A DNA stretch of 64,000 nt from Bacillus sp. SKDU12 (GTDB taxonomy: Bacteria > Bacillota > Bacilli > Bacillales > Bacillaceae), in assembly GCF_010093085.1 (NCBI RefSeq), contig NZ_MSRC01000004.1, positions 1 to 64,000 of the forward strand, written 5' to 3'. Shown one piece after another: positions 1 to 64,000 of this stretch (positions are counted from its first letter, which is position 1; every line of letters starts with the position of its first letter). Under the pieces are notes generated by a model. It made no database searches, was not told the origin of the DNA, and worked only from the letters and a program-made list of their open reading frames with translations. Made by a program: the position numbers and the translations under genes.

Positions 1-45
1 ATACAGTAATACTGAATAGTTCAACCATAAATAACCAAATAAACA

Positions 46-76
46 TAAAAAAACCTGGCTGTACAACACCAGGTTT
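46..76 (-). terminator. Terminator of the yvfRSTU operon
   Basis: Two 8-nt arms (AAACCTGG and CCAGGTTT) flank a 10-nt loop just after the yvfU stop codon and are followed, read on the minus strand, by a T run. This is a typical intrinsic terminator closing the minus-strand operon. Confidence 0.8.
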
Positions 77-79
77 CCA

Positions 80-682
80 TTAAATCCAGCCCTTTTCCTC
101 AGCAATGCTGGCTGCTTCTGTCCGATTTTTCGCATCGAGCTTTTGGATGATGTCTGAGATATAATTTCGAACGGTGCCTTGAGATAGGTAGAGTTCCAGC
201 GTAATATCTTTTGTTGTCTTGCCTAAAGCTGCCAGCCGCAGAATTTCTTGCTCTCTTACAGTAAGCGGATTTTCATCACGCATCATGTTAAACGTCAGCT
301 CAGGGCTGAACACTCGTTTCCCCTTAACACATTTCCGAATGGCGTCGGCCAGATCGTCGATTTCGCCGTCTTTCAGCAGATAGCCATGTACACCTGCTTT
401 GACGGCGCGTTCAAAATAGCCGGGGCGGGCAAAGGTTGTTAAAATAATAACCTTGCTGCCGCAGCCTATTTGCATTAATTCCTCTGCCACATCCAGCCCG
501 CTTCGAATCGGCATTTCAATATCCATGATGCATACATCGGGCTCCAGCTTCAAAATCGCTTTTCGTGCTTCTTCCCCGTTTAATGCTTGTCCGATGACTG
601 TCATATCCTCTTCTAAATCAAGCAGAGCTCCCAAAGCGCCTAGCAGCATTCGCTGGTCCTCAGCAATAAACAGACGAATCAT
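80..682 (-). CDS. yvfU: NarL/DesR-type response regulator YvfU
   Basis: A 200-residue response regulator. The receiver domain fills about residues 1-120, with acidic pocket residues near 8-9, the phosphoacceptor Asp54 (CIMDIEMP) and Lys104 (LLKDG). A LuxR/NarL helix-turn-helix follows at about 135-195 (LTVREQEIL, then GTVRNYISDI). It sits 13 nt after the kinase gene yvfT and ends an operon with the ABC exporter genes yvfRS, so YvfT-YvfU probably control that transporter in the manner of DesK-DesR or LiaSR. The start has a good AGGAGGG ribosome site. The signal sensed is unknown. Confidence 0.93.
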   Translation of the reverse strand: MIRLFIAEDQRMLLGALGALLDLEEDMTVIGQALNGEEARKAILKLEPDVCIMDIEMPIRSGLDVAEELMQIGCGSKVIILTTFARPGYFERAVKAGVHGYLLKDGEIDDLADAIRKCVKGKRVFSPELTFNMMRDENPLTVREQEILRLAALGKTTKDITLELYLSQGTVRNYISDIIQKLDAKNRTEAASIAEEKGWI

Positions 683-695
683 TTCTTTCGCCCTC

Positions 696-1814
696 CTATC
701 CTTCTGCTTTTTTAATAAGGGGAACGGTCAGTGTCACAACCGTTCCGTTATGAGCTGAAAGCGTTAATCCGCCTTCAATGAACATGAGCCGCTCTTCCAT
801 GCCCCGCAGGCCATTCCCAAACGTTTTCTCCTTCACTGCTGCCTTTCCGTCATCTCGTATCATAATCTTCATTTTGTCAGCGAACTTGGTAATGGTGATG
901 GCGCAGTGGGTGGCATTGCTGTGTTTGATGATATTGGTTACAGCTTCCCGCATGCACATGCTGATAATATTTTGCGTGACCGGGGATATTGCTGAAAAGT
1001 CTTCGTCCCCCTCGTATTGAAAGGTAATGTTCCCCGTTCTTAATATGTGCTGAATATTGGCAAGCTCCTCCGTCATCGTGACTGTTCTCATATCAGAAAC
1101 AAGCTCACGAACCTGCTTTAGCGCAGCTCTTGAACTGGTTTCCATTTCTTTGGCCTCAAGCCGGGTCCGTTCTGGATCAGTTGTTGCCAGCCGCTGAATG
1201 AGCTGACTTTTTAATGTGAGCAGTGACAGCGTATGGCCGAGAGTATCGTGAAGATCACGGGCAATTCGGACACGTTCCTCCCTTTTAGAGAGTTCCATTA
1301 TCTGTTCATTGGCTTTCGCAAGCTTAGTTTCGAGTTCAATTCTCCGAAACATAGAACGGATTCCGAATGGAGAAATGAGCATGATGACGAGAAACGGGAA
1401 AACAGAAAGAAGCTCTCGAAACGAAACCGAATTGGCGAGAAATTGATAAAAACATGGAAAAAGCAGCATAAAGATTAAACCGCAGAACGCACGGTGAAAT
1501 TTTGTTTTTTCTTTGTAATAACCAACAAAGTTTGCCGGGAAAAAACCTAAGTAGATATAGGTGATATTGTAAAACACGCTATAGATAAAAATAACCGCCA
1601 TTTGTACGATAAGCCAATATGTAAACGAAGCTCTTCCTACACTGCAGAATAACTGGCGATATGCCATAGCAAAAAAGAGCAGCATGCCATACCCAATCGC
1701 CTGTTTGATGCCTGATTCTTTCAATAAAGTAAGAAACGGCATGATCAAATACACTAGAAAGATATAAGGGAAAAAACCAAATTGCTTTGGGAAAATGGAT
1801 AATGCCTTTTTCAT
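696..1814 (-). CDS. yvfT: DesK-family sensor histidine kinase YvfT
   Basis: A 372-residue membrane sensor kinase. The first ~150 residues hold several hydrophobic segments forming the sensor, with no large extracytoplasmic domain visible. A short coiled linker precedes a HisKA_3 dimerisation region with the phosphoacceptor His189 (ARDLHDTLGH). The ATP-binding domain lies at about 260-370 (N box REAVTNIIKHS, G box GNGLRGMEER). It lies between permease yvfS and regulator yvfU with gaps of 3 and 13 nt, so the four genes form one transcription unit. The ligand is unknown; an all-membrane sensor beside an ABC exporter suggests membrane stress or a transported compound. Confidence 0.93.
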   Translation of the reverse strand: MKKALSIFPKQFGFFPYIFLVYLIMPFLTLLKESGIKQAIGYGMLLFFAMAYRQLFCSVGRASFTYWLIVQMAVIFIYSVFYNITYIYLGFFPANFVGYYKEKTKFHRAFCGLIFMLLFPCFYQFLANSVSFRELLSVFPFLVIMLISPFGIRSMFRRIELETKLAKANEQIMELSKREERVRIARDLHDTLGHTLSLLTLKSQLIQRLATTDPERTRLEAKEMETSSRAALKQVRELVSDMRTVTMTEELANIQHILRTGNITFQYEGDEDFSAISPVTQNIISMCMREAVTNIIKHSNATHCAITITKFADKMKIMIRDDGKAAVKEKTFGNGLRGMEERLMFIEGGLTLSAHNGTVVTLTVPLIKKAEG

Positions 1815-1817
1815 AGA

Positions 1818-2555
1818 TTACACCGCTTCTTGTTTTCTTCGTATATATTTAGATAGTAGCATGAAGAGCATCAAATAAGCGATTAATGTCAGGATATTTT
1901 TCCAGCTCGGACTACCGCCTTGGACAAGTTCCCACGCTCCGCTCCCGAAATGATAAGATGGAAGCCAGCGGCCAATGTTCTGCATAATATTAGGCATGAC
2001 CTCCAATGGCATCCACAGGCCACCGCCTAACGCCAGCAGCATATAAAGCACGTTACTGATTCCAGCTGCTGTCTCTACTTTTCTCATGAGACCGATTAGC
2101 GTGCCTAACGCCAAAAACGGCAATGCGCCAAATAAAATCCACAGGCCGCTTAAGATCCATTCTAATGGTGACAAGGCAATGTCATTGATGATGGCGCCGA
2201 AAAGAAAAATGATAGTAATGGATAAAACATGAATCACACTTTGACCGATCATCTGAGCTGATAAATAGATATGATCCGGAAGAGGCGTAATGCGGATAAA
2301 AGCTGTCCAGCCCTGTGAACGTTCTTGAACCATACGGATTCCAAGCGTCATGATAGAGGAGCCCATCACACTAAAGACAGTCATCGATATTAAATAATGG
2401 GCATCCCACGCGCGTTCATCAGGAACATTGGTATGCACGACATTGGTAAAGAGATAATAAAAGGCAAGCGGCATGATCAGCGACCAAAACACAAAGTACT
2501 TATTCCGAAGCATCCTTTTCATTTCAGCTATGCTTTGCTTCTTCAGCATGTTCAC
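1818..2555 (-). CDS. yvfS: ABC-2 type transporter permease YvfS
   Basis: A 245-residue integral membrane protein with about six transmembrane helices, matching an ABC-2 (DrrB-like) export permease. It follows yvfR directly: the GTG start comes immediately after the yvfR stop and uses an AAGGAGATGA ribosome site inside the end of yvfR, implying translational coupling. An in-frame ATG two codons later is less well spaced. With YvfR it should form an exporter; the substrate cannot be read from the sequence. The YvfT/YvfU pair downstream is the likely regulator. Confidence 0.9.
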   Translation of the reverse strand: MNMLKKQSIAEMKRMLRNKYFVFWSLIMPLAFYYLFTNVVHTNVPDERAWDAHYLISMTVFSVMGSSIMTLGIRMVQERSQGWTAFIRITPLPDHIYLSAQMIGQSVIHVLSITIIFLFGAIINDIALSPLEWILSGLWILFGALPFLALGTLIGLMRKVETAAGISNVLYMLLALGGGLWMPLEVMPNIMQNIGRWLPSYHFGSGAWELVQGGSPSWKNILTLIAYLMLFMLLSKYIRRKQEAV

Positions 2556-3461
2556 TCACATCATCTCCTTGTTTTTATCAGCCAGATGGCGAAATACCTC
2601 ATCAAGCGTTCCTTGCTCAATCCGGATATCGCGTGCATGTATTTTTTCTTGAAAGATCAGCGCTAACACTTTGTCTGTATTTGATGTGTGGATGATGGTT
2701 CTTTGATGCTTTTGGGTCACCCGCTCCACTTCCGGGTGGCGGGACAGCTTGCCCAATGATTCATCTGTATGGAGTGTAAAGGAAACAGACTGTTTTTGGA
2801 TCCTTGAGCGAATCTGCATTGGCGTGTCGTCTGCCACAAGCTGTCCTTTAGCAAAAAATAAAATTCGCTGTGCGGCATCATCTGCTTCCTGTAAATAATG
2901 AGTTGTGAAAATAATGGTTTTTCCTTGTCCCGCCAGGCCATGAACCGTCTGCCAAAATCGTTGTCTTGATGATGTATCCATTCCGACTGTCGGTTCATCA
3001 AAGATAAGAAGCTCCGGATTTCCGGCAAGAGCCAAAGCAAAGCTCAAACGGCGTTTTTGCCCGCCAGATAATTTTTCTGCCTTTGTTTTTAAATCTTCTT
3101 TTGTGAGCGCTGTTAACGAAACGAGTTCTTTCATGGACAATGGATTCGGATAATAGCTTCGGAAGAGTTCGAGAATTTCATTTACCTTCAAGCCCGGCAT
3201 GACACTCACTTCCTGGAGCATTACGCCTATTTTTTCGCGAACCTCTTGATCATCGGGAGCCCGGTTAAATAGCTTGATTTCTCCCTTACTCGGTTTCAGC
3301 AACCCCAGTATCATAGAAATGACAGTCGTCTTCCCTGCCCCATTCGGTCCGAGAATAGCCGCAACTTCTCCTTTTTTGATGTTGAAGCTAACATTGTCTA
3401 CAGCTGTTTTTTGTTGGAATTGTTTTGTCACATGGCTTATTGATACTGCCTCATTCATCAC
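2556..3461 (-). CDS. yvfR: ABC transporter ATP-binding protein YvfR
   Basis: A 301-residue ABC ATPase of the DrrA/CcmA export type. Walker A is at about residues 38-45 (GPNGAGKT), the signature motif is LSGGQKRR, Walker B is ELLIFDEPT, and the switch His is in [12 protein letters not shown]. The last ~70 residues form the extension common in drug and lipid exporters. It is the first gene of the yvfRSTU operon. The start is GTG with AGGAGG seven nt upstream; an adjacent ATG one codon later is equally possible. The substrate is unknown. Confidence 0.92.
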
Positions 3462-3666
3462 ATGAGCACCTCCTAATGGCTTATATTAATTGTAAAGTGC
3501 CAGAGAAGCCGTTAGTAGTATGGGGTGTCATGATGACAGGTGACAAATGTCATGTTTTTCCTCAATACATGCGACTGCTATTTACTTTCATAGAAAAGCA
3601 CACTCTTGAAACGGTGAGTGTTATGATATAGTTATTGAATGACTTTCCGGCTGAAAGGAGCCAATC

Positions 3667-4476
3667 ATGAACGAAGCGATTTTGTCTAGAAATAATGTGA
3701 GAGTGAAGGGCAGCGGCGAAACATCTATCATTTTCGCACCTGGTTTTGGCTGTGACCAAAGCGTCTGGAACGCCGTGGTGCCAGCCTTCGAAGAAGATCA
3801 TCAAGTCATTTTATTTGATTATGTCGGGTCGGGCCATTCAGATTTGCGCGCATATGACCTGAATCGGTATCGGACACTTGACGGCTATGCCCAAGATGTT
3901 ATTGATGTTTGCGAAGCTTTAGATTTGGAAGAAACCGTGTTTGTGGGGCACTCTGTCGGAGCTGTGATCGGGATGCTTGCTTCCATCCGCCGTCCGGATC
4001 TTTTTTCCCGTCTGGTGATGGTCGGACCTTCTCCTTGCTATTTGAATGATCCGCCTGAGTATTACGGAGGATTTGAAGAAGAGCAGCTCCTTGGTTTGCT
4101 TGAAATGATGGAGAAAAATTACATAGGCTGGGCAACTGTATTTGCGGGAACTGTTGTGAACCAGCCAAATCGGCCTGAGATTAAGGAAGAACTTGAAAGC
4201 CGTTTTTGTTCTACTGACCCTGTGATTGCCCAACAATTTGCGAAAGCGGCGTTTTTTTCAGATCATCGGACGGAGCTTTCGAAGGTGACCGTTCCCTCTC
4301 TTATTCTCCAATGTGCCGATGATATGATCGCATCAGCGGCAGTGGGCGAGTATATGCATAAGCATCTTCCTTATAGTACACTGATACATATGGAAGCTCG
4401 CGGGCATTGCCCCCACATGAGCCATCCAAATGAAACGATACATCTAATCGGCGACTATTTAAAAGCATACGTGTGA
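3667..4476 (+). CDS. rsbQ: RsbQ alpha/beta hydrolase, sigma-B energy-stress activator
   Basis: A 269-residue alpha/beta-hydrolase. The nucleophile elbow GHSVG contains Ser96, and the remaining triad members correspond to Asp219 (QCADDM) and His247 (RGHCPH), as known for RsbQ. It is required with the phosphatase RsbP to relay energy stress to the sigma-B partner-switch; it is thought to produce or present a small hydrophobic ligand to the PAS domain of RsbP. The gene has a strong GAAAGGAG ribosome site and lies 34 nt before rsbP. The length and order match the known rsbQP operon. Confidence 0.96.
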
Positions 4477-4510
4477 TCTAGGAACGAAAGGGATAGAGGT
4501 GACCCTCTTA

Positions 4511-5722
4511 ATGGACAAACAATTGATTGATGCACCATGCGGTTTCCTCACCTTGTCAGAAGAGGGTGCGATTCTAGCTGCTAATCGCACCCTTTTCAAG
4601 ATTTTGGATTATGGACCGGAGCAGGTTATCGGCGAGCATCTGAATACGATGTTGACCGTTCCCGCACAGCTTTTCTGCCAGCTTTATTTTTTTCCGCTTT
4701 TGAAACTGGAGCATCATATCGAAGAAATATATATTTCTTTGAAAGCAAGAGACGGCGAAGAAATCCCCGTCCTTGTCAATGCTATTGCGAGAACCGATAG
4801 CGGAGTTTCTGTCTTCGATTGTGTGCTCATTCCGATGCAGAAGAGAAATGAATATGAAAATGAGCTCCTGATAGCGAGAAATGCGGCTCAGGAGGCTTTG
4901 CTCGCCAAACAGAAAGCCAATGCGGAGTTAGAGATTGCCTTGGAAACGCTTAAGGCCAAACAAGAAGAACTGCTTGAGACCAACAAACAAAATCAACAAT
5001 TTAAATCAAATACGAAACGAGAGCTTGAACTCGCCAGAAAGATCCAGAAAAACTCATTGACTGAACCGATTGTAAACGATCAGGTTCAGATTGACGCTTA
5101 TTACAAAGCATCGAGTGAATTGTCGGGTGATCTATACGGGTTTTATCAAATCGATGATCATCGTTATGGCATTATTATTCTTGATGTAATGGGGCACGGG
5201 ATTTCCTCTGCTTTGATTACGATGTCTCTTCACCCTTTGTTTCAGCGCCAGATCACGCAAGGCGCCAGTCCTGTCATAGTCATGAAGGAGTTGGATCGTC
5301 ACCTCCACAGCTTGTTTCAAAATGATGAGGAGGCAAGACATTATTGCACTGCCATTTATCTCGAGATTGATACAGTCCGGCAAAAAATTGATTATGTCAA
5401 TGCAGGGCATCCGCCGGCGTTGTGGCAGGACGGTGACGGAACTCAGCATCCGCTGTACGCTACCTCGCCGCCGATTGGCATGTTTGAAGACACTGTGTTT
5501 CAATCAAACAGCCTTTCATACGAGGAAGGCGGAAGGCTCCTTCTGTATACGGATGGCGTGATGGATCCTACGGCTTCATGTTATTTATTTGATTTATTAA
5601 AAACTCATCCCGATTTGTCTATTGCTGGCCTGAAAGAGAAAATCCTCACATCACTGAACCATCATAAGGAAGCCCATCATCAAAGTGATGATGAATGTTT
5701 TATATTAGTTGATTTGAAATAA
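4511..5722 (+). CDS. rsbP: RsbP PP2C phosphatase with PAS domain
   Basis: A 403-residue energy-stress phosphatase. The PAS domain is at about 1-115 (CGFLTLSEEGAILAANRTLF), a charged coiled coil at about 120-185, and a PP2C-type SpoIIE domain from about 190 to the end with metal-binding acidic motifs (SGDLYG, LDVMGHG, YTDGVMD, DDECF). Family knowledge: it dephosphorylates RsbV to release sigma-B when energy falls. An upstream in-frame GTG at 4499 would add four residues, but it overlaps the AGAGGTGA ribosome site, which is correctly spaced for ATG 4511. Confidence 0.95.
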   Translation: MDKQLIDAPCGFLTLSEEGAILAANRTLFKILDYGPEQVIGEHLNTMLTVPAQLFCQLYFFPLLKLEHHIEEIYISLKARDGEEIPVLVNAIARTDSGVSVFDCVLIPMQKRNEYENELLIARNAAQEALLAKQKANAELEIALETLKAKQEELLETNKQNQQFKSNTKRELELARKIQKNSLTEPIVNDQVQIDAYYKASSELSGDLYGFYQIDDHRYGIIILDVMGHGISSALITMSLHPLFQRQITQGASPVIVMKELDRHLHSLFQNDEEARHYCTAIYLEIDTVRQKIDYVNAGHPPALWQDGDGTQHPLYATSPPIGMFEDTVFQSNSLSYEEGGRLLLYTDGVMDPTASCYLFDLLKTHPDLSIAGLKEKILTSLNHHKEAHHQSDDECFILVDLK

Positions 5723-5917
5723 AATGATCCATGAGATGTGATGCGTCTCATGGATTTTTTGTTTGAGCGTTTCTTCCCTACCACTTACAGGCATTTTATG
5801 GTCATATCCAGCATCCTCCAGCCTACTTATTGCGTTTGCCTGCTTTTGAGCAGAAGGTAGATACGCCCTGAATTGAAGGGACTCAACACAATAACCGCTG
5901 CAAACAACAATTTTCAT
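5705..5917 (-). CDS. Possible small protein (70 aa), unknown
   Basis: A 70-codon frame opening with MKIVVCSGYC, preceded by a strong GAGGAGGG ribosome site about five nt from the ATG. I do not recognise the protein; it is basic with no membrane segment. Its last ~20 codons run through the rsbP terminator hairpin and slightly into the rsbP end, which is odd for a real gene and suggests either an eroded stop codon or a remnant. It fills the short gap where B. subtilis 168 carries the gan operon, as I recall. The ribosome site is the main argument for it. Confidence 0.4.
   Translation of the reverse strand: MKIVVCSGYCVESLQFRAYLPSAQKQANAISRLEDAGYDHKMPVSGREETLKQKIHETHHISWIILFQIN
5728..5760. terminator. 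Terminator after rsbP
   Basis: The arms TCCATGAGA and TCTCATGGA with a 9-nt loop are followed by a T run on the plus strand, six nt after the rsbP stop. On the opposite strand it lies inside the end of the small 5705-5917 reading frame. Confidence 0.85.
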
Positions 5918-6025
5918 GATTCCCTCCTCACTGTATAGTGAAAATTATAGAAAAAAGACTGAACCATTTGCGGCTCAGTCTCAGTTATTCTATTCTGCGG
6001 CGAAATTGCCCGGGAAATGAGTTGG

Positions 6026-6748
6026 TTATTGCACATTTTCCTCGAAATATCTCGAAAGCACATCTTCCACATTTGTTAAATGCGCCAGCATGGCGGCTTC
6101 TGCCTGTGCTCCATCCCTTGCTGCCACTGCCTTGTAAATCCGTTCATGCTCATCGTACAATCGCTGAATGGAGGTCTTCTTGGAAAACAGCCAGATTTTC
6201 CGTGTTTCTCTCATCGTTTCCAGCAGTAATGATGATACGTGGTTCATCAAGTGTTTAAGAAGCTCATTTTGAGAAGCATCAGCCAGTGCCAGATGAAATG
6301 CGAAGTCTGCTTTCTCGCCCAGCTCCCCGTCCGCATCAATGCTGCCCATTTCCTTTAACGCAGCATGAATTCTTTCGAGATTTTCTTCTGTTCTTTTTTC
6401 AGCAGCTAATGACGCCACACCGATTTCAAGCAGTTTTCTGACCTCGAGCAGCTGTTTAACGTCCTCTTTTTTCATGAGAAGGGCGGCTGAGAGCGGCTGA
6501 GAAATTTGATCAAGCTCAAATTCCTTCAGGTATGTGCCTTCTCCTTGTTTCATTTCGACAAGCCCCATCGCTTTTAGTGCAGAAAGTGCTTCACGAACTG
6601 CTGAGCGGCTGACTTGAAAGCTTTCGGAAAGCGCCTGAACTGAGTCCAGTTTATCTCCCGGCTTCAAATCGCCGTTTTTGATCATATCTAATAGCGCATC
6701 CGCCACTTCTTCATATATTTTCTTTGTTTTAATCTGTTTGTATTTCAA
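6026..6748 (-). CDS. lutR: GntR/FadR-family lactate regulator LutR
   Basis: A 240-residue regulator. The N-terminal winged helix at about 10-75 carries the GntR signature (SRSAVREALSALKAMGLVE), and the C-terminal all-helical FCD ligand domain at about 85-220 includes the metal-binding type residues around FAFHLALADAS and HERIYKA. LutR is known to repress the lutABC lactate-oxidation operon and lutP and to affect biofilm and antibiotic genes. It is divergent from lutP with a 228-bp control region that holds a match to the LutR motif. Its own likely -10 (TATAAT on the minus strand) is near 6793-6798. Confidence 0.93.
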   Translation of the reverse strand: MKYKQIKTKKIYEEVADALLDMIKNGDLKPGDKLDSVQALSESFQVSRSAVREALSALKAMGLVEMKQGEGTYLKEFELDQISQPLSAALLMKKEDVKQLLEVRKLLEIGVASLAAEKRTEENLERIHAALKEMGSIDADGELGEKADFAFHLALADASQNELLKHLMNHVSSLLLETMRETRKIWLFSKKTSIQRLYDEHERIYKAVAARDGAQAEAAMLAHLTNVEDVLSRYFEENVQ

Positions 6749-6846
6749 TGCAATTCACCCCGTCACTTGTAGGTCTAGCTGTTTACGATCTATTATACTC
6801 TGTTTTTGGTGACGCCAAAAGATTTTGACAATTTTGTCAAAAAGTC

Positions 6847-6875
6847 TTGTACTTTGATTTTTTTCAAAATATAAT
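6847..6875 (+). promoter_or_regulatory. Sigma-A promoter of lutP
   Basis: TTGTAC at 6847-6852 and a perfect TATAAT at 6870-6875 are separated by exactly 17 nt, about 100 nt before the lutP start. A 20-nt palindrome (TTTTGACAATTTTGTCAAAA) lies just upstream at 6824-6843. Confidence 0.75.
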
Positions 6876-6877
6876 GC

Positions 6878-6900
6878 TAGGTAACTGGTCTTATTACCTA
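6878..6900. promoter_or_regulatory. Inverted repeat just downstream of the lutP -10
   Basis: TAGGTAA and TTACCTA are perfect inverted arms separated by 9 nt, starting two nt after the -10 hexamer of the lutP promoter, that is over the expected transcription start. It is a candidate operator for LutR or another regulator. It does not match the motif I recall for LutR. Confidence 0.45.
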
Positions 6901-6901
6901 A

Positions 6902-6912
6902 TCATCAGATGA
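6902..6912. promoter_or_regulatory. LutR operator candidate
   Basis: TCATC-A-GATGA matches the LutR consensus TCATC-N1-GATGA that I recall from published work. It lies about 27 nt after the lutP -10, a position suited to repression of lutP. Confidence 0.65.
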
Positions 6913-6976
6913 TCACACCACCTTAAGAAACCGCTTACTTAAAAACGCCAGTTTACGTTTCAAGGAGGGGTTTGGG

Positions 6977-8668
6977 ATGCAATGGACACAGGCATATACG
7001 CCTATAGGGGGAAATTTGCTTTTATCAGCGCTTGCCGCACTTGTACCGATTATTTTCTTTTTTTGGGCGCTTGCGGTGAAACGGATGAAGGGGTATACAG
7101 CGGGCTTGTCCACATTGGGAATCGCCCTTATCATTGCTGTATTGGTTTATCGGATGCCGGCGGAAAAAGCGCTGATGTCCGCCACACAGGGAGCCGTATA
7201 CGGGATTTTGCCGATTGGATGGATTATTGTGACATCTGTTTTTTTGTATAAAATCACTGTGAAAACGAGACAGTTTGATATTATTCGCAGTTCTGTTCTC
7301 TCCATTACAGATGACCGCCGGCTACAGGCGCTGCTGATCGCTTTCTCATTCGGGGCTTTTTTAGAGGGAGCAGCCGGCTTCGGAGCGCCGGTCGCCATTT
7401 CTGCCGCGCTGCTGGTCGGTCTCGGCTTTAACCCTCTTTATGCAGCGGGCATTTGTTTGATCGCCAATACGGCACCGGTCGCCTTTGGTGCGATTGGGAT
7501 TCCGATTACAGCCGTAGAAGGGCCGACAGGGATTCCGGCGATGGAGATTTCGCAAATGGTCGGACGCCAGCTGCCATTCTTATCTGTATTTATTCCTCTT
7601 TATCTGCTTATCATTATGAGCGGGTTCAAGAAAGCCTTTGAGGTCTGGCCGGCGATTCTCGTTTCCGGCGTTTCCTTTGCTGTTGTGCAATATCTCAGTT
7701 CCAATTTCTTAGGGCCTGAGCTGCCGGATGTTTTGTCAGCGCTGGTTTCAATGGCTGCGCTAGCTGTTTTTTTGAAATGGTGGAAGCCGAAAACAACATT
7801 TAAGTTTGCAGGTGAACAGGAATCAGCTGCCGCGATTGAAACAACAAAAACGAATGCACCGGTGCCTGCGTACAGCGGCGGAAAGATTTTTAAAGCTTGG
7901 TCGCCATTTCTGCTGCTGACGGTGATCATTTCTATATGGGGCATTCCCTCTGTCAAATCCGCGCTGATTGGACATTATGACGGCTCTGCTGTTTTTTTGA
8001 AGTGGCTGAATGCTGTTGGCGAAAAGCTGACTTTCGCGCCTGGTGTGCCTTTTTTGAACAATCAAATTGTCAATGCTGACGGCGCGCCGATTGAAGCGGT
8101 TTATAAGCTTGAGCTGCTTGGCTCGGCCGGTACAGCGATATTGATTGCCGCGGTGCTGTCAAAATTCGTCACGGGCATTTCGTGGAAAGATTGGGGAGCC
8201 GTTTTTACAGATACGATCCAAGAGTTGAAGTTTCCGATTTTGACCATTGCTTCTGTCGTCGGTTTTGCCTATGTCACCAACTCCTCGGGAATGAGCGCGA
8301 CACTCGGGATGACGCTCGCGCTGACAGGTTCGATGTTCACCTTCTTTTCGCCTGTCCTCGGCTGGCTCGGCGTCTTTATTACCGGCTCGGATACTTCTGC
8401 CAACCTGCTGTTCGGCAATCTGCAGAAAGTCACCGCGTTATCAGTCGGCATGGACCCTGTTCTGTCTGTTGCCGCCAACTCATCGGGCGGTGTCACAGGA
8501 AAAATGATTTCGCCGCAGTCCATTGCGGTGGCATGCGCTGCGGTAGGACTCGCCGGAAAGGAGTCAGACCTTTTCCGCTTTACGATGAAACACAGCCTGT
8601 TTTTGCTGCTGCTCGTTTGTATCATCACCTTTTTGCAGCATCATGTGTTTAGCTGGATGATTCCTTAA
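6977..8668 (+). CDS. lutP: L-lactate permease LutP
   Basis: A 563-residue membrane protein of the LctP/LldP lactate permease family, with some 12-14 hydrophobic segments across its length. Family-typical stretches include the FGAFLEGAAGFGAPVAISAA segment near 120 and ITGSDTSANLLFGN near 470. It takes up L-lactate for oxidation by LutABC, encoded elsewhere. The start has an AAGGAGGGG ribosome site and lies behind a sigma-A promoter with operator-like palindromes. It pairs with the divergent regulator lutR. Length and sequence fit B. subtilis LutP. Confidence 0.95.
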   Translation: MQWTQAYTPIGGNLLLSALAALVPIIFFFWALAVKRMKGYTAGLSTLGIALIIAVLVYRMPAEKALMSATQGAVYGILPIGWIIVTSVFLYKITVKTRQFDIIRSSVLSITDDRRLQALLIAFSFGAFLEGAAGFGAPVAISAALLVGLGFNPLYAAGICLIANTAPVAFGAIGIPITAVEGPTGIPAMEISQMVGRQLPFLSVFIPLYLLIIMSGFKKAFEVWPAILVSGVSFAVVQYLSSNFLGPELPDVLSALVSMAALAVFLKWWKPKTTFKFAGEQESAAAIETTKTNAPVPAYSGGKIFKAWSPFLLLTVIISIWGIPSVKSALIGHYDGSAVFLKWLNAVGEKLTFAPGVPFLNNQIVNADGAPIEAVYKLELLGSAGTAILIAAVLSKFVTGISWKDWGAVFTDTIQELKFPILTIASVVGFAYVTNSSGMSATLGMTLALTGSMFTFFSPVLGWLGVFITGSDTSANLLFGNLQKVTALSVGMDPVLSVAANSSGGVTGKMISPQSIAVACAAVGLAGKESDLFRFTMKHSLFLLLLVCIITFLQHHVFSWMIP

Positions 8669-8692
8669 AAAACCCTCCCGGCCATGGGAGGG
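8667..8692 (-). terminator. Terminator of the 8709-9878 gene
   Basis: The arms CCCTCCC and GGGAGGG surround a 6-nt loop and are followed by six Ts when read on the minus strand. It directly follows the lutP stop codon and may slow convergent transcription. Confidence 0.75.
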
Positions 8693-8708
8693 AATCATGA
8701 TGTCTGTT

Positions 8709-9878
8709 TTAACGATTCGAAAGCTGCAATGACGGAAGCCAAGCGCGGTTATTCGCACTATAATTTTTGCTCTGGCCCATATCCTCAAGGTACCCGTTTT
8801 GATAATGAATCGATAAAACCAAGTCGGGAACCGTATCATAACCAACTGATGCCAGATGCTTTACTTCAGTTCCGTAATGAGATAATGCTACTGAGGTGAA
8901 ATCTTTCGTTAATGGATCTTTTTCTAATGCTTCACGATACACATCTAAAATGTCACGGCCGTCCTCTGTCATGAACGTTCCATTTTGTGCATGAAGATCA
9001 CCAAGATGATAACCGGTTTTTTCATATATTTCTCGAACGGCTTGATACTTTTCGTATGATTCTTTCTCAAATTGTACAGAATCATCTGTTCTGCTTCCCA
9101 TGATATGTTGAAATAACTCTTTGCTGTTACTGCCACTATTCAAAAGGGCTTCAATTGTGTCAATTACCTTTGGATCATCTGTTCCAGTTACTGTTGCAGC
9201 ATAATCAAATGGGGTAATGGTAAATGTTAATTTTGTATTCTTAGGAATCGTCAGGTTTTGGCGATCAAAGAGAAGGCCAATTTGTTGATTCACAACATCT
9301 CGCTGAAATGCTTTTGCTCGATCATCCTCATTTGGTGCAGACATATCAACATGACGAAATGCCGCATCTCGCATATTGTAACACTGCGCTTTTCCTTTAT
9401 ATAGCCACTCTGTCTCATTGTCATATGCTGCTTGTCTCTCTTCATTTGTTAAATCATGACGAAAATATGGTGAATTGGCATTTTTGTATTTGTCGCGTAT
9501 ATAACCAATCGGATTCTCTTTTGATAAATTGATTTTATTGATTCGGCTATATTTTTCATTAAGTATTTGAATTTCAATATCACTTTCAGAAACATATGGA
9601 TTTCTGCTATGGATTAACGTTTCCTCACCTGTATCCACAACTGTTTTCTCGTTCGCTAATTGATATCGTTTTGCGACATCATTCTTCTCACTCATTACCG
9701 ATTCTCTAGAATAATTGATTTGTTGCAGACTGCTGATCTGTACGGGCGATGATTTTTTGTAAGCATGGAACTGATTCTCCTGTTTTGCGACTGTATTTTC
9801 TTTGCGGATGGATGAATGACTTTGTTTATTGATTTGTTGTGCTAAGTATTGCAGCTTTACACTATCTTTTATGTGCAT
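8709..9878 (-). CDS. Hypothetical protein, DUF4885-like
   Basis: A 389-residue soluble protein that I do not recognise with certainty; its length and style recall the Bacillus-specific DUF4885 family. The first ~90 residues are rich in Ser, Gln, Asn and Lys and look unstructured (MHIKDSVKLQYLAQQINKQS); the rest looks globular, with a core around LTFTITPFDYAATVTG. There is no signal peptide or membrane segment. ATG 9878 is chosen over GTG 9896 because AGAGGA lies six nt before it. A sigma-D-like promoter lies upstream. As I recall, 168 has no gene here between lutP and sigL, so this is likely strain-variable. Confidence 0.8.
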   Translation of the reverse strand: MHIKDSVKLQYLAQQINKQSHSSIRKENTVAKQENQFHAYKKSSPVQISSLQQINYSRESVMSEKNDVAKRYQLANEKTVVDTGEETLIHSRNPYVSESDIEIQILNEKYSRINKINLSKENPIGYIRDKYKNANSPYFRHDLTNEERQAAYDNETEWLYKGKAQCYNMRDAAFRHVDMSAPNEDDRAKAFQRDVVNQQIGLLFDRQNLTIPKNTKLTFTITPFDYAATVTGTDDPKVIDTIEALLNSGSNSKELFQHIMGSRTDDSVQFEKESYEKYQAVREIYEKTGYHLGDLHAQNGTFMTEDGRDILDVYREALEKDPLTKDFTSVALSHYGTEVKHLASVGYDTVPDLVLSIHYQNGYLEDMGQSKNYSANNRAWLPSLQLSNR

Positions 9879-9915
9879 AGCATTTCCTCTTTTCACATTT
9901 TCTTTGTTATGGGTA

Positions 9916-9942
9916 ATATCGGCAAAAAATCATTTTTTTGCA
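9916..9942 (-). promoter_or_regulatory. Sigma-D (motility) promoter candidate
   Basis: Read on the minus strand, GCCGATAT matches the sigma-D -10 consensus (GCCGATAA/T), 38 nt before the ATG of the 8709-9878 gene. A weak -35 (CAAA or GCAA, 13-14 nt upstream, against the consensus TAAA at about 15) precedes it. The -10 is convincing; the -35 is not perfect. Confidence 0.5.
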
Positions 9943-10052
9943 AAACATACACGAATAATGTAATAAGAGGTATTGTTCAGAACGTTTATGACGTCTGAGA
10001 AATGAACTGGACATTCCTCTTGTGTCTTTCTTTACATTTTTGTGAGTAGCAA

Positions 10053-10085
10053 AGTAAAATCCTCCCTCCATGGGAGGATTTTACT
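10053..10085 (-). terminator. Terminator of sigL
   Basis: A perfect 14-nt inverted repeat (AGTAAAATCCTCCC and its complement) with a 5-nt loop overlaps the sigL stop codon. Its AT-rich outer arms give T tracts on both strands, so it can work in both directions. Confidence 0.8.
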
Positions 10086-11391
10086 TATATCGTTTTCTTG
10101 CCGCAGATGAGGGAATGTTCATTTGATCGCGGTATTTTGCGACTGTGCGTCTGGAAATTCGTATGCTGCGCTGTTCATATAAGAGGTTGGCAAGCTTTTG
10201 ATCTGAGAGCGGTTTTGTTTTGTCTTCTTGATTGATCAGGTCTTGAAGATGCATTTTGACTGCATAGTTAGACGCATCTCCATCTCCTGAAGCTTCAGCT
10301 TTTGCTGTGAAAAAGACTTTCATCTCAAGAAGGCCGTACGGCGTTTGTATCGTTTTTCCTTTGATTGCCCGGCTTATCGTTGATTCATGAAGGCTTAAGC
10401 ATTCCGCTATCTCTCTGAGTGTCAGCGGCTTCATTGCGCTTCGCCCTTTTAGAAAAAAATCTCTTTGTCGTGTGGTCAGTTCGTTGACAATTCTCGTAAT
10501 CGTCTGTTTTCGCTGTCGCAGCGCGCGGCTCAGCCAGCGCCATTCCTGGTATTTCGCTGATAAATAAGAGGCGGTGTCCTGGCAGGAGGCGGATGATAAA
10601 AGCGGGCTGTACTGCGGGTGCAGGTCTATCTCAGGAAACGAGCGGGTATTCAGCTCCGCTGCGATGTGCCCATTTTTCACAGTGATAAAAATATCAGGCT
10701 CAATATACACGTCTTGCTCTGGCTGGGCAAACAGAAGGCCCGGTCTTGGATGAAGAGCCGCAATGTCATCTGAAATATCTTGAATGGTATGAAGCGGAAT
10801 TCCTGATTCCAACGAAAGCGCTTTCCAGTTTTTTTGCGCAAAAGCATCAAAATGAGCGGAAACAAGCTTTTCCGCTTGCTCATTTCTGTTCGGCAGCCGT
10901 TGTAATTGAAGAAGGATACATTCCCGCAGAGATCGCGCGCCGATCCCAGCCGGCTCTAATGACTGGAGTTTGGCCAAAACAGCTTCCGTTTCCCGAGTTG
11001 AAACAGCTAGGCGCTGTGCCGCCTCCTCCACTGCTTCTTCCAAATACCCATTTGAATCAAGTGAATGAATCAGATAATTGAAAATCTTTTTTTCGGAGTA
11101 TGTCAGATTCATATCGAGTGACTGTTGTGTTAACACATCCTGCAATGTTTTTTGCGGATCACGTAATGGAAGGCCGGCTTCCTGTGCGTTCACCCTGTTT
11201 TTCCTTATTTTATGGTAAGATAGTGGCGGTGTGTCTGTTTCCTTTCGTTCAATAAGAGGGTTTTCCAGTGAGAGCTCATCAATGTATTCAGCGAGTTCTG
11301 CCGAATGATAGCCAAGCAGCGTGATGGCCTGCCTGAGCTCCTGTGTCAGTTGAGGCTTTAATACTTGGACTTGCTGAAGTTTCATATCCAT
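10081..11391 (-). CDS. sigL: RNA polymerase sigma-54 factor SigL
   Basis: A 436-residue sigma-54 (RpoN) factor. The N-terminal activator-interacting region is Gln/Leu rich (KPQLTQELRQAITLL), the core-binding domain is at about 80-290, a helix-turn-helix near 330-365 (TLREIAECLSLHESTISRAI) follows, and the RpoN box ISRRTVAKYRDQMNIPSS is near the C-terminus. It directs transcription of levanase, arginine, branched-chain and acetoin genes with enhancer activators. The frame opens 54 codons upstream, but ATG 11391 gives the known length. It is unrelated in function to the eps operon beyond it. Confidence 0.96.
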   Translation of the reverse strand: MDMKLQQVQVLKPQLTQELRQAITLLGYHSAELAEYIDELSLENPLIERKETDTPPLSYHKIRKNRVNAQEAGLPLRDPQKTLQDVLTQQSLDMNLTYSEKKIFNYLIHSLDSNGYLEEAVEEAAQRLAVSTRETEAVLAKLQSLEPAGIGARSLRECILLQLQRLPNRNEQAEKLVSAHFDAFAQKNWKALSLESGIPLHTIQDISDDIAALHPRPGLLFAQPEQDVYIEPDIFITVKNGHIAAELNTRSFPEIDLHPQYSPLLSSASCQDTASYLSAKYQEWRWLSRALRQRKQTITRIVNELTTRQRDFFLKGRSAMKPLTLREIAECLSLHESTISRAIKGKTIQTPYGLLEMKVFFTAKAEASGDGDASNYAVKMHLQDLINQEDKTKPLSDQKLANLLYEQRSIRISRRTVAKYRDQMNIPSSAARKRYK

Positions 11392-11469
11392 CTTGCTCAC
11401 TCCTCTTTCTTCATTGTACATGATTGAGATCACACCGTATATATTTATGAAAAAGGAGCTGCCAAAGAA

Positions 11470-11688
11470 ATGTCTGAACTTTTTTCTGTCCCTTATTTTA
11501 TCGAGAATTTCAAACAGCATATTGAAATGAACCGGTCTGAGGATAAAATCCATGCGATGAATAGCTACTACCGTTCCGTCGTCTCAACGCTTGTGCAGGA
11601 CCAGCTGACCAAAAACGCAGTCGTCTTAAAACGGATTCAGCATTTAGATGAAGCTTACAACAAAGTCAAACGGGGAGAATCAAAATAA
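11470..11688 (+). CDS. yvfG: Small conserved protein YvfG
   Basis: A 72-residue soluble, mainly helical protein (MSELFSVPYFIENFKQHIEM) of unknown function. AAGGAG lies ten nt before the ATG. The size and position, convergent with the eps operon and divergent from sigL, match YvfG of B. subtilis. No catalytic motif or membrane segment is visible. It shares a bidirectional terminator with epsO. Confidence 0.85.
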   Translation: MSELFSVPYFIENFKQHIEMNRSEDKIHAMNSYYRSVVSTLVQDQLTKNAVVLKRIQHLDEAYNKVKRGESK

Positions 11689-11720
11689 ACCTTCCGCTCA
11701 CATGTGAGCAGGAAGGTTTT
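11688..11720. terminator. Bidirectional terminator between yvfG and the eps operon
   Basis: AACCTTCC and GGAAGGTT arms enclose a further palindrome (GCTCACATGTGAGC). The structure overlaps the last codons of epsO and carries T tracts on both sides, so it can end both yvfG and the eps operon. Confidence 0.8.
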
Positions 11721-12666
11721 CCTTCTTCGAGGCGTTCTGGATGAGCCGTGTGCGCGGCACGCCCTCCATCCAGGTATGAAAATAATTAGCGTTTTTCCCG
11801 TAGGAATTATCAATGACCGTGTTTTCTTTTTGGAGAAGAGAAGACAGAATGTGCCCGTGCAGCCTTGACGTTTCTACTGATTCGTATTGACTGAAGAACC
11901 GAATCGCTTTTGTGACAATATAATCCGAGTATTTTCCCCATATATATGCGATAGGGAGAGGATTTCCCGCTTTTTTGTTTAAGACATTCAATGTTTGCAG
12001 AAAAGCGATCGTCCGGCGGTCTGAAGCTGACAGCACCGTGCGCCAGTCGTAGCTTTCCGCTTTTGCGTGCTCCTGAAGCTCCTTATTTGCTTCATGATCT
12101 GTCCTGATAAATCTCAGCTTTTGATTGAGCGGCTGCGCCGTAGGAACAATGGGAAACAGCTGATGAGCCATGTCAGGCAGAAGCTTAATGTGATTGCTTG
12201 TAAAATGAGCCTGCGCTATTGCAAAGGAGGCATTTTCCCTTGTGATGATATGGAGATTCGCATGCTTAGAAAATATCTCCGCCGTCCGTCTGAGATTGTT
12301 TTCATGTTGAAAATAAATTGATTGCGGCAGAATCACGATTTTATGATTCGGATAGGCTTGGACAATTTTCTCTCTAAAGCTTTGATAATACGGATACAAA
12401 TCCCCAAAGTTGCCGCCTCCCTGGCAGACTATGATGAGATTCGAATCCAGCTTTCGACCGACTGGAAAATTGTCGGGATTCCAACGTTTTCTGACACGAA
12501 TTCCATGTTCTTTAAAGAAGGCTTCTGTTCCCTTCATAATAAATAAATCCCCTACATTTCCGTATAGAGGATAGTCGGCATAGATAATCTCCGAATGTTT
12601 CGGAATGATGTCGAGCAGCCCGGACAGTTTCTGTTTCAGGCTGATCATTGAATGCTTGCTGTCCAT
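11698..12666 (-). CDS. epsO: EpsO, polysaccharide pyruvyl transferase
   Basis: A 322-residue protein of the polysaccharide pyruvyl transferase family (GGGNFGDLYPYYQ near 90; ETSRLHGHILS near 270). It probably adds ketal-pyruvate to a sugar of the biofilm exopolysaccharide, giving it negative charge. It is the last gene of the eps operon, its start overlapping epsN by 22 nt. EpsI, earlier in the operon, belongs to the same family. Length matches the known EpsO. The donor is likely phosphoenolpyruvate, from family knowledge. Confidence 0.93.
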   Translation of the reverse strand: MDSKHSMISLKQKLSGLLDIIPKHSEIIYADYPLYGNVGDLFIMKGTEAFFKEHGIRVRKRWNPDNFPVGRKLDSNLIIVCQGGGNFGDLYPYYQSFREKIVQAYPNHKIVILPQSIYFQHENNLRRTAEIFSKHANLHIITRENASFAIAQAHFTSNHIKLLPDMAHQLFPIVPTAQPLNQKLRFIRTDHEANKELQEHAKAESYDWRTVLSASDRRTIAFLQTLNVLNKKAGNPLPIAYIWGKYSDYIVTKAIRFFSQYESVETSRLHGHILSSLLQKENTVIDNSYGKNANYFHTWMEGVPRTRLIQNASKKENLPAHM

Positions 12667-13811
12667 TTTTTCACCTCGGCTGTTTGGAATAAGTGTACGA
12701 GAACATCAATAACCCGGTCTTGCTCTTCTTCCGTCAGATTCGACCCTGATGGGAGACAGATTCCTCGCTTGAAAAGGTTTTCGCATATGCTTTCTGTATC
12801 TTCATGTGAATAAAATAAAGACGATTTAAACAGCGGCTGGGTATGGAGCGGCTTCCACAACGGACGCGCTTCAATGTTTTCTTCTGCCAAACGCTGAACT
12901 GCGTCATAGGGACTGAATCCATTATCAAGTGTGAGCGCGGTGAGCCAGCGGTTGGATACGCCCGCTTCATGCTCCGGCATAAAGCGGACGCCGTTTATGT
13001 GACTGAGTTCGTTTTTGTATCTCGTGAAAATAGCTCTTCTTTTCTCCACCCGCTCATCCAGCATCTCAAGCTGGGCAACACCCACGCCTGCTAAAATATT
13101 GCTCAGCCTGTAATTGTGTCCGATTTCGCAATGCTCATAATGAACAGCCGGCTCTCGTGCCTGTGAAGCGAGAAATCGTGCTTTTTCAATAGCTGCTTCA
13201 TCGTCTGAAACTAGCATCCCGCCGCCTGATGTAGTAATGATCTTGTTCCCGTTAAAGGAAAAAATGCCGAAGCGACCGAATGTCCCGCTTTGCTTCCCTT
13301 TATAAACGGTGCCAAGAGATTCAGCTGCGTCCTCAATGACAGGAACTCCGTACGTATCACACAGACTGACGATTTCATCCATTTTCGCGCTTTGACCATA
13401 TAGATTGACAGCAATGACTGCTTTGGGCGGCTTTCCGTTTCTCTTCGCATCCTCCAGCGCCCTTTCAAGAGCTTTCGGTGACATATTCCATGTATCCGGC
13501 TCAGAATCAATAAAGACGGGCACTGCTTTTTCATATAAAATCGGGTTGGCAGTTGCTACGAAGGTGAAGGACTGGCAAAACACGCTGTCTCCTTCTTTGA
13601 CCTCGAGCAAACGCAGTGCCAGATGAATCGCTGCCGTTCCTGAGCTGACCGCAGCCGCTCCTTTTACGCCGACACGTTCGGCCAGTTGTTCTTCAAATAA
13701 ATTCACGAGCGGCCCAAGCGGCGCAATCCAATTTGAACGAAAGGCCTCTGAAATATAGTGTTGCTCTCTGCCGCTCATGTGAGGGGGAGATAAGTAGATT
13801 CTTTTATGCAT
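12645..13811 (-). CDS. epsN: EpsN, PLP-dependent sugar aminotransferase
   Basis: A 388-residue DegT/DnrJ/EryC1-family aminotransferase. The cofactor lysine is in FSFNGNKIITTSGGG near residue 190; the SGTAAIHLAL cofactor loop is near 58-67, and VIEDAAESLG carries the pyridine-binding Asp. With the dehydratase EpsC and acetyltransferase EpsM it should make the diamino sugar (UDP-bacillosamine type) used as the first sugar of the repeat: EpsC dehydrates, EpsN aminates, EpsM acetylates. It starts 15 nt after epsM and overlaps epsO. Confidence 0.95.
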   Translation of the reverse strand: MHKRIYLSPPHMSGREQHYISEAFRSNWIAPLGPLVNLFEEQLAERVGVKGAAAVSSGTAAIHLALRLLEVKEGDSVFCQSFTFVATANPILYEKAVPVFIDSEPDTWNMSPKALERALEDAKRNGKPPKAVIAVNLYGQSAKMDEIVSLCDTYGVPVIEDAAESLGTVYKGKQSGTFGRFGIFSFNGNKIITTSGGGMLVSDDEAAIEKARFLASQAREPAVHYEHCEIGHNYRLSNILAGVGVAQLEMLDERVEKRRAIFTRYKNELSHINGVRFMPEHEAGVSNRWLTALTLDNGFSPYDAVQRLAEENIEARPLWKPLHTQPLFKSSLFYSHEDTESICENLFKRGICLPSGSNLTEEEQDRVIDVLVHLFQTAEVKKWTASIQ

Positions 13812-13826
13812 GTAATCATCCTTTGT

Positions 13827-14465
13827 TTAATGTTGAATGGAAGAAATGACGCGCGCCGGAGCACCGGCCGCCGTTACCTCGTTCGGAATCGAACGAATCA
13901 CCGCAGAGCCGGCGCCGACAATGCACCAAGACCCGATTGTGAGCTGCGGAATGACAGAAGCGCCGGTTCCGAGGTGGGCGCCTTCCATAACGGCAACTGC
14001 TCCTGACAGCGTGACACGCGGGGAAAGATGTACGTAATCACTGATTAGATTGTCATGCTCTGCCACTGCACCCGTATTAATAATGCAGTGGGCTCCGATT
14101 CGCGCATCCGCCTGAATGATCGCGCCCGCCATAATGACGGTTCCTTCTTCGATGACAGCAGATTTGCTGACGATGGCAGACGGGTGAATTAATGTAATGA
14201 AGTCTTCTTTCTTCAGTCCCAGCCGCTCCGCCAGCTTTTTTCTGACTCTGTTGTTTCCGATGGCGATGAGGAACATCACATCGGGAATGAGCCTTCGCAA
14301 TTCACTAACAGCTTCGATCGGACCTGTGTACCCCTCTTTTCCAGCTTCAAGCGTTTGGAATTTATCATCCAGCACTGCGACTAAGCGCGTGTCCGTCCGG
14401 GCATTGATCAGCTCTCTAATCACCTTACCGTGCCCGCCGTCACCTACAATGGCCACGTTTTTCAT
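13827..14465 (-). CDS. epsM: EpsM, sugar O/N-acetyltransferase (PglD type)
   Basis: A 212-residue protein with an N-terminal nucleotide-sugar domain (VAIVGDGGHGKVI) and a C-terminal left-handed beta helix of hexapeptide repeats (for example VIMAGAIIQADARIGAHCII), as in PglD. A catalytic-type His is in GAVAEHDNLI. It probably acetylates the amino sugar made by EpsC and EpsN. ATG 14465 overlaps the epsL stop by four nt. The C-terminus ends SSIQH, a few residues shorter than I recall for 168. Confidence 0.94.
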   Translation of the reverse strand: MKNVAIVGDGGHGKVIRELINARTDTRLVAVLDDKFQTLEAGKEGYTGPIEAVSELRRLIPDVMFLIAIGNNRVRKKLAERLGLKKEDFITLIHPSAIVSKSAVIEEGTVIMAGAIIQADARIGAHCIINTGAVAEHDNLISDYVHLSPRVTLSGAVAVMEGAHLGTGASVIPQLTIGSWCIVGAGSAVIRSIPNEVTAAGAPARVISSIQH

Positions 14466-15070
14466 GAGGACACATCTCCGCTTCCTGTAAACCGTTCTGC
14501 CGTCACATGATTGGTTTGCTGAATCCCTTCTGAAACAAGCACTTTTCGCACAGTCAAACATAAAATTTTCAAATCCAGAAAAAATGAACGGCTGTCAACG
14601 TACCAAACATCTAATTCAAATTTCTGTTCCCAGGAAATCGCGTTTCTGCCGTTGATTTGCGCCCAGCCTGTGATCCCTGGCTTCACTTCATGGCGCCGCG
14701 CCTGCTGTTCTGTATAAAGCGGCAGATAGTCCATCAAAAGTGGGCGCGGACCGACAAGGCTCAGATCGCCTTTTAGGACATTCAGCAGCTGCGGAAGCTC
14801 ATCGATGCTCAGCTTCCTGATCAGCCTGCCCGTTTTCGTCAGACGGACTTCATCCGGCAATAGGTTTCCTTCACTGTCCCGTTCATCCGTCATCGTTCGG
14901 AATTTATAAAGGGTGAACGGCTTGCCATTCAAGCCCGGTCTTACTTGCTTAAAGAAGACAGGTGATCCTATTTTCAGCCTGATAACGGCGATGGTAATCA
15001 GAATAATGACACTCGTACAGCACAATAAAAAGATGGCGGCCGCCAGATCAAAAAGTCGTTTCAGGATCAA
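14462..15070 (-). CDS. epsL: EpsL, priming glycosyl-1-phosphate transferase
   Basis: A 202-residue monotopic sugar-phosphate transferase of the PglC/WcaJ C-terminal type. One N-terminal hydrophobic re-entrant helix (AAAIFLLCCTSVIILIT) is followed by the catalytic domain with TLYKFRTM, the acidic pair in TDERD, and SLVGPRP. It moves the diacetylated sugar phosphate onto the lipid carrier to start the repeat. The start is TTG at 15070 behind AAAGGAGCTG, overlapping the epsK stop by four nt; the frame upstream is open but lacks support. Confidence 0.93.
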   Translation of the reverse strand: MILKRLFDLAAAIFLLCCTSVIILITIAVIRLKIGSPVFFKQVRPGLNGKPFTLYKFRTMTDERDSEGNLLPDEVRLTKTGRLIRKLSIDELPQLLNVLKGDLSLVGPRPLLMDYLPLYTEQQARRHEVKPGITGWAQINGRNAISWEQKFELDVWYVDSRSFFLDLKILCLTVRKVLVSEGIQQTNHVTAERFTGSGDVSS

Positions 15071-16584
15071 AGATTCACAGCTCCTTTCGTTTTTCGAAAT
15101 CGTTTTAGTACAAGGTGTCTCTCCTCTTTCGTGCAAACGAACATAAAGGCGAAAACCGTGTAGCAAAAGCTGACTGTCAGTCCCGCCGCTATCAGTGACG
15201 GCCAGCCGTCAATCTTCACAACGAACTGCATCGCCTTACAGACCAGCCAGGCAAACACAGCGGCTGAAAGAGGCCCGATGATGCCTTTAAAAAACACATG
15301 CTTTTTGTAGCCTGTCATACGGGATACGTAAAGCGGCGTGAAGATGGCATTTTTCAAAATAAGGGAAATCGCCCCGGCCAATGTGATGCCGTACAAGCCG
15401 AGATGAGCCGGCCCGCTCAGTGTGACGGCCAGCACCACATTAACCGCACCCAACAGCAGGGTTACAACCGCTGGTGTTTTTTGTTTATTAAAGGCGGTCC
15501 AGATATAAAACAGCGGCATAAAGGCCAGGCTGACCACCAAGTATCCGGCATGAATATATAAAAGCGGCGCTAAAGACGAAAAGGACGTTCCAAGCCAGAT
15601 CGTCAAAAAAGGCCCCCCCAGCCCGCCTAATAAGGCAGCAGGAAGCGCGAGCAGAAGACCGTTCAGCCTCACTGCATTGTTGGCGTAATTCACCAATCCG
15701 TCCATGTCGCCTTTTGAATAATACGAAGTGATAAGCGGCGCAAACAGGGATGCGACCGTTCCAGCCAAGCTGCGCAAAAGCAACGGAAACTGGATAATCG
15801 CCGCGTATTTCCCGGCTGCCGATGCCCCCAAAACCAAATTGGCGGTTAATAGATCAATCTGCAAAAAAAGCAGGACGCCGATTTGATTGACAGAGCTCCA
15901 TGCGCCCGCTTGAAACAGCTCCTTGCTTGTTCGGAATGACAGATCCTTCATCCGAAACGAAAACCACGGAATCAGCTTTTTGAAGAAATAGAAAGACAGC
16001 AGAAACGCGATGACAGCACCAGCTAAAGCAGCAAGCTGAATCTGCCAGATTTTCGGCGCAAAGCAAGTAAACAAGAGCAGCACAGACAGCACGCGGACGA
16101 GCATTTGCACCGCCTGAATGGAGCTTGTGATATAGAGACGATTGGCATAAAATGGCGCAGAGCCAAACCCCGCCATTAAAAACGTTAAAATAAACAGCAA
16201 ACTGCCGATCAAAATCGACAAACGCACATCAGCCAAAAGCGCTGGCGGCACGTTCATAACGCGGTCAATCAAAAAAGCAGAGCCCACAAGAGGCAGTAAA
16301 AGAAGCAACGAAATCAAAATAGACGCTGCCACATAATTACTGATATACGCATTTGCTTTTTCCCGCTCTCCTCTATGGGCGGCAACAGAAAAGAAACGCA
16401 CGACAACCGAGCTGAGCGCTACGGTGATAATCGAAAAGTAATTGATCACATTTTGTGTCAGATGAACAAAACCGAACGCTTCCACACCAAGTGTTTTAAC
16501 AATAAAAGGCGTCATCCATACCGACAGAAAAACAGACAAGAGAAATGCTGTGAGATTAGCGCTTAAGTTGATGGTGAATTTCAT
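15067..16584 (-). CDS. epsK: EpsK, Wzx-type polysaccharide flippase
   Basis: A 505-residue membrane protein with about 12-14 transmembrane helices, of the MOP superfamily (Wzx/MATE). It should flip the lipid-linked repeat unit to the outer face of the membrane for polymerisation by EpsG. An Arg in the first periplasmic-facing loop and the LTAFLLSVFLSVWMTPF opening are usual for the family. It overlaps epsJ and epsL by four nt on each side, showing translational coupling. Confidence 0.92.
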   Translation of the reverse strand: MKFTINLSANLTAFLLSVFLSVWMTPFIVKTLGVEAFGFVHLTQNVINYFSIITVALSSVVVRFFSVAAHRGEREKANAYISNYVAASILISLLLLLPLVGSAFLIDRVMNVPPALLADVRLSILIGSLLFILTFLMAGFGSAPFYANRLYITSSIQAVQMLVRVLSVLLLFTCFAPKIWQIQLAALAGAVIAFLLSFYFFKKLIPWFSFRMKDLSFRTSKELFQAGAWSSVNQIGVLLFLQIDLLTANLVLGASAAGKYAAIIQFPLLLRSLAGTVASLFAPLITSYYSKGDMDGLVNYANNAVRLNGLLLALPAALLGGLGGPFLTIWLGTSFSSLAPLLYIHAGYLVVSLAFMPLFYIWTAFNKQKTPAVVTLLLGAVNVVLAVTLSGPAHLGLYGITLAGAISLILKNAIFTPLYVSRMTGYKKHVFFKGIIGPLSAAVFAWLVCKAMQFVVKIDGWPSLIAAGLTVSFCYTVFAFMFVCTKEERHLVLKRFRKTKGAVNL

Positions 16585-17615
16585 GCCTGCTTCGCACTGC
16601 CTTTCACCATTCCCCGCTGCTCAAAAAACAGCTTAATGAGAAATATAAGCCGCCATTTGCATAGTCCTAATACCAGACGCTCGCCTCTTAATAATTTCTC
16701 ATGCTGAACCGGTGTATGTCTGACAGCCAGCCGCACCATATCATAGGATAAAATGTGTTTGATCTGCTTTTTAATATCTTTTGACGGGTTCGGAGAAGCA
16801 CAGGCGTTTGCCAGAAGCATTGGAAGCTGGTGCTTGCAAATGTACACATTCAGATCTTCTTGACACGCACGTTCCAATCCGTAATGCTGGTAAAATGCAA
16901 TTTTTGCCTCATATTGCTTTTGAATCTGCTCGTCCATTGCCGGCTTATACGGAATTTCTGTCAGGCTGTTCGGATTTTCACGATAGATGTACAAGCCTTC
17001 ATCAAGCATTTTCACCCGCTCCGCTTCGCAAAAAGCGGACAAATTAAAGGGAGAATCTTCGGCAAAACGGATGTCTTCATCGAACATCAGATTGGTTCGC
17101 TCCAAAAGCTCTCGGCGATAAACATAACGCCATACGAACCAAATAAATCTCGTTTCGTGCGCCTGTTTGAGCCGTTCAGCGATTTCCGGTTTTGTCAGCA
17201 CACGATTTTTGTCAAGCTGCGGCGGCACATAAGTCCGCCTGTCCGCTGACTGTTTGTAAAAACCGCAGCCAGCGATATCAAGCCGGTGCTCTTCCGCTTC
17301 TTCAATCAGCCTCTGAAACATGGCCGAAGATACATAATCATCGCCGTCAACAAAGCCGATGTACGTGCCCCGCGCCGCCTTTATTCCCGCATTTCGTGCT
17401 GAGCTCAGCCCGCCGTTTGTCTGATGAATGACCCGGATTCTCGCATCCTGTTTTGCATAGTTCACTGCAATTTCGCCTGAACGATCGGGTGAGCCGTCAT
17501 TCACGAGGATGATTTCAATATCAGAAAGCGTTTGACAAAGCAAAGAATTGATACATTCCTCTATAAATGGTTCAACGTTATACATCGGGACAATAATACT
17601 GGCGAGCGGGCTCAT
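16581..17615 (-). CDS. epsJ: EpsJ, family 2 glycosyltransferase
   Basis: A 344-residue GT2 enzyme. The GT-A fold spans about residues 1-220, with SIIVPMYNVEP at the start, VNDGSPDRS, and the metal-binding DGDDYV motif near 90. It adds one sugar of the repeat unit at the inner membrane face; donor and acceptor cannot be told from sequence. Four-nt overlaps with epsI and epsK couple its translation. A C-terminal tail of about 100 residues is helical with a hydrophobic stretch (CKWRLIFLIKLFF). Confidence 0.93.
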   Translation of the reverse strand: MSPLASIIVPMYNVEPFIEECINSLLCQTLSDIEIILVNDGSPDRSGEIAVNYAKQDARIRVIHQTNGGLSSARNAGIKAARGTYIGFVDGDDYVSSAMFQRLIEEAEEHRLDIAGCGFYKQSADRRTYVPPQLDKNRVLTKPEIAERLKQAHETRFIWFVWRYVYRRELLERTNLMFDEDIRFAEDSPFNLSAFCEAERVKMLDEGLYIYRENPNSLTEIPYKPAMDEQIQKQYEAKIAFYQHYGLERACQEDLNVYICKHQLPMLLANACASPNPSKDIKKQIKHILSYDMVRLAVRHTPVQHEKLLRGERLVLGLCKWRLIFLIKLFFEQRGMVKGSAKQA

Positions 17616-18688
17616 TTCGCTTCACCGCTGATTTTGCGCCGCAGTCCTTTAAAGTACATATCTCTCGGAAAGCCGGCGCCGGGTATTTCTTTTGTTAACA
17701 GCTCTTTTACTGCGGCTGTCACACGCTCTGGCTGCGGATGTTCAATCAGCTTCATGGATGGAATGTCCTTGAGCCATTGATAGCCTTCCATCACCTTATG
17801 GTCAAAGGAACGGATGACAACACACGGCGTTCCTGTCAGCGCACAAAAAATCATGCCATGAAGCCTGTCAGTAACAACAGCTTCTGCGCTTTTCAGCTTA
17901 GACCACAGCGCTTCAAGCTCCTGCTCTCTGGAATGGCGGTTGACCCGCCGCCCAATCGTCGTCGTAAAGGATTGAATTTCGCCGAATTCTTCAAAAAGAG
18001 CAGCCTTGACCCGGTTTCTCTCATCCTTCTGAAGCACACTTTCCTGATCCTCGCGCAAACACATATAAATCCCTTCGCGCTCTGACGCAGCTTTGCTTCT
18101 ATCTAAATACAGCACCATGTCCGGCTGCTTCAAAATCTTTTTTTCTTGAAAATGACGTTTCATAAACTGATAGGTTGTTTCATCCCGGGCCATCAGCAAT
18201 AATCCGGGATGCGCGTTATAAATTTTCCGGGCCCGTTTCAGCTCTTTGCGACCTTTTTTCGTATCAGAAAAATGCGCCGTTGCCGGCAGCTGGACAACTC
18301 GATAGTCATGAAATGTTTTTATGATAAAGCGGCGCGTCCACTCCTCATAACGGTATAGATCTCCCATATTTCCCCCGCCGATGATAAAGACCATATCCTC
18401 CGGATGACGCGAGCGAAGCAGCGCCTTTGCTGATTTGTACATATCCTTCATATCGACTTCGACGATGTTAAAATCGGGGTATTCCTGCTCAAGAAACGCC
18501 TTGCTGGCATAAGCAATCGCGTGGTCCCCCAAATTGTCATGGGACGGCAGCAGGGTCAGTATGATTTTTTTCTGATGTACTTGGGCTTTTACCTGCTGGC
18601 CGGCCGCACCCAGCCAATATTGGGATGGGTATTTGACCTTAAGCAGCAGCCATTCTGCTAGATTGATTTTCAACGATTGTAACGACAT
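17612..18688 (-). CDS. epsI: EpsI, polysaccharide pyruvyl transferase
   Basis: A 358-residue pyruvyl transferase-family protein (HDNLGDHAIAYASKAFL near 50; IGGGNMGDLYRYEEW near 103; DRLHGMIFCALTG near 290). It should add pyruvate to an exopolysaccharide sugar, like its paralogue EpsO. Two such enzymes in one operon suggest two modified positions or two acceptors. It lies four nt after epsH and overlaps epsJ by four nt. Confidence 0.93.
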   Translation of the reverse strand: MSLQSLKINLAEWLLLKVKYPSQYWLGAAGQQVKAQVHQKKIILTLLPSHDNLGDHAIAYASKAFLEQEYPDFNIVEVDMKDMYKSAKALLRSRHPEDMVFIIGGGNMGDLYRYEEWTRRFIIKTFHDYRVVQLPATAHFSDTKKGRKELKRARKIYNAHPGLLLMARDETTYQFMKRHFQEKKILKQPDMVLYLDRSKAASEREGIYMCLREDQESVLQKDERNRVKAALFEEFGEIQSFTTTIGRRVNRHSREQELEALWSKLKSAEAVVTDRLHGMIFCALTGTPCVVIRSFDHKVMEGYQWLKDIPSMKLIEHPQPERVTAAVKELLTKEIPGAGFPRDMYFKGLRRKISGEAK

Positions 18689-18692
18689 GTCC

Positions 18693-19727
18693 TCACCCTC
18701 TGTTTCTCATTTTGTACTCGATCACCCGCTGATACACAGCCGATGCTATAGCGACGAACGGAATCATTCTGTATTTCGCCATCAGCAGCAGGCATGACCG
18801 TTTTGCGTCAAAAGGCGCGGTACCTGTTTTTGAGAGGCTCTGCTGAAACACCGGATCCGCGCAAATGACGCTGACATTTTTAACCTTGTCAAACAGCCGG
18901 CCGCTGCCGCTTGTTTTCCATTCATTCAGCATACAGATGCTGCTGTGAAGCACGATGAAGGTATCAAGCTCCTTACTGTACTCATCCAGTTTGTTGTTCT
19001 CCTGTAAAAATGCCGCGTTCGCCTCATACAGTGCAAGCCCTGATTCAAACAGTTTTTTCTGATAGCGCTGCACGATGGACGAAAGGTGGATTCGGTAATG
19101 ATAGAGCGGCACCTTTACATAGGATACCGAGCGGGCGAAAAAATGAGCCCGGAAGCTGAAAAACTGATCCTCTACATGCTCCAGCTCGCCTCGGAGCGGA
19201 AACGCCAGTCCACGAGCTTTAACCATGCTTCTTCTGTACAGCTTGTTCCATGAAAATCCTCTGACCTTCCCTTCAAATAATGCCTTTATATAATACGCCT
19301 TCGGCTGATCCTGATAGGTTTCCGCCATGTCAGAGACCATCATTTTTCCAGTGTCCTCAAACTCTGCGGCGTAATTGCAAATGACCAGATCAGTTTCATC
19401 GCCTGCTGCCCGAAGCATCTGCTCGCAGTAATCGGGCTCGATCCAATCGTCTGAATCGATAAACGCGATAAACTCACCTCGCGCCGCTTCAATGCCTTTA
19501 TTTCGAACCGCGCCAAGACCCTGGTTCTCCTGATGAATCACTTTGAATCTGTGATCCTTTTTGGCGTATTCCTCCGCGATATCCGGGCTGGCATCTTGAG
19601 AACCGTCATTAACGATGATAATTTCAATATTGTCCACGGTCTGGTTCCGCAATGATTCGAGACATGTTCTGATATATGTTTCTGTGTTATAAACAGCGAC
19701 TAACAGACTAACCGCAGGTATTTCCAT
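18693..19727 (-). CDS. epsH: EpsH, family 2 glycosyltransferase
   Basis: A 344-residue GT2 glycosyltransferase: SLLVAVYNTETYIRTCLESL opening, VNDGSQDASPDIA, and the metal-binding DSDDWIEPDY at about 90-100. It is similar in size and pattern to EpsJ and probably adds an amino sugar in the repeat (EpsH and EpsJ have been proposed to build a poly-GlcNAc-like part). ATG 19727 with AGGAG nine nt upstream is chosen over the ATG seven codons earlier, and gives the known length. Confidence 0.93.
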   Translation of the reverse strand: MEIPAVSLLVAVYNTETYIRTCLESLRNQTVDNIEIIIVNDGSQDASPDIAEEYAKKDHRFKVIHQENQGLGAVRNKGIEAARGEFIAFIDSDDWIEPDYCEQMLRAAGDETDLVICNYAAEFEDTGKMMVSDMAETYQDQPKAYYIKALFEGKVRGFSWNKLYRRSMVKARGLAFPLRGELEHVEDQFFSFRAHFFARSVSYVKVPLYHYRIHLSSIVQRYQKKLFESGLALYEANAAFLQENNKLDEYSKELDTFIVLHSSICMLNEWKTSGSGRLFDKVKNVSVICADPVFQQSLSKTGTAPFDAKRSCLLLMAKYRMIPFVAIASAVYQRVIEYKMRNRG

Positions 19728-19754
19728 AATGACCGGCTCCTCTTGCATAAAAAA

Positions 19755-20858
19755 TTACCGGGAAAAAATCGTTCTGTAAGGCAGAACGGATGAATCAACC
19801 GGCATAAGCAAATAACTGTAAAGAAAATAACAAACAACGATCGCGATATAGATAAGGGCGTTTGATTTTTCATCAAACAGCCTGACGAAATATGGGACTA
19901 AGATGATTTGATACAGTCCGAAATAAATATTGAATCTGGCAAAGATCACATCCTTTGTAGCCAAAAGCCCGAACAAAAAACCAAGCAGGCACAAATTAAC
20001 GGCGATATCGATTTGCGGCCACAGCTTCCGAAGACGCGCCCTGTAGCAGAAGGCGAGCAATAGCGGCAAAATCAAGACAACGATTTTGATCACATTCATT
20101 CCATTTGTGTTTGTCGTAAGCCATTTTTCATAATGGCTGTATGAGCTGTTTTCAAGCACAACGACAAATACTGAAATGAATTTTTGATATAAAAATGTCA
20201 TGCCCAGAAATAAAGCGGATAAGATGAATATCGCAGGTGACCAGGCTTTTCTTCTGACAACAAAGTACACTGGAATCATAATGAACGCTGAGGAATGAAA
20301 AAGCGAACTAATCAGTACGATCAGAAAATATCGCTTCCATTTCCCGCTGATGATATAACGAATGGCCCAAAACAAAACGGCTGCCACCATGTATTGCCTG
20401 ATGCCATTAAAAGACGCGTAATAATGAAAAGTTCCCAAAAATAAAAAGACACTCAATTCAAACGGCCTTCCATAGTCGATGAGTGTCTTCATAATAAAGC
20501 TGTAGGTCACAGCAGCCACCGTGATATACATGATTTGCGGATCTTCCGTTATGAAATTCAACAGCCAAAGCAGTGCTGTAAAGCCCGGATCTGTCGCCGT
20601 TTTTGCTGTGCCAAAGCCGAATATCTGCCACACGTTTTGATATTGGCCCGCTAATTCGTACAGGAGCGTGTACGTCTGAAAATCTGTGCCTACTCTATAG
20701 CGGAGACCCGATACGAGCACAAGAGAAGCAAGCGGAATCCAAATCAGAAGCGTATTCGGCCGATGCCTCGTGGCGAGTGAATCGTCTCGTCCGCCGTACA
20801 TTTTGGCAAACCAGGACCAAATATATACAATGCCCATATTGACGGCATATACAATCAT
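19755..20858 (-). CDS. epsG: EpsG, exopolysaccharide polymerase
   Basis: A 367-residue membrane protein of the EpsG family (PF14897), with about 9-11 transmembrane helices and a short conserved loop [13 protein letters not shown] near 52-64. It plays the Wzy role, joining flipped repeat units on the outer surface. It starts four nt after epsF and is followed by a 27-nt gap before epsH, the longest gap in this part of the operon. Confidence 0.93.
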
Positions 20859-20861
20859 CGT

Positions 20862-22010
20862 TTATTGTCCTTTTCCGCCGCTGAGGTTATATACATTCAG
20901 CAGCGCTCCTACGTTTTGCTGTGCATCGTAGCCGAGTTTTGCGAGAGTTTCTTTGATGAGTTCCGGCTTCGGCCTGCCTGCGGCGGCCGATCTCGCAATG
21001 GTTTCAGCCCAGATACTGATCGGCTCAGAAAGGCTCAATCTCGTCACAAGCCCGAGTCCGGCGTCGACTTTATCTGTAATGTGATCTGAAATAATGCATG
21101 GAAGCCCCGACGCCTGCGCTTCCACAAGCACAACCGGCAAGCCTTCATATAAAGACGGCATAACAAACACATCAAATGTGCGCATTAATTCATGAATGCG
21201 GTCTTCAGTGCCTAAAAAAAGGACATCTGAAAGCAGATCCTGCCGCCGTGCCTCCTCTTCCATCTCCTCTCGCAGCGGCCCGTCTCCTGCGAGCACAAGC
21301 TGAAAGCGGACCCCTCGTTCCTTCAGATGAGCGGCAAGCTTGAGCAGAAACGCGTGGTTTTTCACTTCATGAAACCGGGCTACATGGCCGATGATAAGAC
21401 GGTCAGCTGCTATGCCGCGTGCTGTTTTTTCTTCATCAGCCCGCTGCCCGTCTGGAGCGAATAAAGCAAGATCAATTCCATTCGGGAGGAGATGGACACG
21501 ATCTTCTTCCATGCTGGCTTGCCCGAATAAAAACCTGCCCGCATCCTCTCCGCAGGCACACAGTGCTGTCGCATTCGACAAAATCAGCCGCCTGAACATC
21601 ATTAGCTGCAAGCGATCCTTCCAGTTGAATCCAGTCTTCCATGACGTATTGTGAGAATGACATACCCTGACCGGCACCCCAGCAAGCCTTGCTGCAAGAG
21701 CGATAAAACCCGTTTGAAAATCTGTATGCGCATGAATCGCGCTGAACGGCCCGTTTTCTTTTATCGTGTTTTTCACATTCCTTATAAATGTAAGAGGATT
21801 GCTTTGCCCGATGCTTGGGACATAAAAAAGCCGTCCGCCTAAAGATAAAATCTCTTCATCATAAGCGCACGGATCATTTCGATACGTCAAAAAATCAAAT
21901 TGTACTTTGTGTCTGTCCATTTTCCGATATAAATTCATCACCATCGTTTCCGCGCCGCCCCTATTCATGCCGCTAAGAACATGGAGCACGCGTTTTTGAC
22001 TGCTATTCAT
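20862..22010 (-). CDS. epsF: EpsF, family 4 glycosyltransferase
   Basis: A 382-residue GT4 (GT-B fold) enzyme. Motifs: HVLSGMNRGGAETMVMNLYR at the N-terminus, NGIDLALF, IIGHVARFHEVKNH, and the nucleotide-sugar binding stretch MPSLYEGLPVVLVEAQASG near 300. It adds one sugar to the repeat. ATG 22010 is chosen; an upstream TTG (22019) is possible. It overlaps the end of epsE. The C-terminus (NVYNLSGGKGQ) differs from the 168 end as I recall it. Confidence 0.93.
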   Translation of the reverse strand: MNSSQKRVLHVLSGMNRGGAETMVMNLYRKMDRHKVQFDFLTYRNDPCAYDEEILSLGGRLFYVPSIGQSNPLTFIRNVKNTIKENGPFSAIHAHTDFQTGFIALAARLAGVPVRVCHSHNTSWKTGFNWKDRLQLMMFRRLILSNATALCACGEDAGRFLFGQASMEEDRVHLLPNGIDLALFAPDGQRADEEKTARGIAADRLIIGHVARFHEVKNHAFLLKLAAHLKERGVRFQLVLAGDGPLREEMEEEARRQDLLSDVLFLGTEDRIHELMRTFDVFVMPSLYEGLPVVLVEAQASGLPCIISDHITDKVDAGLGLVTRLSLSEPISIWAETIARSAAAGRPKPELIKETLAKLGYDAQQNVGALLNVYNLSGGKGQ

Positions 22011-22839
22011 GTTTGACAAGCCCTTCCTTTTGATTCGTTATCCTTTTTTTATGATATCGATTCATTACGGAGGCAGGCATAAACGCGCGAATGAGCGGTT
22101 TTGCGACATATATGTAGTCAGATATAGGAAGCTTTAAGCGTCTGCATGCCTGATAAACAAGGATGGCATTGTCAATAGAATACGTAAATGACCGCCGTTT
22201 GAATGCATCGCTGTCTTCCCTTACTTTATACAAGGTTTCCTGAAGATTGTAGCCTCTGAAGCCCTCTTCAAAAAAGCGAAGCCACAAATCAATATCCTCC
22301 ATCCGTCTCGTCCGCCGTACCGAACGGTAGCCTTTCAGCGTGCGGTAGGCGCTGGCTCTCATCATAATCGTCCCGTGGCAAAACGGAGTTCCTTTTGCCA
22401 TAATACCCGGCTCCGGAGCGGAAGGCAGGGTGCGTGTGCCTCTCACGCCGTTTTCATCAAATACAAGCATGCCTGTGCCAACCACCTGATAGTGGCGGTG
22501 CTTTTCTAAAAACGCGACCTGCTTTTCCAAACGGCGCGGGAAGGAAAGGTCGTCTCCATCCTGGCGTGCGATATACTCGCCTGTCACATGTGAAAGACAA
22601 TGATTTAACGAAGCGGCCAGCCGCCTATTTGTTTTGTTTTGAATCAGCTTGATGCGGTCGCTGTAATGAGCGGCGTACTGCTTCGCGATGCGGAGCGTGC
22701 CGTCTGTTGAGGCATCATCGCACATAATCAGCTCCCAATTTTTATAGGATTGGCTGAGTATGGATTCAATGCTTTCCGCCAAAGTGCGTTCACAATTATA
22801 AATGCCCATAATGACAGAAACTTTCGGTCCTGAGTTCAT
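22003..22839 (-). CDS. epsE: EpsE, glycosyltransferase and flagellar clutch
   Basis: A 278-residue GT2 enzyme: SVIMGIYNCERTLAESIESI opening, CDDASTDG, and the metal-binding motif ARQDGDDLSF at about 90-99. EpsE is known to be bifunctional: besides adding a sugar it binds the rotor protein FliG and stops flagella when biofilm genes turn on. ATG 22839 overlaps the epsD stop by four nt and gives the known length; the 41 in-frame codons upstream are not used. The clutch role is known for B. subtilis and inferred here. Confidence 0.95.
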   Translation of the reverse strand: MNSGPKVSVIMGIYNCERTLAESIESILSQSYKNWELIMCDDASTDGTLRIAKQYAAHYSDRIKLIQNKTNRRLAASLNHCLSHVTGEYIARQDGDDLSFPRRLEKQVAFLEKHRHYQVVGTGMLVFDENGVRGTRTLPSAPEPGIMAKGTPFCHGTIMMRASAYRTLKGYRSVRRTRRMEDIDLWLRFFEEGFRGYNLQETLYKVREDSDAFKRRSFTYSIDNAILVYQACRRLKLPISDYIYVAKPLIRAFMPASVMNRYHKKRITNQKEGLVKHE

Positions 22840-23981
22840 ACGCTTTTCTCCTTTGTATCCATATCCATGTACGCGGAATAAATATCCGCCATTTCTTCCA
22901 CCGTTCGCGCCTCTGAAAAACGCAAGGCTGTTTTTCGGCCTTCCTGTCCAAGCTTTCTGCAAAGTTCGGGCTGGTGATAAAGCTGTTCAATCCGGTCGGC
23001 AAAAGCGGCACTGTCATCGATTTTAATCAAAAAACCGTTTTCTCCGTCCCGAATGATTTCCCTGTGCCCCCGGTTATCCGTGGCAATCGCCGGTTTTTCC
23101 GCTGCCATCCCTTCCAGCACATTCATGCCGAGGCCTTCTCTGATGCTGGATGCGACAGAGACATCTGCGAGCTGGATCAGTTCGTGAATATCGCCGCAAA
23201 AGCCGTAAAAGCGGACATTGTCAGAAGCACTAAGCTTGTCAGCTAACGTCCGATACGCTTGCTCCATCGCTCCTTCTCCGGCAAAAACAAGGCGGAGCGA
23301 CGGAATTTTATCTTTCAGCAAGGCTGCGGCTTCGATTAGCATCTTCTGATTTTTGTTTTGATTGAGCTCAGCCGGATAAATCAATATAAAATCGTCTTCA
23401 CGAAAGCCATGTTTTTCTTTTAGTTTATGCTGCTCATCCAGACTGACAGGCCGAAACCGTTCAGTATTGACGCCGATGCCATGTATTTTTCGCGTGTTTT
23501 CTTCACATCTTTGAAGTCCTTTCGCCCGTATGTAATCCTCTTCATTGATGGTAATCAGGCAGTCTGTATAAGACGAAAGCCATTTCTCAATCGGATAGTA
23601 AAGCAGCCAATTTTTCATCGGCGCTCCGCTGCAAAAATGGAATCCATGTGCTGTGTACAGCACCTTTGTTCCATGCCGCCTTGCCTGTCTCGCCGCAAGT
23701 CTGGCAAGCACGCCGCCAACCGGCGTATGGCAATGGACAATGTCGTATTGATTGGCGTCGATCACTTCCTTCAGCTGTCTGTAAACGGACAGATTGTAAG
23801 GATGAAAGGGTGATCTGCGCATCGGGATGGAGAATTTCTCATCCACATGCGGCAGCTTGGTTTGACCGCTTGCGGCGACATGAACCTCCCAGCCCATTCG
23901 TTTAAACCAGGTAAAGTAAGGGAGATGAAACGCTTTAAAGTGATAGTCAACAGTCGCGCAAAACAAGATTTTTTTCGTCAT
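22836..23981 (-). CDS. epsD: EpsD, family 4 glycosyltransferase
   Basis: A 381-residue GT4 (GT-B) glycosyltransferase. HCHTPVGGVLARLAAR is at about 85-100, GIGVNTERF and the donor-binding VASSIREGLGMNVLEGMAA stretch are in the C-terminal half. It is likely to act early in the repeat, soon after EpsL. It follows epsC by 11 nt and overlaps epsE by four nt. Confidence 0.93.
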   Translation of the reverse strand: MTKKILFCATVDYHFKAFHLPYFTWFKRMGWEVHVAASGQTKLPHVDEKFSIPMRRSPFHPYNLSVYRQLKEVIDANQYDIVHCHTPVGGVLARLAARQARRHGTKVLYTAHGFHFCSGAPMKNWLLYYPIEKWLSSYTDCLITINEEDYIRAKGLQRCEENTRKIHGIGVNTERFRPVSLDEQHKLKEKHGFREDDFILIYPAELNQNKNQKMLIEAAALLKDKIPSLRLVFAGEGAMEQAYRTLADKLSASDNVRFYGFCGDIHELIQLADVSVASSIREGLGMNVLEGMAAEKPAIATDNRGHREIIRDGENGFLIKIDDSAAFADRIEQLYHQPELCRKLGQEGRKTALRFSEARTVEEMADIYSAYMDMDTKEKSV

Positions 23982-23992
23982 CTTCGCTCCCC

Positions 23993-25789
23993 CTAACGAA
24001 CCGTGGCGGCCGTCATTTTGTCAGAAGTATCAATGGCCGCAAACAGCCTCGCTCTCAGATCGGCTTCCGGAAGCTCATGATAGTCCTCGATAAAGCGCAT
24101 CAGCACGGTCCAATCGCCGTCCACCGCTTTGCCGATATGTATTTTCGGAAAGATTTGCTCCGTGTGCACTTCATTTTTGTTCAGCAATTCCTCATACATT
24201 TTTTCACCGGGGCGAATACCCGTAAATTCAATTGGAATTTGCTCAGTCGTGTAGCCGGAGAGATGAATAAGATTTTTGGCCAGATCCACAATCTTAACGG
24301 GCTCTCCCATATCGAGAACGAAAATCTGACGCCCTCTTGCCAGTGCCCCTGCCTGAATAACAAGCCTTGAGGCCTCTGGGATCGTCATAAAATAACGGGT
24401 CATCGCCGGATGTGTTACCGTCACCGGTCCGCCTTTTTCAATTTGTTTTTTGAAAATCGGAATGACACTGCCGCGGCTTCCGAGCACATTGCCGAAGCGG
24501 ACAGCGACAAATTTGGTTCTGCTGATTTTTCCGAGATTCATAATCATCATCTCTGCAAATCGTTTTGTCGCCCCCATTATATTGGCCGGGTTTACCGCTT
24601 TGTCTGATGAAATCAGCACGAATGTCTCTGTACCCGACAGATCGGCTGCTTCCGCGACATTTTTCGTTCCGATAATATTGTTTTTGACAGCCTCTTCAGG
24701 ATTATGTTCCATTAAAGGCACATGTTTATGGGCAGCTGCATGGTAAACAACATGCGGCTCGTACTTTTTCATCAAAGTAAACATTTTATCACGGTCCTGC
24801 ACATCCGCAATTTCCGTATGGAATACAATGTGTTTGCCGAATCGTCCGTTCAGCTCTGTATAAATTGAATGAATGCTGTTTTCTCCATGGCCGAGCAGAA
24901 TGATTTTCTTAGGCTGAAACGCGCTGATCTGCCGGCAGATTTCCGAGCCGATTGATCCGCCCGCTCCTGTCACGAGAACTGTTTTTCCTTTGATGCGGTT
25001 CGAAATTTCACTGATGTCGAGGGTTACAGGCTTTCTGCCTAGCAAATCCTCAGCTTTTACATCTCTGATTTGTCCGGCAGTTCGTGTGCCGAGCAGCATT
25101 TCATCAACATGAGGCATAATCTTAATGGTTGCTCCTGTTCGCACACATTCTTTATATAACGCCTGAAGCTCATGAGTGCGGAGGGAAGGAACGGCAATAA
25201 TAATATAGTTAATTTTGAGCTTTTGCACTGCTGGCATGATCCTTTCTTTTCCGCCAATCACAGGAAGCCCCATAATTTCTAATTTATGCTTCGTTTGGTC
25301 GTCATCAATAAAAGCGACTGGCAGGATGTCGGGATCATCTTTTGAAAGCAGCTGCCTGACCATCAAAGTCCCGCCTGAACCCGCTCCGATAATCAGCGCA
25401 CGGGATGAAGCGCTGCGTTTTTTTCTGATGCTTTCTTTAAACACTCTGGATAACACACGGGTTCCCCCGATAGACAAAAGCTGAAGCACCCAGCATGCAG
25501 TGAGCAGACGAAAAAACATCGTATGATACACAGCATACTGAATGATGCCTGTCACAGCAGCTGAAAGTGTAATACCCTTAAGCAGGATGATCAGCTCGCC
25601 GAGTCCGGTATATGTCCATACCTGTTTATACTGATGAAACAGAAAAGCGCATACATGATAGCTGAGGAGCAAGCTGACAGCTGTAAGCAATAATGCTCCG
25701 GAGTCATCAAACTGATAAGAATCTTCTAAAAATTGATATCCTGCAATAACTGAATGTAAAACGAGATACGTATCCAATGCAATAATCAT
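23993..25789 (-). CDS. epsC: EpsC, UDP-sugar 4,6-dehydratase
   Basis: A 598-residue membrane-bound dehydratase of the PglF/CapD type. About four transmembrane helices (1-110) are followed by a CoA-binding-like Rossmann domain (LIIGAGSGGTLMVRQ) and an SDR catalytic domain from about 275 (VLVTGAGGSIGSEICRQ). The active-site segment SSDKAVNPANIMGATKR has Met in place of the usual Tyr, as in PglF. It makes the UDP-4-keto-6-deoxy sugar for EpsN. ATG 25789 is chosen, with GGAGAAGA upstream; a TTG eight codons earlier is possible. It lies after the EAR RNA element. Confidence 0.95.
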   Translation of the reverse strand: MIIALDTYLVLHSVIAGYQFLEDSYQFDDSGALLLTAVSLLLSYHVCAFLFHQYKQVWTYTGLGELIILLKGITLSAAVTGIIQYAVYHTMFFRLLTACWVLQLLSIGGTRVLSRVFKESIRKKRSASSRALIIGAGSGGTLMVRQLLSKDDPDILPVAFIDDDQTKHKLEIMGLPVIGGKERIMPAVQKLKINYIIIAVPSLRTHELQALYKECVRTGATIKIMPHVDEMLLGTRTAGQIRDVKAEDLLGRKPVTLDISEISNRIKGKTVLVTGAGGSIGSEICRQISAFQPKKIILLGHGENSIHSIYTELNGRFGKHIVFHTEIADVQDRDKMFTLMKKYEPHVVYHAAAHKHVPLMEHNPEEAVKNNIIGTKNVAEAADLSGTETFVLISSDKAVNPANIMGATKRFAEMMIMNLGKISRTKFVAVRFGNVLGSRGSVIPIFKKQIEKGGPVTVTHPAMTRYFMTIPEASRLVIQAGALARGRQIFVLDMGEPVKIVDLAKNLIHLSGYTTEQIPIEFTGIRPGEKMYEELLNKNEVHTEQIFPKIHIGKAVDGDWTVLMRFIEDYHELPEADLRARLFAAIDTSDKMTAATVR

Positions 25790-25829
25790 TGACAGTCTTC
25801 TCCGGTAACTCAACCTTTTACCCCCTAAT

Positions 25830-26040
25830 CTTTATCGGTTTAGCTGCGGCGGTTTTTTGCTTTCAAAACATCGTCAACAGCTAAACCGACAACATGTCTT
25901 ATGTATATATCAGATAAGTGGGCATTTAACCCGTCCTCACACCCCGCCAGCGACGACCAGCATCTAAGGCAGCAACTTCAGCTGCCCACAGCAGAGCCGA
26001 GTGCCTCCATTGATACAGGTCAGGAGACATCACCTTTTCT
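25830..26040 (-). ncRNA. EAR element (eps-associated RNA), processive antitermination
   Basis: The gap between epsB and epsC is the place of the EAR RNA element known from B. subtilis, which helps RNA polymerase read through terminators in the long eps operon. The sequence is G/C-richer than its surroundings and full of local complements, for example GGGCAGCTGAAGTTGCTGCC on the minus strand. At the 3' side an 11-nt inverted repeat (CGGTTTAGCTG 25836-25846, CAGCTAAACCG 25878-25888) may form a terminator-like stem. Exact ends were not determined; a covariance model search would settle them. Confidence 0.75.
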
Positions 26041-26046
26041 ATCTAT

Positions 26047-26730
26047 TTAGTAGGAATAGTGTTCTGATTTTTTCATTTTCTTTTTGTTTAAAAGAACGCC
26101 TAACAGCTTCGCATTGGATTGCTCCAGTGCATCCTTCGCTTTCAGGACGGTATCGATTTTCGTTTTTCCGCTTAAAACGACGAGCACACTGCCGTCTGTC
26201 TGATTTGCTAAAATCTGAGCATCCGCAACCGCCAAAAGCGGAGAGGAATCAAAAATAACGAGACTGAATTGTTCATAGATGTCAGAGATGAAATCTCCCA
26301 TCGCTTGTGAAGACAGCAGCTCAGCCGGATTCGGCGGAGTCGGTCCGCTTGTCAGCACATACAAGTTATCGATCGGCGTCTTTTGCACCGTCTCACAGAG
26401 CGAAGCATTCCCCACCAGCACATTTGTCAGCCCTGTTCCATTCTCCACCTGAAACGTCTGATTGATGGTCGGCTTTCTGAGATCAGCATCCACCAACAGC
26501 ACTTTCTTTTCCTGCTGCTGCGCAAAGACAGCCGCAAGATTCGCTGCACTGAACGATTTACCTTCACCAGGCAAAGAGGAGGTGACAAGGATAGACCGCA
26601 AGTTGGTCTGAACGGATGAAAATTCAATATTTGTCCGAATGGTGCGATATTGTTCCGCAACAATTGATTTATTGTGCAAAACACATATTTGGTCCAAACC
26701 TCTCCTTGCTTTCTTTTTTCTAAAGACCAT
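26047..26730 (-). CDS. epsB: EpsB, bacterial tyrosine kinase
   Basis: A 227-residue cytoplasmic BY-kinase. Walker A is [16 protein letters not shown] near 52-67, Walker A' is [11 protein letters not shown], Walker B is [10 protein letters not shown] (I recall FDSPP in 168). The C-terminus SEHYSY holds the autophosphorylated tyrosines. It is activated by the membrane partner EpsA and is thought to control exopolysaccharide enzymes, for example EpsE. ATG 26730 gives the known length; the upstream frame overlaps epsA. Confidence 0.95.
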
Positions 26731-26735
26731 CAGCT

Positions 26736-27440
26736 TCACTCCCCGAAATGTTGTTTCCCGCAATTCCGCCCTTTTCGGACATCAGGGACGGAGCCTAAGC
26801 ATGGCATTCTGGTTCTCTCGCTGATCTGCCGTGCGCTTTTGCACGTATCATCGAGAAAATGCAGAAAAAATGCCAGTGTAATGCCGCCGATGACAGCAGC
26901 GCCAAAAGCCATAATCACATTTCGCACTCTGGCCGGCTTGATCATCGGACTTTCAGAAGCCTTTGCCTCCGATAATATATGTATGCCTCGCACATTCATT
27001 CTTTCATCTACTTCTTTTTCAAACTTGTCCACTAATGTGTTTGCAATCTCAGCCGCTTTCTCCGGGTCGTGATCTCGGACGGCAATGGTGATAATTTCTG
27101 AATCATTTTCACTGCTGGTCACTACTTTTCCTTTCAGCGTGGAAGCCGATTCAGAAAGATGCAACTCTGCCTTGATCTCTTTCATCAAAGCCGTGCTTTT
27201 CATAATCGATTGAAACGTGCTGCTGTACTGAAGATTTCGCTGGATGTCACTGAGATTCGAGTTTCCTCCACCGCCTGATTCATGAATCAGCACTTGTGTC
27301 GACGCTTGATAGATCGGTGATATGACCTTAAATTGCACAAAACCCGAAATCAGGGTCACGCCGATTGTAAGGAGCAGAATCAGCACGAACCTCTGTCTGA
27401 CAATCGCATATAACTCTTTAAAACTCATATTCTCATTCAT
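26736..27440 (-). CDS. epsA: EpsA, tyrosine kinase modulator
   Basis: A 234-residue Wzz/CapA-type protein with two transmembrane helices (about 22-42 and 175-195) bracketing an extracytoplasmic coiled domain, and a C-terminal cytoplasmic tail that should activate EpsB. It probably governs chain length and senses exopolysaccharide. It opens the eps operon behind a SinR-controlled promoter. ATG 27440 is chosen to match the known length; the frame runs 28 codons upstream through the leader. The sequence is roughly 85-90% like 168 EpsA as I recall it, which argues for a sister species. Confidence 0.94.
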
Positions 27441-27488
27441 GTATTCATAGCCTTCAGGCTTCCCGCGCCCCTTTCTGTTAATGATTGG

Positions 27489-27494
27489 ATTATA
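27489..27494 (-). promoter_or_regulatory. -10 box of the eps operon promoter
   Basis: A perfect TATAAT on the minus strand 49 nt before the epsA ATG, with a weak AT-rich -35. A weak -35 is expected of a promoter held mainly by the repressor SinR. Confidence 0.5.
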
Positions 27495-27537
27495 AAAGAA
27501 AACTATTCTATTTAAAAATTGCAAAATAAGCCATTAA

Positions 27538-27553
27538 GTTCTCTTTAAAGAAC
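27538..27553. promoter_or_regulatory. SinR operator (inverted pair)
   Basis: GTTCTCTTTAAAGAAC contains two inverted GTTCT/AGAAC-type half sites that match the SinR box (GTTCTYT). It lies between the divergent eps and slrR promoters, 44 nt upstream of the eps -10. SinR binding here is known for B. subtilis. Confidence 0.75.
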
Positions 27554-27610
27554 AAAATCATGATTTTTCTCTAATTTACTACACTTCCCTTATGATTTCA
27601 AATTTTATAA

Positions 27611-27637
27611 AGAACAAACTATTCCTTATAATGAACA
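27611..27637. promoter_or_regulatory. SinR half sites over the slrR promoter
   Basis: AGAACA (27611-27616) and TGAACA (27632-27637) are repeated in the same direction 21 nt apart, around a TATAAT at 27627-27632 that is the likely slrR -10. Half sites on the promoter fit repression of slrR by SinR. Confidence 0.55.
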
Positions 27638-27671
27638 AAATAACGACAGGAATAGAGGAGAATTTCATATC

Positions 27672-28130
27672 ATGATTGGAAGAATTATCCGTTTATACCG
27701 TAAAAGAAAAGGCTATTCTATTAATCAGCTGGCTATGGAATCAGGTGTATCTAAATCCTATTTAAGCAAGATTGAGAGAGGGGTTCACACGAATCCATCC
27801 GTTCAATTCTTAAAGAAAATTTCTGCCACACTAGAGGTTGAATTAACAGAATTATTCGACGCAGAAACCATGTTGTATGAAAAAATCAGCGGTGGAGAAA
27901 ACGAATGGCGCGTGCATCTTGTGCAAGCCGTCCAAGCTGGAATGGAAAAAGAAGAGTTGTTCACTTTTACGAACATACTAAAGGAAGAACCGTCTAAAAC
28001 TGCTTCCTATCGCAAACGTAAACTGACTGAATCTAATATTGAAGAATGGAAGGCGCTGATGGCGGAAGCCAGGGAAATCGGCTTGACCGTCCAGGAAGTT
28101 AAATCCTTTTTCAAAACGATGGGAAGATGA
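27672..28130 (+). CDS. slrR: SlrR, biofilm/motility switch regulator
   Basis: A 152-residue paralogue of SinR. The N-terminal HTH_3 DNA-binding domain (about 1-62, SINQLAMESGVSKSYLSKIE) is followed by a linker and a C-terminal SinR/SinI-type dimerisation helix pair. SlrR binds SinR and turns it from an eps/tapA repressor into a repressor of autolysin and flagellin genes. It is divergent from epsA with SinR boxes in between, so the double-negative loop is preserved here. A good AGAGGAGA ribosome site precedes the ATG. Confidence 0.95.
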   Translation: MIGRIIRLYRKRKGYSINQLAMESGVSKSYLSKIERGVHTNPSVQFLKKISATLEVELTELFDAETMLYEKISGGENEWRVHLVQAVQAGMEKEELFTFTNILKEEPSKTASYRKRKLTESNIEEWKALMAEAREIGLTVQEVKSFFKTMGR

Positions 28131-28204
28131 ATATCGGTCAAGGGCTGACGTTCGCATCCGCAGGGCAAACCTGTTTATAATGGGGGAAAAAGGGAGAGAA
28201 TGCA

Positions 28205-29674
28205 ATGACTCAAAAAACAGTAATAACTCAATATGGCAAAGTGAAAGGCACAACGGAAAATGGTGTACATAAATGGAAAGGCATCCCTTATGCCAAGCCG
28301 CCTGTCGGACCATTGCGTTTTAAAGCACCGGAACCTCCAGAAGCGTGGGAAAACGAACTTGACGCAACAGTGTACGGCCCGATTTGCCCGCAGCCATCTG
28401 ATTTACTGTCATTTTCCTATGCTGAGCCGCCCCGTCAGTCTGAAGACTGCCTGTCTCTCAATATATTTGCGCCGGACACTCTAAGTCAAAACCTGCCTGT
28501 CATGGTGTGGATTCACGGCGGCGCTTTTTATCTTGGATCAGGCAGTGAGCCATTATACGATGGCTCAAAATTTGCGGCACAGGGAGAAGTTATTGTCGTT
28601 ACGCTGAATTATCGACTGGGGCCATTTGGATTTTTACATTTGTCTTCGTTTGATGATGCATATTCCGATAACCTTGGGCTTTTAGACCAAGCCGCCGCAC
28701 TGAAATGGGTGCGAGACAATATCTCAGCATTTGGCGGTGATCCGGATAACGTAACAGTATTTGGAGAATCGGCAGGAGGCATGAGTATTGCCGCGCTGCT
28801 TACTATGCCGGCAGCAAAAGGCCTGTTCCAGAAAGCGATCATGGAAAGCGGCGCTTCCAGAACGATGACAAAAGAAAAAGCGGCTAGTACAGCAGCCGCC
28901 TTTTTACAGGTTCTTGGGATTGACGAGAATCAATTGGACAGATTGCACACTGTATCTGCGGAAGATTTGCTGAAAGCTGCCGATCAGCTTCGAAAAGAAG
29001 AAGGTGAAAATATCTTTCAGCTGTTCTTCCAGCCCGCCATTGATCCGAAAACGCTGCCCGCTGAACCAGAAACAGCAATCGCAGAAGGTGCTGCTGACGG
29101 CATTCCGATTATTATTGGTACAAATCGAGATGAAGGCTATTTATTTTTCCCACCCGACTCAGCCGTTCTTCCGCAGGAAACGCTGGATGCCGCACTTGAG
29201 TATTTATTAGGGCAGCCGCTGGCCGAGAAAGTTGCCGACCTTTATCCCCGTTCGCTGGAAAGCCAAATTCATATGATGACTGATTTATTGTTTTGGCGTC
29301 CGTCGGTTGCCTATGCATCCGCCCAGTCCCATTACGCACCTGTCTGGATGTACCGCTTTGATTGGCACTCGGATCATCCGCCGTTTCATAAAGCGGTTCA
29401 CGCCATAGAAATTCCTTTTGTTTTCGGAAATCTGGACGGGTTAGAACGCATGGCAAAAGCGGAGATTACCGAAGATGTAAAACAGCTGTCCCATACCATA
29501 CAATCAGCATGGATCACGTTCGCAAAAACAGGAAACCCAAGCACTAAAGATGTAAATTGGCCATCGTATCATGAAGATACAAGGAAGACGCTGATTTTCG
29601 ATTCTGAGCTTACAATTGAAAACGATCCTGACTCCGAAAAAAGACAAAGCCTATTCCCTTCACAAGGAAAATAA
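28205..29674 (+). CDS. pnbA: para-Nitrobenzyl esterase PnbA
   Basis: A 489-residue type-B carboxylesterase. The nucleophile Ser189 is in FGESAGG, the acid is in TNRDEGYLF (about 310) and the His is in HAIEIPFVF (about 399); the oxyanion hole is WIHGGAFYLG. It hydrolyses short-chain esters; the natural substrate is unknown. The length matches PnbA. It has a GGGAGAGAATGCA ribosome site 74 nt after slrR, and the shared terminator with padC lies downstream. Confidence 0.96.
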   Translation: MTQKTVITQYGKVKGTTENGVHKWKGIPYAKPPVGPLRFKAPEPPEAWENELDATVYGPICPQPSDLLSFSYAEPPRQSEDCLSLNIFAPDTLSQNLPVMVWIHGGAFYLGSGSEPLYDGSKFAAQGEVIVVTLNYRLGPFGFLHLSSFDDAYSDNLGLLDQAAALKWVRDNISAFGGDPDNVTVFGESAGGMSIAALLTMPAAKGLFQKAIMESGASRTMTKEKAASTAAAFLQVLGIDENQLDRLHTVSAEDLLKAADQLRKEEGENIFQLFFQPAIDPKTLPAEPETAIAEGAADGIPIIIGTNRDEGYLFFPPDSAVLPQETLDAALEYLLGQPLAEKVADLYPRSLESQIHMMTDLLFWRPSVAYASAQSHYAPVWMYRFDWHSDHPPFHKAVHAIEIPFVFGNLDGLERMAKAEITEDVKQLSHTIQSAWITFAKTGNPSTKDVNWPSYHEDTRKTLIFDSELTIENDPDSEKRQSLFPSQGK

Positions 29675-29840
29675 ACATAAGGAAAAAGGATACGCTGTCA
29701 TCATTGTAGCTGCTTGTATCATTTGCTTGTCAGCAGTCGTGGTTTTATGGGAACATCCATTTCAAGACCGTTTAATTGACTGGGAATCATCACGATTTTC
29801 GCGGGAACTGTGATCGTTCCCGTAAATTCAACAAAAAGAA

Positions 29841-29886
29841 AACCCGGGAAAAAGAGAACTCACTCTCTTTTTCCCGGGTTTTTGTT
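29841..29886. terminator. Strong bidirectional terminator between pnbA and padC
   Basis: A long inverted repeat (AACCCGGGAAAAAGAGA and its complement TCTCTTTTTCCCGGGTT with a short loop) with T tracts on both strands separates the convergent pnbA and padC genes. Confidence 0.9.
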
Positions 29887-29888
29887 TT

Positions 29889-30374
29889 TTACAATTTTCC
29901 CGCGCGAATATTGTCTGTCATGCCTTCATAAGGAGCTTTCGAAATTACTTTTTCATTGTCGGCTCCTTCATTTTTCAGAAAAGTAATTTCTGCAAATTCA
30001 GGTACAACATATTTTGGATATGTTTCGTACTTCTCACGGGATTCTTTCATTAGGTCAATGTGGTCATTTTGGTAACAGACCGTAATTTCTGGATGCTCAT
30101 GCACCCATTTCGGGAAGAAAATAATGCCGTGCATACGTTTTTCATTCGGCATAAAGTTTAATGAAACATCTGTGCCTGTTGGCTCTGTCCAAGACACTTT
30201 ATAAACGCCTTCTGTCAGTTTAACAATATTGACTTCCTGGTCCCGAACCCAGCGCCCGGCAACCATTCCGCTATGAATTCTATAATCAATAGTATGATCG
30301 TTTTTAATATAAATCTCGTATTCCCATCCGTTTTCATAAGTATAAATCATGTGGCTTCCGATAAAGTTTTCCAT
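29889..30374 (-). CDS. padC: Phenolic acid decarboxylase PadC
   Basis: A 161-residue phenolic acid decarboxylase, a small beta-barrel enzyme that removes CO2 from ferulic, p-coumaric and caffeic acids without a cofactor, as a detoxification step. Typical stretches are [18 protein letters not shown] near the start, the conserved Tyr/Arg/Glu set around [16 protein letters not shown], and [17 protein letters not shown] good AAGGAGAG ribosome site is present. It is the distal gene of a unit with the broken yveFG and a PadR operator upstream, so it should be induced by phenolic acids. Confidence 0.96.
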
Positions 30375-30395
30375 CTTTCACACTCTCCTTAGTCT

Positions 30396-30760
30396 TTACT
30401 GTACTTCGTCGAACGTAATCAGGGGTTCTTTCTGCGGAACCGATATCGGCTCACTGCCTGCTTCGGCACCGTACGGAAAAAACATGCTCCGGATCAATGA
30501 TTTCTCCGGCCGCAGCTTGTCCTCGAAACGACTCGATGACTTGCCGTATTCTATTATTTTTCATGTAAATCAGTTCATGATCGGCTGTTTCTGAGATATG
30601 TGGCAGATAAATGTTTCACTGCCACGGTTATTGTTCCCGAACGAATAAAAATTCATCGTCTTAGTCCCAATTCTGCCCCACCAATGGCAATAGGCAGATC
30701 AACCTTAATTTCTAAAGAGGCGAATGGTTTTAAAATCGGATGATCCTTCACTAGCACCAC
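30396..30760 (-). pseudogene. Decayed yveF/yveG gene upstream of padC
   Basis: One continuous protein-like sequence can be followed through three frameshifts: [20 protein letters not shown] starts in one frame, [19 protein letters not shown] goes on in the next, then [20 protein letters not shown], then [20 protein letters not shown] to a stop at 30396. A ribosome site (CTGGAG) precedes GTG 30760. In 168 two small genes yveF and yveG are annotated here, as I recall; they look like pieces of one broken gene. The function of the ancestor is unknown to me. The unit lies between the PadR operator and padC. Confidence 0.65.
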
Positions 30761-30779
30761 TCAATCTCCAGAAAAAATC

Positions 30780-30795
30780 ATGTAACTATTTACAT
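30780..30795. promoter_or_regulatory. PadR operator
   Basis: ATGT-8N-ACAT matches the PadR consensus exactly and lies just after the -10 of the padC-unit promoter. PadR releases it when phenolic acids are present. Confidence 0.85.
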
Positions 30796-30799
30796 GTTT

Positions 30800-30828
30800 A
30801 ATTTAACATTATTTCATGCAACTGTCAA
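30800..30828 (-). promoter_or_regulatory. Sigma-A promoter of the yveFG-padC unit
   Basis: On the minus strand TTGACA (30828-30823) and TAAATT (30805-30800) are 17 nt apart. The PadR operator follows directly at the expected transcription start. Confidence 0.75.
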
Positions 30829-30841
30829 ACAATAGGAGCAT

Positions 30842-30877
30842 CAAAAAAACAAGGACGATTTGCAGACAGTCCTTGTT
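30842..30877 (-). terminator. Terminator of pbpE-racX
   Basis: AACAAGGAC and GTCCTTGTT arms with a 12-nt loop are followed by a T run on the minus strand. The hairpin overlaps the racX stop codon. Confidence 0.8.
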
Positions 30878-31559
30878 AGCTTCGATAGGAAAGATATGTG
30901 CTGACAGTGCTTTTTGCAAGACAGTCAGCGGAATCGATAATCGGAATCTCACTTTGAATATGATCTAACACCACATTTAAATCTGTACAGGCTGAAATGA
31001 TGATATCTGCATGCAGACTGATTTCTTCATATAGCGTCTGCCACAATACGTGTGTATGCTGCATATGGTTCGGCTGTTTAATTGCGGCGATAAGCTGATT
31101 CACAGCCTGCTGCCAATGATCCTTGTGAACAAATTCCTGTCCGTTTGAGCTCAGCCCTTTTTGATAGATGCCGGATTGGATGGTTGAATCTGTCCCTAAA
31201 ACCACCGCTTTTTTTGCAGATTGCGGAATTTCTTTTATTGTTTCCTCAATGATATGTAACAAAGGAACCGATAACGCCTGTTGAATCTCTTCATAGTACA
31301 CATGCGCCGTATTACAAGGAAGAGCAATAAAATCAATGCCTGTCTTCTCGAGATTCACCGCTCCATCAATAATCGCTCTTTTCATCTCGTCATGGTCAAT
31401 GGGACGATCTGCATAAAAGGGGGTCGGACAAGAATAGATCATCATGTGCGGGTAGTCCATATCATGTGAAGCTCCATACAGCTTCTGACAGTAATCAATT
31501 ACCTTATCAATAAACGGCGAGGTCGATTTCGGCCCCATTCCGGCTAATATTCCGATCAT
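30876..31559 (-). CDS. racX: Aspartate/glutamate-racemase family protein RacX
   Basis: A 227-residue amino-acid racemase family enzyme. The two catalytic cysteines are in ALPCNTAH (about 84) and ISACTDL (about 190); GILAGMGPKST opens the fold. RacX is reported to racemise amino acids other than Asp, such as Arg, Lys and Orn, giving D-amino acids that affect cell-wall assembly. ATG 31559 is chosen because AAAGGA is nine nt away; the ATG three codons earlier is too close. It follows pbpE by 15 nt in a sigma-W operon. Confidence 0.94.
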   Translation of the reverse strand: MIGILAGMGPKSTSPFIDKVIDYCQKLYGASHDMDYPHMMIYSCPTPFYADRPIDHDEMKRAIIDGAVNLEKTGIDFIALPCNTAHVYYEEIQQALSVPLLHIIEETIKEIPQSAKKAVVLGTDSTIQSGIYQKGLSSNGQEFVHKDHWQQAVNQLIAAIKQPNHMQHTHVLWQTLYEEISLHADIIISACTDLNVVLDHIQSEIPIIDSADCLAKSTVSTYLSYRS

Positions 31560-31574
31560 CACGTTCATTCCTTT

Positions 31575-32930
31575 CTAATTCTTACGGATCGCTTCTTCTT
31601 TGGAGCCATCTTCATAGAGGATAAAGCTTTTCACAGCTTCTTCCCTTAATATAAATTCGACTTCAACAGACAATGATCGCAGAAAGAAACGGGTTTCCGA
31701 GGAAGGAAATAGTTCCAGTTTCGGCTGGCCGGTGATCTCCAAATAAAGACGTTCATGCTCGGCTGTCACCCATATAGCTGTTCCATCCTGAAAGGAGTAG
31801 CTGCCAATATAGCGACTGTATATCGACGTATCAATTGCTTGTTTCTTTTTATGAGCAGGACGTTCCGGGATCTCATAAGGCTGATCAAATAAAATATGTT
31901 CCGCCGCCTTCAGAATCGCCTGTTCATATTCAGCTTCCTCTTCCTTATTGCTCAAATAGATCAGCGTTTTGCGATGATCAATATATCGCATCATCATCGT
32001 CGAATAGCCGGGCCACCTTCCGTCGTGACTGACAATTCGCCCTTTTTCAGTCGTGTTTTGCAGCCCCCAGCCAAAGCCGTAATTAATTGTTTCCCCATTG
32101 TTGAGACGCACAGGAGCAAATGCGGATTCCTTAGAAGCCCTGCTGATGAAATCATCCCGATATAAAGCCTGATCAAATCGGAACAAATCACTTGCGACAG
32201 CATTCACTGTCCCATCTCCCTGTATGCCATCGAGATACATAACATAGTTTGTTTCCACCAGATCATCTGGAAGGACGTATGTTTCTGAATGTACATCATA
32301 CACATATCCATATGCATAATGTTCCAATCGCTCAGGCCTATGCCTCCTATTATACACTCTCGTTTCCTTCATGCCGGCTGGTGAAAATACACTTGTTTTC
32401 ATAAAATCCGCATAGCTCATGCCAGATGCTTTTTCAATAATAACTGCCAGAAGCACATACCCCGTATTGCTGTACAGCCAGCCTTCATTTGGCTTAAAAT
32501 AACGAGGCAGCCCCTCATTCATCAGCATATTGACAATATCCTGATTCACCGCAATCTTTTGTTGATCCCAATTGGCAATAAACCAGCCCATATAATCAGG
32601 AAGCCCTGACGTATGGTTTAATAGATGTCGAATGGTAACGCCCTGATATGGAAAACCGGGCAGCCACCGCTCCACTTTGTCTTCATATCCAAGAATCCCT
32701 TTCTCCTCCAGCAATATAATGCCCAAAGCTGTAAATGGTTTTGACAGGGATGCTAATTCAAATAAAGAATTGGTCTGCAAAGGGCGTTTTTCCTTCAGCT
32801 CTGCATAACCAAAAGAGTGATGATATAAAATATAGCCATCCTCCGCAGCCAAAACCGTCCCATTAAACTGATATTTTTCAGCTAAAACAGAAAATAACCT
32901 GCTAAGATGCTTGCTTTTTTCTTGTTTCAT
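31575..32930 (-). CDS. pbpE: Penicillin-binding protein PbpE (PBP4*)
   Basis: A 451-residue class C beta-lactamase-like PBP. The active-site SxxK is in LASLSKPFTA near 60, the YxN motif is in YSNTGYVLL near 150, and the third motif is SHDGRWPGY, where I recall HSGGWPGY in 168. A C-terminal domain of ~100 residues follows. It is a low-molecular-mass PBP linked to D-amino acid and envelope-stress functions with RacX. ATG 32930 with GGGAGGTG upstream is chosen over the ATG 16 codons earlier. Confidence 0.94.
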   Translation of the reverse strand: MKQEKSKHLSRLFSVLAEKYQFNGTVLAAEDGYILYHHSFGYAELKEKRPLQTNSLFELASLSKPFTALGIILLEEKGILGYEDKVERWLPGFPYQGVTIRHLLNHTSGLPDYMGWFIANWDQQKIAVNQDIVNMLMNEGLPRYFKPNEGWLYSNTGYVLLAVIIEKASGMSYADFMKTSVFSPAGMKETRVYNRRHRPERLEHYAYGYVYDVHSETYVLPDDLVETNYVMYLDGIQGDGTVNAVASDLFRFDQALYRDDFISRASKESAFAPVRLNNGETINYGFGWGLQNTTEKGRIVSHDGRWPGYSTMMMRYIDHRKTLIYLSNKEEEAEYEQAILKAAEHILFDQPYEIPERPAHKKKQAIDTSIYSRYIGSYSFQDGTAIWVTAEHERLYLEITGQPKLELFPSSETRFFLRSLSVEVEFILREEAVKSFILYEDGSKEEAIRKN

Positions 32931-32951
32931 TTTTACACCTCCCTTATTGTC

Positions 32952-32977
32952 TACGATTATTATCCTTCTATGTTTCA
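32952..32977 (-). promoter_or_regulatory. Sigma-W promoter of pbpE-racX
   Basis: On the minus strand TGAAAC and CGTA are exactly 16 nt apart, a perfect match to the sigma-W consensus, 22 nt before the pbpE ATG. pbpE-racX is a known member of the sigma-W envelope-stress regulon. Confidence 0.85.
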
Positions 32978-33212
32978 ATGATTTGAAAATATTCTGAAAT
33001 ATAATTGCAAATCTAAAGTCGAAATCGCACCGTCCACACAGCAGCTAAGCATTGTCTTTTAAAAGACCGATATACCAGGAAAGAAAACGGATTCACCACG
33101 TTTTTATGCAGAAAACATCACGCATTTTCCATACAACTTATTAGTCTAATAGAACTACATCAACAGAGGCCTTATTTCATTATCTATCAAACAAAAGGGG
33201 ATAAAAGACCCG

Positions 33213-33241
33213 TTGCAATCGAAACAAGAGTCTAATAGAAT
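33213..33241 (+). promoter_or_regulatory. sacB promoter
   Basis: TTGCAA and TAGAAT are 17 nt apart, about 205 nt before sacB and just upstream of the antiterminator leader. The rest of the 32978-33212 gap shows only AT-rich sequence in which DegU sites may lie. Confidence 0.7.
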
Positions 33242-33264
33242 GATGTCGAAAAGTAAATCACGCA

Positions 33265-33358
33265 GGTTTGTTACTGATAAAGCAGGCAAGACCTAAAATA
33301 TGTAAAGGGCAAAGTGTATTCTTTGTACGACCCCTTACATGTTTTAGGTCTTTTTTAT
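33265..33358 (+). promoter_or_regulatory. SacY-type antiterminator (RAT) and leader terminator of sacB
   Basis: A 29-nt RAT element (GGTTTGTTACTG, then ATAAAGCAGGC, 33265-33293) overlaps the 5' arm of a long terminator (GACCTAAAATATGTAAAGGG pairing with the complementary stretch ending at 33350, then TTTTTT). Without sucrose the terminator forms; with sucrose, SacY binds the RAT and lets transcription enter sacB. The design is known from B. subtilis. Confidence 0.9.
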
Positions 33359-33445
33359 TGTGCGTAACGGACTTGCCATCTTCTAACAGGAGGGCTGGAA
33401 GAAGCGGATCACTTACACAGTACATAAAAAAAGGAGACATGAACG

Positions 33446-34870
33446 ATGAACTTCAAAAAGTTTGCAAAACAAGCAACAGTATTAACCTTTACTACTGCAC
33501 TGTTGGCAGGAGGCGCGACTCAAGCATTTGCGAAAGAAACATCTCAAAAACCGTATAAGAAATCTTACGGCGTTTCCCATATTACCCGCCATGATATGCT
33601 GCAAATCCCTGAACAGCAAAAAAATGAAAAATATCAGGTGCCTGAATTTGATTCATCCACAATTAAAAATATCCCTTCTGCAGAAGGCTTGGACGTTTGG
33701 GACAGCTGGCCACTGCAAAACGCTGACGGCACAGTCGCAAACTATCATGGCTACCACATCGTTTTCGCATTAGCTGGAAGCCCTAAAGATGCGGATGATA
33801 CATCCATTTACATGTTCTATCAAAAAGCTGGCGAAACTTCTATTGACAGCTGGAAAAACGCTGGCCGCGTCTTCAAAGACAGCGACAAATTCGATACAAA
33901 TGATTCAATCCTGAAAGATCAAACACAAGAATGGTCTGGTTCAGCAACATTCACATCTGACGGTCACATCCGTTTGTTCTACACGAACTTTTCTGGTAAA
34001 CATTACGGTAAACAAACACTGACAACTGCACAGGTTAACGTAGACACATCTGACAGCTCTCTGAACATCAAGGGTGTAGAGGACTTCAAATCAATCTTTG
34101 ACGGCGGTGACGGCAAAAAGTATCAAAATGTACAGCAGTTCATCGATGAAGGTAACTACACTTCCGGCGATAACCATACGTTGAGAGATCCGCACTACGT
34201 AGAAGATAAAGGCCGCAAATACTTAGTATTTGAAGCAAACACTGGTACTGAAAACGGCTACCAAGGTGAAGAATCTTTATTTAACAAAGCATACTACGGC
34301 AAGAGCACATCTTTCTTCCGTGAAGAGAGTAAAAAACTTTTGCAAAGTGATAAAAAACGCACAGCTGAATTAGCAAACGGCGCACTCGGTATGGTTGAGC
34401 TAAATGATGATTACACACTGAAAAAAGTCATGAAACCATTAATTACATCTAACACGGTCACAGATGAAATTGAACGTGCGAATGTCTTTAAAATGAACGG
34501 CAAATGGTATCTGTTCACTGACTCTCGCGGCTCAAAAATGACAATCGATGGCATTACATCTAATGACGTTTACATGCTTGGTTATGTATCTAATTCCTTA
34601 ACTGGCCCATACAAGCCGCTGAACAAAACAGGTCTCGTGTTAAAAATGGATCTTGATCCTAACGATGTAACCTTTACTTATTCACACTTCGCTGTGCCTC
34701 AAGCTAAAGGAAACAACGTTGTCATTACAAGCTACATGACAAATAGAGGTTTCTTTGAAGACAAAAAAGCAACGTTTGCACCAAGCTTCCTCTTAAACAT
34801 CAAAAACAATAAAACATCTGTTGTAAAAGACAGCATCCTTGAACAAGGGCAATTAACAGTTAACAAATAA
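33446..34870 (+). CDS. sacB: Levansucrase SacB
   Basis: A 474-residue secreted GH68 levansucrase that splits sucrose and builds levan. A signal peptide ends at TQAFA-KE (about residue 29). Catalytic residues fit Asp86 (VWDSWP, nucleophile), Asp248 (LRDPHY, transition-state) and Glu343 (DEIERAN, acid/base); a one-residue insertion in FDGGDGKK shifts the numbering by one against 168. It has an AAAGGAGACA ribosome site and lies behind the SacY leader, with levB 76 nt downstream. Confidence 0.98.
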   Translation: MNFKKFAKQATVLTFTTALLAGGATQAFAKETSQKPYKKSYGVSHITRHDMLQIPEQQKNEKYQVPEFDSSTIKNIPSAEGLDVWDSWPLQNADGTVANYHGYHIVFALAGSPKDADDTSIYMFYQKAGETSIDSWKNAGRVFKDSDKFDTNDSILKDQTQEWSGSATFTSDGHIRLFYTNFSGKHYGKQTLTTAQVNVDTSDSSLNIKGVEDFKSIFDGGDGKKYQNVQQFIDEGNYTSGDNHTLRDPHYVEDKGRKYLVFEANTGTENGYQGEESLFNKAYYGKSTSFFREESKKLLQSDKKRTAELANGALGMVELNDDYTLKKVMKPLITSNTVTDEIERANVFKMNGKWYLFTDSRGSKMTIDGITSNDVYMLGYVSNSLTGPYKPLNKTGLVLKMDLDPNDVTFTYSHFAVPQAKGNNVVITSYMTNRGFFEDKKATFAPSFLLNIKNNKTSVVKDSILEQGQLTVNK

Positions 34871-34877
34871 AAAATGC

Positions 34878-34916
34878 GAAAGAAAATGCCGATATTCTAT
34901 TGGCATTTTCTTTTAT
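34878..34916 (+). terminator. Partial terminator between sacB and levB
   Basis: An inverted repeat (AAAGAAAATGCC and GGCATTTTCTTT, 11-nt loop) lies just after the sacB stop and is followed by T-rich sequence. It probably lets only part of the transcription continue into levB. Confidence 0.6.
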
Positions 34917-34946
34917 TTCTTATCAATTTTTTAAAGGTGAATCCCA

Positions 34947-36497
34947 ATGGACTTTATAAAAGCAGGCAAATGCCTAACCATATTCCTAATCTTTTTAGGA
35001 ATATTACTGTTTATCAACCTATTTCCAAACAAAGAAACTGTCAAAAAAACAAAATCAGCACAGAAGCCGGACTACCGAGCAGCCTATCATTTTACAGTTC
35101 CAGATAAATGGAAAAACGATCCCCAAAAACCGGTTTATTTGGATGGACAGTATCATTATTTCTATCTGTATAACCGGGATTACCCAAATGGGAATGGCAC
35201 AGAATGGCGCCATGCCGTATCAGAGGATTTGGTGCATTGGACTGATGAAGGCGTGGCGATCCCGAAATATACAAACCCAGCCGGTGACATTTGGACCGGT
35301 TCTGTGGTGATCGATAAAGAAAACACAGCCGGATTCGGGAAAAACGCGCTTGTTGCAATTGTGACACAGCCTTCAGACAAAGAAAAAAATCAAGAGCAAT
35401 ATTTGTGGTACAGCACAGACAAAGGAAAAACATTCAAGCCCTACAGTGATAATCCTGTTATGCCTAATCCGGGTACAGACGATTTCAGAGACCCGAAAGT
35501 CATTTGGAATGAAGAGGACAACAAATGGGTAATGGTCATGGCTGAAGGAACAAAAATCGGCTTTTATGAATCCGATAATCTAAAGGACTGGCGTTACACA
35601 GGCGGATTCTTCCCAGAGCAGGCGGGCATGGTGGAATGTCCCGACCTCTACATGATGCGGGCAAGCGACGGAACGAATAAGTGGGTTCTCGGCGCCAGTG
35701 CGAATGGCAAACCGTGGGGCAAACCAAATACGTATGCCTACTGGACCGGAAGCTTCGACGGAAAAACATTTACAGCGGATCAGACTGAAGCCCAATGGCT
35801 TGACTATGGCTTTGACTGGTACGGAGGCGTCACATTTGAAGACGGCAATAGCACAGATCCATTAGAAAAGCGTTATGCACTTGCCTGGATGAACAATTGG
35901 GATTATGCCAACAACACACCGACACTAAAACATGGCTTTAACGGGACAGATTCTGTCATACGCGAATTACGGCTGCAAGAGCAGGACGGCATATACAGCC
36001 TCATCTCACAGCCGACCGAAGCTTTGGATCAACTGACTGTTTCAACTGATAAAGCAGAGAATCAAGATGTGAACGGGTCAAAAACACTTCCCATTACAGG
36101 TGATACGTACCAGCTTGATTTGGACCTTTCTTGGTCAGAGCTAAAGAATGCAGGGGTCAGACTGAGAGAGTCAGAAGACAAAAAAAGTCACATCGATGTC
36201 GGCATTTTTGCTGAAGGCGGCTATGCATATGTCAACAGATCAGCCACAAATCAGCCTGACAAAAGCAATAACTATGTCGAAAGCAAGGCTCCTTTCGATG
36301 TGGATAAACAGCAGGTACATTTAAAAATCCTCGTCGATAAAACAACGATAGAAGTATTTGTCGGCGACGGGAAAGCTGTTTTTTCAAATGAAGTGTTTCC
36401 AAAACCTGATGATAAAGGAATGTCTCTTTTTTCAGAAGGCGGCACAGCCACATTTAAAAATATAACGGTGAAGCATTTAGATTCGATTCATGAATAA
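34947..36497 (+). CDS. levB: Endolevanase LevB
   Basis: A 516-residue GH32 enzyme. The N-terminal hydrophobic segment (LTIFLIFLGILLFINLF) is a signal or anchor. The five-blade catalytic domain carries WKNDPQKPVYLDG (nucleophile Asp), FRDPKV, and ECPDLY (acid/base Glu); a beta-sandwich domain fills the last ~150 residues. It cuts levan internally to oligofructans, mainly levanbiose, working on the product of SacB. AAAGGTGA lies six nt before the ATG. Confidence 0.95.
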   Translation: MDFIKAGKCLTIFLIFLGILLFINLFPNKETVKKTKSAQKPDYRAAYHFTVPDKWKNDPQKPVYLDGQYHYFYLYNRDYPNGNGTEWRHAVSEDLVHWTDEGVAIPKYTNPAGDIWTGSVVIDKENTAGFGKNALVAIVTQPSDKEKNQEQYLWYSTDKGKTFKPYSDNPVMPNPGTDDFRDPKVIWNEEDNKWVMVMAEGTKIGFYESDNLKDWRYTGGFFPEQAGMVECPDLYMMRASDGTNKWVLGASANGKPWGKPNTYAYWTGSFDGKTFTADQTEAQWLDYGFDWYGGVTFEDGNSTDPLEKRYALAWMNNWDYANNTPTLKHGFNGTDSVIRELRLQEQDGIYSLISQPTEALDQLTVSTDKAENQDVNGSKTLPITGDTYQLDLDLSWSELKNAGVRLRESEDKKSHIDVGIFAEGGYAYVNRSATNQPDKSNNYVESKAPFDVDKQQVHLKILVDKTTIEVFVGDGKAVFSNEVFPKPDDKGMSLFSEGGTATFKNITVKHLDSIHE

Positions 36498-36532
36498 AAA
36501 AGAGGTGCAGCGCAGGCTGCACCTCTTTTTTA
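36496..36532 (+). terminator. Terminator of sacB-levB
   Basis: AAAAAGAGGTGCAG and CTGCACCTCTTTTT arms with a 6-nt loop directly follow the levB stop. T tracts lie on both sides. Confidence 0.9.
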
Positions 36533-36603
36533 TTAGAGCGGTATTCTCTTTTACATATTGGGCATTGTAAGGAAGGTAGGACTGGTTTCTAAGGAGGAAT
36601 CGA

Positions 36604-38166
36604 ATGTCTAAACAAGGAAATTTTCAAAAATCAATGTCGCTGTTTGATCTGATTTTGATTGGGATGGGAGCCATTTTTGGATCAGCATGGCTGTTCGCTG
36701 TCAGTAATGTCGCTTCAAAAGCAGGTCCATCGGGCGCTTTTTCCTGGATCATCGGCGGAGCCATTATTCTGTTAATCGGACTCGTATACGCGGAGCTTGG
36801 AGCCGCTCTCCCCCGTACCGGAGGCATCATTCGATACCCTGTGTATTCCCATGGCCATCTTGTCGGCTATTTAATTTCATTTGTCACGATTGTCGCTTAC
36901 ACAAGCTTGATTTCAATTGAAGTGACAGCTGTTCGTCAATATGTGGCCTATTGGTTTCCCGGGCTGACCATAAAAGGTTCTGATTCGCCGACCATAGCAG
37001 GATGGATCTTACAGTTTGCATTGCTATGCATGTTTTTCCTGCTGAATTATTGGAGCGTCAAAACCTTCGCTAAAGCGAATTTCATCATATCGATTTTTAA
37101 ATATATTGTACCGATTACCATCATCATCGTGCTCATCTTCCATTTTCAGCCGGAGAATTTATCTGTTCAAGGATTTGTACCATTTGGTTTTACAGGTATT
37201 CAAGCTGCGATTTCCACAGGCGGCGTCATGTTTGCCTATCTTGGCCTGCACCCGATTGTCGCCGTCGCAGGTGAAGTGCAAAATCCAAAACGCAACATCC
37301 CGATTGCTTTAATCATTTGTATCATCGTTTCAACCATTATTTATACAATTCTGCAGGTTACCTTTATTGGGGCCATTCCGACAGAAACGCTAAAACATGG
37401 CTGGCCGGCTATCGGGCAGGAATTTTCATTGCCGTTTAAAGATATTGCGATTATGCTCGGTTTGGGATGGCTTGCAACGCTTGTCATTTTAGATGCCATT
37501 CTGTCTCCCGGAGGAAACGGGAATATTTTCATGAATACGACATCCCGCCTCGTTTACGCCTGGGCGCGGAACGGCACATTATTCGGCATATTTTCAAAGG
37601 TCAATAAAGAAACCGGAACGCCCCGCGCTTCACTCTGGCTTTCGTTTGCCATGTCGATATTTTGGACGCTTCCCTTCCCTTCGTGGAACGCGCTCGTCAA
37701 TGTCTGTTCTGTCGCGCTCATCCTTTCTTATGCGATTGCCCCGATTTGTTCAGCAGCGCTAAGGGTTAATGCGAAGGACTTGAACAGGCCGTTTTATTTA
37801 AAAGGAATGAGCATCATCGGACCGCTCTCCTTTATTTTCACAGCGTTTATTGTGTACTGGTCAGGCTGGAAAACTGTTTCCTGGCTGCTCGGTTCACAGC
37901 TCGTGATGTTTTTGATCTATCTCTGTTTCAGAAAATATGCGCCACAAGAGGATGTCAGCCTTGCCCAACAGTTAAAATCAGCATGGTGGCTTGTCGGGTT
38001 TTATATCATGATGCTGATCTTTTCCTATATCGGTTCATTCGGAAATGGCGTAGGCATCATCAGCAATCCCGTCGATCTCATTTTAGTCGCTATCGGGTCA
38101 CTTGCGATTTTCTACTGGGCAAAGTATACCGGGCTTCCGAAAGCCGCTATTGATTATGATAAATAA
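36604..38166 (+). CDS. yveA: Amino-acid permease YveA (aspartate/proton symporter)
   Basis: A 520-residue APC-superfamily transporter with about 12-14 transmembrane helices. The first helix break GMGAIFGSAWLFAVSNVA and GALPRTGG-like AALPRTGGIIRYP segments are typical. YveA of B. subtilis is described as an L-aspartate/glutamate-proton symporter. It has its own TAAGGAGG ribosome site and is set off by terminators on both sides. Confidence 0.92.
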   Translation: MSKQGNFQKSMSLFDLILIGMGAIFGSAWLFAVSNVASKAGPSGAFSWIIGGAIILLIGLVYAELGAALPRTGGIIRYPVYSHGHLVGYLISFVTIVAYTSLISIEVTAVRQYVAYWFPGLTIKGSDSPTIAGWILQFALLCMFFLLNYWSVKTFAKANFIISIFKYIVPITIIIVLIFHFQPENLSVQGFVPFGFTGIQAAISTGGVMFAYLGLHPIVAVAGEVQNPKRNIPIALIICIIVSTIIYTILQVTFIGAIPTETLKHGWPAIGQEFSLPFKDIAIMLGLGWLATLVILDAILSPGGNGNIFMNTTSRLVYAWARNGTLFGIFSKVNKETGTPRASLWLSFAMSIFWTLPFPSWNALVNVCSVALILSYAIAPICSAALRVNAKDLNRPFYLKGMSIIGPLSFIFTAFIVYWSGWKTVSWLLGSQLVMFLIYLCFRKYAPQEDVSLAQQLKSAWWLVGFYIMMLIFSYIGSFGNGVGIISNPVDLILVAIGSLAIFYWAKYTGLPKAAIDYDK

Positions 38167-38197
38167 AGAAGCAAGAGATTTTCTTGCTTCTTTATTC
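38165..38197 (+). terminator. Terminator of yveA
   Basis: AAAGAAGCAAGA and TCTTGCTTCTTT arms with a 5-nt loop overlap the yveA stop and are followed by a T-rich stretch. Confidence 0.85.
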
Positions 38198-38226
38198 TTT
38201 ACAAAATATACATACCGGCGATAAAA

Positions 38227-38243
38227 TGAATGATAGTCAGTCA
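38227..38243. promoter_or_regulatory. Probable YvdT operator upstream of yvdT
   Basis: TGAATGATAGTCAGTCA is a near-palindrome just upstream of the yvdT ribosome site. A 15-of-17 match occurs in the other direction before yvdS (38892-38908). A pair of such sites before a TetR gene and the genes beside it points to autoregulation. Confidence 0.6.
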
Positions 38244-38263
38244 TTACAGGAGGTGTTCCTCTC

Positions 38264-38848
38264 ATGCCAAAACAAACATCAGGCAAATATGAGAAAATAC
38301 TGCAGGCTGCCATAGAAGTGATTTCTGAAAAAGGTCTCGACAAGGCCTCTATTTCTGATATTGTCAAAAAGGCCGGCACTGCTCAAGGAACGTTCTATTT
38401 GTATTTCTCATCTAAAAACGCCCTCATTCCGGCAATTGCAGAAAATCTTCTCACCCACACACTGGATCAAATCAAAGGAAGACTTCAAGGGGATGAGGAA
38501 TTTTGGGCTGTTTTAGATATATTGATTGATGAGACATTTCTCATTACTGAACGTCATAAGGATATTATCATCCTCTGTTACTCTGGACTCGCGATTGATC
38601 ACTCCATGGAAAAATGGGAGGCGATTTACCAGCCTTATTATTCTTGGCTGGAAAAAATCATTAATAAGGCGATTGCAAACCATGAGGTAACGGAAGGAAT
38701 CAATGCAAAATGGACGGCCAGAACGATTATCAACTTGGTCGAAAATACCGCAGAGCGATTCTATATTGGATTTGAACAAGATGAAAATATCGAAGTGTAT
38801 AAAAAAGAAATCTTTACTTTCTTAAAACGGAGTTTAGATACAGCTTAA
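38264..38848 (+). CDS. yvdT: TetR-family regulator YvdT
   Basis: A 194-residue TetR repressor. The HTH lies at about 10-55 (KASISDIVKKAGTAQGTFYLYFSSK), and the C-terminal helical domain holds a ligand pocket. It lies just upstream of the SMR pair yvdS-yvdR, and two near-identical operator-like sites precede yvdT and yvdS, so it probably represses both and is released by a cationic drug or a polyamine-like compound. The ligand is unknown. CAGGAGGTG gives a strong ribosome site. Confidence 0.93.
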   Translation: MPKQTSGKYEKILQAAIEVISEKGLDKASISDIVKKAGTAQGTFYLYFSSKNALIPAIAENLLTHTLDQIKGRLQGDEEFWAVLDILIDETFLITERHKDIIILCYSGLAIDHSMEKWEAIYQPYYSWLEKIINKAIANHEVTEGINAKWTARTIINLVENTAERFYIGFEQDENIEVYKKEIFTFLKRSLDTA

Positions 38849-38891
38849 AAAATGGCTGGGTAACACCACTCATTTTTTAACGGCTCAAAAA

Positions 38892-38908
38892 TGACTGACG
38901 TTCATTCA
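38892..38908. promoter_or_regulatory. Probable YvdT operator upstream of yvdS
   Basis: TGACTGACGTTCATTCA is the reverse complement of a site matching 38227-38243 at 15 of 17 positions. It lies about 20 nt before the yvdS start, over or near its promoter. A terminator-like repeat of A/T-rich arms (38849-38878) separates it from yvdT. Confidence 0.6.
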
Positions 38909-38929
38909 TAAATTAGTGAGGTGTTTGAT

Positions 38930-39265
38930 TTGAATTGGGTGCTCGTTTTCATTGCAGGGCTTTTAGAAGTGGTTTGGGCCTCTTCCCTTAAACATGCCGA
39001 TTCGCTTTTGGATTGGGTGATCATTTTTATTTTAATCGCAATCAGCTTTATCTTGTTGATCCGCTCTTATCAAAAAATCCCGATGGCTGCTGCATACACT
39101 GTGTTTGTCGGAATTGGAACCATCGGAACATATCTTACTGGAATTATGTTAGGCGAAGCCTTCTCAGCAGCGCAAATGTTCTTTTTAGCTTTATTGCTGG
39201 CCGGTATTTTAGGAATGAAGCGATTCACGAAAGAAACTAAATCGAATCCGGAAGGTGAAAAATAA
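38930..39265 (+). CDS. yvdS: SMR efflux subunit YvdS
   Basis: A 111-residue small multidrug resistance protein with four transmembrane helices and the membrane-embedded Glu in the first helix (AGLLEVVWASSLKHA). It forms a pair with YvdR, as for paired SMR proteins such as EbrAB or YkkCD. TTG 38930 is the start because GAGGTG lies six nt upstream; the GTG three codons earlier is inside that site. It overlaps yvdR by one nt. Confidence 0.9.
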   Translation: MNWVLVFIAGLLEVVWASSLKHADSLLDWVIIFILIAISFILLIRSYQKIPMAAAYTVFVGIGTIGTYLTGIMLGEAFSAAQMFFLALLLAGILGMKRFTKETKSNPEGEK

Positions 39266-39585
39266 TGGCATGGTTTTTATTAGTGGTTGCCGGCATAGAA
39301 GAAATTATCGCGGCAATCGCCATGAAATATATAGACGGAACAAGAAAAAAATGGCCGATTATCGTGATGACTGCTGGATTTGGCTTATCCTTTTACTGCC
39401 TCTCCCAAGCGATGCTGGTCCTTCCTGCAGGAGTCGCTTATGCCGTCTGGACCGGCATTGGCAGCATTGGCGTTTCGGCAGTCGGATTTATCTGGTTTAA
39501 GGAGCGATTTCAGCTGCCGCAGGTGATTTCCCTTTGCCTTATCCTAGCGGGCGTTATCGGTCTGCGTCTGACGGCTTCCTCATAA
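39265..39585 (+). CDS. yvdR: SMR efflux subunit YvdR
   Basis: A 106-residue SMR protein with four transmembrane helices, the conserved first-helix Glu (VAGIEEIIAAIAMKYIDG) and the GVAYAVWTGIGSIG stretch in helix 3. Its ATG overlaps the yvdS stop, so the two subunits are made together, consistent with an antiparallel heterodimer exporting cationic compounds or guanidine-like substrates. Substrate not known. Confidence 0.92.
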   Translation: MAWFLLVVAGIEEIIAAIAMKYIDGTRKKWPIIVMTAGFGLSFYCLSQAMLVLPAGVAYAVWTGIGSIGVSAVGFIWFKERFQLPQVISLCLILAGVIGLRLTASS

Positions 39586-39588
39586 GAT

Positions 39589-39617
39589 AAGGGCACATAC
39601 AGCTGTATATGCCCTTG
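39589..39617. terminator. Bidirectional terminator between yvdR and yvdQ
   Basis: AAGGGCA...ATAC and GTAT...TGCCCTT form an almost perfect hairpin between the convergent yvdR and yvdQ genes. Confidence 0.8.
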
Positions 39618-39620
39618 CCA

Positions 39621-40133
39621 TTAAGCGTCTTGATGTTTTTGAAGATGAAGCGGCGGCGGGATCAGCCAGCCTTTGTTTTTTAGCAGTTTTAAGTATTTTG
39701 CGCCGGTTGCCGCTTTCGATATATGAAATTGCCCAAATATCATGGCGATGTCCTCACGAATCGACTGCCCCATTATTTTGCTGCATGTCACAAGGCCTGC
39801 AGCATTTTCTGCTGCCGCAGAGGCCGCCACATCCGGATCAAGAAACCGCGCACCCGGCGGGATATCGTTCAGATCTGCTGACGGCGGTTCAGGTGAAGCC
39901 GGCGGGAGCGCCACCCCATTTTCCTTCAAGATTGTGCTGACCTGTTTTATTTCATCCTGACCCTTCTCAATCGATTCACGAAGCAGCTTCTTTAGATCAT
40001 CATCACCGACATGATTCAATAGCATCTGGTAATTGCCGATCATTTTATTGCCCGCCAGCACATAACTCCATAAGCTGAATACCTCACCGTAATGCATCGG
40101 TTCATCTTGCGGATTTCCGCTTAAAATACCCAT
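39621..40133 (-). CDS. yvdQ: DUF3231/coat-F-like protein YvdQ
   Basis: A 170-residue four-helix-bundle-like protein of the DUF3231 family (YvdQ), related in style to spore coat F proteins: acidic helical segments around SLWSYVLAGNKMIGNYQMLL and a Pro-rich middle (PPASPEPPS). The function is unknown; a ferritin-like or coat role is only a guess. ATG 40133 is chosen because AAGGAGG is six nt upstream. It lies just outside the accessory region. Confidence 0.85.
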   Translation of the reverse strand: MGILSGNPQDEPMHYGEVFSLWSYVLAGNKMIGNYQMLLNHVGDDDLKKLLRESIEKGQDEIKQVSTILKENGVALPPASPEPPSADLNDIPPGARFLDPDVAASAAAENAAGLVTCSKIMGQSIREDIAMIFGQFHISKAATGAKYLKLLKNKGWLIPPPLHLQKHQDA

Positions 40134-40230
40134 GTTCATCCTCCTTGCAAAATTCAATGTCACACATACCATAACGTGCCCAAGAGGAGGAACAAGTATG
40201 TTCCGTTGAGAAAGATTTTTGAAATAAAAC

Positions 40231-40275
40231 AAAAAAAGACAAGAGCGGCATAATGCCAAACCCTTGTCTTTTCTG
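40231..40275. terminator. Terminator-like hairpin beside the island edge
   Basis: AAAAGACAAG and CTTGTCTTTT arms flanked by A and T tracts. No gene ends right here, so it may belong to a gene that has been lost. Confidence 0.5.
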
Positions 40276-40286
40276 TTGTTGTATCG

Positions 40287-40300
40287 GACGCGTACGGAGG
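40287..40300. other. Possible degenerate attachment core (copy of tRNA-Arg 3' end)
   Basis: GACGCGTACGGAGG matches GACGCGCTCGGAGG (45436-45449, the end of the tRNA-Arg gene) at 12 of 14 positions and in the same direction. It lies at the far edge of the accessory region, where a prophage inserted in the tRNA 3' end would leave its second att copy. A 14-nt match could also be chance. Confidence 0.4.
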
Positions 40301-40352
40301 ACGTATAATATACCTCTCTAAACGTTGATATATAAGTTTTTTTAAGAATACT

Positions 40353-40371
40353 TGTGTGAAATTTGTGTAAA
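40353..40371. other. Integrase arm-site-like motif
   Basis: This 19-nt stretch (TGTGTGAAATTTGTGTAAA) matches the end of the integrase fragment (45286-45304) at 16 of 19 positions, with 11 identical in a row. Arm-type sites repeated at both ends of a prophage would look like this. Confidence 0.4.
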
Positions 40372-40487
40372 TGTTTATGTAACCCCGATTAGCAAGAAAA
40401 TGAAAGAATCCGCCTCTTCCCGAACTAAAAAGAAAGATTGGGAAAAGCAAACAAGAAATACGTGAGTCCACAAAAAGCCTGATCCGA

Positions 40488-40565
40488 AAAGGCTCTCTTT
40501 CATGGGATAAAGAAAAGAAAATATGGATTATATAAAGTCCCTCTCTAATGAGTCGGGACCTTTTT
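40488..40565. repeat. 49-bp repeat plus terminator, upstream copy
   Basis: Positions 40488-40536 match 42735-42783 at 47 of 49 positions. A GTCCC...GGGAC hairpin with a T run (40537-40565) follows. A short open stretch ending 22 nt before the repeat (stop at 40463-40465, KKDWEKQTRNT) may be the tail of an older, lost gene. The whole 40134-40695 gap holds otherwise only the toxin promoter region. Confidence 0.85.
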
Positions 40566-40695
40566 GTTTTACACAACAGGAATAAAGACACAGATCAAAC
40601 GATTCATTTTCATCTAATACAAAGACTTTTCAATTGTTCACCTTTTCCTCGTGGTAAAATTTTGAGTGTGAAATTCCAAAAGAAGGGACATGAAC

Positions 40696-42411
40696 ATGAA
40701 AGTATTTGAAGCCAAATCACTGCTTTCAGAAGCAGATAGACGCGTAAAAGAATACAAGGAATTAAAAAGTCAGATGGTCGATCTAAAAAAGGCTTTTAAA
40801 GCCGTAGCTGATTTAGATGACAGTGAGTTTTCCGGTAAAGGTGCCGACAACATAAAGGCATTCTATGAGGATCAAGCCGGGATCGCTGACCAGTGGATTG
40901 ATTTGATCGAGACAAAAATCACATTTCTCACAAGTATTACTGGCATTTTGGAAGATGCAAGCTTATCCGATGCCTACATAGAAGAATCTTTTTTAGAACA
41001 CGAGCTGGCCAACGCTTATACTAAATCAAAATCCATCATGTCAGAACAGAAAAAAGCAATAAAAGACATTCTAAATGACATCAACGACATACTACCACTA
41101 GATTTATTCTCCACAGAAACTTTTAAAGACGAACTCTCTTCAGCCGACAACAAACGTACCAAGACCATCAAAAAAATTCATGAAGTCGATGAAAATTTAA
41201 CATCTGAATATGCACTCTCAGAAGCAAATGAACAAATGATTCAGGCGGGTTACCAAGCACTCATGAACGCTACAGCAAAAGGTAAAAACGCCTCCCCTAT
41301 CCACTATAATGCAAAAGCTTATAGGGACAGTGAAATTCATAAGATGACCGAGGATGTAAAAAAACAAACTACTGACTATATTTCCTTTAAAGATCAGCAG
41401 GCCGAACAAAGAAGAATTGCGAAGGAACAGGAAGAACTCGCAAATAGACCATGGTATGAAAAGACCTGGGATGTCGTTTGTAATTTTACAGGGGAAGTCT
41501 CTGGCTATTATGATTATAAAAGAGCCGCTGATGGCGTCGATCCAGTCACCGGTGAAAAATTAACTGCTGGGCAACGGGTGGCAGCTGGAGCGATGGCTGC
41601 GGCAGGTTATATCCCGATTGTGGGATGGGCTGGAAAATTAGCAAAAGGCGGAAAAGCTGTTTATTCAACCAGTAAAGCACTCTACACAGCAGACAAAGCA
41701 CTTGATGTCTACAAAACGCCAAAGACATTCCATGCTCTTCAAAACTCCAGTAAAGGACTCTACGGACTTGCCTCAGCGAATGGATTTAGTGAAGCAATAA
41801 CCGGCCGAGATATGTTTGGGAATAAGATTTCTGAGGAGAGACGTGAAAACAGCTTTAATAGCGCTCTAGCTGCTCTCGGTCCTGTAGGAGCAATCGGGAC
41901 GGGAAAATTATTGAAAGCAAGCGCAGGAGCCGGAAAATCCTCAAATCTCTATCGTGGAGATAAAGATTTATATTCCACCAAAGCAGCTAACGGATTAGGA
42001 AAATCACATATTGATCCGGACACCGGAAATCTTGTGCCAATAAATAAAGAAGGAATGTATAAAGGTAGACAAGTCACAGTGACAGAACATATTTTAGGCG
42101 GATTTAGAGGAGCTCAAAAGTCTAATAGTCCGTACACCAGTTTCACGATGAATAAAAATGTAATCATTAATTACGGTGATAGTTCTATTGAATTGAATCT
42201 GCCGGCTTTGCGAAAGGCCATCCAATCAGGAGAAGTAAAAGGAGTAGCTATTTTATCTCCAAAACAAATTGAACGTCTAATAAAGAATGATAAGCATTCA
42301 GATTATTGGAAGAAAAGGGCTCTTAGTTGGACAAAAAGGGATACTGAATATTTAATAAGAGGCGAAATACCAAAAGAGTATTTTAAATTGCATCAAAAGG
42401 AGGGAAAATAA
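40696..42411 (+). CDS. LXG polymorphic toxin with ADP-ribosyltransferase-like tail
   Basis: A 571-residue LXG-type toxin. The LXG domain fills about 1-230 as long helices ([20 protein letters not shown]), a Gly/Ala-rich pre-toxin TG segment lies at about 265-345 ([20 protein letters not shown]), and the C-terminal ~150 residues are the toxin. Three motifs there fit an ADP-ribosyltransferase fold: LYRG (Arg420), SPYTSFT (478-484) and [11 protein letters not shown] (Asp549, Glu551; D-x-E where E-x-E is usual). LXG toxins leave through the type VII (Yuk/ESX) system and attack neighbours. ATG 40696 is chosen for its AAGGGA spacing. Class is inferred by eye. Confidence 0.88.
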
Positions 42412-42693
42412 GTGTTCCTTTACTATAAAGATGAAAAGCTAGGCGAAATTCACGACGTTAGCGGAGAAGGTATGTGGATGTACGGTATACTCAGCCCATA
42501 TGAAAACATCGAGACCTTTCGAGACCTTTTTAATGACCTTATTGACGAAGATGGTGACTTTGATGAAACGAAATACGACGAAGAATGGTTAGAAGATGAA
42601 AATTGGTACATCCTTGACGAGAACAACAGCAAACGAGGAATCATTGTTCCTGCAGTTTACCCTGACGGAGCTATTAACTGGAGATGGACATAA
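42412..42693 (+). CDS. Probable immunity protein for the LXG toxin
   Basis: A 93-residue, very acidic protein (FNDLIDEDGDFDETKYDEEW) that I do not recognise. The GTG start comes immediately after the toxin stop codon, with AAAGGAGGG upstream inside the toxin gene. A small acidic protein directly behind a polymorphic toxin is the usual place and style of an immunity protein that blocks the toxin tail. The role is inferred from position only. Confidence 0.75.
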   Translation: MFLYYKDEKLGEIHDVSGEGMWMYGILSPYENIETFRDLFNDLIDEDGDFDETKYDEEWLEDENWYILDENNSKRGIIVPAVYPDGAINWRWT

Positions 42694-42734
42694 AACAGGG
42701 GTTTTCTCCGTTTTGCGTTATCGCTTTTATCCAC

Positions 42735-42813
42735 AAAGGCGCTCTTTCTTGGGATAAAGAAAAGAAAATATGGATTATATAAAAAGCCCTTCTCATATGA
42801 GTTGGGCTTTTTT
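42735..42813. repeat. 49-bp repeat plus terminator, downstream copy
   Basis: The second copy of the repeat (42735-42783) starts 41 nt after the immunity gene and leads into an AAAGCCC...GGGCTTT terminator. Both copies have the same orientation and the same arrangement with a terminator, so they bracket the toxin-immunity module. Confidence 0.85.
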
Positions 42814-42821
42814 TGAGGCTA

Positions 42822-43145
42822 TTATCTTTCCTCAATAGGATTGTGTTTAGTTGATTTCAACCCTGTTATCACTTTTTTGATGATCTTTAGTATTACATAA
42901 ACCATTAGGACAGCGATTAAATAATTTACAACATTAAACTCTGTCTTTATAAATTCTGTTGGAGTAAATAACAAAAACCTATTTCCTACAAACCCATCAT
43001 AGCTACGATAAATCACAAATTGAATAGGGAAACCGAGAGCATACCCCAATTCTGATACCTTCTCATAGGGTATTACAAAAATCGAAATAAGCGGAACTAG
43101 AAAGCTTATCAAACCTAACTTGTATTTTTTCAATCGGTTTTTCAT
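42822..43145 (-). CDS. Hypothetical small membrane protein
   Basis: A 107-residue protein with two clear transmembrane helices (GLISFLVPLISIFVIPY at about 11-27; VVNYLIAVLMVYVILKIIKK at about 72-91) and a lysine-rich end. A GGGAGTGATT ribosome site lies close to the ATG. I do not recognise the family. It is divergent from the secreted protein at 43305, sharing a 159-bp gap, and faces the toxin module; it could be an immunity protein or phage cargo. Low GC like its neighbours. Confidence 0.7.
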   Translation of the reverse strand: MKNRLKKYKLGLISFLVPLISIFVIPYEKVSELGYALGFPIQFVIYRSYDGFVGNRFLLFTPTEFIKTEFNVVNYLIAVLMVYVILKIIKKVITGLKSTKHNPIEER

Positions 43146-43304
43146 GCAATCACTCCCTTCCCCTTATATGTTATCCGGCAATTATAACATATCCAAATAA
43201 ATAAATTTATTGAAAAATATAAATATTTTGGTTTTTTATGGATTTCAGGACTTTCATATGTTTTAATTAGTTTGTAAGAACTAAATTGAATGGAGGTTGA
43301 AAGT

Positions 43305-43952
43305 ATGAAAAGGATTTTAGTCTTAGTCATTGCCCTTGGCTTGGCTTTGGTTCCTTTTGCTTCAGCCAACGCAGAATCCACAACAAAAGAGATTGCTGAA
43401 ACAAAGAACCAAGTGGTAGAGTTACAAAAGGACCTTGGTTTTGAATTAGTGGATGTCTCAAGTGAAGAATTTTCAAGTGTATCTAAAAAGGATTTTTTGA
43501 AGTTTGACTCAGTTCAGGATTTTAAAGAGTTTATTAAAGATGCTCAACAACCACAAAAATTTGAAGAGACCATTAATGTTAGTGAAGATACTCCACTAAT
43601 AAAACCACAAGTGAGTGACTCACATGTTATCAATTGGTGGGCCCCTTTTACAGGTTGGGGTATGACAGGGGTGGCTTGCTGGAAAAATATCGCGTTTAAT
43701 TACCAATATAAATTTGTAAATAAGAAGCCTCAGTTCACCAAAGTGTCGGGTATTGACTCTTATGTTACTGGCATTAACGTAGCTTGGTGGAAACAAACTG
43801 GACAGAGCTATAACATTACTAAAACCAAAACAACTAATGATACTGCAAAAATTAAGGTTGTAGGAGCTATGGTTCTTGGTATTGACATTAAAGGATTTAC
43901 GATTGGAGCTAAAATCGGACAAACTTGGAATGGCAGTTTGCGTTTATATTAA
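43305..43952 (+). CDS. Hypothetical secreted protein
   Basis: A 215-residue protein with a classic signal peptide (RILVLVIALGLALVPFASANA, cut near residue 23). The mature part has an acidic helical section (about 25-90) and then an aromatic, Gly-rich beta-like section with many Trp residues (NWWAPFTGWGMTG, AWWKQTG, IGQTWNGSL). I do not recognise it. ATG 43305 is chosen because GGAGGTTG lies upstream, overlapping the earlier ATG 43290. It might be a secreted antimicrobial or phage-cargo protein; nothing shows which. Confidence 0.8.
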   Translation: MKRILVLVIALGLALVPFASANAESTTKEIAETKNQVVELQKDLGFELVDVSSEEFSSVSKKDFLKFDSVQDFKEFIKDAQQPQKFEETINVSEDTPLIKPQVSDSHVINWWAPFTGWGMTGVACWKNIAFNYQYKFVNKKPQFTKVSGIDSYVTGINVAWWKQTGQSYNITKTKTTNDTAKIKVVGAMVLGIDIKGFTIGAKIGQTWNGSLRLY

Positions 43953-43956
43953 AAGC

Positions 43957-43985
43957 AAAAAGGGGTGGTTGATACCCCTTTTTAT
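43957..43985 (+). terminator. Terminator of the secreted-protein gene
   Basis: AAAAAGGGG and CCCCTTTTT arms with a 9-nt loop follow the stop codon of the 43305-43952 gene. Confidence 0.85.
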
Positions 43986-44051
43986 TTTATTCAATTTCCG
44001 AAATTAAGTGCATACATAGGGACACTTAAAAGTCTTTGGTCAGAAGTCTTT

Positions 44052-44777
44052 TTATTTCAATTTCTCCTCAATTTTCGCTTTAGTCTTCGGTCCATAAATG
44101 CCGTCAGCAGTCAGGCCATTTACTGACTGGAATCGTTTGACCGCATTTGCTGTTTTCCATCCATACACGCCGTCGATGCCGTTATTCTTCGCTCCTTTGT
44201 CCGGGTAGAAATAAAGAGCAGCCAGAGCATTTTGAATCTGCCTTACGTCATCCCCTTTTCGCATAGGACTTGTTGCTTTATAGATGCCAGAAGGCAGCGC
44301 ATAGGACGTTTTTTGGCTACTTGGTTTAGGGCTTGAAGTGCTCGAACCTGTGAGCTTTAATACTTGGCCGACCTTGATCAAGTTCGGGTTTTTGATATCG
44401 TTCAAGCTTTGCAGGGTTGCTACACTCATCCCATGCTCTTTTGCAATTGTGGAAAGAGTATCTCCTTTTTTTACTGTGTAAGTGCCCCACAAGCTTTAGG
44501 CGCAGACGATGACGGTTTAGAAGATGTTTTTCCCGCCCAGCGCCTTCAATTGTTTTTCAATGGCGGTCTTAACCTCATCCCATCTACCCTCTGACAAAAT
44601 ACGGTGAGAACAGTATTTCCCGTTCCAGTCTTGATGTTTACGAACTTGATCAACACCCCAGCCGCGTTCTTTAAGCAGCTGCGCCACAAATTTGATTGCC
44701 AGCTTTTCTGCCGCCTTATATTTAGCGCCTCCTGACTTGCTGTAACAGATTTCAACACCGATAGATTTACGGTTCCC
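44052..44777 (-). pseudogene. Truncated, frameshifted phage N-acetylmuramoyl-L-alanine amidase
   Basis: Read on the minus strand, an amidase_2 fragment (GNRKSIGVEICYSKSGGAKY ... RKHQDWNGKYCSHRI) of the XlyA/XlyB/CwlA type starts abruptly near 44777 without its first ~90 codons. A LysM domain ([20 protein letters not shown]) and a peptidoglycan-binding domain follow to the stop at 44052. Two opposite frameshifts in the linker (near 44528 in an A run, and near 44490) put two stops between the halves. It cannot make a full enzyme. Its upstream end meets the integrase fragment directly. Confidence 0.85.
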
Positions 44778-45302
44778 TTAACTAAAGACGATTTTAATTT
44801 CGATTCGAATGAAATCACAATCAACAAAACATGGGACTATAAAACAGGAAAAGGATTTACTTCTACAAAAAATGATCCTTCAAACAGGGTAATTAAAATG
44901 GATTCCAAAACAATGAGCCTGTTCGAAAATTTATTTGAAAGAATACCTTATCATAAGGAAGGCCTTATTTTTGTCAGTCCCAATAACTCAAGGAAATTTC
45001 TTACAAACGAATTTGTTAATAAAATATTGCGCAAAACGTTGAACGACTTAGAAATTGAACCTGTAACGATTCATGGTTTAAGACATACCCACGCCAGCAT
45101 ACTTCTTTACAAGAAAATATCCATTTATTATGTATCAGAACGGTTAGGACATGCTGGGATTGATACGACTCTTAAATATTATGCACATGTGGTGAAAGAG
45201 CTTCGAGAAGAAGATACACAAAACACACTCGAATTGTTTCAACAAATGCTCTCTCTTGAAAAAAACAAGCGTGTAAAAAAACCGTGTGCAAGATTTGTGT
45301 AA
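44778..45302 (+). pseudogene. Truncated tyrosine-recombinase (phage/ICE integrase)
   Basis: About 174 C-terminal codons of a phage integrase remain. The frame begins LTKDDFNFDSNEITINKTWD without a start, and goes on through HGLRHTHAS (His, Arg), LGHAGIDTT and the catalytic Tyr in LKYYAHV. The N-terminal DNA-binding domains and the first catalytic Arg are missing, so it is inactive. An ATG at 44898 gives an apparent 134-residue protein. It points toward tRNA-Arg, its likely former target, and abuts the truncated amidase at its 5' side. Confidence 0.85.
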
Positions 45303-45365
45303 AACAATGAAATAGTAACTTTTTTATCGCTTTCTCAGGCTCCCAATAAATCCATCAAAACAAAG

Positions 45366-45391
45366 AAAAACCCTTGCTCAGCAAGGGTTTT
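45366..45391. terminator. Bidirectional terminator between integrase remnant and tRNA
   Basis: AAAACCCTTGC and GCAAGGGTTTT arms around TCA, with T tracts on both strands. It probably ends the tRNA-Arg transcript on the minus strand. Confidence 0.8.
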
Positions 45392-45437
45392 CAACTTCTT
45401 TAGGGTTTATTAATCTAAACCTATCTAATGCTCATGA

Positions 45438-45513
45438 CGCGCTCGGAGGGATTCGAACCCCCGACAGACGTGGTACCGGAAACCACCGCTCTATCCAACT
45501 GAGCTACGAGCGC
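45438..45513 (-). tRNA. trnQ-Arg: tRNA-Arg (anticodon CCG)
   Basis: On the minus strand a full cloverleaf can be drawn: acceptor GCGCTCG/CGAGCGC, D stem GCTC/GAGC, anticodon stem GTGGT/ACCAC with loop TTCCGGT (anticodon CCG, Arg), and T arm with TTCGAAT. CCA is not encoded. The position next to clpP fits the B. subtilis trnQ-Arg gene. Its 3' end faces the accessory region and is its likely insertion site. Confidence 0.93.
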
Positions 45514-45715
45514 ATATTCACTGTGTTATAAGAACGTCAGCACAAATCATTATACGATAATTCCATTCAAATAACAACCCTCTATTTCAAGAGCAACCTT
45601 TTTAAAAACAGATACATCATCTGATTTGGCAATCTGGCATATGATGGTTTGAACCTCTGTATTTTTGGGGAAAATGGGAAAAAGAGACGACTTTGCATAT
45701 CCAGCCAGCTTTTTG

Positions 45716-45745
45716 TTTGACCTTTATTGACCAAAAATGTATCAT
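45716..45745 (+). promoter_or_regulatory. clpP sigma-A promoter with CtsR operator
   Basis: TTGACC (45717-45722) and TATCAT (45740-45745) are 17 nt apart. On the minus strand 45732-45716 reads GGTCAATAAAGGTCAAA, close to the CtsR heptad repeat (RGTCAAANANRGTCAAA), right over the -35. CtsR repression relieved by heat is known for clpP. Confidence 0.85.
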
Positions 45746-45784
45746 GTAACTACATACTTACCTAAAAGGTGAAGGAGGAGCATT

Positions 45785-46381
45785 ATGAATTTAATACCTA
45801 CAGTCATTGAACAAACGAACCGCGGGGAAAGAGCGTATGACATTTACTCCCGTCTATTGAAAGACCGTATCATCATGCTTGGATCTGCGATTGATGACAA
45901 CGTTGCGAACTCCATCGTGTCACAGCTTTTATTCTTAGAAGCGGAAGATCCTGAAAAAGATATTTCTATTTACATCAACAGCCCGGGCGGCTCTATCACA
46001 GCTGGTATGGCGATCTATGATACTATGCAGTTTATTAAGCCGAAGGTATCTACCATTTGTATCGGTATGGCTGCATCAATGGGCGCGTTCCTGCTTGCTG
46101 CCGGCGAAAAAGGCAAACGCTATGCGCTTCCAAACAGTGAAGTTATGATTCACCAGCCTCTTGGCGGTGCGCAAGGTCAGGCGACAGAAATTGAAATTGC
46201 TGCGAAACGCATTCTCTTGCTTCGCGACAAATTAAACAAAGTTCTTGCTGAACGTACTGGCCAGCCGCTTGAAGTGATCGAACGCGACACAGACCGCGAT
46301 AACTTCAAGTCTGCTGAAGAAGCGCTTGAATACGGTCTGATTGACAAAGTCATGACTCGTAACACAGAAGAGCAAAAATAA
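45785..46381 (+). CDS. clpP: ATP-dependent Clp protease proteolytic subunit ClpP
   Basis: A 198-residue serine protease subunit that forms the double-ring ClpP chamber with ClpC, ClpX or ClpE. Catalytic Ser98 ([12 protein letters not shown]), His123 ([13 protein letters not shown]) and Asp172 (ERDTDRDNF) are in place. It degrades misfolded and regulatory proteins. The body is practically the same as 168 ClpP as I recall; only the last ten residues ([10 protein letters not shown]) differ. Strong GGAGGAG ribosome site. Confidence 0.98.
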
Positions 46382-46387
46382 TACTGT

Positions 46388-46421
46388 AACCTGCAAGGGC
46401 TATGTCTCTTGCAGGTTTTTT

Positions 46422-46422
<1 letters not shown>
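46388..46422. terminator. Terminator between clpP and pgcM
   Basis: AACCTGCAAG and CTTGCAGGTT arms with a 10-nt loop and a run of Ts follow clpP. It lies at the end of the convergent mdx operon too. Confidence 0.9.
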
Positions 46423-51024
<4,602 letters not shown>

Positions 51025-51047
<23 letters not shown>

Positions 51048-51912
51048 GATTTCCTCCCGAATGTAAGTTTCCATTATAATGGCGGATTTTGGTCAAATAT
51101 TTAAATACAAAAGAGATCATCAAAGTGACGCCGCACGAATGAATCATCAATACAGTAATCAGGTCAAAATGAACCATACCGACAGCAGCTGCCGTAAATG
51201 CCGGCAGTGCTGATGCGCAAACCGCCATAGATGCCGCTTCCTTGATCGACGCAATAGAGATCATGTTTGATTTTTTTGTGATCCAGATGCCTCCCGCAAG
51301 AACAGCCGTTACAAAAATCTGAATCATAAACATCACTGCATATGCCAGCACCATGATCATCGGCTTATACTGTGCCAGCCACAATGTATTGATCAACACC
51401 TCTATATCATGAACGTTCGGTTCCTTAAGCTCAGTGTCCATTTTTGCATAACCAACAGAAAATCCCGCTCCGTTTTGATCGGTGATCACTAGTTGATCAG
51501 ATTGAAATACGACGGCATTATCATACCCATTTACTTTCAAGCGGCCATTTTCCCCGCTTGTCTGATATTTATGCCTTTTATCAATCGCCAGCAAATTCCG
51601 CCCCTCTTCAACCTGCTCAGAGTTCTTCCCGCCTGTCAGTTTTCCATTTCTGATGTGAAAACCTTGTAATTGATCAGCAAATTGATTATTAACCTGTTGA
51701 ATCGCTGATGGCATAAAGGATGTAATCCTGTAGTGATCCATTTTCATAAACGAGACCGTTAACGGCGCCATCAAACAGGCTGTTATAAACATAAACAGAA
51801 AGAAAAGCTTCAGCCAGCTGAATGTATTCCTGTAACGGCAAACACCTGACGGGCAGAAAATCGCTTTCAAGAAGCAGATAATAAAGCTTTCATTTTGCAG
51901 ATCATTTTTCAT
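51025..51912 (-). CDS. yvdJ: DUF1189 membrane protein YvdJ
   Basis: A 295-residue membrane protein of the DUF1189 family, linked by gene context to maltodextrin use. One transmembrane helix lies near 35-55 ([20 protein letters not shown]) followed by an extracytoplasmic domain (about 60-170) and several helices in the last third. Its role is unknown; it lies between the permease mdxG and yvdK, so it may be an accessory part or a partner of the transporter. AAGGGG precedes the ATG. Confidence 0.85.
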
Positions 51913-51916
51913 GTCA

Positions 51917-52753
51917 TTACCCCTTTGTTCCGCCGGCTGTCAGCCCGGACACAAAGTTCTTTTGGAGAAAAAAGAACAAAACGCATATTGGCAGAGCGGC
52001 AAGTATAGCACCGGCTGCAAACAGGGCGACCTTTTGTTGCTGGGGATTTGAAATGAAAGACTGCAATCCTACAGCGATGGTCAGCCTTTCCGGTGAGCGA
52101 AGCAAAAACTTTGCCAGCAAATAGTCGCCGAACGGCGCCATAAACGCCCAAAGCGCTTGTACTGCAAGCATTGGCTTAACAAGCGGTAAAACAATTGAAG
52201 CGAAAATCCTCAGATGGCCCGCTCCATCAATGCGCGCGGCTTCATCAATTTCTCTCGGCACAGTGTCAAAATAACCTTTCATCAGCCACGTGTTCATCGG
52301 GATTCCTCCGCCAATATAGATCGCAGTCAAAAACCAGTATTGATCGAGTGCGCCTATCAGCATTGCCAGAACATAAAAAGCGGTCAGCGCTGCCATCGTC
52401 GGCACCATTTGAATGATGAGAAAGAAGACTAGGCTCTTTTTTCGGCCCGCAAACCGATAACGGCTGTACGTATAACCGGCAAGCGTCACGATCGTCACCT
52501 GCAATACCATGACCGATAGTGCGATGACAAGTGTATTGCTGTACCAATGAAGATAAAGTGTTTCATCAAATAACCGCTTAAAATGATCCAAAGTCCAAGA
52601 TCCCGAAAAATCGAGCTGAAATGCCGCCGCATTCCCCACACGGAAAGCGGATGAGGCTGTAATCAGCAACGGATAGATAATGACAATGCTTAAGAGGGTC
52701 AAAAATAAATAGGTGCAGATCCGATTAAGCATTTTAGCCGTTCTCGCGTTCAC
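51917..52753 (-). CDS. mdxG: Maltodextrin ABC permease MdxG
   Basis: A 278-residue MalG-type permease with six transmembrane helices and the EAA loop ([21 protein letters not shown] near 187) that touches the ATPase MsmX, encoded elsewhere. Together with MdxF and MdxE it imports maltodextrins. The start is GTG, directly after the mdxF stop, with AGGAGG inside the end of mdxF, so the two are coupled. Confidence 0.95.
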
Positions 52754-54061
52754 CTACATCACCTCCTCATTGCCAAAAGCATTCGATTTTTTGAAAGCAA
52801 TCAGGGAAATTCCAATCACAATGAAGGAAATTAACAGTGTAATAGCCGCGGCCACAGAATATTGCGGTGATGTGCCTGTTGTCAGTTTATAAATCCAAGA
52901 AATTAAGATATCGGTCGACCCTGCCCCAGCTCCCGCACTGCCCGGCCCTCCCTCATTAAATAAGTAAATAATCGAGAAATTATTGAAATTAAATGTATAC
53001 TGGGTAATCATCACTGGTGCTGTCGCAAATAAAATCATGGGGAATGTAATACGTCGAAAACGCTGAATAAAAGTGGCCCCGTCAATCTTAGCCGCTTCAT
53101 ACAATTCACTTGGAATCGCCTGAAGCACTCCGGTTACCATGACATAAATATAGGGAAAGCCGAGCCAGGTCTGAATCATAATGAGGGCTGTTTTTGTCCA
53201 GAATGGATCAGTTTTCCATGAGATCGCCGGCAGCTCAACAAACGGCAGATGATTCAATAATGGAATCACCTGTGCATTCACCGCTCCTACGCTGTCGTTA
53301 AACATGTTGGAAAAACTCATAATTGTAATAAAGGCCGGAACAGCCCATGGAAATAAGAAAATCATCCGAAATATCCGCTTGCCCCTTATAAAATCCTGAT
53401 TGACGAAAAGCGCCGTCACGATCCCCAATATGATTTGCAGCGTTGTTGCACAGATGGTCCAGATGACTGTCCAGCCCAGTACATTCACAAACGTCTCACG
53501 ATAGGAGCCGAGGAAAAATATATTTAAGAAGTTTTTAAAACCGACCCAGTCAATCAGACTATTAGGCGGAATATGATAAAAATCATAGTTTGTACATGCA
53601 ACAAACAGAGTCACCAAAACCGGAAAAATAATCACAAACACCATCATGATATATGCCGGCAGTGTAAATAAATAGGGAAACCCTTTATCACCCGCGTGAC
53701 GGATCATATCCTTGGCCGTTGCATTGACCTCCATACCCGCCGCTTTCATAGCAGCAATCTTACGTGCATCATGAATGTTAAAGATGTAGAACATAAGGAA
53801 AATCACCGTTACGATCAATTGCAGCGTGCCTTCAATCAGCATAAACAGTGAGTGATCCTCACCGGGAACACTTCCCAATGTCATCAAGCCGAGGAGCGCC
53901 TGAATGCCGAAAACGCTTAATTCAACAGCAAACAAGCCGGTGACAGCAAGAAACAAGAGCCCCTTTGAAAACTGCTGATTTATGATCTGTCCTAGCCCGG
54001 GAATGATCGATAAAAGCCCGGCCGTTCGTTTTTGCTTTGCAAGTGTGTGGTGTGTATTCAT
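52754..54061 (-). CDS. mdxF: Maltodextrin ABC permease MdxF
   Basis: A 435-residue MalF-type permease. An N-terminal extension with two to four helices precedes the six-helix core; the EAA loop is ELYEAAKIDGATFIQRFRRI near 320. It forms the channel with MdxG. It follows mdxE by 39 nt and has a GAGGGCG ribosome site. Confidence 0.95.
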   Translation of the reverse strand: MNTHHTLAKQKRTAGLLSIIPGLGQIINQQFSKGLLFLAVTGLFAVELSVFGIQALLGLMTLGSVPGEDHSLFMLIEGTLQLIVTVIFLMFYIFNIHDARKIAAMKAAGMEVNATAKDMIRHAGDKGFPYLFTLPAYIMMVFVIIFPVLVTLFVACTNYDFYHIPPNSLIDWVGFKNFLNIFFLGSYRETFVNVLGWTVIWTICATTLQIILGIVTALFVNQDFIRGKRIFRMIFLFPWAVPAFITIMSFSNMFNDSVGAVNAQVIPLLNHLPFVELPAISWKTDPFWTKTALIMIQTWLGFPYIYVMVTGVLQAIPSELYEAAKIDGATFIQRFRRITFPMILFATAPVMITQYTFNFNNFSIIYLFNEGGPGSAGAGAGSTDILISWIYKLTTGTSPQYSVAAAITLLISFIVIGISLIAFKKSNAFGNEEVM

Positions 54062-54100
54062 TTTTTCGCCCTCTATTCTTCAGGACGCTGTCCCGCCGTT

Positions 54101-55354
54101 TTATTTCACATACTTTTCTTTGATATTTTCTTTTATGACGTTTACAGCATCATCCGCTGATGTTTGTGCTGATTTTTTTCCTGAAGCCGCATCAAAAATC
54201 AAGCTTTCCGCTCCCGTCCATACTTCAGCCATTTCTGGAATATTTGGTGTCGGTGTCGCTGTTTCATATTGTTTTATCACAGCTGAAGTCAACTCATGTT
54301 GTTGCTCATCCGCTTTCTTCCTTGCTGCTGTGTTAGCTGGAACTTCGTTTGTATTTTCATAAAAAGTGTAAGCATTGGCATCATTAGCAGCATACTCAAG
54401 CCATTTTTCAGCGAGTTCAGGTTCTTTTGTATATGTGGATGCAACCCAGCCCTTCCCTCCGGCAAAAGGGGCATATTCTTCACCGTTTGGCAATGTCGGA
54501 ATAGGGGCCGCTCCGTAGTCCAATTTCGCCTCATTATAGTTGGCAGCTGACCACGGACCGCCAATGATCGCAGCCGCTTTTCCATCTAAAAACATCTGCT
54601 GAATAAAGTCGTCTGCGCTTGAATTGTCTTGCATGCCTTTTGGCCAATATGTGTTAAACCATTTCTCCGCATATTTCACCGCTTCAACAGCCTCTTTATT
54701 GTTCAGGCCGATATCATCGGCGTCTGTGCCGTTTTTGCCAAATACATAGCCGCCGTAACCTGCCAATAAACCGTACGACATATAAAAGTCAGTCCATTTC
54801 GCTAAAAATCCGGTTGATTTTCCTTTTTCCGAAGCAAACGCAAATCGGGGATCCTCCGTTACTTTTTCAAGATCTTTAAATGTTTTTGGCGCTGTTTGTA
54901 AGAGAGCTTTGTTGTAATACAAAACAAGTGTCTCAATGACTAGCGGCATTCCGTACACCTTGCCGTCAATGGTTACCTGCTGCATCTCTTTATCTCCAAA
55001 GCTTTTTGTGTGAGATGGCTTAATGTTAAGCAAATGTCCTTGCTGTCCCAAACTGCCGATTCGGTCATAGGCTGCAAGCATAACATCAGGTGCGTTACCG
55101 GCTGGGCCATCTAGAGGAAGCGCTTCCAACTGTTCGAACATTTGTTTTTCAACAATTTTTATCGTGACCTTATGCTCTTTTTCGAATGTTGGTCTAATGC
55201 TTTCAATGTATTTTTTATAGTTTTCTTCGACAGACACAGTCAATACTTTCTTGCCGTCAGAGCTTGCCGGATCTTTTGAATGAGAACAAGCGGCAAGGCT
55301 AATTGCCAGAACTGATGCGGCCAATAAGGCGAACCCCCTTTTAAAAAGGATCAT
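54101..55354 (-). CDS. mdxE: Maltodextrin-binding lipoprotein MdxE
   Basis: A 417-residue extracellular solute-binding protein of family 1 (MalE type). The lipoprotein signal peptide ends in the lipobox LAISLAAC with Cys23 as the lipid anchor. It binds maltose and longer maltodextrins and hands them to MdxFG. The upstream gap holds a palindromic operator and a cre-like site, so it likely has its own promoter within the operon. Strong AAAGGGGGAA ribosome site. Confidence 0.95.
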   Translation of the reverse strand: MILFKRGFALLAASVLAISLAACSHSKDPASSDGKKVLTVSVEENYKKYIESIRPTFEKEHKVTIKIVEKQMFEQLEALPLDGPAGNAPDVMLAAYDRIGSLGQQGHLLNIKPSHTKSFGDKEMQQVTIDGKVYGMPLVIETLVLYYNKALLQTAPKTFKDLEKVTEDPRFAFASEKGKSTGFLAKWTDFYMSYGLLAGYGGYVFGKNGTDADDIGLNNKEAVEAVKYAEKWFNTYWPKGMQDNSSADDFIQQMFLDGKAAAIIGGPWSAANYNEAKLDYGAAPIPTLPNGEEYAPFAGGKGWVASTYTKEPELAEKWLEYAANDANAYTFYENTNEVPANTAARKKADEQQHELTSAVIKQYETATPTPNIPEMAEVWTGAESLIFDAASGKKSAQTSADDAVNVIKENIKEKYVK

Positions 55355-55402
55355 CTCTTTTCCCCCTTCTATTTATGAATCTATTACAATGGTATGATTT
55401 CA

Positions 55403-55417
55403 GAGAAAGCGATTACA
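55403..55417. promoter_or_regulatory. Candidate CcpA cre site before mdxE
   Basis: GAGAAAGCGATTACA fits the cre consensus (WTGNAARCGNWWWCA) except for the first two positions. Carbon catabolite control of the maltodextrin genes is expected. It lies about 50 nt before mdxE. Confidence 0.45.
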
Positions 55418-55429
55418 ACTTCTTTTGAG

Positions 55430-55445
55430 TTGTTACCGATAACAG
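55430..55445. promoter_or_regulatory. MdxR-type operator before mdxE
   Basis: TTGTTACCGATAACAG is a near-palindrome matching the perfect one at 57305-57320. LacI-family regulators bind such 16-nt sites with a central CG. It lies between the mdxE start and the yvdF stop. Confidence 0.6.
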
Positions 55446-55448
55446 AAT

Positions 55449-57215
55449 TTAAACAGGAGCGGAGGCACCCAAAATAAAAAATTCTCCCGGCTGAACAGCA
55501 ATCACATCGCTAAGTTGAAGGGGCTGCTCTGTCCATACATCGCAGATTCTCTTATTCCTTTCAATATTCAAATCTCGCAAACTGACATGTCGAGTCTCGC
55601 CTCCTTGATTAAAGAAGTAAATCAATGTTTTTTCATCAAGAGTCCGCGAAAAGCTAATAAAGTCATTTTGGTCATCCAGCAGATTCCACTCAAGACTTCC
55701 CTCAGTCAATAAAGTGTGTTCCTGTTTGCGTAAAGCAATGATCCGTTTCATAAATCGCAGCAAGTCTTGATTCTGCTTTTCTTTTTCCCAGACCATACAT
55801 TTTCGGCATAAAGGATCATTTTCGCCGTCCAGGCCGATTTCCGTTCCGTAATAGATGCATGGTGAACCTGTCTGGGCAAACATAAAGGCCAGCAAAGCGC
55901 GTGCTTTTTTCTCATCATGTTCGCATCTGGTTAAAAGCCGTTTTGTATCATGGCTGTCCAGTAAATTAAACATCACCTCATTAGCCTGCTTCATCCCATT
56001 CATCAAATGCGCATTCATACGGCGGGCCATACGAGAGGCCGGAATCGTCCGGTCAGCAAAGTATTCCATCATTGGCTCAGTAAAAGGATAGTTCATCACC
56101 GCGTGAAATTCATCACCTCTAAGCCACGGTTCGGCAGAATGCCAGATCTCACCTAAAATATAGACGTCAGGCTTTTCTGCTGTGACGGCTTGCCTGAATA
56201 ACTTCCAAAAAGTATGATCCACTTCATTGGCCACATCCAAACGCCAGCCGTCAATGTCAAATTCCCGAATCCAGTACAAAGCAATATCAAGCAAATATCT
56301 CTGCACCTCGGGATTTGCCGTATTCAGCTTCGGCATATTAGGTGTAAAGGCAAACCTGTCATAATTGTCTTCTTTGACAGGAAAGGAGTGAATATAGAAC
56401 CAATCTTTATAACGGGATTGTGCACCGTATTTTACGACATCCTGCCACTGCGGAGAAGCGCTGCCAATATGATTAAAAACAGCATCAAGCATAATCCTCA
56501 TTCCCCTCTCATGAAGCTGGCTGACTAATGTGCGGAAAAGATCGGGATCTCCAAAATGAGAATCAATGGAATAGTAATCCAGCGTGTCGTATTTATGATT
56601 AGAAGGCGCGGAAAAGATCGGCGTCAAATAAATTCCGTTCACCCCTAAATCCTCTATATAATCAAGCTTATCAACAATCCCTTGCAAATCCCCTCCAAAA
56701 AAATCATTCACGTCCGGGTCCTTGCTCCCCCACGGCAATGCATTCTCCGGTGACAAGTCTTCTCTGCCATTTGCAAAACGCTCCGGGAAAATTTGATACC
56801 AGACGGTTGATTTCACCCACTCAGGCGCTTGAAATGTATCAGCCTCGTGAACAAATGGAAGCTTAAAATAATAATGAATTGTCTCCAGTGTTTTTTTGTT
56901 ATAAGGGCATACACCAGAACTCCCGAAAAAGATGTCTTCATGATGGTCAGTGACAACAAACGCATATTGCAAGCGCCTGAATGGGGGCACCACTTCAGCA
57001 AACCAATGATCATGCATGTCTGTTTCGGCTATTTTCCTCATCAGCTGCTCGTTTGCCGACCACCTGCCGTCGTTGTATTCATAAGGATCACCCCAGATTA
57101 ATGAGATCTGCTCTGCATCACCTTTTTTTGTCCGAATCTTGATATGCACTTTCTGCCCGTCATAAGAATAAGCATCAGAACTGAACGGCTGATGATGTAT
57201 CGCTGCATACTCCAC
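55449..57215 (-). CDS. yvdF: Maltogenic alpha-amylase/neopullulanase YvdF
   Basis: A 588-residue GH13_20 enzyme (maltogenic amylase, cyclomaltodextrinase). The N-terminal CBM34 domain is at about 1-120, then the barrel with DAVFNHIG, GWRLDVANEVD, ILGEIWHSAEPW and NLLDSHDTKR motifs. It hydrolyses longer maltodextrins to maltose in the cytoplasm. The start is GTG 57215 behind AAGGAGGAGA; 26 in-frame codons further up are not used. It is the first structural gene after mdxR. Confidence 0.93.
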   Translation of the reverse strand: MEYAAIHHQPFSSDAYSYDGQKVHIKIRTKKGDAEQISLIWGDPYEYNDGRWSANEQLMRKIAETDMHDHWFAEVVPPFRRLQYAFVVTDHHEDIFFGSSGVCPYNKKTLETIHYYFKLPFVHEADTFQAPEWVKSTVWYQIFPERFANGREDLSPENALPWGSKDPDVNDFFGGDLQGIVDKLDYIEDLGVNGIYLTPIFSAPSNHKYDTLDYYSIDSHFGDPDLFRTLVSQLHERGMRIMLDAVFNHIGSASPQWQDVVKYGAQSRYKDWFYIHSFPVKEDNYDRFAFTPNMPKLNTANPEVQRYLLDIALYWIREFDIDGWRLDVANEVDHTFWKLFRQAVTAEKPDVYILGEIWHSAEPWLRGDEFHAVMNYPFTEPMMEYFADRTIPASRMARRMNAHLMNGMKQANEVMFNLLDSHDTKRLLTRCEHDEKKARALLAFMFAQTGSPCIYYGTEIGLDGENDPLCRKCMVWEKEKQNQDLLRFMKRIIALRKQEHTLLTEGSLEWNLLDDQNDFISFSRTLDEKTLIYFFNQGGETRHVSLRDLNIERNKRICDVWTEQPLQLSDVIAVQPGEFFILGASAPV

Positions 57216-57304
57216 CCTGTCTCCTCCTTGGACCTCCGTTTTATTAAGGTCGGCTTTTAGTTTGAAAGTATCATGATGAAATAGCAGGAACAATCCTTTT
57301 TACC

Positions 57305-57320
57305 TTGTTATCGATAACAA
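57305..57320. promoter_or_regulatory. Perfect LacI-type operator (MdxR) between mdxR and yvdF
   Basis: TTGTTATCGATAACAA is a perfect 16-nt palindrome, ten nt after the mdxR stop and 90 nt before the yvdF start. A variant lies before mdxE (55430-55445). It is the best candidate for the MdxR binding site controlling yvdF. Confidence 0.7.
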
Positions 57321-57329
57321 AATAAGCCC

Positions 57330-58280
57330 TTACATCGTTGATTCACGTACAATTAACTCCGGCTCAAAAAATAGATTTCCTTGAGCGGCTCCATCTTCAT
57401 TCATTTTTTTCAATAACATTTTCGCACAGGCTTCCCCCATCTCAACGACAGGCTGTCTGACCGTAGTCAGCCGGGGCGAGGAGATGCGATCAAGAAAAAC
57501 ACCATCATTCCCAGTCACCGCGACGTCTGTCGGAATTCGTTTTCCAAGCGATTGTGCTGCACGAATAACACCGAGCGCGATTCGATCAGAGGCGCAGACA
57601 AATGCAGTCTGATGATTCAAGGATGTCAGCACTTCCCTTGCAAGGCATTCACTTTTCTTAGAACTATTGTCAATCCGAAACAGCTTCGTTTTTCTACATC
57701 TTTCATTCATAGCCTTCATATATCCCTGTTCTCTGGAACGTTCGAAAGGCTCATCTAAATCAATGCCAATAAAGACAACTTCCCGCTCCCCCAGACTCAT
57801 CACATGGCGGGTTGCCATAAAAGTGCCTTTCTCGTTATTCACATCGATAAAGTCATAGCCCATTTCATTTTGGCCAAATACGACTAGCGGCTTTTCAAAA
57901 GCTTTGATCACCCCCTCAAAATCGCTCTTTCTTAATCCAGTGGCAATAATACCGTCGCATTGCCCGATATTGAGAGAGTTTCTTGTTACAAGCTGGAGCG
58001 CATAATGATTGCGATCGAGTTCCCGGCTGATTCCGGTCAGCAGGTTCATGTAATATGGTTCAGTCGTATCCATTTCCTCAAGAATTAACAGCTTAACAAC
58101 CTGTGTTCTGTTTTGCACAAGCGCTCTGGCTGCATAATTAGGGAAGTAATTCAGTTCTTTCATCGCAGAATGAACAAGCTTTTTCAATTCATCTGTCACC
58201 GTCTCAGGGTGATTGATCACTCGTGATACCGTCATTTTCGAAACATTTGCCTTTTTCGCCACATCTGACAATGTCGCCAT
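57330..58280 (-). CDS. mdxR: LacI-family maltodextrin regulator MdxR
   Basis: A 316-residue LacI/GalR regulator. The HTH is at about 3-25 (TLSDVAKKANVSKMTVSRVI), followed by the hinge helix (YFPNYAARALV) and a periplasmic-binding-like sensor domain. It is known to control the mdx operon, activating it in the presence of maltodextrins. ATG 58280 gives the known length; the frame is open upstream for 28 codons. It sits at the head of the operon, 114 nt before yvdF. Confidence 0.94.
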   Translation of the reverse strand: MATLSDVAKKANVSKMTVSRVINHPETVTDELKKLVHSAMKELNYFPNYAARALVQNRTQVVKLLILEEMDTTEPYYMNLLTGISRELDRNHYALQLVTRNSLNIGQCDGIIATGLRKSDFEGVIKAFEKPLVVFGQNEMGYDFIDVNNEKGTFMATRHVMSLGEREVVFIGIDLDEPFERSREQGYMKAMNERCRKTKLFRIDNSSKKSECLAREVLTSLNHQTAFVCASDRIALGVIRAAQSLGKRIPTDVAVTGNDGVFLDRISSPRLTTVRQPVVEMGEACAKMLLKKMNEDGAAQGNLFFEPELIVRESTM

Positions 58281-58362
58281 TTTCATTCCCTCCTTACTGT
58301 GCTTATTATCCAAACTAGTGAAAAAGTCCTTTATTACAACTGAATATATGATGCAGCTAAAC

Positions 58363-58393
58363 ATAAAAAAAGAGATTTCCTTTAGGAAATCTC
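58363..58393 (-). terminator. Terminator of yvdD
   Basis: GAGATTTCC and GGAAATCTC arms with a 4-nt loop are followed by a T run on the minus strand, about 70 nt after the yvdD stop. Confidence 0.75.
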
Positions 58394-58463
58394 ACACGTT
58401 AAAAAATATAATATTCAGCTGACCTCGCACCCGCTATGATCGCCCTTTCACGAGGAAATCTTT

Positions 58464-59039
58464 TTAGATTTCTGTCCACTTTTTCTCTAAAATAGGATAA
58501 GAGTAGCTTTGCATTTGCTCAATTAACTCAGCCGGCCGTGAAGAGCTGTGGATCAGCTTGAGATGCGAATCATTTGAAAACCCTTCCTGAATGCTATATT
58601 TGATCATTTTCAGCATCGGTTCAAAATATCCGTTCACATTGTACAGTCCGATCGGCTTTTGGTGGATGCCGATCTGCGCCCAGCAAAGCACTTCAAATAA
58701 TTCTTCATATGTACCGAAGCCGCCCGGCATAGCGATAAAGCCGTCTGCCAGCTCGCTCATTTTGGCTTTACGTTCATGCATTCCGTTTACTTCAATCAGA
58801 TCAGTCAGATTTTGATGAACAACCTCTCCGCTGAACAAACCGCTCGGCATGACTCCGATTGCACTTCCGCCGTTTTCCATTATGGCGTCAGCAATCGCGC
58901 CCATCAAACCTAAGCGGGACCCGCCATAAACAAGGCCGATTCCCAGCTCAGCCATGCAGGCGCCAAGCTCTTCCGCTTTTCGTTTATAGTCTTCATTCCC
59001 CCCCGGGTTGGACCCCGCAAATACGCAAATTGTTTTCAT
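58464..59039 (-). CDS. yvdD: LOG-family protein YvdD (cytokinin-activating type)
   Basis: A 191-residue LOG/lysine-decarboxylase-like protein. The family motif [12 protein letters not shown] is near 107-118, and the nucleotide-binding start is [15 protein letters not shown] proteins cleave ribose-5-phosphate from AMP-type nucleotides or cytokinin nucleotides. ATG 59039 is chosen; the open frame upstream is unsupported. It is divergent from yvdC. Confidence 0.93.
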
Positions 59040-59155
59040 ATTGTCATCTCCGCATCTATATATCGTGTTGATCATTAAAAAATACACTATATATTGTCCC
59101 ATCATCATGTGATAATATCAATACGAAATACATAAAGAATACAGGAGTGATGATG

Positions 59156-59476
59156 TTGCAGCTGGCTGAGGCAGAAAAATGGATGAAGGATTTTTATGAA
59201 AAAAGAGGCTGGACAGACTACGGACCGTTTATTCGAATCGGCTTCTTAATGGAGGAAGCAGGAGAATTGGCACGGGCTGTCAGAGCATATGAAATCGGCA
59301 GAGACCGGCCGGATGAGAAAGAATCAACAAGAGCTGAGCAAAAACAGGAATTGATTGAAGAAATGGGAGATGTCATCGGAAATATCGCCATTCTTGCTGA
59401 TATGTACGGTGTCTCTTTAGAAGACGTGATGAAAGCCCACAAAGAAAAACTGACAAAACGATTTGAGCATGCATAA
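59156..59476 (+). CDS. yvdC: MazG-like nucleotide pyrophosphohydrolase YvdC
   Basis: A 106-residue all-alpha NTP-pyrophosphatase (MazG-like). The metal-binding helices hold EEAGELARAV and the EEMGDVIGNI motif (E-x2-E...E-x2-D). It may clean nucleotide pools of damaged or unusual NTPs; the substrate is unknown. TTG 59156 is the start since AGGAG is eight nt upstream; two ATG codons and a GTG just before it are in the same frame. Confidence 0.9.
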   Translation: MQLAEAEKWMKDFYEKRGWTDYGPFIRIGFLMEEAGELARAVRAYEIGRDRPDEKESTRAEQKQELIEEMGDVIGNIAILADMYGVSLEDVMKAHKEKLTKRFEHA

Positions 59477-59502
59477 AAAGCGGCCGGAATGGCCGCTTTC
59501 TT
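59477..59502. terminator. Bidirectional terminator between yvdC and yvdB
   Basis: AAAGCGGCC and GGCCGCTTT arms with a 5-nt loop separate the convergent yvdC and yvdB genes. Confidence 0.9.
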
Positions 59503-61094
59503 TACCCTGTGATTTCATCATGGTGATCAAAGAAATGCTGTTTTCCTATTTTGTGAAAAAGACCTGTTTTATGCAGCAGCTCCTTCGGCTGTGATTGCAA
59601 TCCCACAATCATCAGCTTTCCGTTGTGGCGTTTAATCCTGTTCATAATGTTCCCCAGCACGGCTTCAGCCGACGTATCCATGTAGTGCACCTTATTCATG
59701 AGCAGAATAAGAGTTTTCGGCTTTTTCTGTACATGCTCCAGCAGTGAAGATTCAAGTGAATCAATTGACCCGAAAAACAGCGGCCCTTCTATGGCATACA
59801 TGCTGACAGACGGGTCTTTTCTCTTCGCCAGAACAGGATGCGATTCCTGATTGTGGACACGGGTCGCTTCACTCATTCTTCTGATAAAGAACACAAATGC
59901 GAGCAGCAATCCGGTTGCCACACCAATGATTAAGTCAAACAGAATCGTAAGGACAAAAGTCGCCGCCAAAATAATGGAATCAGCGTTTTTCAGCCTCAGC
60001 ATGTTTGCGACTTCCTTGCGCTCACTCATGTTCCATGCGACAACCATGAGAATGGGCGCCATGCTGGCAAGCGGCACATGAGACGCATAAGGTGCGAATA
60101 CGAGCAGGACAAGAAGAACGACTACACCATGAACGACGCCGGACACGGGGGAAACCGCCCCGTTTTTAATATTGGTTGCCGTTCTGGCGATCGCTCCTGT
60201 TGCCGGAATTCCGCCGAACAGTGGCGCAGCTATATTCGCAATCCCTTGGCCGACAAGCTCTTTGTTGCTGTCATGCTTTGAGCCCTTCATGTTATCAGCG
60301 ACCATCGCGGACAGAATAGACTCAAGGCCGCCAAGAAGCGCGATAACAAGCGCTGCCGGAAACAGCATAACCATTTTATCCAATGTAAGGTCCGGGAACT
60401 GAAATTCCGGCAAATGGCGGGGAATATCTCCATATGTTGACCCGATTGTCGCCATGCGGTCAGGGAAAAAGACAACCGCAACCAGTGTAGAAATAAGAAG
60501 CGCCAATAAAGCACCCGGTACTTTAGGCATCACTTTGGCGGATACAAGCAAAATGACGAGCCCGATGACTGCTGTCAAAATGGCATACATGTTAAAGGTA
60601 CCGAGCTTCTGTGCAATTTCAAACATGTTGTGATGAAAATTCTCATGTTTTTCAACATTTTTCAAACCGAAAAAATTAGCGATTTGCTCAGTAAAGATCA
60701 ATACGGCAATTCCGGCTGTAAAACCGACGATAACGGGTTTCGGCACAAACTTCATAATTTTTCCGAGCTTAAACAGCCCGAACAGCACTAGCATTATCCC
60801 TGCCATAAACCCTGCGATCAGAAGGTTCTCCAAGCCGTACTGCATGATAATACCGAATAGAATGGGGACAAAGGCGCCAGTCGGACCGCCGATTTGATAT
60901 TTGGATCCTCCAAACAAAGAAATACAAATCCCTGCCACTACAACAGTGTACAGCCCGTATTCAGGCTCGACTCCCGAGGCAATGGCAAACGCCATCCCTA
61001 AAGGAATTGCCACGACACCTACTACAATACCTGCGATCAAGTCTTTCTGAAATTTCTGTAAATTATACCCCTTGAATCTCCCTGAGAATCGCAT
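59502..61094 (-). CDS. yvdB: SulP-family anion transporter YvdB
   Basis: A 530-residue SulP/SLC26 transporter. About 12-14 transmembrane helices fill residues 1-405, with GAFVPILFGIIMQYG and the FGGIPATGAIARTATNIK loop typical of the family, followed by a cytoplasmic STAS domain (about 415-525, LLMNKVHYMDTSAEAVL). It follows the carbonic anhydrase yvdA by 18 nt in one operon, which suggests bicarbonate as substrate; sulfate is the alternative. Confidence 0.92.
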   Translation of the reverse strand: MRFSGRFKGYNLQKFQKDLIAGIVVGVVAIPLGMAFAIASGVEPEYGLYTVVVAGICISLFGGSKYQIGGPTGAFVPILFGIIMQYGLENLLIAGFMAGIMLVLFGLFKLGKIMKFVPKPVIVGFTAGIAVLIFTEQIANFFGLKNVEKHENFHHNMFEIAQKLGTFNMYAILTAVIGLVILLVSAKVMPKVPGALLALLISTLVAVVFFPDRMATIGSTYGDIPRHLPEFQFPDLTLDKMVMLFPAALVIALLGGLESILSAMVADNMKGSKHDSNKELVGQGIANIAAPLFGGIPATGAIARTATNIKNGAVSPVSGVVHGVVVLLVLLVFAPYASHVPLASMAPILMVVAWNMSERKEVANMLRLKNADSIILAATFVLTILFDLIIGVATGLLLAFVFFIRRMSEATRVHNQESHPVLAKRKDPSVSMYAIEGPLFFGSIDSLESSLLEHVQKKPKTLILLMNKVHYMDTSAEAVLGNIMNRIKRHNGKLMIVGLQSQPKELLHKTGLFHKIGKQHFFDHHDEITG

Positions 61095-61112
61095 ATTTTG
61101 CTATAACCTCCC

Positions 61113-61697
61113 TTATGGATGTGTGTTTATAAGCTCAGTTTCATAACCGTTAATGATCACATCAAGTTTTCCTGTTTCAGGATGAATGACAAGTCCGTGC
61201 ACCGGCACCTTCTTCGGCAGAAGCGGATGGTTCTTGATCAGCTTCACACTGTGGGAAACGCTTTCTTCCACACTGTGAAAACCGGTCAGCCACGTTTTCA
61301 AATCAAGTCCCGCGCTGGTCAGCAAATTCAGGCAATTTTCTTCCACGCCGCGTTCCTTTGCTTTCTCGAGAATCGAAGACGCATTTAATCCGGACATCCC
61401 GCATTCATGGTGGCCGACAATGCACACCGCTTCAGCCTGCAATTCATAAATCGCCACCAGTATGCTTCGCATCACACTTCCAAATGGGTGAGAAACGATG
61501 GCTCCCGCATTTTTTACAATTTTAGCATCGCCGTTTTTAAGCCCCATTGCTTGCGGAAGAAGTTCTGTGAGCCTTGTATCCATACAGGTGACAATAACGA
61601 GCCTTTTTGAAGGGAATTTTGTCGTTTTGTACGGTTCATACTTCTTCTCTCTGACAAACCGCTGATTGTGTTCCAAAATTGATGTTAAAGAAACCAT
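61113..61697 (-). CDS. yvdA: Beta-class carbonic anhydrase YvdA
   Basis: A 194-residue beta carbonic anhydrase. Zinc ligands are in TCMDTRLTE (Cys with the Asp/Arg dyad) and VGHHECGMSG (His, Cys). It interconverts CO2 and bicarbonate. ATG 61697 has the better spacing (GGGAG ten nt away); the family's usual annotated start is ATG 61706, three codons earlier. It stands before the SulP transporter gene yvdB. Confidence 0.92.
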   Translation of the reverse strand: MVSLTSILEHNQRFVREKKYEPYKTTKFPSKRLVIVTCMDTRLTELLPQAMGLKNGDAKIVKNAGAIVSHPFGSVMRSILVAIYELQAEAVCIVGHHECGMSGLNASSILEKAKERGVEENCLNLLTSAGLDLKTWLTGFHSVEESVSHSVKLIKNHPLLPKKVPVHGLVIHPETGKLDVIINGYETELINTHP

Positions 61698-61970
61698 TTG
61701 ATTCATCTCCCATCCATATGATTTTGCAAGCCTTCTTTCCTAGCTTACAGTAAGGAATTATAGCATAGGAACACACCGCGAAAAGGCTTTCAAAAAAAGA
61801 CACTATAAATGGACAGTAAAATCAAAACATACACATTTATATCTTTCAAAGATAATAAAATTTACATTTATTGAATCCCATAATCTGGTTCTCTCTCGCA
61901 TACTGATGATTTGTCTGACAAAAAATATAGGTGAATTCAGATAATTAAAAAACTTATTTAAGCGGATTGA

Positions 61971-63077
<1,107 letters not shown>

Positions 63078-63081
63078 ACAA

Positions 63082-63110
63082 AAATCCGGTCTGGATCAGA
63101 CCGGATTTCC
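63082..63110. terminator. Bidirectional terminator between yvcT and psdB
   Basis: AAATCCGGTCTG and CAGACCGGATTT arms with a 3-nt loop lie between the convergent genes. Confidence 0.9.
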
Positions 63111-63112
63111 TA

Positions 63113-64000
63113 CTATATATGCTGAAGAACAGCACGCTTATAAATATGACGAGTGACGATATAATAAACAGCCTGAAACACAAAATAAATGAAGAAAACA
63201 ATTACACCTTCAAGAAACAAGTTGGAATTCAGCATGTTACTTAGCGCCGCATACGCAAAACCGGCGTGAATAGCACCCGCGATAAATGGAATGAAAAACA
63301 AAAATCTAATTTGCTTCCCGAGGATAGAGTGAACCTCTTTGTCCGTAATCCCCATTCTCTTTAATGCTAAAACTTGCACTCTCGTATCTTCTATTTCCGT
63401 AAACATCCGCAAATACAGCATGCTTCCTTGCACGATAAAAAACAGTACGCTGACAAACAGACCGATAAACAGCATTAATGCGACTCCCTGCTTTACAATT
63501 TGAAAACTAGGGGCACGTGTTTGAAAATCAGATGTATGTTCTTTCGGCACCATATTTCCAAGCTTTTCAGAGACATCTACCGTCTCCTGCCAATGCTCAA
63601 GCTCATAACCTACCACTCTCATCTGGTTGTTCAGCGGCACATCCCGCGTCAGACTGTCAAAGCTTTTTTCGCTGACAACCAATAAACGGCTGACTTCTCC
63701 GACTGGCATCAATATCCCTTTGTTTTGCTGCTTTTTCATGACATAGGAAAGTGTTTTTCCTGATTTCATGTGAAAGGCTGCTGTTTCCCCTTCACCAAAT
63801 GTATCTTTTACCATCATTTGAAACGGAACATTAATAAACGCTTCATTTTCTTGTAAATGAATAACAGGGAAACCTTTTTCCTTTGCCACTTGATTATAAA
63901 TTTTCTCTGAAATCAGCAAAGCCTCCGCTTCCGCTTTCCTGTTTTCATACGGCAAGTCTGATTGAAAAGTGACAGGAATCCCTGTGGCATCCACCTTATA
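63113..64000 (-). CDS. psdB: PsdB (YvcS), peptide-antibiotic ABC permease, partial
   Basis: The C-terminal ~295 residues of a BceB-type permease; the rest lies beyond the window edge and the frame is open there. The visible part holds the end of the large extracellular domain and three to four C-terminal transmembrane helices of the FtsX fold (VALMLFIGLFVSVLFFIVQG). In B. subtilis PsdAB, run by PsdRS, gives resistance to lipid II-binding lantibiotics such as nisin. The GTG start at 63994 offered by the open frame is not the real one. Confidence 0.88.
   Translation of the reverse strand, partial: YKVDATGIPVTFQSDLPYENRKAEAEALLISEKIYNQVAKEKGFPVIHLQENEAFINVPFQMMVKDTFGEGETAAFHMKSGKTLSYVMKKQQNKGILMPVGEVSRLLVVSEKSFDSLTRDVPLNNQMRVVGYELEHWQETVDVSEKLGNMVPKEHTSDFQTRAPSFQIVKQGVALMLFIGLFVSVLFFIVQGSMLYLRMFTEIEDTRVQVLALKRMGITDKEVHSILGKQIRFLFFIPFIAGAIHAGFAYAALSNMLNSNLFLEGVIVFFIYFVFQAVYYIVTRHIYKRAVLQHI

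What the first reader, a model, noticed from the sequence alone, without database searches (positions are those of the whole stretch)
40696..42693. LXG toxin with an ADP-ribosyltransferase-like tail and an unrecognised immunity protein
Seen: LXG-type helical N-terminus, Gly/Ala pre-toxin segment, and a ~150-residue tail with LYRG, SPYTSFT and [11 protein letters not shown] in the order R-S-E expected of ADP-ribosyltransferases. The last motif has D-x-E instead of E-x-E, so the enzyme may be a variant. A 93-residue acidic protein starts directly after the stop. Known: LXG toxins leave by the type VII secretion system and have a cognate immunity gene downstream. Inferred: the tail modifies a target in rival cells and the small acidic protein blocks it.
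Basis: partly seen in the sequence, partly recalled or inferred. Interest (0 to 1): 0.75.

Follow-up and report, generated by a model that had tools for sequence, protein, structure and literature searches.

The report
Bacterial toxin with matching antidote protein
This is a gene pair by which a Bacillus probably poisons competing bacteria and protects itself; the poison part belongs to a toxin family of unnamed function that turns up behind several unrelated export modules, and it may be an enzyme that uses NAD, though its fold could not be confirmed.

Summary
Window 40696-42411 encodes a 571-aa polymorphic toxin: LXG domain (Pfam E 8.5e-56), pre-toxin PT-TG domain (2.8e-24), and a 157-aa tail with LYRG, SPYTSFT and [13 protein letters not shown] 93-aa acidic protein (pI 4.05) starts directly after the stop. 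Toxin-immunity logic is well supported. All 16 loci of one genome scan carry the tail (three broken or truncated) with the same small protein; the tail sits behind LXG, WXG100 and other N-termini; both parts are under purifying selection; the genome has an EssC secretion ATPase. The pair lies in a decayed prophage beside tRNA-Arg. Distant relatives, including a CdiA tail on an Acinetobacter plasmid, keep R, S and D-x-E (invariant in 19 aligned rows, down to 32% identity) but are followed by another kind of small protein. The ADP-ribosyltransferase reading is plausible, not shown: no ART family matched, a moderate AlphaFold2 model (pLDDT 72.7) found no fold match, and H51 and Y79 are invariant too. 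Families touched are of unknown function: Pfam DUF7587 (weakly) and PHROGs 17521, 24213 (tail) and 22385 (immunity). Novelty: an unexplained toxin domain with invariant D-x-E inside a well-known kind of system.

The parts
40696..42411 (+). LXG polymorphic toxin, 571 aa (frame opens at 40690)
   Evidence: PHROGs 17521 over residues 1-534, 5.4e-292, unknown function; start chosen by eye from the ribosome-binding site
40699..41298 (+). LXG domain (type VIIb secretion targeting)
   Evidence: PF04740, 193.2 bits; 8.5e-56
41458..41655 (+). PT-TG pre-toxin domain
   Evidence: PF14449, 2.8e-24, residues 257-322 of 573
41938..42408 (+). toxin tail, 157 aa, basic (pI 9.7); no family of known function
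41953..41955 (+). invariant Arg (R420, LYRG motif)
   Evidence: 19 of 19 rows of A7
42139..42141 (+). invariant Ser (S482, SPYTSFT motif)
   Evidence: 19 of 19 rows of A7
42340..42348 (+). invariant Asp-x-Glu (D549, E551)
   Evidence: 19 of 19 rows of A7; outside A7 one 5'-truncated copy, L049, has Val for the Glu
42397..42404 (+). AAGGAGGG ribosome-binding site of the immunity gene, inside the toxin's last codons
   Evidence: read from the sequence
42412..42693 (+). immunity protein, 93 aa, acidic (pI 4.05), GTG start
   Evidence: no Pfam or NCBIfam family; PHROGs 22385, unknown function, 3.9e-27; directly downstream in 16 of 16 genome-scan loci; model pLDDT 93.7
40482..40549 (+). 68-nt direct repeat, upstream copy
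   Evidence: further copies beside two other LXG genes of this genome
42729..42796 (+). 68-nt direct repeat, downstream copy (85%)

Best explanation
A prophage-derived toxin-immunity pair for killing related bacteria. The LXG domain, with helper proteins probably encoded elsewhere, takes the toxin out through the type VIIb secretion system. The tail then acts in a neighbouring cell, most likely as a small NAD-using enzyme of the ADP-ribosyltransferase superfamily with Arg-Ser-(Asp-x-Glu) as active site, either moving ADP-ribose onto a target or splitting NAD. The acidic 93-aa protein, probably made from a coupled cistron, binds the basic tail and blocks it in the producer and its kin. Shown: architecture, co-conservation, cassette exchange, purifying selection, secretion ATPase in the genome, invariance of the four motif residues. 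Inferred: export, toxicity, NAD chemistry, target, and how the immunity protein works.
For: LXG and PT-TG domains. One EssC (1829.8 bits, cut-off 778.4) in the genome, and 15 LXG matches, some being pieces of one gene. The tail occurs with LXG, WXG100 (L114: 4.7e-14) and other N-termini. An own-genome LXG paralogue on C6 shares 77% of the LXG region and 23% of the tail; for one on C8, whose frame is split, only the first piece was compared: 77% and almost no alignable tail. The immunity gene lies beside the tail in 16 of 16 genome-scan loci; the 11 tail-bearing genomes among 44 of the genus all have it, as a fragment in G031. dN/dS 0.02-0.15 where measurable. R6, S68, D135 and E137 are among the 18 invariant positions of 157 in A7, 19 rows, 32-82% identity to the window. 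In the model S68 lies in a strand and E137 starts one.
Against: No ART family matched by sequence. hhalign to phage T4 ModA, ModB and Alt gave nothing, though the known pair ModA-Alt failed in the same test, so it is uninformative. The tail model is moderate (pLDDT 72.7; residues 1-6, holding the Arg, below 50) and found no fold match. No aromatic at ARTT position 3 in any of the 19 rows; Asp, not Glu/Gln, at position 6. H51, Y79, K22 and R134 are equally invariant, so other active sites are possible. No Lap partner was recognised among the neighbouring ORFs scanned.
Confidence: 0.6

Rival explanations
1. The tail has an ART-like fold but is an NAD(P) glycohydrolase: it destroys the NAD pool instead of modifying a target, as reported for the Tne5 toxins, which also occur behind LXG domains. 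(This is a special case of the best explanation, so the odds overlap.)
For: PMC13285283 (abstract and Results read) reports an ART-fold Rhs toxin that hydrolyses NAD, and Tne5 domains in LXG proteins. The strings D-X-E and DxE, searched for in one ART paper each, do not occur there.
Against: Tne5's important residue is a lysine, and its glutamate mutant had little effect, whereas here R, S and D-x-E are invariant. Sequence relation to Tne5 was not tested.
Confidence: 0.22
2. The tail is not an ART but a metal-independent RNase or another toxin, with His51, Arg6, Arg134 and the acidic pair as catalytic residues.
For: H51, K22, R134, D135 and E137 are invariant in 19 of 19 rows; no ART match by sequence or fold; in one survey 18 of 31 B. 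subtilis LXG groups and subgroups had a known toxin motif, 14 of them nuclease motifs (PMC8321402, section 6 read).
Against: The order and context of LYRG, SPYTSFT and DxE-hhhxGxIP, and the strands around S68 and E137, are as in R-S-E enzymes as I recall them; no nuclease toxin family matched (the CdiA tail has a chance-level RdgC hit, 0.067).
Confidence: 0.25
3. An ART of the H-Y-E class, using H51, Y79 and E137.
For: All three are invariant in A7 and in the right order.
Against: In the model H51 lies in a helix (48-53) of low confidence, not on a first strand; R6 and S68 would then be conserved for another reason.
Confidence: 0.08
4. A decaying prophage relic without present function.
For: The nearby integrase and endolysin genes are fragments; broken copies of the toxin exist in relatives.
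Against: Both frames of the pair are intact here, with dN/dS 0.10 (tail) and 0.11 (immunity) against the 97%-identical prophage copy L023.
Confidence: 0.05

Closest known systems
LXG toxin-antitoxin pairs of Bacillus subtilis (PMC8321402)
   Same: LXG N-terminus, variable C-terminal toxin, antitoxin gene directly downstream, several on prophages. The survey includes strain TU-B-10, whose genome holds two copies of this tail-immunity pair (L035, L036).
   Different: I saw no toxin class named for this tail in the passages and section read; the supplementary table could not be read.
PHROGs 17521 and 24213 (phage proteins) and 22385
   Same: 17521 covers toxin residues 1-534 (5.4e-292) and 22385 the whole immunity protein (3.9e-27); the tails of 15 of 15 A2 members match 17521 and 24213.
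   Different: All three are listed as unknown function; the distant tails L121 and L130 and their downstream proteins match none of them at E<=0.01.
Tox-ART-RSE polymorphic toxins (PMC3482391)
   Same: R, S, E order; listed for Firmicutes and for LXG/T7SS proteins.
   Different: Listed motif RxDxR, S, [DN]xN, E. Here R-x-[DE] in 19 of 19 rows, D-x-E at the end; no profile match; the 93-aa protein matches no Pfam family at E<=1, so neither listed immunity type is seen.
Pfam DUF7587 (PF24494)
   Same: The only Pfam family shared by most members: 14 of 15 A2 members at E<=10, one (L044) over the cut-off at 1.5e-6; weak hits also for the CdiA tail (0.002) and L121 (0.0025).
   Different: The window's own tail is far below the cut-off (15.9 of 27 bits); function unknown; no paper in the library names it.
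Tne5 NAD(P) glycohydrolase toxins (PMC13285283)
   Same: Small ART-fold tail of polymorphic toxins, including LXG proteins, with a downstream immunity gene.
   Different: Lys and Glu examined as site residues; sequence relation not tested.

Membership tests
LXG polymorphic toxin of type VIIb secretion | N-terminal LXG domain | tested here: met
   PF04740 8.5e-56
LXG polymorphic toxin of type VIIb secretion | variable C-terminal toxin exchanged between N-termini | tested here: met
LXG polymorphic toxin of type VIIb secretion | cognate immunity gene directly downstream | tested here: met
   by position and co-conservation, 16 of 16 loci; neutralisation not tested
LXG polymorphic toxin of type VIIb secretion | type VIIb apparatus in the genome | tested here: met
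   EssC 1829.8 bits over cut-off 778.4; other components not searched
LXG polymorphic toxin of type VIIb secretion | adjacent Lap partner genes | tested here: inconclusive
   nearest scanned neighbours are two small multidrug transporters, DUF3231 and two ORFs without convincing Pfam family; short ORFs at 40160-40709 and Lap genes elsewhere were not scanned; PMC9600955 (passages) notes that operon layouts vary
R-S-E class ADP-ribosyltransferase | conserved R, S, E in order | tested here: met
   invariant in 19 of 19 rows
R-S-E class ADP-ribosyltransferase | E/Q two before the catalytic E | tested here: not met
   Asp in 19 of 19 rows; consensus from passages of PMC7827354
R-S-E class ADP-ribosyltransferase | aromatic at ARTT position 3 | tested here: not met
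   Thr in 18 rows, Ala in L130; a Trp stands at position 2 in 16 of 19 rows, not in L119, L121, L130
R-S-E class ADP-ribosyltransferase | ART fold | tested here: inconclusive
   pLDDT 72.7; no Foldseek match with E<=0.001
R-S-E class ADP-ribosyltransferase | match to an ART family profile | tested here: not met
R-S-E class ADP-ribosyltransferase | NAD-dependent transfer | not testable with these tools
   needs an assay
Tne5 NAD(P) glycohydrolase | homology to the Pluralibacter toxin tail | not tested
   sequence not at hand
Pfam DUF7587 | score over the Pfam cut-off | tested here: not met
   window tail 15.9 bits of 27; relative L044 28.9

The most novel reading that the evidence does not exclude
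The tail defines a separate ART toxin clade in which an invariant Asp replaces the acceptor-choosing Glu/Gln. The same catalytic domain is shared by Gram-positive type VII toxins and Gram-negative CdiA proteins, is neutralised by two unrelated immunity families, and modifies an acceptor not yet described.
Probability: 0.3. Interest if true: 0.6.

Novelty: new variant of a known kind. Interest (0 to 1): 0.4.

Why it matters
LXG toxins are a well-known weapon, but the enzyme parts reported in the Bacillus surveys I saw are mostly nucleases. A tail family shared by type VII and CdiA toxins, with an invariant and unusual D-x-E and apparently two unrelated antidotes, would make target choice by ART-like toxins testable and give an immunity protein of unknown fold to solve.

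Tried and rejected
Sequence search of the PDB with the whole toxin at E<=1 (nothing) and with profiles A2 and A6 at E<=10: no ART; chance-level hits were calmodulin, Lem3 and a sliding clamp. Foldseek of the tail against PDB: nothing with E<=0.001; two pertussis S1 chains at ranks 2 and 22 (E 0.2 and 0.76, TM about 0.2) are not evidence. BFVD: nothing with E<=0.001. Foldseek of the immunity model (pLDDT 93.7): best E 0.44. hhalign of A7 against 47 phage T4 proteins: ModA, ModB and Alt did not stand out; the positive control ModA-ModB worked (96.7%), ModA-Alt failed, so no conclusion. PF24494 in 398 genomes of the phylum: none, and no control genome rang. PF03496 in 44 genus genomes: none, nor in controls. 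Phages: no match with the window tail or the L121 tail; the L041 tail at E<=10 gave five chance-level records. The L121 tail in viral contigs: seven pattern matches, no relative. One of the six class genomes that rang with A5 (G1036, 1.5e-4) appears to be a recombinase and I count it as chance; the partial hit L096 (G691, 6e-21) was not examined. Terminator and promoter scan: no more than chance.

Full report
What is there. The frame 40690-42411 encodes a toxin with an LXG domain (PF04740, E 8.5e-56), a pre-toxin PT-TG domain (PF14449, 2.8e-24) and a 157-aa tail that passes no Pfam or NCBIfam cut-off. The 93-aa ORF starts with GTG right after the stop, behind AAGGAGGG; tail pI is 9.7, small protein pI 4.05. 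PHROGs holds the toxin as family 17521 (residues 1-534, 5.4e-292) and the small protein as family 22385 (3.9e-27), both of unknown function, so the pair is known as phage proteins, not as an explained toxin.

Setting. The genome (26 contigs, 3.46 Mb) has an EssC ATPase and 15 LXG matches, some of them pieces of one gene. The pair lies in a decayed prophage: an endolysin remnant with LysM and peptidoglycan-binding domains (44052-44492, minus), an integrase fragment (44898-45302) and a tRNA-Arg (45436-45514) stand between it and clpP. A viral contig, L023, has the same block (toxin tail 97% identical, immunity, 107-aa ORF, 220-aa ORF, then a longer lysin-like gene and holin-like genes, the last two named by eye). 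A 68-nt direct repeat flanks the pair and recurs at three other places of the genome, two of them just upstream of other LXG genes.

Cassette. An own-genome LXG paralogue on contig C6 matches 77% over the LXG region and 23% over the tail; a second on C8, split into two frames and compared over its first piece only, matches 77% and has almost no tail to align. Relatives keep the tail at 65-97% while the LXG part falls to 44-58% (L031, L037, L038) or is replaced by WXG100 (L114, 4.7e-14; L041, 1.3e-4, below its cut-off). The tail was found in 11 of 44 genus genomes, 1 of 398 phylum genomes, the window's own, 12 of 397 order genomes by profile at E<=0.1, five of them weak (0.007-0.064), 6 of 329 class genomes at E<=0.01, one of which looks like a chance match in a recombinase, 4 of 42 in the order of G972, and 3 plasmid records, one covering 41% of the query.

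Immunity. In the 16 loci of the genome scan the small protein follows in 16, including three with a broken or truncated toxin frame (L046, L048, L049). In the genus, 14 of 44 genomes match its profile: the 11 tail-bearing ones (in G031 both genes are fragments) and three that hold only stretches of 23, 34 and 63 residues. Its model is confident (pLDDT 93.7) but found no PDB match with E<=0.001. Eight pairs were examined for dN/dS: tail 0.02-0.12 (dS saturated in three), immunity 0.06-0.15 (saturated in one, and dS 3.07 in another, close to it).

Distant relatives. L119/L120 (fused to a PrsW protease domain, 2.3e-12, in L119) and L121 have tails at 32-40% identity, followed by homologous 255-258-aa proteins. 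A 'hemagglutinin repeat' protein, which I read as CdiA-type, on an Acinetobacter towneri plasmid (L130) ends in a tail that matches the window's at E 2e-14, 29% in a two-sequence comparison. In tblastn the L121 tail finds both this plasmid tail and the LXG tails of a Cytobacillus and a Bacillus plasmid, and the L130 tail finds the Cytobacillus one (4e-9). L130 is followed by a 206-aa protein related to that of L121 (E 2e-7). The window's immunity protein shows no significant similarity to either (E 0.076 and none). So one toxin family appears to have two unrelated immunity families.

Active site. In alignment A7 (19 rows; near-duplicates and the broken copies left out) 18 positions are invariant: R6, K22, G30, L32, G39, H51, P65, S68, Y79, G80, L91, I95, G98, R134, D135, E137, G142, P145. 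Among the copies left out, L018/L022, L019, L046 and L048 keep D-x-E, L033 ends before it, and L049, cut at its 5' end, has Val for the Glu. H51 and Y79 mean that invariance alone does not choose R-S-E over H-Y-E or a nuclease.

Is it an ART? For: motif order, R-x-[DE] in 19 of 19 rows, the S and E on strands in the model, and the DxE-hhhxGxIP context, which I recall from R-S-E enzymes. Against: no family, PDB-sequence or fold match; the ARTT loop lacks the aromatic at position 3 and E/Q at position 6 (PMC7827354, passages). Families touched are Pfam DUF7587 (named in no paper of the library) and PHROGs 17521 and 24213 (15 of 15 A2 tails), all of unknown function.

Literature. PMC3482391 (passages and section 32) lists Tox-ART-RSE for LXG proteins and Firmicutes, so an ART behind LXG is not new as an idea. 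PMC8321402 (passages and section 6) catalogued LXG pairs in strains including TU-B-10; its supplement was not read. PMC13285283 (abstract and Results) shows an ART fold that is an NADase. PMC13324451 (passages) says that ARTs with altered triads exist. PMC11942605 (passages) reports nucleases for the seven LXG toxins of one B. velezensis strain. PMC11217815, PMC9600955, PMC7764402 and PMC5576092 were seen as passages. The listings showed no paper that I could recognise as describing this tail; only titles and abstract starts were seen for most, and the library holds only openly licensed papers.

Noticed in passing
window 40482-40549 and 42729-42796: 68-nt direct repeat (85%) flanking the pair; further copies at G000:C8:173404, C8:170050 and C6:39238, the first and last just upstream of other LXG genes: possible substrate for cassette exchange.
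   Followed up: partly
window 43290-43952 (+) and 42822-43145 (-): A 220-aa secreted-looking ORF and a 107-aa membrane-like ORF (by eye) that stay beside the pair in prophage contig L023; no convincing family.
   Followed up: partly
window 44052-45514: Prophage remnant (LysM endolysin remnant, integrase fragment) at tRNA-Arg(CCG) next to clpP.
   Followed up: partly
L119 1390-3402 (-): PrsW-type membrane protease domain fused to a distant version of the toxin tail.
   Followed up: partly
L130 1-4116: CdiA-type protein on an Acinetobacter towneri plasmid ends in the same tail family, with R, S and D-x-E kept, followed by a different small protein.
   Followed up: yes
L080 4051-7455: The same repeat flanks another gene (797-aa ORF at 4194-6587, minus; RCC1-like repeats by eye) beside an LXG gene.
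   Followed up: no
L018/L022 and L049: Broken or truncated toxin copies with an intact immunity gene directly downstream, as expected if immunity outlives its toxin.
   Followed up: partly
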